Source: Propionibacteriaceae bacterium
GTDB lineage: Bacteria > Actinomycetota > Actinomycetes > Propionibacteriales > Propionibacteriaceae
Direction: 5' to 3'
Length of the DNA stretch: 33,096 bases
Assembly: GCA_009778875.1 (NCBI GenBank)
Contig: WRFI01000007.1
Location: 1-33,096 of the forward strand
Shown: positions 1-33,096 of the stretch, in pieces
Position numbering within the stretch: position 1 is the first letter of the stretch
How the letters are laid out: each line of letters opens with the position of its first letter
Program-made: the position numbers and the translations under genes
Notes under the pieces: generated by a model
Seen by the model: the letters and a program-made list of their open reading frames with translations, nothing else
What the model was told of the DNA's origin: nothing
Databases searched by the model: none

Positions 1-1
1 C

Positions 2-1162
2 ATGCCCGAACTGGTGGCCCAGCTGCACAGCTTCGTCGGCCTGGCCGCCGTGCTGGTTGGCTTCAACTCGTTCTTTGAGTCCACGGCCACCGCCCCGGCA
101 AACCCGGTCGCCCACCTGGTGGAAGTTTTTGTCGGCATCTTCATCGGCGCCATCACCTTCACGGGTTCCATCGTGGCCTGGGGCAAGCTCAGTGAGCACA
201 TGCCGTCCAAGCCGCTGATGATCCCGGGCCGCAACTGGATCAACCTGGCCATCATCGTCCTGACGGTGGGCTTGGGCTTCTGGTTCGTCATCAATGGCAA
301 GCACGCCAGCGGTCTGACGATCATGACGCTGATCCCGCTGATCCTCATGACCGTCCTGGCCCTGCTACTCGGCCTGCACCTGGTGTTCGCCATCGGCGGC
401 GCCGACATGCCGGTCGTCGTCTCGATGCTGAACAGCTACTCCGGCTGGGCGGCGGCCTTCGCCGGCTTCATGCTGGGAGTTCCGGTGCTCGTCATCACGG
501 GCTGCCTGGTCGGTGCCTCCGGTGCCATTCTGAGCTACATCATGTGCCGGGCGATGAACCGTTCGTTCATCTCGGTGATCCTGGGCGGCTTCGGTGTCGA
601 GTCCGGTACTGTCGTCGGCGGCGACGAGCAGGGCGAGATCCACGAGATCAAGCCGGACGCCGTGGCCGAACTGCTGTGGGACGCCAACTCCGTCATCATC
701 ACGCCCGGCTACGGCATGGCCGTCGCCCAGGCCCAGTCGGCTGTGGCCGACCTGACGAGCCGGCTTCGCGCCCACGGCGTCGAGGTCCGTTTCGCGATCC
801 ACCCGGTGGCGGGGCGCCTGCCCGGCCACATGAATGTGCTGCTGGCCGAGGCCAAGGTGCCTTACGACATCGTCCTCGAAATGGACGAGATCAACGACGA
901 CTTCAAGAACACTGACGTCGTACTCGTCATCGGCGCCAACGACACGGTCAACCCGGCCGCCATGGAGCCCGGCACGCCGATCTCCGGCATGCCGGTGTGC
1001 CACGTCTGGGAAGCCAAGGATTGCATCGTCTTCAAGCGTTCGATGAGCGCCGGCTACGCCGGTGTGCAAAACCCGTTGTTCTTCAAGGACAACACGTCGA
1101 TGTGCTTCGGTGACGCAAAGACGACGATGCAGGCCATCGTCGCGGCCTTGCCGGCCTCGTAA
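2..1162 (+). CDS. pntB: NAD(P) transhydrogenase subunit beta, PntB (5' end missing)
   Basis: This is the membrane and NADP(H)-binding subunit of proton-translocating transhydrogenase, which passes hydride between NADH and NADP+ using the proton gradient. The visible 386 residues start inside the family's conserved block [20 protein letters not shown], which in E. coli PntB lies some 80 residues from the N-terminus, so the real start is upstream of the window and the first Met here is internal. About seven membrane segments (domain II) fill the first half. The NADP domain III follows from about residue 225, with [43 protein letters not shown] and [14 protein letters not shown], all near-identical to the family. 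The TAA stop is followed by a strong hairpin, so this is probably the last gene of a pntA-pntB operon (inference; pntA is not in view). Confidence 0.96.
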
Positions 1163-1177
1163 CAACACCCCCCCCCT

Positions 1178-1212
1178 TGGCGCCCCACTCGTCTCGTGCG
1201 GGTGGGGCGCCA
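1178..1212 (+). terminator. hairpin terminator after pntB
   Basis: An 11-bp perfect stem (TGGCGCCCCAC at 1178-1188 pairs with GTGGGGCGCCA at 1202-1212) with a 13-nt loop starts 15 nt after the pntB stop. It is followed only by a weak T stretch (CATTTAG), as is common for terminators of GC-rich actinobacteria. A run of nine C lies just before it. Confidence 0.7.
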
Positions 1213-1219
1213 CATTTAG

Positions 1220-1246
1220 TAGACTGCGGTGGCAGGTGTAAAGGAG
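1220..1246 (+). promoter_or_regulatory. -10 box and ribosome binding site of the lipoprotein gene
   Basis: TAGACT (1220-1225) is a plausible -10 hexamer, and AAGGAG (1241-1246) lies 4 nt before the GTG start at 1251. Here the -10 is too far from the start codon for a leaderless transcript, unlike several other genes of this window. No convincing -35 is seen. Confidence 0.4.
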
Positions 1247-1250
1247 CGCG

Positions 1251-2576
1251 GTGAAAAAAGCGGGCCTGGTGGCGATCGCCGGTTGTTTGACGCTGGCGCT
1301 GGCGGGCTGCGCCGCACCGGTTGACGCACCGGCGCAACGGGCGACCACGCCGACGCCTTCCGCCACGCCGACGCCTTCCGCCACCCCAACACCCACCCCA
1401 ACGCCCACACCAAATCTGCCGACGTTGACGCCACCGCGCCAATTCGATCTGGTGCACGCGGTTCGTCTTGGCCCCGCCGACCAGGTCGGCACTGGCATCT
1501 TGAGCGGCGACGACTTCATCACGGTGAACGCCAACACGGTTTGGGGCATAAACGTCCGCGACGGGTCCGTGGCCTTCAGTACGCCCCTGAATGGCCCAAG
1601 CCCAACGTGCTGGCATGAAGTGGTTGACGCCAACAGCGTCTACACCATCACCCTGAGTGACACCAACCCGGCCGCTGTCCGCGTCAGCGCCGTCGATCGC
1701 GGCAGCGGGGCGCTGGCCTGGGTCTTCCAGCCACCCGCCGGCGACATGCTGGTCGACGCAGACTGCAATTCTTTAAGCTTCGCCGTCACCTTGACAAGAT
1801 ACGGCCTGGTTGTGTCTTTGAGCCACGCCGACCAGACAACACTCGGCGCGCCCGTCACCAGCCTGTCGTGGATGCTCGACCCGTCATCGGGCCAGCCGGT
1901 CTGGCAGACCGACACGGCGGTGCTGGCCACCGACGGCGCCGACTTCGGCGTCTCGTCGGCGATGGCCCAGATACCGACACCGATGGGCGTGTACTTCTAC
2001 CAGGCCAGCCCCGTCAACCTGGCGACCGGCGAGATCGGCCCGGCCTTTTGGCAGACAGGCAACTCCATGCAGCTCGCGGGCCGGTATGAACTGGCGGGGC
2101 GGGTCGGCAGCAACCTGGTCTTGCTGGCCCATACCCCCGGTACCCTCACCACCACGACCACCGTCTACCAGGTTTCGGCCGCCACCGGGGCGGCGACACC
2201 CCAGCCAGTGGCCAGGCTGCAGGCGACTAACCTGGACAACTGCCAGCTGGGGCCGTCCGGCCTGCTGGTCTGCACGGTGACGGACGACCCGATCATGGCC
2301 TTTGGTGTTTCCCTGACGGACGGCTCAACAGTTTGGCAACACGCCTTCAAGACGGCCAAATCCGCCTCCACCCCGGTGCTGTTCGGCGACTACCTGTACG
2401 GCTTCGACCCCAACACCTTGTCTTCCTATGTGCTGAACGCCACCGACGGCGCCGTTCTTTACGCGGCGCCCTACCCGCCGGCCATCGCCGTCAAGGAGAC
2501 TGGGTTCGTGTTTTCCGTGCCCGGGGTGGACGGCGCCACCCCGTGGCAGTGCTGGTGGGCGACGGCTGTCGCCTGA
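1251..2576 (+). CDS. secreted lipoprotein with PQQ-like propeller repeats
   Basis: The GTG start follows AAGGAG. Residues 1-19 form a lipoprotein signal (KK, hydrophobic core, lipobox LALAGC with Cys20), so the protein should be lipid-anchored outside the membrane. Residues about 30-55 are a Thr/Pro/Ser/Ala linker (TPTPSATPTPSATPTPTP) of the kind that spans the cell wall. The remaining ~385 residues hold repeated units such as NTVWGINVRDGSVAFSTPL, GSGALAWVFQPP, SSGQPVWQTDTAVL and LTDGSTVWQHAF, the 'dG..W' pattern of PQQ/quinoprotein-type beta-propellers. Such folds often act as binding scaffolds, and nothing in the sequence points to an enzyme. It is a single gene between a terminator and a repeat. 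Its last codons and stop sit in a hairpin resembling the local repeat family. Specific function unknown. Confidence 0.8.
   Translation: MKKAGLVAIAGCLTLALAGCAAPVDAPAQRATTPTPSATPTPSATPTPTPTPTPNLPTLTPPRQFDLVHAVRLGPADQVGTGILSGDDFITVNANTVWGINVRDGSVAFSTPLNGPSPTCWHEVVDANSVYTITLSDTNPAAVRVSAVDRGSGALAWVFQPPAGDMLVDADCNSLSFAVTLTRYGLVVSLSHADQTTLGAPVTSLSWMLDPSSGQPVWQTDTAVLATDGADFGVSSAMAQIPTPMGVYFYQASPVNLATGEIGPAFWQTGNSMQLAGRYELAGRVGSNLVLLAHTPGTLTTTTTVYQVSAATGAATPQPVARLQATNLDNCQLGPSGLLVCTVTDDPIMAFGVSLTDGSTVWQHAFKTAKSASTPVLFGDYLYGFDPNTLSSYVLNATDGAVLYAAPYPPAIAVKETGFVFSVPGVDGATPWQCWWATAVA
1347..1382 (+). repeat. tandem 18-nt repeat inside the lipoprotein linker
   Basis: Two perfect copies of ACGCCGACGCCTTCCGCC (1347-1364 and 1365-1382) encode the TPTPSA units of the Pro/Thr linker, followed by shorter ACCC-rich repeats. 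Such in-frame repeats can change linker length by slippage (inference). Confidence 0.75.
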
Positions 2577-2586
2577 GACGGGGTGG
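2558..2586 (+). repeat. partial repeat-like hairpin containing the lipoprotein stop codon
   Basis: GGCGAC (2558-2563) pairs with GTCGCC (2568-2573); the TGA stop follows at 2574-2576 and then GACGGGGTGG (2577-2586). A hairpin followed by (G)ACGGGGTGG is the right half of the repeat family seen at 24911-25157 and elsewhere. This looks like a degenerate copy into which the gene end has run. The rest of 2577-2842 holds one full repeat and a promoter but no gene. Confidence 0.45.
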
Positions 2587-2724
2587 CTCCGCCGGTTGAC
2601 ATGGCGGGCGGAACGCCGGTTCGAGCTGGTGACGGCGCAGACGCCTGCCCAAGCCTGGTGGCCACTTGATCACGCGTCGAGTACGGCGTCTGTGCGCTCG
2701 GGCCGGCTGGAGCCCGCCGCGTCA

Positions 2725-2774
2725 ACCACCCCGTCAGTCGCTTCGCGACTGCCACCCCTCCGCAGAGGGGAATT
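2725..2774 (-). repeat. two-hairpin intergenic repeat, single copy
   Basis: This is a full inverted copy of the ~50-nt repeat. Read on the minus strand it starts AATTCCCCTCTGCGG, has stem 1 CCCCTC/GAGGGG with loop TGCG, stem 2 CAGTCGC/GCGACTG with loop GAA, and ends ACGGGGTGG. It lies alone between the lipoprotein gene and the LolA-like gene. Confidence 0.9.
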
Positions 2775-2830
2775 CCAACCTCACAGCGGTTTGATAGTTA
2801 GGCACCCCTCGGGAAATGCTGCCGTTGGAC

Positions 2831-2836
2831 TAGTGT
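2831..2836 (+). promoter_or_regulatory. leaderless-type -10 box of the LolA-like gene
   Basis: TAGTGT ends 6 nt before the ATG at 2843, and there is no Shine-Dalgarno site in between (GGATAC only). Transcription would start at or next to the A of ATG. The same geometry recurs at seven other genes of the window. Confidence 0.45.
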
Positions 2837-2842
2837 GGATAC

Positions 2843-4003
2843 ATGAAAACACGTCTTGGCTATTGGGCCGCCCCCGTCGGTGTGGCCGTGGTGATCGCCG
2901 GTATCGTGGCATTTTCCTCAAGCGCACAGGCCGACCCGTCGTTGCCGGACATCACGGCTCAACAGTTGGTGGCCAATGTTGCCTCAGCCCAGCCGGCGGC
3001 CTTCTCGGGCACCGTCGCCATCACCACCGATGTCGGCCTGCCCGACCTCAGCTCCCTGCAGAATCTGCTCGGCACGCAGTTGGGCGGTCTGACGTCCCTG
3101 CTTGGCGGCACCACGCAGGTCAAGGTGGCAGTGGATCCGGCCACGGGCGCCCGCGCCGAGATCAACTCCAACACGTCCGCCTGGGTGGCGGTCGCGAATG
3201 TTGCCAATGACGACGGCTGGCTGTACGTCTCCGACTCCAACTCGGCCACCCACCTGACGGCATCCGGCTCAAGCGCCGAATCCCCCGGCGACCCGGCCAC
3301 CGCCATGACGCCCGAGGCCTTGGCCGACAAGCTGATCAACGCGGCCTCACCCAGCACCAGCTTCGAGGTGGCGCGCACCACGACTGTGGCCGGGCACGCC
3401 GCCTACACCCTCGTCATGACGCCGAAGGACGCCGGCAGCCTAATCTCGTCCGTCGACGTGATGGTTGACGCCACGACCTGGATGCCCCTGGGTGTCGAGA
3501 TCTGGTCCACCCAGCTCGCCGACAACCCCGCCGTGAGCGTCAAATTCACCTCGCTGTCGTATTCCACCCCGAGCGCCTCGCTGTTCAACTTCACGGCCCC
3601 GCCGGGAGCGACCGTCGACGACGTCGACCTCAGCCAGCCGGCGCCAAACGCTTCCGATCAGGTCACCAGCTTCCCGACCTACCAGCCGGCAGCCACAGTG
3701 GTCGCCGGCCAGGGCTGGGCGTCCATCGTCGAGGTGGCCGGGCTGCCATCCGATGTGGTCGCGGCGTTGGCCGATCCGTCGCAGCTGGCCAGCATCCTCG
3801 GCGGCGGGCAGATCGACAGCTACGGCCCGTCCGGGCGAGGCGGCGACTTGTCACAGCTATTTGGCAGTCTCGCCCAGGTCACGGACCAGGGCACGGCCTA
3901 TTCAACCTATCTGGGTTCGGTGCTGGTGACGCCTGACGGCAGAATCTTCTTAGGCTCTGTGCCCGTATCGTCCCTCGAATCGGCAGCAGCCGCCACCCAG
4001 TGA
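2843..4003 (+). CDS. LolA/RseB-like secreted protein next to an ABC exporter
   Basis: The protein has 386 residues. Residues 1-30 are a signal sequence with a hydrophobic stretch and a likely cleavage after AQA. Residues ~33-240 resemble the LolA/LolB-like fold of actinobacterial COG2834 proteins: AFSGTVAITTDVGLPDL, a body with GWLYVSDSNSATHL, AGHAAYTLVMTPKD, VDVMVDATTWMPLGVEI and a terminal FNFTAPPGATV. The tail contains GQGWASIVEV and LVTPDGRIFLGSVP, also typical of this family. The gene overlaps the ABC ATPase by 4 nt (GTGA), so the two are translationally coupled. In actinobacteria these proteins commonly precede an ABC-2 ATPase/permease pair, which suggests binding of a lipid or envelope component at the outer face of the membrane (inference). 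The start is fixed by the signal peptide and the -10 box. Confidence 0.75.
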   Translation: MKTRLGYWAAPVGVAVVIAGIVAFSSSAQADPSLPDITAQQLVANVASAQPAAFSGTVAITTDVGLPDLSSLQNLLGTQLGGLTSLLGGTTQVKVAVDPATGARAEINSNTSAWVAVANVANDDGWLYVSDSNSATHLTASGSSAESPGDPATAMTPEALADKLINAASPSTSFEVARTTTVAGHAAYTLVMTPKDAGSLISSVDVMVDATTWMPLGVEIWSTQLADNPAVSVKFTSLSYSTPSASLFNFTAPPGATVDDVDLSQPAPNASDQVTSFPTYQPAATVVAGQGWASIVEVAGLPSDVVAALADPSQLASILGGGQIDSYGPSGRGGDLSQLFGSLAQVTDQGTAYSTYLGSVLVTPDGRIFLGSVPVSSLESAAAATQ

Positions 4004-4968
4004 GCCAGGACGACGACGCGGCAAAGGTGACGGCTGACGCAGTCGTCACCACCACCGGTTTGGTGCGCCGCTTCGGCAAGCAGGTGGCCGTCGACGGCAT
4101 CGATCTGGCGGTGCCACGCGGCTCCGTCTTCGGATTCCTGGGGCCCAACGGTTCCGGCAAAACCACCACCATCCGCCTGCTGCTCGGCCTGCTGGGCGCC
4201 GATGCCGGCACCATCGAACTGTTCAGCCAGCCGATCCCCAAGGCCGCCGGCAAGGTGCTGCCAAGGGTCGGCGCCGTCGTCGAGGGCCCCGCCTTCTTCC
4301 CGTACCTTTCCGGGGACGCCAACCTGGCCCGGCTGCAGGCCATTGACAAGACGGACGACCCTCACACCGCCCGTCGGCGCCGGGGGGAGGCCCTGGAGCG
4401 CGTCGGCCTGACGGCGGCCGCCCGCAAGCCCTACCACCACTACTCTTTGGGCATGAAGCAGCGCCTGGGCATCGCCGCGACCCTGATGAGACCGCGCGAC
4501 CTGCTGATACTTGATGAGCCGACCAACGGGCTCGACCCGCAGGGCACCCGCGAGATCCGCAACCTCATCCGCACCCTGCACGCCGATGGCACCACCGTCA
4601 TCGTCTCGTCCCACCTTCTGTCGGAGGTCGAGCAGGTGTGCACCCACGTCGGCATCATGTCGCGCGGACGGCTGATCGCCCAGCAGTCGATGGACGACCT
4701 GCGCACCGCCCGGGTGCCGAGACTCAGCGTCGAGGTGACCGCCGACACGACCACCGCCGCCCGAAAGGTGTTGGCCAAGCTCGGGCTGGCCCCCGATGGC
4801 ACCGACGAGGCGTCCATGCTCGTCACCATCGGTGAGGTACCCGTCCCGAAGATCGCCAAAGCGCTGGTCGGGGCGGGGGCTGACATTCTCGGGTTGAGCC
4901 TTGAACAACCCGGGCTGGAAGACATTTTCGTCGAACTGACGGGGGCGGGGTTCGATGTCGCAGGTTGA
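4000..4968 (+). CDS. ABC-2 type exporter ATP-binding protein
   Basis: This is a cytoplasmic ATPase subunit of an ABC-2 (CcmA/DrrA-like) transporter, 322 residues. Visible motifs are Walker A GPNGSGKT (48-55), the signature YSLGMKQR (149-156, a variant of LSGGQ common in this subfamily), Walker B LLILDEP (169-175), the D-loop NGLD and the switch His in VSSHLL (206). The last ~90 residues are the accessory domain usual for this subfamily. The GTG start overlaps the stop of the LolA-like gene, and the 3' end overlaps the permease by 14 nt, so all three are made from one transcript. The substrate cannot be read from the sequence; antibiotic, lipid and protein export are all known for the family. 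Confidence 0.92.
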   Translation: MSQDDDAAKVTADAVVTTTGLVRRFGKQVAVDGIDLAVPRGSVFGFLGPNGSGKTTTIRLLLGLLGADAGTIELFSQPIPKAAGKVLPRVGAVVEGPAFFPYLSGDANLARLQAIDKTDDPHTARRRRGEALERVGLTAAARKPYHHYSLGMKQRLGIAATLMRPRDLLILDEPTNGLDPQGTREIRNLIRTLHADGTTVIVSSHLLSEVEQVCTHVGIMSRGRLIAQQSMDDLRTARVPRLSVEVTADTTTAARKVLAKLGLAPDGTDEASMLVTIGEVPVPKIAKALVGAGADILGLSLEQPGLEDIFVELTGAGFDVAG

Positions 4969-5800
4969 GAACTTTGACGCCGTGCCCGGGGCGCTGTGGC
5001 GCGCAATCGGCAGTGAGATCGGCTTGGTGTTGCGGCGCCGCCGAAACCAGGTTCTGCTGGCCGGGCTGGCAGCCTTGCCGATTGTCATCGGGCTGGCGGT
5101 CAAGCTGGTCAGCTCGCACACGGACGGCGGTGTCGGCCTGATCACGAAGATCACCAACTCGGGACTGTTCCTGGCGGCCGTTGTTTTCGTCGTGTCGATG
5201 CCGCTTTTTTTGCCGCTGGTGATTTCGGTGGTGGCCGGTGATGCACTGGCCGCCGAGACGCAACTGGGCACCACCCGTTATGCCATGATCCTGCCGGTGT
5301 CGCGCACCAAATGGCTTGGAATGAAGGCCGTCGGGCTGGTGGTTTTCGTGATCGCCGGTGTGGCGACGGTGCTGGTCGTCTCACTCGTGGTGGGCTTCGC
5401 CCTATTCGGGGTCAGCGACATGACGCTGCTGTCCGGCGACACCATCGGCCCCTGGGCCGGGGTTGGGCGTATCGCCTTGATGTCGGTCTATGTCGTCGCG
5501 TCTGAGATGGGCATGGTGGCCGTCGGCTTGTTCATTTCGTCACTCACGGACGTGCCGATTGTGGCGATGGCGGGCACGGCCATCGTGCCGGCGGTGTGCA
5601 CCGTTTTGCTGGCGGTGCCCCAGTTGCAGGCCATTCAGCCGGGCCTGTTAACCTATCACTGGTTGGACCTCACAACTTTCCTGTTCGCCCAGCCTGACGT
5701 CGCGCTGATCAGGCAAGGCTTGTTGGTCCAGCTGGCCTGGGTTGCCGTATTCGGGTCGTTGGCTTGGGCCCGCGTCGCCAGCACCGACGTCAAGGCCTAG
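4955..5800 (+). CDS. ABC-2 type exporter permease
   Basis: This 281-residue membrane protein has six predicted hydrophobic segments, including VLLAGLAALPIVIGLAV, LFLAAVVFVVSMPLFLPLVI, AVGLVVFVIAGVATVLVVSL, VVASEMGMVAVGLFISSL, MAGTAIVPAVCTVLLAV and a final segment before VASTDVKA. This is the single-polypeptide, six-span layout of ABC-2 permeases (BcrB/NatB type). The stretch VAGDALAAETQLGTTRYAMILPVSR fits the loop in which family members carry the 'E..GT' coupling motif. It is coupled to the ATPase by a 14-nt overlap and is likely the membrane partner of the two preceding genes. Confidence 0.87.
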   Translation: MSQVENFDAVPGALWRAIGSEIGLVLRRRRNQVLLAGLAALPIVIGLAVKLVSSHTDGGVGLITKITNSGLFLAAVVFVVSMPLFLPLVISVVAGDALAAETQLGTTRYAMILPVSRTKWLGMKAVGLVVFVIAGVATVLVVSLVVGFALFGVSDMTLLSGDTIGPWAGVGRIALMSVYVVASEMGMVAVGLFISSLTDVPIVAMAGTAIVPAVCTVLLAVPQLQAIQPGLLTYHWLDLTTFLFAQPDVALIRQGLLVQLAWVAVFGSLAWARVASTDVKA

Positions 5801-5827
5801 GCCCGCAAACACTGACGGAGAACCGAC

Positions 5828-6877
5828 TTGAAGACCTCACATGACACCGGGCCCGGTGGGAAAACTTTGAGTGTGATTGTGCCGTGTTTCAATTCGGCCG
5901 CCTATATGGACCACTGCATCGGTTCGCTGGTTGGCCAATGGGATGACGTCGAAGTCCTGGTGGTCGACGACGGTTCAACCGACGAGACCGGCTTCAAGGC
6001 AGACAGATGGCAGGCCGAGCATCCCGACATCGTGAAGACCATCCACCAGGCAAATAAGGGGCACGGCGGGGCCGTCATGACCGGATTGGCCGCCGCCCGC
6101 GGGCAATACGTCTATGTGGTTGATTCAGATGACTGGCTGGACGATGACGCCTTCAGCGTCACCCTGGCCCGGCTGCGCGGATTCATCAAGCACGCCCAGG
6201 TGGTCGACCTTTTGATTGTCAATTACGTCTACGAGCATGTGGCCAGCGGCGAGCGCAAGGTGATCGGTTACAAGGGGGCGCTGCCCCACAACCGTGTCTT
6301 CACCTGGCGCCAAACCGGCATGTTCGCGGTCGGCCACTACATCACCATGCACTCGGCGATCTACCGCACGCAATTGCTGAAGGACATCTGTTTGGTGCTG
6401 CCGGAGAACACCTTCTACGTTGACAACATTTTCGTCTTTGTGCCGTTGCCGCACACCAAAACTTTGTTCTATCTGCCAGTCGATCTGTACCGGTATTTCA
6501 TCGGACGCGACGACCAGTCGGTGCAGGAAGGCTCATTGCTGAAGCGTCTTGACGAGCATTTCCGCATCACCGAAATCATGGCGTCCTCGGTGAAACTGCC
6601 CGATGACGCCCCCGAGCCCAAGCTCGCCAATTACCTGGAGCATTTCCTGGGCATCACCGTGACCATATCGTCGGTGTTCGCGGCGCTCGCGAACACAAGA
6701 GAATCGCTGGCCGGGCGCCAGCACATGTGGGATCACATCCGGGGCGTCAACCCGCAACTGGCTTCCCGCCTGATGCATCAAACCCTGGTCTGGGGGTCAA
6801 ACCTGCCGGGGCAAAGCGGGCGGCGCATCACCGTGGCGTGCTATCGTGCTGCCCAACGGCTTTTCCACTTCAATTAA
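5828..6877 (+). CDS. family 2 glycosyltransferase
   Basis: The start is TTG, supported by GGAG 7 nt upstream and by the conserved N-terminus. The 349-residue protein has a GT-A fold: LSVIVPCFN (residues 14-22), the nucleotide-sugar-binding VVDDGSTDE (45-53), the NKGHGGAVMTGLAAARG helix and the metal-binding DSDDW (99-103, DXD type). There is no membrane anchor, so it works at the inner face of the membrane or in the cytoplasm. Donor and acceptor are unknown. It follows the ABC permease by 27 nt and precedes a transporter gene by 7 nt, so it may belong to the same transcript; a joint role in envelope glycan or lipid assembly is only an inference. Confidence 0.88.
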   Translation: MKTSHDTGPGGKTLSVIVPCFNSAAYMDHCIGSLVGQWDDVEVLVVDDGSTDETGFKADRWQAEHPDIVKTIHQANKGHGGAVMTGLAAARGQYVYVVDSDDWLDDDAFSVTLARLRGFIKHAQVVDLLIVNYVYEHVASGERKVIGYKGALPHNRVFTWRQTGMFAVGHYITMHSAIYRTQLLKDICLVLPENTFYVDNIFVFVPLPHTKTLFYLPVDLYRYFIGRDDQSVQEGSLLKRLDEHFRITEIMASSVKLPDDAPEPKLANYLEHFLGITVTISSVFAALANTRESLAGRQHMWDHIRGVNPQLASRLMHQTLVWGSNLPGQSGRRITVACYRAAQRLFHFN

Positions 6878-6884
6878 GGTTATC

Positions 6885-7823
6885 GTGCATCAGAACATCC
6901 CCTTCGCCGTCGGACTGGTCATGTTCGGGTCGTTCTGTTATGCGCTGGCGGCCAAGGTGCAGCGTTCGGCGGTGCGCGTCCAGGTGCGCGAGAACACCAC
7001 CAACAAGCGCATGAATGTGCGACAGATCTTCCTTCTGCTGCTTGACCCGAAATGGTGGCTGGGCGTCGGTTTGATGACGGTGTCGCTGGTGTGCCAGGTT
7101 CTCGGTTTGTACATGGCGCCAGTGTCGGTGGTGCAGCCCGTCGGGCTGATGGCCTTCCCCTGGTCAATCCTGTTGACGGCCAGGTCGTTGGGCCCAAACC
7201 CCAAGCGCGTGATCGCGCCGACTGTTGGAACGGTGGCGGTGATTGCCGGATTCGTTTTGCTGGTGTCGGTGCACTCCAGCCCGACGATTGATATTCGCCC
7301 CGCGCGTATCATCGTGGCCGCTGGCGTGGTCTACGCCCTGGTTGGCCTGATGGCCCTGCTTGGGTCGCACGGCCCCCGCCAGTGGCGTCCCCTCTTCTGG
7401 GGTTCCGGCGGCGCGATGCTGTACGGGCTTGAGGCCGCCGTGGTGAAGGTGATCCTTGAATACGCCGCCAATCACACCTGGTGGCAGCAACCCGTCATCT
7501 GGGGCATCATCGCCGTCCTGCTGGCAGGCAGCGGGGTGGCCGGCCTGATGATCCAGCAAGGCTATGCCACCGGCGCCGCCCATGTGGTGGTGGCGTGCAC
7601 CACCGTCACCGCCCCGGTGATTTCGGTGACCTTCGGCATCATTGTGCTGGCCGAAGGCCGCCTGCTGACACCTGGCCCCTCGGTCGGCCTGGTCGCCCTG
7701 GGCTTGGCGGCCATCGCGGGCGTCGCCCTGACGGCCTGGGTCAGCCGGGTTGCGCTGGATGACCACCCCGTCGGCTCCGCCGCCAACCCTCCAAAGGAGG
7801 GGAATCAAAGCGGGGAACGGTAG
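6885..7823 (+). CDS. DMT-superfamily (EamA-like) membrane transporter
   Basis: I chose the GTG at 6885, preceded by AAGG and giving MHQNIPFAVGLVMFG; an in-frame GTG at 6846 would add 13 residues and overlap the glycosyltransferase. The ~312-residue product has about nine hydrophobic spans and the two-fold internal layout of the DMT superfamily, e.g. LYMAPVSVVQPVGLMAFPWSI in one half and AHVVVACTTVTAPVISVTFGIIVLAEG in the other. The conserved 'PV...lvlgE' type ending of EamA repeats is visible (FGIIVLAEG). Substrate unknown. The last ~20 residues (DDHPVGSAANPPKEGNQSGER) are encoded by an intergenic repeat copy and are probably not part of the original protein. The 3' end overlaps the converging mutT1 gene by 19 nt. 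Confidence 0.78.
   Translation: MHQNIPFAVGLVMFGSFCYALAAKVQRSAVRVQVRENTTNKRMNVRQIFLLLLDPKWWLGVGLMTVSLVCQVLGLYMAPVSVVQPVGLMAFPWSILLTARSLGPNPKRVIAPTVGTVAVIAGFVLLVSVHSSPTIDIRPARIIVAAGVVYALVGLMALLGSHGPRQWRPLFWGSGGAMLYGLEAAVVKVILEYAANHTWWQQPVIWGIIAVLLAGSGVAGLMIQQGYATGAAHVVVACTTVTAPVISVTFGIIVLAEGRLLTPGPSVGLVALGLAAIAGVALTAWVSRVALDDHPVGSAANPPKEGNQSGER
7761..7805 (-). repeat. diverged two-hairpin repeat coding the transporter tail
   Basis: Read on the minus strand this is an ATTCCCC...ACGGGGTGGTC copy. Stem 1 is changed to CCCTCC/GGAGGG (loop TTT on this strand), and stem 2 is GGCGGC/GCCGAC with loop GGA and one mismatch. It touches the mutT1 stop codon at 7805-7807 on one side and supplies the last codons of the plus-strand transporter gene on the other. 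It probably serves as a shared 3' element of two converging genes (inference). Confidence 0.75.
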
Positions 7824-8707
7824 CGCTCGCTGGCCTGCACCGTGCCGGTCCGGGCGTCGATGTGCAGAACCAACGCCTCGCCGGGCTTCATCGGCACCGT
7901 CTCGATGTCCTCGCCCCAGCCCAGGGACGCCGCCATCGCCGGCAGGCCCGGCAGGTGACCGCACACGGCGCGGGGCACACCGTCCGCCAGCAGATCGGCG
8001 CGCAGCTCCCGCATGAGCCGGGCCAGGTCGGACGGGCGGGCATCATCGGCCAGCTCGGGTCTGGGTTCGACCTTCACATGACGGCTTTGCGAATACGGCT
8101 GCAACGTCTGCTTGCAGCGAACCGCCGGCGACGCCATCAGCGCGCCCACCCCGTAGGCGGCCAGCAGATCGCGCAACCGTTTGGCCTGCCGCTGCCCCCG
8201 CTCGCTGAGGGGACGCAGCGAGTCGGCCTTCGACCAGGTTTCCCGCGAGGCCGCCTTGGCGTGACGAATGATAATCAGCGTGCGGGTGGAGCCCAGGGCC
8301 AGAGCTTTCGTCAACACCTGACGCTCGTCCGCGTAGGTCAATGTGGCCAAAGCGTCAGCCACCGGGCGCCACGTCACGGCGTCGATTTCGTGCGGATCTG
8401 CCGGTGCCCGGCGAGACGAATCGGCGAGGCGCCCGACCCACCAATGCACCCGCTTGGTGGTGTTCTTCACCGGGTAGTCGATGACGGCCACTGGCCGGGC
8501 GGCCACGGCATGACAGCCGCTCTCCTCCGCCAGCTCGCGGCAGGCCGTCTCGGGCGGCAGTTCACCTTCGTCGATGTGCCCCTTCGGCAGCACCCAGTCT
8601 TGCCAGGCGGGCCGGTGAACCGTCAATACCTCGGTGCCGCTGGCCCCTTGGCGCCACACCACCAGCCCGGCTGCCCTGACGACTGGACGTCCCACCGCGA
8701 CGGCCAT
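7805..8707 (-). CDS. mutT1: MutT1-like Nudix hydrolase with C-terminal histidine phosphatase domain
   Basis: This 300-residue protein has two domains. Residues 1-135 are a Nudix hydrolase with a complete Nudix box from G43 to C65 (E49, R57-E58, E61-E62). Residues ~140-300 are a SixA/phosphoglycerate-mutase-type histidine phosphatase with IIIRHAKA (catalytic His149), SPAVRCKQT and CGHLPG. This is the architecture of mycobacterial MutT1, which hydrolyses 8-oxo-dGTP and diadenosine polyphosphates and can complete the reaction to the monophosphate. As in mycobacteria it sits beside ppk1; its ATG shares one base with the ppk1 stop (TGATG), so the two are translated together. The start is fixed by this coupling. 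Expected to act in the cytoplasm in nucleotide-pool sanitation. Confidence 0.92.
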   Translation of the reverse strand: MAVAVGRPVVRAAGLVVWRQGASGTEVLTVHRPAWQDWVLPKGHIDEGELPPETACRELAEESGCHAVAARPVAVIDYPVKNTTKRVHWWVGRLADSSRRAPADPHEIDAVTWRPVADALATLTYADERQVLTKALALGSTRTLIIIRHAKAASRETWSKADSLRPLSERGQRQAKRLRDLLAAYGVGALMASPAVRCKQTLQPYSQSRHVKVEPRPELADDARPSDLARLMRELRADLLADGVPRAVCGHLPGLPAMAASLGWGEDIETVPMKPGEALVLHIDARTGTVQASERYRSPL

Positions 8708-10878
8708 CAGCGGCGACGTCCAGCCATTGCGGTGATCAAATACTCCTGCATGTCACGCAGCGGTTTTCCGTCCGCATCGACGGTGCGCGGCGACCATTCA
8801 AGGTCGTGCAGACGCCAGGTGACCGTTCCCGGATCGAAGGCGATGTCGAACAGGTCACCTATCTCGGCGATATGCGCGGCGTGGTTGATGCCAACGATCA
8901 CCTCGACGCGACGGTCAAGGTTTCTGTGCATCATGTCGGCGGACCCGATGCCGACCACCGGGTGGCCGGCGTTCTCAAACCAGTACAGGCGCGAATGCTC
9001 CAGGAAACGCCCCAGGATGGAGATGATCTCGATGTTCTCGCTCAACCCCGGCACACCGGGACGGATCGTGCAGGTGCCGCGCACCCACAATTGCACCTGC
9101 ACCCCGGCCTGGCTGGCCCGGTACAGCGCATCGATGATGGCCTCGTCGACGATTGAGTTGACCTTCATGCGCACGCGGGCCGGCAGCCCGGCGCGGTGGT
9201 TTTCGATCTCCTTTTCGATGTTCTCGAGCAGCCCGACGCGGACCCCGGCCGGGGCCACCATCAAGCGGCGGTAGTTCGATTCGTGGCTCATGCCGGACAG
9301 GTGGTTGAACAGACGGGACACGTCGTCGGTGATTATCGGGTTGGCCGTCAGCAGGCCCATGTCCTCGTATAGCCGGGCCGTCTTCGGATTGTAGTTGCCG
9401 GTGCCGACGTGGGCGTAGCGGCGCAGGCCCTCGGCCTCGTCGCGCACAACCAGGATGAGCTTGCAGTGCGTTTTCAATCCGACCATTCCATAGACGACGT
9501 GGACGCCGTACTTTTCCAGCTTGCGCGCCCAGGCAATGTTAGCTTCCTCATCAAAACGGGCCTTGATTTCCACGACGGCCAAAACCTGTTTGCCGGCCTT
9601 GGCGGCCTCGATCAAGGCATCGACGATCGGCGAATCGCCGCTGGTGCGGTACAGCGTCAGCTTGATGGCCAGCACCTTCGGGTCGGCGGCGGCCTGCTCG
9701 ACCAGCCGCTGCACGCTGGTGGCGAAGGAATCGTAGGGGTGATGCAGCAAGACGTCGCGCTTGCGCACGGCGGCGAAAACGTCGGCCGACCGGGCGGTTT
9801 CCACCTCGGCCAGGTGCGGGTGCGTCTTGGGCAGGAAATTGGGGTATTTGAGGTCTTCCCGCTCGACGTCGGCAATTGTGAAAAGGCCCGTCAAATCGAG
9901 TGGCGCCCGCAGCCGGAAAATCTCGCGCTCCGTCACGTTCAGCTGGCGCACGAGCATTTCGAGCATCTCGTCGTCGATGTCCTTCTCGACCTCCAGCCGC
10001 ACCGGGGGACGTCCCGTCCGGCGGCGCAGCAATTCGGTCTCCAACGCGTAGAGCAGGTTTTCGGCGTCGTCCTCCTCGACCTCAATATCTTCGTTGCGGG
10101 TCACCCGGAATGTGGTGTGCTGCAGGATCTGCATTCCCGTGAATACCTTGTCCAGGTGGTAGATCATCACCGATTCCAGCGGCACAAACCGTCCGTCACC
10201 AATCGGTATGAAACGGTCGAGGATTGTCGGCACCTTGATGCGGGCGAACTGCCTGGCGCCCGTTGACGGGTTGCGCAGCAGCACCGCGATATTCAGGCTG
10301 AGCCCCGAAATGTACGGGAACGGGTGGGACGGATCGACGGTCAGCGGCGTCAGGACGGGGAAAATCCGGTCGGTGAACAGCAGATTCATGCGTTCGCGCT
10401 CGTCTTCGTCGAGGTCCGCGCAATCCAGAACCTGAATGCCGTGGGCGGCCAGTTCGGGGGCCACCTGGTTGAAATAGACGTCCTCCTCATCGTCAACCAG
10501 CTCGTGGGCGCGCGCCAGGATGGCGGCGTGCAGTTCCCGCGGCCCCATGCCATTGGTCGACGGCACGGCCACCCCGGCATCGATGCGCCGCTTGAGGCCG
10601 GCCACCCGCACCATGAAAAACTCGTCCAGATTCGAACTGAAAATGGCCAGAAAGCGGGCGCGCTCCAGCAAGGGAACCCGCACCTTGTCTTTGGCCAGGT
10701 CGAGCACGCGGTTGTTGAACGCCAGCCAGCCGAGTTCGCGGTCGCCGTAACGGTCAACCGGCAAAGGCGTGTCGTCGTCCTGCGGTACGGCAACCGGCTG
10801 CGGCGGGCTGGCCGGTGGATCAGGCGTCACCCGCACCGGCACATCTGCCGATGTCTCCTCAACGGGCACTGCATCCAC
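8707..10878 (-). CDS. ppk1: polyphosphate kinase 1
   Basis: Polyphosphate kinase makes inorganic polyphosphate from ATP and can run in reverse. The protein shows the N-terminal four-helix region ([19 protein letters not shown] and [11 protein letters not shown]), the PLD-like catalytic domains with [10 protein letters not shown] (the autophosphorylated His, about residue 471), [22 protein letters not shown], and the second conserved His in [12 protein letters not shown]. The length of ~723 residues is normal for Actinobacteria. Two starts are possible: ATG at 10896 without a ribosome site, or the in-frame GTG at 10878 with a perfect AAGGAG 6 nt upstream. I prefer the GTG; the choice changes only six residues. 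It is co-directional with glnR upstream (60-nt gap) and coupled to mutT1 downstream. Confidence 0.96.
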
Positions 10879-10915
10879 GAGTTTCTCCTTCATCATGGGG
10901 ACGATTGCCGATCCG

Positions 10916-10930
10916 GGGGCTTGCCGCCCC
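10916..10930 (-). terminator. short hairpin between glnR and ppk1
   Basis: On the minus strand GGGGC and GCCCC form a 5-bp stem with a 5-nt loop, 9 nt after the glnR stop. There is no T-run behind it, so it may attenuate rather than stop read-through into ppk1. Confidence 0.3.
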
Positions 10931-10938
10931 AGATAACG

Positions 10939-11619
10939 CTACTCGTTCTCTCCCGCCCCGTCAGGCGTTCGGACGGGGCTAAAGCGGTATCCAACATTAC
11001 GCACAGTCTGAATACAGTGTTCCAGGCGCGGGCCCAGTTTGGCCCGCAGCCGCCTGATGTGCACGTCGACGGTGCGGGTGCCGCCGAAATAGTCGTAGCC
11101 CCACACATCGGATAGCAGCTGCTCGCGGGTCAATACCCGTCCCTCATGGCCCACCATGTACTTCAGCAGCTCGAACTCGGTGTACGTCAGATCGATGGAG
11201 TTGCCGTAGGCGGTGGCCGTGTAGCTGGCGTCGTCGATGGTCAGCGGGCCGGCCACCAGGGCCGACGATTCCGGTGTCGACTCAATCAGCAGGCGCACAC
11301 GCGCATCCATCTCGGCCGCTGTCACCGTGTCGACGACGAAATCGTCGATGCCCCAGCCGCTTGTCAGCACCGGCAGGGACGCCACGGGCACGATCAGCAA
11401 GACCCTGTTCTGGCTGGCCGTCACCAACAGTTGACAGGTGGTGCGGGCCTGCATCAGATCTGCCCGGCCGTCCACCACGACGAGGTCTGCCACGCCGGGA
11501 TGGCTGAGTGCCGCGTCGGCGCCGCGCACCGGCACCACCTCGTGCGGCAGCATGTCCAGGGCAGGCAGCGGTACGCCGGCGCGCTGATTCGCCGGGCTCA
11601 CCAGCAGAATCCGGGCCAC
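10939..11619 (-). CDS. glnR: GlnR-type orphan OmpR-family response regulator
   Basis: GlnR is the global nitrogen regulator of many Actinobacteria (glutamine synthetase, ammonium and nitrate uptake). The start is the GTG at 11619, 5 nt after GGAGG on the minus strand, giving [12 protein letters not shown], which matches the short N-terminus of the family; a longer ATG frame from 11658 lacks a ribosome site. The receiver domain (1-~115) has the atypical GlnR signature: [21 protein letters not shown] and [10 protein letters not shown], with an Asp but without a normal phosphorylation pocket. The C-terminal winged helix has [32 protein letters not shown] and TVRNVGYRF, almost word for word those of Streptomyces GlnR as I remember it. 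No sensor kinase gene is adjacent, as expected for GlnR. Confidence 0.85.
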
Positions 11620-11692
11620 AGCCACCTCCAGCCTCTCGTCGTGATTCTCACCCAACAATACCGGTCGAACCCACTTCAGGAAGACACACCGG

Positions 11693-11698
11693 TAGGCT
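11693..11698 (+). promoter_or_regulatory. leaderless-type -10 box of folE
   Basis: TAGGCT is followed by 7 nt and then the ATG at 11706, with no Shine-Dalgarno site. The same TAGGCTTGAC string stands in front of the mannosyltransferase gene at 21401. The glnR gene diverges on the other side of this 86-nt gap. Confidence 0.55.
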
Positions 11699-11705
11699 TG
11701 ACGAT

Positions 11706-12299
11706 ATGAGCAATACCAAACCGGCCGGCCAAATCGACCATCAGCGGGTGCAGGCGGCGGTGCGGGAGTTCCTGATCGGCATTGGTGAGGACCCCGACCG
11801 TGAAGGCCTGGCGGGCACCCCGGAGCGCGTCGCCCGCGCCTGCGACGAGATTTTTGCCGGGTTGGGCGAGGACGCCACGCAGGTGCTTGCCACCACCTTC
11901 GATGCCAGCCATGACGAGATGGTGCTGGTGCGCGACATCGACGTCCATTCGATCTGCGAGCATCACCTGCTGCCTTTCGAAGGCGTGGCCCACGTGGCCT
12001 ATATTCCGCCTGCCAACGGCCGCATCACCGGTTTGTCGAAGCTGGCCCGCCTGGTTGATGTGTATGCCCGCCGTCCCCAGGTGCAAGAACGCCTGACGAC
12101 CCAGATTGCCGACGCCTTGACCACCCAGCTGGGGGCTCGCGGCGTGCTGGTCGTCGTCGATTGCGAGCACCTGTGCATGACCATGCGCGGCGTCAAGAAG
12201 CCCGGCTCGCACACCGTCACCTCAGCCGTGCGGGGCCTGTTGCGCAACCCGGCGACCCGCGCCGAGGCCATGAGCCTGATAATGGGCAGCCAGCGATGA
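11706..12299 (+). CDS. folE: GTP cyclohydrolase I
   Basis: FolE converts GTP to 7,8-dihydroneopterin triphosphate, the first step of folate synthesis. The 197-residue protein has the family core: [33 protein letters not shown] with the zinc ligands Cys84 and His87, [22 protein letters not shown], and [18 protein letters not shown] with the third ligand Cys157. The ATG at 11706 gives a normal-length N-terminus and lies 7 nt behind a TAGGCT box. The stop overlaps the folP start (ATGA), so the folate genes are translated in series. Confidence 0.97.
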
Positions 12300-13084
12300 C
12301 AAACGGCGACACCTGGCGCCCCACCAAGGTGATGGGCGTGGTCAATGTGACGCCCGATTCATTCTTTGACGGCGGCAAGTGGATCAACCCGACCGCCGCC
12401 ATCAATCACGGTTTGGATCTGGTCGAAGCGGGGGCCGACGTTTTGGATGTGGGCGCCGAATCAACCAGGCCGGGCTTCGAGCCCGTGCCCGCCGATGAGC
12501 AACTGCGCCGCCTGCTACCCGTCCTCTACGGTCTGGAACAAGCCGGTGTGCCGATTTCTGTCGACACCCGTGACGCGCGCGTCGCGCATGAAGCGATATC
12601 GGCCGGGGCCACCATCATCAATGACGTCAGCGGCGGTGACGGCGACCCGACAATGTTTGACCTCGTGGCGCAAGCCGGTGTCGATTACGTCTGCCAAAGC
12701 TGGCGCCGCGGAATGCCCGCCACGAATTGGCGGGCCACGCTGGACGATTTGCTCTGGCGGCGCGACGCCTGCCTGGATGCCGGCATCTGCGCTGAACACA
12801 TCATTTTGGATCCCGGCCTGGGTTTTGGCGGTGACCTACAAGATGACTGGGGTATCCTGGCCCACCTCGGCGCCTTCACGGCCCTGCCCCACCGCATCCT
12901 TATCGGCGCGTCCAACAAACGGTTTGTGCAGCAGGCCGGCAATGACACCCCCCAGGCCGTCACGACGTCAAATATTGCCATCACCGCCTGGTGTGCGACC
13001 CAGGGCGTTTGGGCTGTCCGGACACACACCGTCACCGAACACAAGCAGGCAATTGCGGTTATCGGCCGGATCATTGAGGATTGA
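12296..13084 (+). CDS. folP: dihydropteroate synthase
   Basis: FolP condenses 6-hydroxymethyl-dihydropterin diphosphate with p-aminobenzoate; it is the sulfonamide target. The start ATG overlaps the folE stop. The 262-residue TIM barrel shows [15 protein letters not shown] (13-27), [10 protein letters not shown] (51-60), ISVDT (87-91), INDVSGG (108-114), LDPGLGFG (171-178) and VRTHTV (241-246). Two conserved places are unusual. The SRK motif that carries Ser219, Arg220 and Lys221 in E. coli reads S206-N207-K208. The usual MHxRG-type segment reads CQSWRRG. The catalytic Asp, Asn and Lys positions are kept, and the operon position between folE and folBK argues for a working enzyme. Whether sulfonamide binding is altered is open. 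Confidence 0.9.
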
Positions 13085-13087
13085 CAG

Positions 13088-13933
13088 ATGCGAATCGAGA
13101 TCAAGGGGCTGCGCGCCAAAGGTTTCCACGGCGTTAGGGATTACGAGCGCCGCGATGGCCAGGAATTCGTCGTCGATGTCACATTGAACCGTCCAGAGCC
13201 ATTCGTTGACGCGCTCGCGGCTACCGTCGATTATTCGCGAATTGCCAACACCGTTGTTGATGCTATTGGCGGCCGCCCGGTCGATCTGATTGAAACGCTG
13301 GCCCAGAATATCGCCGACCAACTGCTGCGCGACCGCCCATCATTGCGATCGGTGCGCGTGGCTGTGCACAAGCCCGATGCGCCGCTGAAGGTGAGCTTCG
13401 ATGACGTGATCTGCCACGTCAAGCGGGCCCGCCAATGCCCTGCCACCGGATTCGTGCTGAGCCTCGGCACCAATTTGGGTGAACTTGATGACAACCTGCG
13501 CCAGGGGTTGGCCGCTCTGTCGGAAACGCCAGGAGTCGACCTGACGGCCTGCTCCAGCATTTACCGCACCACCCCCGTAGAGGTTGGCGACGACCCGCAG
13601 CCCGATTATCACAACCTGGTGGTCACCGGGTTGACGACACTTTCACCCCACGAATTGCTGCACCGGACGGCGTCAATCGAACAGGCCTTGGGACGCACCC
13701 GCCCCTATCAGCACGCGCCCCGCACCATGGATATTGACATAATCGCACTTGGTGACGCCGTCATTGATGACGACGAACTGACGCTGCCCCACCCCCGCGC
13801 CTGGCAAAGAGCCTTCGTCTTGGTGCCCTGGGCGGAAATCGCCCCGCAGGCGAGACTGCCACAGGGTCCGATTGCCGATTTGGCCGCCTCATTGGACCAC
13901 ACGACGGTGTCCAAACTGTCGCCAATGTGGTGA
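13088..13933 (+). CDS. folBK: fused dihydroneopterin aldolase / HPPK (FolB-FolK)
   Basis: One 281-residue protein joins two consecutive folate enzymes. Residues 1-~118 are FolB (dihydroneopterin aldolase): IKGLRAKGFHGVRDYERRDGQEFVVDV, the DYS site with Tyr49, and VAVHKPDAPL with Lys95. Residues ~120-281 are FolK (6-hydroxymethyl-dihydropterin pyrophosphokinase): FVLSLGTNLGELDDNL, SSIYRTTPVEV, the magnesium-binding RTMDIDIIALGD, LPHPRAWQRAFVLVPWAEI. The gene starts 3 nt after the folP stop. The fusion makes both reaction steps from one peptide and is known in other bacteria. After the stop comes an AT-rich 135-nt gap with the lsr2 promoter. Confidence 0.95.
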   Translation: MRIEIKGLRAKGFHGVRDYERRDGQEFVVDVTLNRPEPFVDALAATVDYSRIANTVVDAIGGRPVDLIETLAQNIADQLLRDRPSLRSVRVAVHKPDAPLKVSFDDVICHVKRARQCPATGFVLSLGTNLGELDDNLRQGLAALSETPGVDLTACSSIYRTTPVEVGDDPQPDYHNLVVTGLTTLSPHELLHRTASIEQALGRTRPYQHAPRTMDIDIIALGDAVIDDDELTLPHPRAWQRAFVLVPWAEIAPQARLPQGPIADLAASLDHTTVSKLSPMW

Positions 13934-14014
13934 TTTGAGTCAAAAACGGTGGTTAATTCCTCTGCTTTGGGGGAAATGAGGGAGAAAATACGCGTGGCGG
14001 CGGGTCGAATGTCA

Positions 14015-14037
14015 TATACTGTTAAGCGACAATTAAC
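14015..14037 (+). promoter_or_regulatory. lsr2 promoter -10 box and adjoining palindrome
   Basis: TATACT (14015-14020) is a near-consensus -10 box in an AT-rich island of this GC-rich window. It is followed at once by the palindrome GTTAAgcgacaaTTAAC (14021-14037), which would overlap the transcription start. The ribosome site AAGGAG lies at 14055-14060. The palindrome could be an operator; since Lsr2 binds AT-rich DNA, autoregulation is an attractive inference. Confidence 0.55.
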
Positions 14038-14068
14038 GTCAAACAAATCCAGCTAAGGAGTCCAATCA

Positions 14069-14557
14069 ATGGCCACAAAGACAATCGTCCGCATAGTTGA
14101 CGATATCGACGGCTCTCCCGCCACCAAGTCCTTTTCTTTTTCTTGGGGTGGGTACAAGTATCACATCGACCTGAACGATACCCATGCCGCCACACTGAAA
14201 GCTGACTTTGACCGGTGGATCAAAGTTGCAAAGCGCGAGCGCTACGGCGGCAAGCCGGCTGCGGCTGTCGAAGCACCGGTCGCCGCACCGGCCCCGAAGC
14301 CTGCCCCCAAGCCCGTCGCGAAGCCTGCCGCCAAGCCGGCCGCCAAGCCGGCCGTCAAGCCCGCCGCGAAGGTTGCCACCAAGGCACCTGCCAAGCCGCG
14401 CCGCCGCGCCGCCAAGAAGCCAACCGGCCCCAGCCCGGCGGAAGTCCGCGCCTGGGCCACCGTCGAGGGCATCAAGGTCGCCGATCGCGGCCGCCTGGCA
14501 CCGGCCCTCGTGGAGCAATTCCTGGCAGCCAAGGCCGCCGCCAAGGCAGCCCTCTGA
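14069..14557 (+). CDS. lsr2: Lsr2-type nucleoid-associated protein with long Ala-Lys-Pro linker
   Basis: Lsr2 bridges AT-rich DNA and silences foreign genes in Actinobacteria. Residues 1-~58 are the dimerisation domain (TKTIVRIVDDIDGSPATKSFSFSWGG, YHIDLNDTHAATL). Residues ~120-162 are the DNA-binding domain, ending with GIKVADRGRLAPALVEQFLAA; Arg140-Gly-Arg142 is the minor-groove RGR hook. Between them lies a ~60-residue linker of APKP/AAKP repeats and an RRRAAKK patch, far longer than in the usual ~110-residue Lsr2. The basic repeats resemble histone-H1-like tails and should add non-specific DNA contact. It has a strong ribosome site (AAGGAG, 8 nt before ATG), sits before clpC as in mycobacteria, and is closed by its own terminator. 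Confidence 0.93.
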   Translation: MATKTIVRIVDDIDGSPATKSFSFSWGGYKYHIDLNDTHAATLKADFDRWIKVAKRERYGGKPAAAVEAPVAAPAPKPAPKPVAKPAAKPAAKPAVKPAAKVATKAPAKPRRRAAKKPTGPSPAEVRAWATVEGIKVADRGRLAPALVEQFLAAKAAAKAAL

Positions 14558-14571
14558 ACAGCACCTCCAGA

Positions 14572-14600
14572 AGCGAGCCGGGGAACATCTCCGGCTCGCT
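14572..14600 (+). terminator. hairpin terminator after lsr2
   Basis: AGCGAGCCGG (14572-14581) and CCGGCTCGCT (14591-14600) form a perfect 10-bp stem with a 9-nt loop, 14 nt after the lsr2 stop. There is no T-run, as often in GC-rich genomes. It separates lsr2 from the clpC promoter. Confidence 0.65.
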
Positions 14601-14617
14601 GCACGTTATGACCAGGG

Positions 14618-14647
14618 TAGAATGGATGGTTGGCCGTCGCTGAGGAG
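14618..14647 (+). promoter_or_regulatory. clpC promoter -10 box and ribosome site
   Basis: TAGAAT (14618-14623) is a good -10 box downstream of the lsr2 terminator. GAGGAG (14642-14647) lies 8 nt before the clpC ATG. I saw neither an HspR HAIR element nor a clear ClgR-type box here, so clpC and clpB are probably regulated differently. Confidence 0.5.
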
Positions 14648-14655
14648 AAAAAGAC

Positions 14656-17223
14656 ATGTTTGAACGATTTACCGACCGGGCACGCCGGGTCATCGTGCTG
14701 GCGCAGGACGAGGCCAAGCTGCTGAATCACAACTACATCGGCACGGAGCACATTCTGCTTGGCCTGATCCACGAGGGAGAAGGCGTGGCGGCTCAGGCGC
14801 TGGAACAGTTGGGCGTCACCCTGGAGAAGGTTCGGGCGCAACTCGAAGAGATCATCGGGCATGGCCCGAACCCGCCGACCGGGCACATCCCCTTCACCCC
14901 AAGGGCCAAGAAGGTTTTGGAGTTGTCGCTGCGCGAGGCCCTGCAAATGAACCATTCCTACATCGGCACGGAGCATGTTTTGCTAGGAATTTGCCGTGAA
15001 GGTGAAGGTGTGGCAGCCCAGGTTCTCATCAAGCTTGGTGTCGACCTGGGGCGGGTGCGCAGCACCGTCATGCAGCTGATGCAGGGCACCGGGCAGGAAC
15101 CCGAAAGCCGTGGCCCCGAACCCGTCGAGATTGGTGCTGGTGTCGGTGGACGGGTTGGCGCCAGCCCGTCCGGGAACTCCGTGCTCGACCAATTCGGGCG
15201 CAACCTGACGCAGGCGGCCCGCGAAAACAAGCTTGACCCTGTCATTGGCCGCGAAAAGGAGATTGAACGGGTGATGACGGTGCTGAGCCGCCGCACCAAA
15301 AACAACCCCGTGCTGATCGGCCAGCCCGGCGTCGGCAAGACCGCCGTCGTCGAAGGCCTGGCCCAGGCCATCGTCCGCGGTGATGTGCCCGAGACGCTTC
15401 GGGACAAGCAGATCTATACCCTAGATTTGGGCGCCCTGATTGCCGGTTCGCGATATCGCGGCGATTTCGAGGAGCGCCTGAAAAAGGTGCTGAAAGAGAT
15501 CAAGACGCGCGGTGACATCATGCTGTTTATCGACGAGATCCATACCCTCGTCGGGGCTGGGGCCGCCGAAGGCGCCGTCGATGCGTCCTCCATTCTCAAG
15601 CCCATGCTGGCCCGCGGCGAGCTTCAAACCATTGGTGCGACGACGCTGGATGAATACCGCAAACATATCGAAAAGGACGCCGCCCTGGAGCGCCGTTTCC
15701 AGCCTATCCAGGTTGAACAGCCGTCAATTGCGCTGACCGTCGATATTTTGAAGGGTCTGCGCGACCGGTATGAGGCTCACCACCGCGTCACCATCACCGA
15801 CGAGGCACTGGTGGCGGCCGCCAACTTGGCCGACCGCTATGTGCAGGATCGTTTCCTGCCGGACAAGGCCATCGATCTTATCGACGAGGCCGGCGCCCGG
15901 ATGCGGATTTCCAAGATGACCGCACCGCCCGACCTGCGCGAGATTGACGAGAAAATCGCGGCGGTGCGGGCCCAGAAAGAGGCCGCCATCGACGCCCAGG
16001 ATTTCGAGGTCGCCGCCAAGTTCCGCGATGAGGAGCGAATTCTCGGCGAAAAGCGGCTTGAGCAGGAAAAGGCCTGGCATGAGGGCGAGGACACCACCCC
16101 GGCCATCATCACAGAGGAAGAAATTGCCCAGGTTCTGTCGTCCAGCACCGGTGTGCCGGTTTCGCGTCTGACCGAGGAGGAATCGGCCCGTCTGCTGCAG
16201 ATGGAAGCCGAAATCGGTAAGCGCTACATCGGCCAGAATGACGCGGTCAAAGCTTTGGCACGCTCGATTCGTCGCACCCGGGCGGGCCTCAAAGACCCCA
16301 AGCGTCCCAGCGGTTCGTTCATCTTTGCGGGCCCGTCAGGCGTCGGCAAGACGGAGTTGACGAAGGCGCTGACGGAATTCCTGTTCGGCGACGAGGACGC
16401 GCTCATAACCTTGGACATGAGCGAGTACTCCGAGAAGCACACGGCATCGAGAATGTTCGGTTCACCACCTGGTTACGTCGGCTATGAAGAGGGCGGCCAA
16501 TTGACGGAAAAGGTCCGCCGCAAGCCCTTCTCGGTTGTCCTTTTCGACGAAATCGAAAAGGCTCACCCCGACATTTTCAATTCGCTCTTGCAGATTCTGG
16601 ACGAGGGTCGTCTGACCGACGCCCAGGGCCGGGTCGTCGATTTCAAGAACACCGTCATCGTCATGACAACCAACCTCGGCACCCGCGACATCTCCAAATC
16701 GGTCAATCTGGGTTTCACCCGGGCGGGCGATGAGACGTCCAGCTACGAGAACATGAAAGCCAAGGTGACGGACGAGCTGAAGCAGCACTTCCGTCCGGAG
16801 TTTTTGAACCGCGTTGACGAAGTGATCGTCTTCCACCAGCTCACCACCGAGGATATCGAAAACATCGTCGACCTCATGATCGGCCAATTGGAGCTGCGTC
16901 TGGCCGACAAAGACATGGGTATCGAGTTGACCCCGGCCGCCAAGGCCCTGATCGCCAAGCGCGGTTATGACCCGGTGCTGGGTGCCCGTCCTCTGCGCCG
17001 GGCCATCCAACGCGATATCGAGGACCCGCTGGCGGAACGCATCCTTTATGGCGAGCTGTCCCCCGGCTCAATCGTGGTGGTCGACGTACCGGCCGAAGGT
17101 GAGACGGCAACGGAAAGTGAAGTCTTCACCTTCAAAGGCGTCCCGAAAGGCGAGACGCCCGACGTCGCGCCGCTGGAGGACATCGTCGCCGGCCCGGCCA
17201 CCGATGAACCACCGGTTGGCTGA
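14656..17223 (+). CDS. clpC: ATP-dependent Clp protease ATP-binding subunit ClpC
   Basis: ClpC is the Hsp100 unfoldase that feeds proteins to ClpP. The 855-residue protein has a double Clp-N repeat ([20 protein letters not shown] and [17 protein letters not shown], residues 1-~150) and two AAA+ modules: the first with GQPGVGKTA and [13 protein letters not shown], the second with GPSGVGKTE and [17 protein letters not shown]-like coiled middle domain ([21 protein letters not shown]) separates them. [20 protein letters not shown] and NRVDEVIVF complete the family. The first Walker A has Gln where most homologues have Glu (GEPGVGKT), which should be tolerated. The lsr2-clpC order matches mycobacteria. 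No clpP is near. Confidence 0.97.
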
Positions 17224-17263
17224 CCGCCCGCGATTAGTTAAAACCAATGTTGAACGCATCGCC

Positions 17264-17292
17264 TAAGCTTGTGCTGTTGCTCTGACGAAAGG
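17264..17292 (+). promoter_or_regulatory. possible promoter and ribosome site of the ABC lipoprotein gene
   Basis: TAAGCT (17264-17269) could be a -10 box, and GAAAGGA (17286-17292) lies 6 nt before the ATG at 17299. It sits in the 75-nt gap after clpC. No -35 match is convincing. Confidence 0.35.
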
Positions 17293-17298
17293 AACCCT

Positions 17299-18264
17299 AT
17301 GAAGCGCGCCGCGCTGTCACTGATCGCCCTGGCCGCCTTGGGGGCCCTCACCTTGACTGGGTGCTCGCCATCCACGACCCCACCATCTGGTGCCGGTGCC
17401 TCCGGTGACGCCGTCCCGGCGCTTCGAGTTGGTACCTTGCAGACGGACGACCTGCTGCCGCTCTGGGTGGCCGAGGATCAGGGCATGCTGCAGGCCGCCG
17501 GGCTTGACGTGACGATCACGACCTTCCAGTCGGCCCAGGACCAGATCGCTGCCGTCACCGCCGGCCAGATCGACGCCATCATGACGGACATGGTTGTCGG
17601 CGCCCAGTTGAGCGCCGGCGGGGTGCCGATGCGTTACGTCACCCTCATGCAGGGCGCCCCGGCCGGCGTCGTGGCGGGTGCCGGCACGGGCATCACGACC
17701 GCGGCGGACCTGGCAGGCGTGGAGACGGGCTGCTCGTCGCCGACGATCCTGGAGTTCATCTACGACAAGGCACTGGCCGACGCCGGGGTACCCGCCGACC
17801 AGATCAAGACGACCGAGATCAAGTCGCTGCCGGTGCGCCTGCAGATGCTGACGTCCGGCCAGATCAAGGCGGCGGCGCTGCCCTGGACGCTGTTCCAGCT
17901 GGCGGTTGCCCAAGGCGCCGTGCCGGTGCTGGGGATCGACCAGGTGGGCAGCTACACATCGACGGTGTTCACCGTCGCGGAGAAGTGGCTCGACCAGCCG
18001 GGGGCGACGAGCGCCATGACCACTCTGCTGGCCCAGTGGGACAAGGCTGTCGACGTCATCAACGCCGACCCCGGCGCCCAACGCGCCCTGCTGGCCAGCA
18101 AGGCCAACCTGCCGTCACCCCTGGACACCACCTACCAGGTGCGCCAGTACCCGCCGTCTGGGCCTCCGCCGGTCCAACAGGTCACCGATGTGCTCACGTG
18201 GATGACCGCCAAGGGCTACCTGAAGGCCCCGCTGACGGCGGCAGACCTGATCTGGCAGGCATGA
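17299..18264 (+). CDS. SsuA/THI5-like ABC transporter substrate-binding lipoprotein
   Basis: The protein has 321 residues. Residues 1-21 are a lipoprotein signal with lipobox LTLTGC (Cys22), so it is anchored outside the membrane. The mature part starts with LRVGTLQTDDLLPLWVAEDQGMLQAAGL and continues with VTITTFQSAQDQIAAVTAGQIDAIMTDMV and GCSSPTILEFIYDKALADAG, the pattern of the NMT1/SsuA/TauA group that binds sulfonates, nitrate, pyrimidine precursors or similar small molecules. The ligand cannot be told. The start is set by GAAAGGA and the signal sequence. Its stop overlaps the permease start (ATGA). The usual third gene, an ATPase, is absent on both sides. Confidence 0.87.
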   Translation: MKRAALSLIALAALGALTLTGCSPSTTPPSGAGASGDAVPALRVGTLQTDDLLPLWVAEDQGMLQAAGLDVTITTFQSAQDQIAAVTAGQIDAIMTDMVVGAQLSAGGVPMRYVTLMQGAPAGVVAGAGTGITTAADLAGVETGCSSPTILEFIYDKALADAGVPADQIKTTEIKSLPVRLQMLTSGQIKAAALPWTLFQLAVAQGAVPVLGIDQVGSYTSTVFTVAEKWLDQPGATSAMTTLLAQWDKAVDVINADPGAQRALLASKANLPSPLDTTYQVRQYPPSGPPPVQQVTDVLTWMTAKGYLKAPLTAADLIWQA

Positions 18265-19010
18265 ACCGTGGCCTGAGCTACACGCTGGCCACCGTCTTCG
18301 TCCTGGTGGTCTGGCAGGGTGTGGCGCTGGCGATCCACAACCCCGCCCTGCCGACCGCCACCGCCGCCGTCCAGGCCCTTTGGGTGTGGCGGGCTGGCAT
18401 TGCCCCACACCTGCTGGCCTCCCTGCTCGTCATCATCTCGTCCATCGCGATTGGCATGGTGCTGGGCCTGCCGATCGGGCTGGCATTGGGCCGGATGCCG
18501 AAGCTCGACCGGCTTGCCGCGCCGCTGGTGTTTCTGCTTTACCCCATACCCAAGGTGGTGTTCGTGCCGGTGCTGCTGGTGCTGCTCGGGTTGGGCAATG
18601 CGCCGAAAATCGTCCTGATCGCCATCGTCATCTTTTTCCAGACGATCGTGTCAACCCGGGACGCCGCCCGCGCCGTCAGGAAAGACTTCGTTGACGCCAT
18701 GCTGGCGCTTGGCATGACGCCGTGGCAGGTGGCCTGGTATCTGGTGTTCCCGGTCAGCCTGCCCGCTGTGTGCACCGCCGTGCGGATCAACATCGCCACC
18801 GCCATCGCGATTCTGTTTCTGGCCGAATCGATCGCCGGGTCGTCCGGGCTGGGCTATTTCATCGTCCAAATGTGGGGACGCCTTGACTATGCCGCCATGT
18901 TTGCCGGCATCATCGCGCTGGCCGTCCTGGGCGTCGTCTTGTATGAAAGTGTCGCGGCGGTCGAGCGCCATTGGCTCGGTTGGGCCGACGGGGTCAGCGC
19001 CCAATCGTGA
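18261..19010 (+). CDS. ABC transporter permease (SsuC/TauC type)
   Basis: This 249-residue inner-membrane protein has about six spans. The EAA-type loop that docks the ATPase is visible as DAMLALGMTPWQVAWYLVFPVSLPAVCTAVRI, followed by AIAILFLAESIAGSSGLGYFIVQMWGRLDYAAMFAGI, typical of nitrate/sulfonate/taurine permeases. LDRLAAPLVFLLYPIPKVVFVPVLLVLLGLGNAPKIVLI matches the family's first half. It is coupled to the lipoprotein by an ATGA overlap. It converges with the dehydroquinase gene with only 3 nt between stops and no hairpin there. Confidence 0.9.
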   Translation: MNRGLSYTLATVFVLVVWQGVALAIHNPALPTATAAVQALWVWRAGIAPHLLASLLVIISSIAIGMVLGLPIGLALGRMPKLDRLAAPLVFLLYPIPKVVFVPVLLVLLGLGNAPKIVLIAIVIFFQTIVSTRDAARAVRKDFVDAMLALGMTPWQVAWYLVFPVSLPAVCTAVRINIATAIAILFLAESIAGSSGLGYFIVQMWGRLDYAAMFAGIIALAVLGVVLYESVAAVERHWLGWADGVSAQS

Positions 19011-19013
19011 GGG

Positions 19014-19814
19014 CTACTCGGCCATTTCCCACATGCGCCGCAGTTCAGCCAGCTCCGGCTGGCCCGGCGCCGAGGACTCCCCCACCGTCGCGAACGTCGC
19101 CGATGATCCAAAAATGTGCCCCAACACGCGGCTGACAAGGCCTCTCTCCCCCATCGCCATGGTTATCAGGGGCACCTTGGCGTCGTCCACGCGTTCCGCC
19201 GTGGCATTCATCAACGTCGTCACGTCGGCGTCGCGGCGCGCCGTCACCGCCACCTTGACGACATCGACTTGAGCTTCCTCGATGAGCGCGAGGGTGCGGA
19301 TGATGGCGTCCTCTGAGGGTGTGCCAACCACGTCGTGCCACGAGCCGATCACCGGCACCTTGTAGTCGTGGGCGGCAGCGATCAGCCGCAGCGACGCCGG
19401 GTGACGGACCTCGACGTCAACGATTGACGCGGCATGAGCACGGATGACGGCCTGCGTGACGGCCTCATAGTTCGCGTCGCCCAATGGCGAACCATCGCCA
19501 CCCTCGGCGACGGTGCGCCAGGTGAAGATCAGCGGTTTGGGGGCGACCAGAACCCGCAGAATCGAGGCCAGGGCCACAATCCGGTCGGCCTCGGGCAGTT
19601 GCGTTATCCTCACCCCGCGGGCGATCTTCGGCTGCTCGGCCAGGTAGTCGGCCCGCCACTCGACCATTTCGGCGTCGGTGTCGGCGATTCTGATGGCCTG
19701 GTCTTGGGCCACCTTGGAGCTGGCGGCAACGATCGGCACAATCACTCGCGCCGGGCCAACGGGGTCAGGCCACCAAACCGGGGCCTCTTCGAGCGGAAAA
19801 TCTGAATCCGACAC
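19014..19814 (-). CDS. aroD: 3-dehydroquinate dehydratase, type I
   Basis: AroD removes water from 3-dehydroquinate in the shikimate pathway through a Schiff base. The 266-residue protein keeps the catalytic set of the type I class: VEWRADYL (Glu52, Arg54), FTWRT (Arg100), VDVEVR (Glu135), SWHDV (His160, general base), VVKVAVTA (Lys187, Schiff-base lysine), SRVLGHIFGS (Arg229) and SSAPGQ (248-252). The start is the GTG at 19814 with TATCCT 7 nt upstream; there is no ribosome site. Many Actinobacteria use the unrelated type II enzyme AroQ, so a type I gene is a point of interest. No other shikimate gene is in the window. It follows the sortase-like gene by 16 nt on the same strand. Confidence 0.93.
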   Translation of the reverse strand: MSDSDFPLEEAPVWWPDPVGPARVIVPIVAASSKVAQDQAIRIADTDAEMVEWRADYLAEQPKIARGVRITQLPEADRIVALASILRVLVAPKPLIFTWRTVAEGGDGSPLGDANYEAVTQAVIRAHAASIVDVEVRHPASLRLIAAAHDYKVPVIGSWHDVVGTPSEDAIIRTLALIEEAQVDVVKVAVTARRDADVTTLMNATAERVDDAKVPLITMAMGERGLVSRVLGHIFGSSATFATVGESSAPGQPELAELRRMWEMAE

Positions 19815-19821
19815 GCTGGCC

Positions 19822-19827
19822 AGGATA
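19822..19827 (-). promoter_or_regulatory. leaderless-type -10 box of aroD
   Basis: On the minus strand TATCCT is followed by exactly 7 nt and the GTG start of aroD. The whole box fits in the 16-nt gap after the upstream gene's stop codon. Confidence 0.5.
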
Positions 19828-19830
19828 CCA

Positions 19831-20472
19831 TCAGCGCGGGCTGGTGGCCGTCAACTTGGCGAATCCGACGGCCCGATCGGGTGACGGGCGGACGTCCTGA
19901 TTGGCGATCAGCGTCAGCCAGGTGTCGGTCGGCATGAGACCCGAGGCGCCCGGCACTGCGCCAAGCACCCAATCGTCGTCGCTTTGGACGGTCAGGTCGC
20001 GAGGCGACGTCACCAGCGTGTAGGTGTAGGTGGCCAGGCAGGTTTGCAGGGTGATTGTGTCACCGGCGTTGAGCTTCAAGATGCCGTCGAACGCCCCGCC
20101 GGCGGCTCGTTGGCCCACCACCGCCATGTTGCCGACCTGGCCCGGTGCGGCAGTTTGCTGATACCAGCCGACCCCGCCGTCAAGGGCCGCGTTCGACACA
20201 CCGGCCCGAACCGGCCAAGCCGTCGACCCCGGCAGGGTTAAGACGCCGATGGTGACGTCGGCCGCGACGGCGTGGGCGTCGGCCCCGTTGAAGCCTGGGT
20301 CCAGTTGGCAGGCCGACAGGTAGGCGCTGCTTTCGCTGGAAGCCCGGCTGGCCGCCTGAAGACCGGCCCCCCAAAACCTCCACCAGCCGAACGCCGCCGC
20401 CACGGCGAAGGCCGCCGCCACCAGCGCCACCGCCAGGCGGAAGGGCCAGCGCTTGGGTGTCGGCTCAGTCAT
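19831..20472 (-). CDS. sortase-fold membrane protein lacking catalytic His and Cys (pseudo-sortase)
   Basis: The 213-residue protein has a short cytoplasmic head, one membrane span (residues ~12-30) and an extracellular domain. Residues ~86-205 follow the class E-like sortase plan: WPVRAGVSNAALDGGVGWYQQTAAPGQVGNMAVVGQR, then GDTITLQTCLATYTYTLV, and a last strand LTLIANQDVRPSPDRAVGFAKL. In active sortases the GHR motif supplies the catalytic His and the TLTTC motif the nucleophile Cys. Here these read G-Q121-R (codon CAA) and L-I-A190 (codon GCC); only the third residue, Arg200 in PDR, is kept. The frame is open and the rest is well preserved, so this looks like a maintained non-catalytic paralogue rather than a decaying gene (inference). 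The start is supported by TAGACT 7 nt upstream. Partners are unknown; no LPXTG-type substrate was seen nearby. Confidence 0.75.
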   Translation of the reverse strand: MTEPTPKRWPFRLAVALVAAAFAVAAAFGWWRFWGAGLQAASRASSESSAYLSACQLDPGFNGADAHAVAADVTIGVLTLPGSTAWPVRAGVSNAALDGGVGWYQQTAAPGQVGNMAVVGQRAAGGAFDGILKLNAGDTITLQTCLATYTYTLVTSPRDLTVQSDDDWVLGAVPGASGLMPTDTWLTLIANQDVRPSPDRAVGFAKLTATSPR

Positions 20473-20479
20473 GCCATCA

Positions 20480-20485
20480 AGTCTA
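20480..20485 (-). promoter_or_regulatory. leaderless-type -10 box of the sortase-like gene
   Basis: On the minus strand TAGACT is followed by 7 nt and the ATG at 20472. It lies in the 27-nt gap behind the spermidine-synthase-like gene, and no ribosome site is present. Confidence 0.5.
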
Positions 20486-20499
20486 GGAGACTGCCGGCG

Positions 20500-21330
20500 T
20501 CAGCCGTACCAGCTCAGCTCGCTGACCGAGCGCGGCGGGGACGGGGCGGCGTCGGCGTCCATGAAGGGCTTCGCACCGCCCGTCCAGCGCCTCAGGGCGT
20601 CGTCGTACATGAAGGCGCAGGGGAAAGCCGCGCCGGCGGCGCGTCTTACCAGGGCGTCGACTGGCAGCGGCGTCTGGCTGGCGCCGATCACCAGGTTGGT
20701 GACCCGCTGGGCTTTGAGCGCGCTGGGTTCCACCAGCAGGCCAGTGGCGGAAAACACCGCGCCGATCGTGGCAACAACGCGCTTGGACCAGTCATGCGGG
20801 TGGGCGTCTATCAGGTTGACGGCCAACAGCCCGCCAGATGCCAAGACACGCGAGGCGTCTTCCATGAACTCTTCACTGACAAGGGACGCCGGCACCTGAC
20901 GATGGTCGAAGGCGTCCAGGATGACAACGTCGGCGTAGGCATCGCGCATGGCGGCGATACCGGTGCGTCCGTCCTGGGCGCGAACTTTGATGCCGCTGTG
21001 CACACCCAGCGGGGCGAACTCGCGGACGGCCGCCGTGATGGCGGTGTCTGGTTCCAAGACGATCTGGGCGCTGTGCGGGCGGGTGGCGCCCACCCAGCGG
21101 GCCAGGCTCATGCCCGCACCGCCGATGTGGACGACCCGCAACCGCGCCCCATCAGGCCTGCCGGCCTGGTGGGCCCAGGCGTCAATCAGCCAGGTGATGC
21201 GCTGCATGTAGTCGAACTCCAGCCGCGCCGGGTGGGCCGGGTCAAGCCACGATTGGTCCGCGCCGTCCTTTGTCACCAGCCACGCCCCGGCGTTGTACGG
21301 ATCAGGCACCAGATAGTCGCTGCTTTGCAT
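20500..21330 (-). CDS. spermidine synthase-like protein (Rossmann methyltransferase fold)
   Basis: The chosen start is the ATG at 21330 (MQSSDYLVPDPYNAGAW), with CACAAT 6 nt upstream as a weak -10; frames extending further upstream lack a ribosome site. The 276-residue protein has the Rossmann core of the polyamine-synthase family: VVHIGGAGMSLARWV (nucleoside-binding glycines), QIVLEPD, RAQDGRTGIAAM, DVVILDAFDHRQVPASLVSEEF and LLAVNLID. In true aminopropyltransferases the region after the second acidic motif binds the polyamine; here DAFD replaces the usual DSTD-like motif, so polyamine synthesis is doubtful. Actinobacteria carry many such orphan homologues of unknown role. It is the first gene of a minus-strand run with the sortase-like gene and aroD. 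Confidence 0.75.
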   Translation of the reverse strand: MQSSDYLVPDPYNAGAWLVTKDGADQSWLDPAHPARLEFDYMQRITWLIDAWAHQAGRPDGARLRVVHIGGAGMSLARWVGATRPHSAQIVLEPDTAITAAVREFAPLGVHSGIKVRAQDGRTGIAAMRDAYADVVILDAFDHRQVPASLVSEEFMEDASRVLASGGLLAVNLIDAHPHDWSKRVVATIGAVFSATGLLVEPSALKAQRVTNLVIGASQTPLPVDALVRRAAGAAFPCAFMYDDALRRWTGGAKPFMDADAAPSPPRSVSELSWYG

Positions 21331-21400
21331 AATGCAATTGTGACACCGGACTGCCTGCCGATGACCAAGCATGCCCCACCACTCCTGATATCGCATCGTC

Positions 21401-21406
21401 TAGGCT
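21401..21406 (+). promoter_or_regulatory. leaderless-type -10 box of the mannosyltransferase gene
   Basis: TAGGCT is followed by TGACTT and the GTG start at 21413. The ten-base string TAGGCTTGAC is shared with the folE promoter. The divergent spermidine-synthase-like gene begins 82 nt away. Confidence 0.55.
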
Positions 21407-21412
21407 TGACTT

Positions 21413-23011
21413 GTGCCCATTTCTGCTCTGCCGCGACGCCTGCTGGCAGAGTTGGCTACCGCTTGGCGGGTGCGGGCCGTCCGCCAGGGTCTGTTGGGCA
21501 CGTTTCTGATCGCGGTTGGGGCCCTGTCACCGGCGTTTCTGCCGCGGGTGTCCCCCTGGTGGGTTTGGTTGACGCCCCTGCACGCCAACGGCACGGTTTG
21601 GCGCGTCGGCGGCACCTTGCTGACCATGCTGGGCGCCTTGGTGCTGGTGGACGCGTGGTTCAGGCTGCGGCCGAACAGCGCCTACGACGACGAACCGCCA
21701 CGTCCCTGGCCGGGCCTTCGCGCCAGCGTGCGCCATTGGTGGGCCGAGATCAACACGGCCGCCGCGCCAGTGGCCGCCGGCCTTAGCCAGCCGCTGGCCT
21801 GCCGGGGTTGGGCCGCCCTGTTTTGGTGGTCGCTGCCGCTGCTGGTGGCGCCGCCGGTTTTCAGCCAGGACGCCTACAGCTATGCCGCCCAGGGTTGGAT
21901 CGTTCACAACGGGCTCGACCCGTATGCCGTCGGCCCCGGCATGCTGCCCGGCGGGTTCGCCGACCAGGTGGCCAGCGAGTGGCGCATGACGCCCGCCCCC
22001 TACGGCCCGCTGTCCCTGCGCATCAGCCAGCTGCTGGTGGCGGTGTGCGGCTACTCCCCCTATCTGTCGGCCTGGGCAGAGCGCTTGCCGGCCCTGCTCG
22101 GCGTCATCATGCTGGGCATCTTCCTGCCGCGGATCGCCCGTCAAATGCGGGTGGACGAGCACTTCGCCGCCTGGTTCGCCCTGCTCAACCCGATGCTCGT
22201 CATCTCGTTCATCGGCGGCGCCCACAATGACGCGCTGATGATGGGTCTCGCCGTTGTCGGAATATGGGTCGCCGGGCTGGGACTCCAAGCCGGTTCCACC
22301 GCCCGGTCAAGCACGCTGTGGTGGCTGCTCGGCGCCGTCATCGTCGGCATCGGCGCCACCGTCAAACAGCCGGCGTTGCTGACCGCCCTGGCTCTGCCGC
22401 TGCTCACCCGTCCCTGGACATCGTGGGCCTGGCGGGACGCTCTCACGACCATCGGACGGGTGCTGGCCAGCCTGGCCACCGCCACCGCCACGTTTGTGCT
22501 TGTCAGCTTCGGTTGCCGGCTCGGTTTCGGCTGGGTCAACTCCGTCAGCGTGCCCGGCCGGTCCGTCACCGTCGCGCCCTTCACGCTGCTGGGCGTGGCT
22601 GTCGAGCACGTCGCCGGATGGTTCGGCATCGCCTTGAACCAGGCCCACACGCTCGCCATGGCACGCGGGGTCGGCATCGGGTTCGGCGTCGTCATCATCA
22701 TCTTTCTGGCGCTGACGCTGGCCCGCCGCCGTCCCATCGCCTTCGTGGCGTGGGGCTACCTGGCTGCCGCGATCACCGGCCCGGCGCTGCGCAGCTGGTA
22801 CGTCCAGTGGTCCATCACACTTCTGCCGCTGACCCACCTCAGCCGCACCATGGTGCGCGTGTCGGTGTGGGGAATCTTGGTAATGTTCGGTTTCGACGCG
22901 GTATTCATGGCGATGCGCAACTCGGCCGTGGCGGTGTGCGTGGGCGCGCTCATGGCCATGGCCTGGGTGGCCTGGAATCATCTTCCGCTGGTTAGAAGGA
23001 GCAAATCATGA
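21413..23011 (+). CDS. mptB: polyprenol-phosphomannose-dependent alpha-1,6-mannosyltransferase, MptB type
   Basis: This 532-residue integral membrane protein with about 13 spans is of the GT-C class. MptB-type enzymes extend the alpha-1,6-mannan core of lipoglycans using polyprenyl-phosphate mannose on the outer side of the membrane. Diagnostic is the loop PPVFSQDAYSYAAQGWIVHNGLDPYAVGP (the Asp after SQ is the GT-C acidic residue) and SEWRMTPAPYGPLSL; GGAHNDALMMGLAVVGIW and KQPALLTALALPLL also match. The start is GTG behind a TAGGCT box. The stop overlaps the purB ATG (ATGA). Presence of this gene implies a mannan-type cell-envelope glycolipid in the host. Confidence 0.85.
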   Translation: MPISALPRRLLAELATAWRVRAVRQGLLGTFLIAVGALSPAFLPRVSPWWVWLTPLHANGTVWRVGGTLLTMLGALVLVDAWFRLRPNSAYDDEPPRPWPGLRASVRHWWAEINTAAAPVAAGLSQPLACRGWAALFWWSLPLLVAPPVFSQDAYSYAAQGWIVHNGLDPYAVGPGMLPGGFADQVASEWRMTPAPYGPLSLRISQLLVAVCGYSPYLSAWAERLPALLGVIMLGIFLPRIARQMRVDEHFAAWFALLNPMLVISFIGGAHNDALMMGLAVVGIWVAGLGLQAGSTARSSTLWWLLGAVIVGIGATVKQPALLTALALPLLTRPWTSWAWRDALTTIGRVLASLATATATFVLVSFGCRLGFGWVNSVSVPGRSVTVAPFTLLGVAVEHVAGWFGIALNQAHTLAMARGVGIGFGVVIIIFLALTLARRRPIAFVAWGYLAAAITGPALRSWYVQWSITLLPLTHLSRTMVRVSVWGILVMFGFDAVFMAMRNSAVAVCVGALMAMAWVAWNHLPLVRRSKS

Positions 23012-24444
23012 CTGACGACGTAACCCCAAACGTGCTGGCCGCCCGCTACGCGACCCCCACCCTGCGGGCGATCTGGCACCCCGCCAACAAGGCCCGGGCC
23101 GAGCGCCGCTTCTGGGTGGCCGTCATGAAGGCGCAGCGAGACGCCGGCGTCAGCTTCGGCGCCGACGACCCCGACGAGGTGCTCGCCGCCTACGAGGCCC
23201 ACCTGGACGACGTCGACCTGGCTTCGATCGATGCCCGCGAGCGGGTGACGCGCCACGACGTGAAGGCGCGGCTGGAAGAGTTCGACGCCCTGGCCGGCTT
23301 CGAGCACGCCCACAAGGGCCTGACGTCGCGCGACCTGACGGAAAACGTCGAGCAGTCGCAGATCCTGGCGTCGCTCGCCCTGTTGCGCCACAAGACGGTG
23401 GCCACCTTGGCGCGGCTGGCCGACCTGGCTGTGACGTTCGATGACCGCCCCGTCGCCGCGCGCACGCACAACGTGGCCGCCCAGGTGACGACGCTGGGCA
23501 AGCGCTTCGCCACCTGCGCCGACGAACTGCTGGTGGGGCTGGCCCGTCTGGACGATCTGCTGGCCCGCTACCCGCTGCGCGGCGTCAAGGGCCCGGTGGG
23601 GACGGCCCAGGACATGCTCGATCTGCTGGACGGGGACGAGGCCAAGCTCCACGCCCTTGAGGCGGGGCTGGCCGCCCAACTGGACTTCCGGCACCGGTTG
23701 GCGTCGGTCGGGCAGGTGTACCCGCGCAGCCTCGACTTCGACGTGGTGAGCTGCCTGGTGCAACTGGCCGCACCGCTTTCGTCCCTGGCTCTGTCGATTC
23801 GCCTGATGGCTGGCAATGAGCTTGTCAGCGAAGGTTTCAAGGAGGGCCAGGTGGGCAGTTCGGCCATGCCGCACAAGATGAACACCCGCTCGTGCGAGCG
23901 CGTCAACGGATTCCTGGTGCTGCTGCGGGGCTATGCCGCGATGACCGGCGAGCTGGCCGGCGCCCAATGGAACGAGGGCGACGTTTCGTGCTCCGTGGTG
24001 CGCCGCGTCGCCCTGCCGGACGCCTTCTACGCGATGGACGGAACCTTCGAGACGATGCTCACCGTCCTCGGCGACTTCACGGCGTTCCCGGCCGTCATGG
24101 ACGCCGAGTTGCGCCGCTACCTGCCTTTCCTGACGACGACGAAGGTGCTGATGGCGGCCGTCCGCCAGGGGGTGGGGCGAGAAGTTGCCCACGAGGCGAT
24201 CAAGCGTCACGCGGTGGCGGCGGCGTTGAGTATGCGCACCACCGGCGAGCATCATCTGCTTGACGATCTGGCCGCCGACCCCGTCCTGCGTCTTGGCCGC
24301 GGCGAGTTGGACGCCCTGATGGCGGCGCCCATCGATCTGACTGGCGCCGCCCAGGCCCAGGTGGCCGAGGTGGCCCGTCGCGTCGCGGCGGTGGTGGCCA
24401 CCGACCCGGCCGCCGCCAGCTACACGCCCGGGGCGGTGCTGTAA
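23008..24444 (+). CDS. purB: adenylosuccinate lyase
   Basis: PurB cleaves SAICAR and adenylosuccinate, releasing fumarate, in purine synthesis. The 478-residue protein contains the superfamily signature [19 protein letters not shown] from about residue 281 (mobile loop with the catalytic Ser) and earlier [17 protein letters not shown] and [16 protein letters not shown] with the conserved His. The KMNTRS form instead of KxNP is that of the longer actinobacterial PurB. AAGGAG lies 8 nt before the ATG, which overlaps the mptB stop; the stop shares one base with the dtd start. No other pur gene is in view. Confidence 0.96.
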
Positions 24445-24893
24445 TGCGGATGGTGGTGCAGCGCGCCTCCAGCGGGTGCGTGGTGGTGGCGGGCGAGGTC
24501 GTCGGGGCGTTGCCGTCGCCCGGCCTGGTCGTGCTGATGGGCGTCACCCACACCGACACCCCGCAGATCGCCGCGAAGATGGCGGCCAAGCTGTGGGCGC
24601 TGCGAGTCTTTGACGGGGTGGCGGGCGAGAGGTGGGCCCGCTCGGCGTCCGATCTGGGCGCCCCCATCCTGCTGATCAGCCAGTTCACGCTGTACGCCGA
24701 CACCCGCAAGGGACGCCGCCCGTCCTGGAGTGACGCCGCCCCCGGCGGGGTCGCCGAGCCGCTGGTGGGCGTGGTGGTAGAGACGCTTCAGGGCCTGGGC
24801 GCGCACGTCGAACAAGGTGTGTTCGGCGCCGACATGAAAGTCGAGCTGGTCAACGACGGTCCGGTGACAATAGTCCTAGATTCCGCTCCATAG
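24444..24893 (+). CDS. dtd: D-aminoacyl-tRNA deacylase
   Basis: Dtd frees tRNAs mischarged with D-amino acids (and glycine on tRNA-Ala), a cytoplasmic proofreading step. The 149-residue protein is of normal length and has SQFTLYAD (79-86), [11 protein letters not shown] and NDGPVT (137-142) with the active-site Gly-Pro and Thr. The ATG shares its A with the purB stop (TAATG), so it is the third gene of the mptB-purB-dtd operon. The last codons and the TAG stop fall inside a hairpin (24882-24903) that grades into the repeat array. Confidence 0.96.
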
Positions 24894-24910
24894 GCGGAGC
24901 GGACGGGGTG
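24882..24910 (+). terminator. hairpin with the dtd stop codon in its loop; partial repeat copy
   Basis: TCCGCTCC (24882-24889) pairs with GGAGCGGA (24896-24903); the TAG stop occupies 24891-24893 in the 6-nt loop, and CGGGGTG follows. The right half matches the repeat family's GGAGCCGACGGGGTG. It probably ends the operon and then runs directly into the first full repeat. Confidence 0.55.
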
Positions 24911-25157
24911 AATTCCCCTCTGGGGAGGGGTGGCAGTCGCGAAGCGACTGACGGGGTGGTCTGCCGAGGGGTGCAGCGCCCCAGCCACGAAAAATTCCCC
25001 CCAAGCGGGTGCAGCGCCGGAGCCACGGAAGATTCCCCTCTGGGGAGGGGTGGCAGTCGCGGAGCGACTGACGGGGTGGTCTGCCGAGGGGTGCAGCGCC
25101 CTGGCCACGGAAAATTCCCCTCTGCGGAGGGGTGTCGGCGGAGCCGACGGGGTGGTC
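24911..25157 (+). repeat. composite repeat array between converging dtd and clpB
   Basis: The array has three full two-hairpin units: 24911-24961 (stem 2 CAGTCGC/GCGACTG, loop GAA), 25030-25081 (same stem, loop GGA) and 25111-25157 (stem 2 replaced by GTCGGC/GCCGAC, loop GGA). They are joined by linkers carrying GGTGCAGCGCC and GCCAC; one linker includes a truncated unit (AATTCCCCCCAAGCGG at about 24992). The last unit ends inside the clpB stop codon (25156-25158, minus strand). There is no gene here: reading frames across it are repetitive artefacts. Confidence 0.9.
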
Positions 25158-27726
25158 AGGACACCAGCGTCAAACCACCGCCGCCGACGTCGAACTTGAC
25201 GTGATCGCCGTCTTTGACTTCGCCCGCGAGGATTGCCTTCGCCAGTTTGTCCTCGATGGTGGTTTGCAGCAGGCGGCGCAGCGGACGGGCGCCGTAGACG
25301 GGGTCGTAGCCGGTTTCCGCCAGCCAGGCCTTGCCTGCGTCTGTGACGTCGACGGTGATGCGCCGGTCAGCCAGGCGGGCGTTCAGGCGGGCCAGCGAGA
25401 TGCCGACGATATGGGCCAGGTCATCGGGGGTCAGTGCGTCGAACAGGACTATCTCGTCCAGCCGGTTCAGGAACTCGGGGCGGAAGGCGGCGCGCACGAC
25501 ATCCATGACAGCGTCGCGCTTGGCTGCCTCGCTGAGGCTCTGGTCGGCCAGATACTGGGAGCCCAGGTTCGAGGTCATGATCAATATGACGTTGCGGAAG
25601 TCGACCGTGCGCCCCTGGCCGTCCGTCAGCCGTCCGTCGTCCAGCACCTGCAGCAGAATGTTGAAGACGTCCGGGTGGGCCTTCTCGACCTCGTCCAGCA
25701 GGACGACGCAGTAGGGGCGCCGGCGAACGGCCTCGGTGAGCTGGCCGCCCTCTTCGTAGCCGATGTAGCCGGGGGGCGCGCCGACCAGGCGCGAGACGGT
25801 GTGCTTTTCCATGTATTCGCTCATGTCGATGCGCACCATGGCGGTGTCGTCGTCGAATAGGAAGCCCGCCAGGGCCTTGGCCAGCTCCGTCTTGCCCACA
25901 CCGGTCGGGCCGAGGAACAGGAACGAACCCGTGGGGCGGTTGGGGTCGGAGATGCCGGCCCGGCTTCGCCGCACCGCGTCGGCGACAGCCTGCACGGCTT
26001 TGGTTTGGCCGATCAGGCGCTGGCCGATGCGGCCTTCCATCGACAGCAGCTTTTCGGTTTCGCCCTCCAGCATCTTGCCCACCGGGATACCCGTCCAGGC
26101 GCTGACCACCTCGGCGATATCGGTGGCGGTGACCTCTTCGGAGACCATCGAATCGACCGGCCGCTTGGCCTCGGCCGCCTGACTCATCTGCTTCTCCAGG
26201 CCAGGGATCTCGCCGTACAGAATCTCCGACGCCCGGGCAAAGTCGCCCTCGCGCTGGGCCCGGTCGGCCTGGGTGCGCAGCGCGTCGATCTGCTCTTTCA
26301 GCTCGCCCACCTGGTTCAGCGAGGCCTTTTCGGCCGCCCAGCGGGCCTCCAGCGCCCGCAGCTTTTCCTGGGCGTCGGCCAGTTCGGCGTCAAGCACGGA
26401 AAGTCGCGACTTTGAGGCCGCGTCCTCTTCCTTGCTGACGGCAAACTGCTCCATCGTCAGGCGGGCGACTTGGCGGCGCAGGGCGTCGATCTCTTCGGGG
26501 GACGAGTCGATCTCCATCCGCAGACGGCTGGCCGCCTCGTCGATCAGATCGATCGCCTTGTCGGGCAGCTGCCGGCTGGTGATGTAGCGGTTTGACAGGT
26601 TGGCGGCGGCCACCAGCGCGCCGTCGGTGATGCGCACCTTGTGGTGTGCCTCGTAGCGTTCGCGCAGCCCGCGCAGGATGGCGACGGTGTCTTCGACGGA
26701 CGGCTCGCCGACGAACACCTGCTGGAAGCGGCGCTCCAAGGCCGGGTCCTTCTCGATGCGCTCGCGGTACTCGTCCAAGGTGGTGGCGCCGATCATGCGC
26801 AGCTCGCCCCGGGCCAGCATCGGCTTGAGCATGTTGGACGCGTCCATGGCGCCTTCGCTGGCCCCGGCGCCGACGACGGTGTGCAGCTCGTCGATGAAGG
26901 TGATGATCTGGCCCTCGGCCGTCTTGATCTCGTTCAGGACGGCTTTCAGGCGCTCCTCGAATTCGCCGCGATACTTGGCCCCGGCCACCATGGACGCCAG
27001 GTCCAGCGAGACCACCCGGCGGCCTTTCAGCGAATCGGGCACGTCGCCGGCGACGACGCGCTGGGCCAGACCTTCGACGACGGCCGTCTTGCCGACACCC
27101 GGTTCGCCGATCAGCACCGGGTTGTTCTTGGTGCGGCGGCTCAGCACCTGGACGACGCGGCGGATCTCGGCGTCCCGCCCGATGACGGGGTCGAGTTTGC
27201 CGTCGCGGGCCCGGGCCGTCAGGTCGAGCGAATACTTGTCGAGCGCCGACTCGCCGCCCTCGGCCTCCGGCGAGGTGACGCGCTTGTCGCCGCGGGCGTC
27301 GTTGAACGCCTTGGCCAGCTTGTCCGGTGTGGCGCCGGCGCTTGTGAGTGCCTTGTTGACGTCCGAATCGACCGTCGCCAAGCCCATCAGCAGGTGCTCG
27401 GTGGCGACATACTTGTCGCCCAGTTGCCCGGCCCGCGTCTCGGCGTCGGCCAGCACGCGGGCGAAGGCGCCCGACAGTTGCGGCTGGGCGACGGACGACC
27501 CCGACGAGCGCGGCAGCCGGTTGATCGCCTTTTCGGCCGCCTCGTCGATCTGCTTGGGGTCAGCACCGACGGCCTGCAGCAGCGCGCTGACGGTGTTGTC
27601 CGGGTGCGTCAACAGGGCGTGCAGCAGATGCGAGGGCTGAGCCTCGGGGTTCCCGGCGGTCAGCGCCAAGCGCACCGCCGCGCTGACGGCGTCACGGCTG
27701 AGAGCCGTCAATTGGTCGATGTTCAT
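25156..27726 (-). CDS. clpB: chaperone ClpB (Hsp100 disaggregase)
   Basis: ClpB rescues aggregated proteins together with DnaK. The 856-residue protein has the N-domain (residues 1-~145, [18 protein letters not shown]), a first AAA+ module with GEPGVGKTA (about 209), [12 protein letters not shown] and [11 protein letters not shown], the long M-domain coiled coil (about 400-520, [21 protein letters not shown] to [16 protein letters not shown]) that separates ClpB from ClpC, and a second module with GPTGVGKTE (about 608) and [14 protein letters not shown]. It has AGGAG 7 nt before the ATG and an HspR operator at 27748-27768. The stop codon is formed where a repeat unit begins. No dnaK operon is in view. 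Confidence 0.97.
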
Positions 27727-27747
27727 GCGTGTTCTCCTAAAACCAAA

Positions 27748-27768
27748 GTTGAGTCTACCTCACTCAAC
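27748..27768 (-). promoter_or_regulatory. HAIR operator for HspR upstream of clpB
   Basis: GTTGAGT-N7-ACTCAAC is a perfect inverted repeat matching the known HAIR element (CTTGAGT-N7-ACTCAAG) except for the outermost pair, which is swapped as a pair and so keeps symmetry. It lies 21 nt upstream of the clpB ATG, where a bound HspR repressor would block transcription. This predicts heat-shock control of clpB by HspR. Confidence 0.88.
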
Positions 27769-27790
27769 TCAGCATGGCGCGCACATATTC

Positions 27791-27997
27791 CTACTTCTTG
27801 AAGGCCCGGATGACGCCAAAAATGAACACCCCGATGACGAGGATCACGACGGCGGTGATGATGACGCCGAACAGCCACGAGATGACGCCGCCCAGCAGAC
27901 GGAGCAGCACAATAGCCAAAGCCACAAGCAAGATAGCTTTGAGAAAGTTACCGATCGATGAACCCTTGCTGGTCGGGCTTTGGGTATCTGTTGTCAT
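27791..27997 (-). CDS. small membrane protein of unknown function
   Basis: This 68-residue protein has a polar Ser/Thr-rich head (MTTDTQSPTSKGSS), two adjoining hydrophobic segments (FLKAILLVALAIVLLRLLGG and SWLFGVIITAVVILVIGVFIFGVI) and a basic tail RAFKK, so both ends probably lie inside the cell. I do not recognise the family. The ATG is preceded by TAGGCT with a 6-nt gap and no ribosome site, the same promoter form as other genes here, which supports it as a real gene. It lies upstream of clpB on the same strand, but the HAIR element in between suggests separate control. Confidence 0.65.
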   Translation of the reverse strand: MTTDTQSPTSKGSSIGNFLKAILLVALAIVLLRLLGGVISWLFGVIITAVVILVIGVFIFGVIRAFKK

Positions 27998-28003
27998 GCA
28001 TCC

Positions 28004-28009
28004 AGCCTA
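28004..28009 (-). promoter_or_regulatory. leaderless-type -10 box of the small membrane protein gene
   Basis: On the minus strand TAGGCT is followed by GGATGC and the ATG at 27997. The box and spacing equal those of the DUF218 gene at 30632. Confidence 0.5.
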
Positions 28010-28021
28010 ACCCTCACACTC

Positions 28022-28065
28022 ATTCCCCTGAGTGGAGGGGGGACGCGAAGCGCCGGGGTGGTTGG
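28022..28065 (+). repeat. degenerate two-hairpin repeat
   Basis: ATTCCCC is followed by CCCCT/AGGGG (6-nt loop) as stem 1, a reduced stem 2 CGC/GCG with loop GAA, and CGGGGTGGT. It is the first of the repeats that fill the 648-nt gap 27998-28645 between two divergent genes, which contains no other gene. Confidence 0.6.
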
Positions 28066-28089
28066 TTCCACTGCCCCCAACGACAGGAA

Positions 28090-28133
28090 GGTCTGTGCAT
28101 GCGCACCCAGCCTTCGGGTGTCCTGCACAGACC
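28090..28133. other. long two-tier hairpin, possible small RNA or terminator
   Basis: GGTCTGTGCA (28090-28099) pairs perfectly with TGCACAGACC (28124-28133). Inside, CACCC (28104-28108) pairs with GGGTG (28116-28120) around a 7-nt loop. It is unrelated in sequence to the surrounding repeats and lies between divergent genes, so it is not at the end of either. It may be a structured small RNA or a separate inverted repeat; the strand cannot be decided. Confidence 0.5.
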
Positions 28134-28213
28134 CTTCATGTCTCTCCCCCCATTAAGACGGTGACGGGAGGCGTTTCATAACACCACCGGGGAAGTTTTC
28201 TTGACACATCTTC

Positions 28214-28365
28214 AATTCCCCTGCGGAGGGGCGGCGCCGGAGCCACGGAAAATTCCCCTCTGGGGAGGTGCAGCGCCGGAGCCACGGAAAATTCCTCTCC
28301 GGGGAGGTGCAGCGCCGGAGCCACGGAAAATTCCTCTCCGGGGAGGTGCAGCGCCGGAGCCACGG
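28214..28365 (+). repeat. short-unit tandem repeat (39-nt period)
   Basis: Three head-to-tail 39-nt units (28249-28287, 28288-28326, 28327-28365) run from AAAATTCC to GCCACGG, preceded by a related shorter copy from 28214. Each unit equals the two ends of the longer 83-nt unit with 44 nt removed from the middle, so stem 1 is kept partly and stem 2 is lost. They probably arose by deletion from the 83-nt form and then tandem duplication (inference). Confidence 0.88.
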
Positions 28366-28586
28366 AAAATTCCCCTCTGGGGAGGGGTGGCAGTCGCGAA
28401 GCGACTGACGGGGTGGTCCCCCAAGCGGGTGCAGCGCCAGAGCCACGGAAAATTCCCCTCTGCGGAGGGGTGGCAGTCGCGAAGCGACTGACGGGGTGGT
28501 CCCCCAAGCGGGTGCAGCGCCAGAGCCACGGAAAATTCCGGCCTCTGCGGAGGGGTGGCAGTCGCGAAGCGACTGACGGGGTGGTC
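28366..28586 (+). repeat. long-unit tandem repeat (83-nt period)
   Basis: Two complete 83-nt units (28366-28448, 28449-28531) and one partial unit (28532-28586, with a small insertion GG in stem 1) follow directly. Each consists of the 53-nt two-hairpin element ending GGGGTGGTC and a 30-nt linker from CCCCAAGCGG to GCCACGG. The units are nearly identical (loop TGGG versus TGCG), which points to recent duplication. The linkers are identical too, so this is not a CRISPR array. Confidence 0.92.
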
Positions 28587-28611
28587 CTCCTGCGAGGGAA
28601 ATCACAGCGGC

Positions 28612-28636
28612 TAAACTGGAAACACCCACTAGGAGG
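28612..28636 (+). promoter_or_regulatory. pepC promoter -10 box and ribosome site
   Basis: TAAACT (28612-28617) is a plausible -10 box right after the repeat array, and AGGAGG (28631-28636) lies 9 nt before the ATG. Any -35 region would fall at the end of the last repeat unit. Confidence 0.5.
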
Positions 28637-28645
28637 AACATCACC

Positions 28646-29974
28646 ATGCCCGCACCCACTGCTCTGCAAGCTTCAGACATCAACGCCTGGCGCTCGGCCT
28701 TCGCCGACGACAAGGCCGCCCGCGTCGCCCAGAACGCTGTCACCAAGACCAGCATCAACGACATTGCGCTCGACCGGACGGTCGTCACGTCCATCGACAC
28801 GTCCATGAGTGTCCAACTGGACACCTGGAAGGTCGCCAACCAGAAGAAGTCGGGGCGCTGCTGGCTGTTCGCCGGGCTCAACTTCTTGCGTCAGCACGTC
28901 ATCAAGGAGTTGGATCTGGAGGGTTTCGAATTCTCCCAGACCTACCTGCACTTTTTCGACAAGCTTGAGAAGTCCAATTGGCTGCTGACTTCGATGATCG
29001 AGCTGGCTGACCGTCCCCTTGACGACCGCCTGGTGTCGCGCCTGCTGACCGACACCATGGGTGATGGCGGCCAGTGGGACATGTTTGTCTCGCTGGTCGA
29101 CAAGCACGGTATCGTGCCGCAGTACGCCATGCCGGAGACGGAGTCGTCCTCCAACACCAAGCTGATGACGGGCACGCTCGACACGTTGCTGCGCCGCGGC
29201 ACCCGAGACCTGCGGGCGGCCATCGCCGGCGGCCAAGACCCCGAGCCGCTGCGCGCCGCCATAATGGCCGACATCTACCGTGTGCTGTGCATCCACCTGG
29301 GCACGCCGCCCACCAGCTTCTTGTGGCAGTGGCGCGACAAGCAGAAGAACTTCCACCGGGGCGGCCAGATGACCCCGCTCGAGTTCGCCAAGCATGTCAT
29401 TGATGCAGATCTGGACGAGTATGTTTGCGTCGTCAACGACCCGCGACCGAGTTCCGGCTACGGCCACATGCTGACCGTCGACCACCTGGGCAACGTCGTC
29501 GGCGGACGCCCGGTTGCCTACCTAAACGCTCCGGCCGACGTGCTGAAGCACCTTGTCGCCACCTCGTTGCAGGACGGACGGGTGGTGTGGTTCGGCTGCG
29601 ACGTGAGCAAGCAGTTCGATCGGGCGACGGGCTTTTGGGACGCCAACCTGTTCGACTATGAGGCCGTCTATGGCGTCGACCTGACGATGTCCAAGGCCGA
29701 GTGCATGGAGTTGGGCGAATCGGCCATGAACCACGCCATGTTGTTCACCGGCGTTGACATCGTGGACGACCAACCCCGCCGCTTCCGGGTCGAAAACTCC
29801 TGGGGTGACGACCGCTCCGACAAGGGCTTCGACACCATGAACGCCTCCTGGTTCGCGGAGCACGTCTTCGAGGTGGCCGTCCGCAAGTCCGACCTGCCGG
29901 CCGACCTGTTGGCCGTCCTCGACCAGCCGCCGATCGTGCTGCCCCTGTGGGATCCGATGGGCTCCCTGGCCTGA
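28646..29974 (+). CDS. pepC: aminopeptidase C / bleomycin hydrolase (peptidase C1B)
   Basis: This is a cytoplasmic cysteine aminopeptidase of the bleomycin-hydrolase family, which works as a hexamer in peptide turnover. The 442-residue protein has the papain-like triad: NQKKSGRCWLFAGLNF with Gln66 (oxyanion) and Cys72, ESAMNHAMLFTGVDIVDD with the catalytic His (about 362), and RVENSWGDDRSDKGF with Asn (about 384). FSQTYLHFFDKLEKSNWLL and GDGGQWDMFVSLVDKHGIVP are also family blocks. AGGAGG fixes the start. It converges with the DUF218 gene with a single base between the two stop codons. Confidence 0.96.
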   Translation: MPAPTALQASDINAWRSAFADDKAARVAQNAVTKTSINDIALDRTVVTSIDTSMSVQLDTWKVANQKKSGRCWLFAGLNFLRQHVIKELDLEGFEFSQTYLHFFDKLEKSNWLLTSMIELADRPLDDRLVSRLLTDTMGDGGQWDMFVSLVDKHGIVPQYAMPETESSSNTKLMTGTLDTLLRRGTRDLRAAIAGGQDPEPLRAAIMADIYRVLCIHLGTPPTSFLWQWRDKQKNFHRGGQMTPLEFAKHVIDADLDEYVCVVNDPRPSSGYGHMLTVDHLGNVVGGRPVAYLNAPADVLKHLVATSLQDGRVVWFGCDVSKQFDRATGFWDANLFDYEAVYGVDLTMSKAECMELGESAMNHAMLFTGVDIVDDQPRRFRVENSWGDDRSDKGFDTMNASWFAEHVFEVAVRKSDLPADLLAVLDQPPIVLPLWDPMGSLA

Positions 29975-29975
29975 G

Positions 29976-30632
29976 TTAACTGGCCGCCAGGGCCTGCTGG
30001 ACGGCGTTGCTTGGCGCCTCGTATGGGACGGTGCGGTGCGTCACCATGTCGTAGGTTAGCTTCATGTCGCCGGCCACCTCGCGCACCTGGTAGCCCCAAT
30101 AGAGCCAATCATGGGCGACGGTGTCGTCCCCCACCCCCACCGTGTCGACGCCCAGCATCTGGCAGCTGGCGACGGCGCGCGGCAGGTGATACGACTGCGA
30201 GACGACGATCAGGCTCGTCACCCCGAAGACGTCGCGCGCCCGCGCACAGGAGCTGAAGGTGTCGTTGCCGCCGTAGTCGGTGACGATTCTGCTGGCTGGC
30301 ACACCGGCCGCAACCAGCGCGGCTTTCATGCCGTCGGGCTCGGAGTAGCCGCCGTCGCGGGTGCCGGAGACGATGATTACTTTCGTCTTTCCCGCCGCGT
30401 ACAGCGCCGCCGCCACGTCGAGGCGCTTCTGCAGGTAGGGGGACGGGCGCGCACCCCACATCGCCGCCCCCATCACCAGGGTGACGTCGCGGTTGGGCAC
30501 GTCATCGACGCTGTGGATTCGCGAGTGCGATTCCCACCAGACAACAAGGGACGGGACGCCCACGCCCAGCCCTAGCAGGACGATGATCGCGACAAATGAC
30601 ACCAGCCCGCGCCGCGCCCGGTGTCTGCTCAT
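29976..30632 (-). CDS. DUF218 (SanA/YdcF-like) membrane protein
   Basis: This 218-residue protein has an N-terminal basic head, one membrane span (residues ~10-32) and an extracellular DUF218 domain. Typical blocks are VTLVMGAAMWGARPSPYLQKRLDVAAALYAAGK, VIIVSGTRDGGYSEPDGMKAALVAAGVPASRI and VVSQSYHLPRAVASCQMLGV. This is the SanA/vancomycin-exclusion group; members act in envelope integrity, but the biochemical reaction is not settled. The gene follows pgi on the same strand and has its own TAGGCT box 6 nt before the ATG inside the 30-nt gap. Confidence 0.85.
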   Translation of the reverse strand: MSRHRARRGLVSFVAIIVLLGLGVGVPSLVVWWESHSRIHSVDDVPNRDVTLVMGAAMWGARPSPYLQKRLDVAAALYAAGKTKVIIVSGTRDGGYSEPDGMKAALVAAGVPASRIVTDYGGNDTFSSCARARDVFGVTSLIVVSQSYHLPRAVASCQMLGVDTVGVGDDTVAHDWLYWGYQVREVAGDMKLTYDMVTHRTVPYEAPSNAVQQALAAS

Positions 30633-30638
30633 GGGTCC

Positions 30639-30644
30639 AGCCTA
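30639..30644 (-). promoter_or_regulatory. leaderless-type -10 box of the DUF218 gene
   Basis: On the minus strand TAGGCT, then GGACCC, then the ATG at 30632. It lies wholly within the 30-nt gap after pgi, so the gene can be transcribed apart from pgi. Confidence 0.5.
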
Positions 30645-30662
30645 GACGATTGACCCAACCGC

Positions 30663-32336
30663 CTACCGGCGCATCTCCCGGTACGCCCTGATCAGGTTCT
30701 GGGTCGAGGCGTCTTGGGCGGCCAGCGCCGTCTCGTCGCCGGTGACGGCAGGGGCGATCTCCAGGGCCAACTTCTTGCCCAGCTCGACGCCCCACTGATC
30801 GAAGCTGTCGATGCCCCAGATGACGCCCTCCGTGAAGACGATGTGCTCGTACAGGGCGATCAACTGCCCCAGGACGGCGGGCGACAGTTCGGGGGCCAGG
30901 ATCGACGCCGTCGGCTTGTTGCCGGGGAACACCCGGGCTGGGACGATCGCCTCGGGGGTGCCTTCGGCCCGCACCTCGTCGGCCGTCTTGCCGAAAGCCA
31001 GGGCGGCCGTTTGGGCGAAGAAGTTCGACATGTACAGCGCATGGACGTCCACGTCCCCGTCCGCCAGGGGGTGCGCCGGGTTGGCGACGGCAATGAAGTC
31101 AGCCGGGATGAGGCGTGTGCCCTGGTGGATCAGCTGGTAGAAGGCGTGCTGCCCGTTTGTGCCGGGTTCGCCCCAGAAGACCTCGCCGGTGCCGCAGGTG
31201 ACGTCGCTGCCGTCCCAGCGGACGCGCTTGCCGTTGGATTCCATGGTCAGTTGCTGCAGGTAGGCCGCGAACCGGTGAAGGTTCTGTTGATAAGGCAAAA
31301 CGGCATGGCTTTGAGCACCCAGGAAGTCGGTGTACCAGACGTTCAGCAAGCCCATCAGCACGGGGACGTTGGCATCCAGCGGCGTGTTCCTGAAGTGCTC
31401 GTCCATGGTGCGCAGGCCGCCAAGGAACGCCCGCCAATTGCTCTCGCCGACGGCCAGAAGCCCGCTCAGACCGATGGCGGACGGCACCGAGTAGCGCCCG
31501 CCCACCCAATCCCAGAAACCGAAGGCGTTGTCCGGGTCGATACCGAACTCGGCCACGCCCGTAAGGTTCGTGGAGACGGCGACGAAGTGCTTGGCGATGG
31601 CCGCGCCCACTTGCACCGGGTCAGCGGCGTCCACCAGACCCTTGGCGGCCAGCGCGTCGATCAGCCACGCCCGGCAGAGCCGCGCATTGGTCATCGTCTC
31701 GATGGTGGTGAACGTCTTGGACGAGACGATGAACATCGTCGTGGCGGGGTCGAGCCCGTCCGTCTTCTGCCAGGCGTCGTTGGGGTCGATGTTCGACACG
31801 AACCGGCATTCCGGGCCGTCAACGTACGGCTTGAGGGCCTCGTAGACCATGACGGGGCCAAGATCCGACCCGCCGATGCCGATGTTGACCACCGTCTTGA
31901 TCGCCCGTCCGTCCACGCCTTTCCAGTCGCCGTTGCGGACGCGGGCGGCGAAGGCGCACATCTTGTCGAGCACCTCATGCACCTGGGCAACCACGTCAAC
32001 CCCGTCAACCACCAGCGATTCTGTGGCTGGCGCGCGCAGGGCGGTGTGCAGAACGGCGCGGTCTTCGGAGACGTTGATGTGCTGGCCAGTGAACATCGCC
32101 TCGCGGCGGGCTTCCAGGTTGACCGATTTTGCCAAGTCCAAAAGGGACGCCAAGATGTCGTCGGTGATGAAACCCTTTGACAGATCGACCACCAAATCAC
32201 CGGCTGAGAAGGTGAAACGATCAGCCCGGCGGGGGTCGTCGGCAAACCATCGCCGCATGTCGGGGGTGAATCCGCCGGCCTGGCGGCGCAGCGCCGCCCA
32301 CGCAGGGGTAAGGGTGGAATCAATCGGTGTGTCCAT
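30663..32336 (-). CDS. pgi: glucose-6-phosphate isomerase
   Basis: Pgi interconverts glucose 6-phosphate and fructose 6-phosphate in glycolysis and gluconeogenesis. The 557-residue protein shows [43 protein letters not shown] (phosphate-binding serines), [18 protein letters not shown], the base in [24 protein letters not shown], and [17 protein letters not shown] with the C-terminal Lys. The ATG at 32336 is chosen because TATGCT lies 7 nt upstream; an in-frame ATG at 32348 would overlap that box. The gene has no ribosome site. Confidence 0.97.
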
Positions 32337-32343
32337 GAGGTCA

Positions 32344-32349
32344 AGCATA
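32344..32349 (-). promoter_or_regulatory. leaderless-type -10 box of pgi
   Basis: On the minus strand TATGCT is followed by TGACCTC and the ATG at 32336. It shares the hexamer-TGAC pattern with the folE and mptB promoters. Confidence 0.5.
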
Positions 32350-32791
32350 GTGAGGAATCAAACCGCCGCCTTGAGAACTCGCCTCACAGAAGAACGCAAG
32401 GCGTCCGGGTCAGCCCAGATGGCCGATTCAGCGCGCTACCATGGCACGCCCCGACCGGCTGTCGTTTCCTCTGACGTGAGAACCCCGTTCCCACCCTCGC
32501 TTCGTCAAGATCCGCACGGGCGCGTTGTGCTCGGTGCCCCGAGAAACGTGAGACGTGCTGGGCGAATCCGTGCGAATGGGACTCGAACCCAACCGTTGCC
32601 CTTCACGTGCCATCAGAGGCTAGCAGCCACCGTCAGGCGTCCCGCCGAAGCGGTCGGCCCGCAGTGCGCGCCCCTTAACGAAGTTACCTGCTGTCACGTC
32701 AGTCCACTGGCGACAATTCTAGAGCACATGAGTGAGGCTCTCGCGAACAGGCGTGCTCACAACCCCCGGGCGCCGGCAAAGCCGTCGGCGT
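32350..32791. other. long non-coding stretch with a tRNA-like T-arm
   Basis: No convincing gene was found in about 440 nt. On the minus strand, positions about 32573-32596 read TTGGG-TTCGAGT-CCCAT, the exact form of a tRNA T-arm (four pairs, canonical TTCGANT loop). I could not find a matching acceptor stem, D-arm or anticodon arm, so this is not a complete tRNA; it may be a tRNA fragment left by an integration or an unrecognised structured RNA. Open frames across it have no ribosome site and no recognisable domain. Confidence 0.3.
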
Positions 32792-32914
32792 GAATTCCCC
32801 TCTGGGGAGGGGTGTCGGCGGAGCCGACGGGGTGGTCCTCCAAGCGTGTGCAGGAAGCTGACCGACCACCCCGTCAGTCGCTTCGCGACTGCCACCCCTC
32901 CGCAGAGGGGAATT
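32792..32914. repeat. inverted pair of two-hairpin repeats beside the Rpn-like gene
   Basis: A plus-oriented copy (32792-32837, stem 2 GTCGGC/GCCGAC, loop GGA) faces a minus-oriented copy (32864-32914, stem 2 CAGTCGC/GCGACTG) across 26 nt. The outer ends of both read AATTCCCC, so the pair forms a large imperfect palindrome, like paired REP elements (BIMEs). The minus copy overlaps the stop codon of the Rpn-like gene by two bases. Confidence 0.9.
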
Positions 32915-33096
32915 ATTCTTGGGCTAGTTGGTTGATGGTGGCGAGGTCAAGGCCGGTGATCTCGGCAACGTCAGTGTGCGTAAAACCCATCTTCAGCGCC
33001 ACACGGGCGCTGGCCAGTTGAGCCTCCCTGGTGCCTCGTTCCATGCCTTGCTCGATGCCTTCAGCGCGGCCCAGTTCCATGCCTTCGGTCCGGCCC
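32913..33096 (-). CDS. C-terminal part of an Rpn/PD-(D/E)XK transposase-like nuclease protein (partial)
   Basis: Only the last 61 residues are in the window, and the gene continues beyond its right edge. They consist of a Glu/Gly/Met-rich helical repeat (GRTEGMELGRAEGIEQGMERG) and a small helix-turn-helix-like end (ALKMGFTHTDVAEITGLDLATINQLAQE). This combination is the usual C-terminus of the Rpn / 'putative transposase' family (PDDEXK_2), whose N-terminal part holds the nuclease. The TAA stop uses the first bases of the adjacent repeat copy. The nuclease domain itself is not visible, so the call rests on the tail only. Confidence 0.65.
   Translation of the reverse strand, partial: GRTEGMELGRAEGIEQGMERGTREAQLASARVALKMGFTHTDVAEITGLDLATINQLAQE

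Follow-up and report, generated by a model that had tools for sequence, protein, structure and literature searches.

A class E sortase homologue of Propionibacteriaceae without catalytic His and Cys, putatively retained for peptide binding

What is a sortase kept for once its catalytic residues are gone? Sortases, which attach proteins to the bacterial cell wall, are treated as His-Cys-Arg enzymes, and Pfam-type family models still match degenerate genes as sortases. One such gene lies in the 33,096-nucleotide stretch of DNA analyzed here (the window), which is contig C7 of a Propionibacteriaceae bacterium's draft genome (2.18 Mb, 76.5% complete, 2.7% estimated contamination). A sequence-only reading had described the gene at 19831–20472 (minus strand) as an intact frame for a catalytically dead sortase. 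The open reading frame is indeed intact and encodes 213 aa, and every motif of the sortase-type order that had been listed (WPV, LDGGVGWY, TA.PGQVGN, GD.I.LQT...YTY, LTL, PDR) is found in its translation. PF04203 (Pfam Sortase) matches the product with an E-value of 2.9e-13 and passes its cut-off (50.1 bits against 26.6 bits). The top-ranked NCBIfam family is NF033747, class E sortase (E 1.3e-26), at a score of 93.8 bits that lies below the 160-bit cut-off of the family. In an AlphaFold model predicted from only 8 sequences (mean pLDDT 75.8, pTM 0.70), a transmembrane anchor (helix 9–54) is followed by a linker and a class E sortase barrel at approximately residues 69–213. A structure prediction had been proposed as a check, and the modelled fold is a sortase barrel, its best structural match being Streptomyces avermitilis sortase E (5go5; Z 18.5, 1.7 Å, 136 residues). 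Homology and this predicted barrel together confirm the assignment to the sortase superfamily, and, judged by its alignment, the product is homologous to class E sortases but lacks the catalytic His and Cys.

The alignment with relatives places Gln121 (codon CAA, 20110–20112, minus strand) at the catalytic His, as first proposed. The nucleophile had been placed one residue early, at Ala190 (19903–19905). Since LTLIANQD aligns with LTLTTCQD of intact relatives, the site is Asn191 (codon AAT, 19900–19902, minus strand), and LTL-I-A-N-QD likewise aligns with LTL-V-T-C of 5go6. The retention of Arg200 (codon CGG, 19873–19875, minus strand) is borne out by the alignment; it corresponds to Arg329 of SrtE1, which binds the backbone of the sorting signal. 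Also present is the class E substrate-recognition Tyr of the beta3/beta4 loop, Tyr104 (codon TAT, 20161–20163, minus strand), which aligns with Tyr229 of SrtE1. In S. coelicolor SrtE1, Tyr229 and Arg329 touch the LAXTG sorting signal (PMC5148588). As His and Cys are both lost, no thioacyl intermediate could form, and transpeptidation of LAXTG proteins by the window protein is predicted to be absent. Binding is another matter: going by the titles of entries 7s51 and 8t8g, Cys-to-Ala sortases have been crystallized with bound signal peptides, which argues that the Cys is dispensable for binding.

A recent loss is ruled out, as the nearest relative, 81% identical and encoded in a Propionibacteriaceae metagenome assembly (G002, WQYR01000001.1), has the same Gln and Asn. 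This assembly presumably comes from a termite gut, as its isolate series suggests. Among close relatives, G002 alone has the gene, so that Gln and Asn are conserved where the sequence-only reading had proposed to look, and no close relative with His and Cys came to light. Agreement between two separate assemblies also makes an assembly error improbable.

The degenerate genes are widespread. Profile A1, built from degenerate homologues, matched 162 of the 198 family genomes, and the triad was read in each fetched locus, with outgroups and duplicates removed before counting. At least one triad residue is lost in 70 non-redundant rows from 15 Propionibacteriaceae genera, against 72 intact rows. 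Both His and Cys are missing from 51 of the degenerate rows, and the Arg is kept in 65 of the 70. Because His-Cys-Arg is intact in all 29 further loci of a class-wide sample, one of them again from Propionibacteriaceae, triad loss appears to be confined to this family within the sampling.

In a quick tree from which the three catalytic columns were left out, the window protein falls inside a 32-row clade that has no intact member (SH-aLRT 97), nested in turn within a clade of 62 rows, of which a single member looks intact (SH-aLRT 99). This lone member, L138 (G089), has a His-Cys-Arg triad in the context TAHC, which could be re-gained or misleading. Further degenerate lineages stand apart on the tree (g7, g11, g14, g18, and g20), and at least six changes are forced on starred branches. 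A tree constrained to unite all the degenerate rows is 270 log-likelihood units worse, and the AU test rules out a single origin (p-AU 2.45e-53). These sequences thus point firmly to more than one triad loss, the exact number being unsure because the tree is a quick one and the group is defined by the trait itself.

Degenerate and intact class E sortases mostly occupy one orthologous locus, in which a spermidine-synthase-like gene is followed by srtE and then usually by pyrE and lemA; an intact paralogue lies elsewhere in a few genomes (e.g., G082, G083, G222, and G224). Of the 70 degenerate loci, 56 have the spermidine-synthase-like gene upstream and 53 have pyrE downstream, usually with lemA next; of 79 intact loci, 35 and 50 do. 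All four counts are lower bounds because the flanks are too short at some loci. In the lineage of the window, the upstream gene (20500–21396, minus strand) is retained, and aroD (19014–19814, minus strand) takes the place of the pyrE of most relatives. Both neighbors had been correctly named at the outset. The setting is not unusual for a sortase, since the same upstream gene is found ahead of intact class E sortases too. The gaps are only 27 nt (from the upstream gene to the pseudosortase ATG) and 16 nt (to aroD), which suggests that the three genes are co-transcribed. An MptB-like mannosyltransferase gene lies at 21413–23011 on the plus strand (NF038066, 142 bits against a 40-bit cut-off).

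The degenerate genes evolve like intact ones. Between the window gene and L062, dN/dS is 0.19 (NG86) or 0.095 (ML), and the neighbors give 0.16 (aroD) and 0.14 (the spermidine-synthase-like gene) by NG86. Other degenerate pairs range from 0.16 to 0.42 and intact pairs from 0.18 to 0.41. By this measure, degenerate genes are under purifying selection as intact ones are. Within the degenerate proteins, constraint is uneven: among 139 columns ranked by variability (1 being the least variable), His stands at 113 and Cys at 125, with Tyr104 at 17 and Arg200 at 23. The low conservation of the two catalytic columns is partly by construction, because the set was chosen for losing them, which does not hold for the spread of nine or ten residue types found there, Ala, Gly, Leu, Pro, Glu, and Arg among the replacements. 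Conserved among the degenerate proteins are Tyr104, Trp168, Pro174, and Arg200. As read from these columns, catalysis is freed from selection and the signal-binding Tyr104 and Arg200 are still constrained.

Could the gene nevertheless be a relic under relaxed selection, heading for loss? The catalytic columns do drift freely, and a profile search gave no convincing match in five of the seven genomes of the window's genus. In G004 (L225) and G005 (L227), the upstream gene, pyrE, and lemA are adjacent, and in G006 (L224), the upstream gene is next to pyrE, lemA being seen only where the locus extends that far; the sortase gene is missing from all three, with neither a homologue nor a gene remnant detected between the flanking genes. 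The pseudosortase is therefore dispensable in some genomes of the genus. However, reading frames are intact in almost every lineage, dN/dS resembles that of intact sortases and of the adjacent enzyme genes, four non-catalytic residues are conserved, and degenerate clades cover several genera. On balance, we consider a decaying relic unlikely.

It is also possible, with a smaller chance, that the product has become a purely structural protein of the envelope, its barrel no longer binding peptide. One indication is a Cys pair confined to degenerate homologues, Cys55 (20308–20310) and Cys145 (20038–20040, both minus strand), which occur together in 16 degenerate rows and 0 intact rows of the alignment. 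These rows belong to the window's lineage and to g12, g16, g26, and g27, and no row has Cys145 without Cys55. A disulfide between the two is plausible in an exported domain, and the pair may brace the linker against the barrel. A scarcity of sorting signals in genomes that encode only a degenerate sortase would also fit. Substrates were sought with the family models PF00746 and TIGR01167, and in the degenerate-only genomes the matches were mostly background, with convincing anchor signals few or weak, so that in nature the protein may bind something other than a sorting signal. Against a purely structural role, both Tyr104 and Arg200 are retained in the groove.

Two observations bear on whether a sorting signal is the ligand. 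In favor, the window genome (G000) encodes a 1228-aa secreted protein (contig C2, L267:5751-9437, minus strand) whose tail, LASTG-TM-KRRR, is a class E-like signal. Neither Pfam nor NCBIfam matches this protein, however, a search of 76 relatives gave no homologue, and it lies on a different contig from the pseudosortase within the same draft assembly, for which contamination is estimated at 2.7%. On the other side, two genomes with a degenerate sortase only, G095 (L253) and G090 (L254), encode wall-anchor-like tails of the form LPSAG-TM-RRR instead of LPxTG-like ones, with Ala at the Thr of the sorting signal.

Regulation of an active sortase had been among the roles first suggested; the product might also act on such a partner within one cell as a decoy or scaffold, and many degenerate genomes do have other sortases (e.g., G017, G031, and G169). 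The search for an active sortase elsewhere in the window genome, also suggested then, turned up no other Pfam sortase in this 76.5% complete draft. More telling are nine genomes at least 99% complete (G009, G032, G087, G090, G095, G107, G109, G124, and G176) in which the degenerate copy is the only Pfam sortase. A role that needs an active partner is thus excluded as a general one; it could still hold in single lineages, and its chance as the explanation is slight. An enzyme with a changed active site is slimmer still: Tyr/Ser is common to the degenerate members of g12, g14, g16, g26, and part of g27, and the window protein has Gln/Asn, but the replacements in these two columns, which are among the most variable, are too varied to favor a new chemistry.

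We are left with a class E sortase orthologue that has lost catalysis and is kept for putative peptide binding or scaffolding at the membrane, a reading to which we give a probability of about 60%. The initial idea of a pseudoenzyme kept for another role has held up, given the sortase barrel, the Gln and Asn shared with the relative, a clade of 32 rows without an intact triad, and purifying selection. Conservation of Tyr104 and Arg200 favors peptide binding, although the two may be kept for the fold alone. The pseudosortase would be membrane-anchored with the barrel exposed on the extracellular side, where the kept groove (Tyr104, Arg200, and Leu97) would hold a sorting-signal-like or other extended peptide uncut. 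It would thereby serve as a non-covalent receptor or scaffold where membrane and wall meet. Peptide binding may date back to the intact ancestor, which would account for the repeated loss of catalysis. More tentatively, and we would not bet on it, pseudosortases that arose several times from the class E sortase at one locus may form a widespread family in Propionibacteriaceae and bind the sorting signals of surface proteins uncut, for non-covalent display or retention, with some of these bacteria having no active sortase.

We found no earlier report of a pseudosortase or of a sortase without its catalytic cysteine in the open-access literature, an absence that is not proof; a search for inactive sortases led to work on Lactococcus pili. 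One bacterial family has given up catalysis several times while retaining the protein, and its degenerate members include what is probably Propionibacterium freudenreichii, known from cheese. A second, non-catalytic function of class E sortases is thereby suggested, which is directly testable where the sole sortase of a species is inactive. The case also cautions that a sortase annotation alone is insufficient for predicting wall anchoring.

Compared with characterized class E sortases (SrtE1 of Streptomyces coelicolor and SrtE of S. avermitilis, 5go5), the window protein shares the barrel fold, the N-terminal membrane anchor, the Arg, the substrate Tyr, and the overall sequence, but it lacks the His and Cys and scores below the NCBIfam threshold for class E. 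Other Propionibacteriaceae genera have intact class E sortases with the same motif order and the same place after the spermidine-synthase-like gene; these keep His-Cys-Arg, whereas the window protein keeps only the Arg. With pseudophosphatases and other pseudoenzymes it has a principle in common, namely, that the fold and the binding site are kept and the catalytic residues are gone. Those proteins have an unrelated fold, and their non-enzymatic roles have been tested, whereas that of the window protein is inferred.
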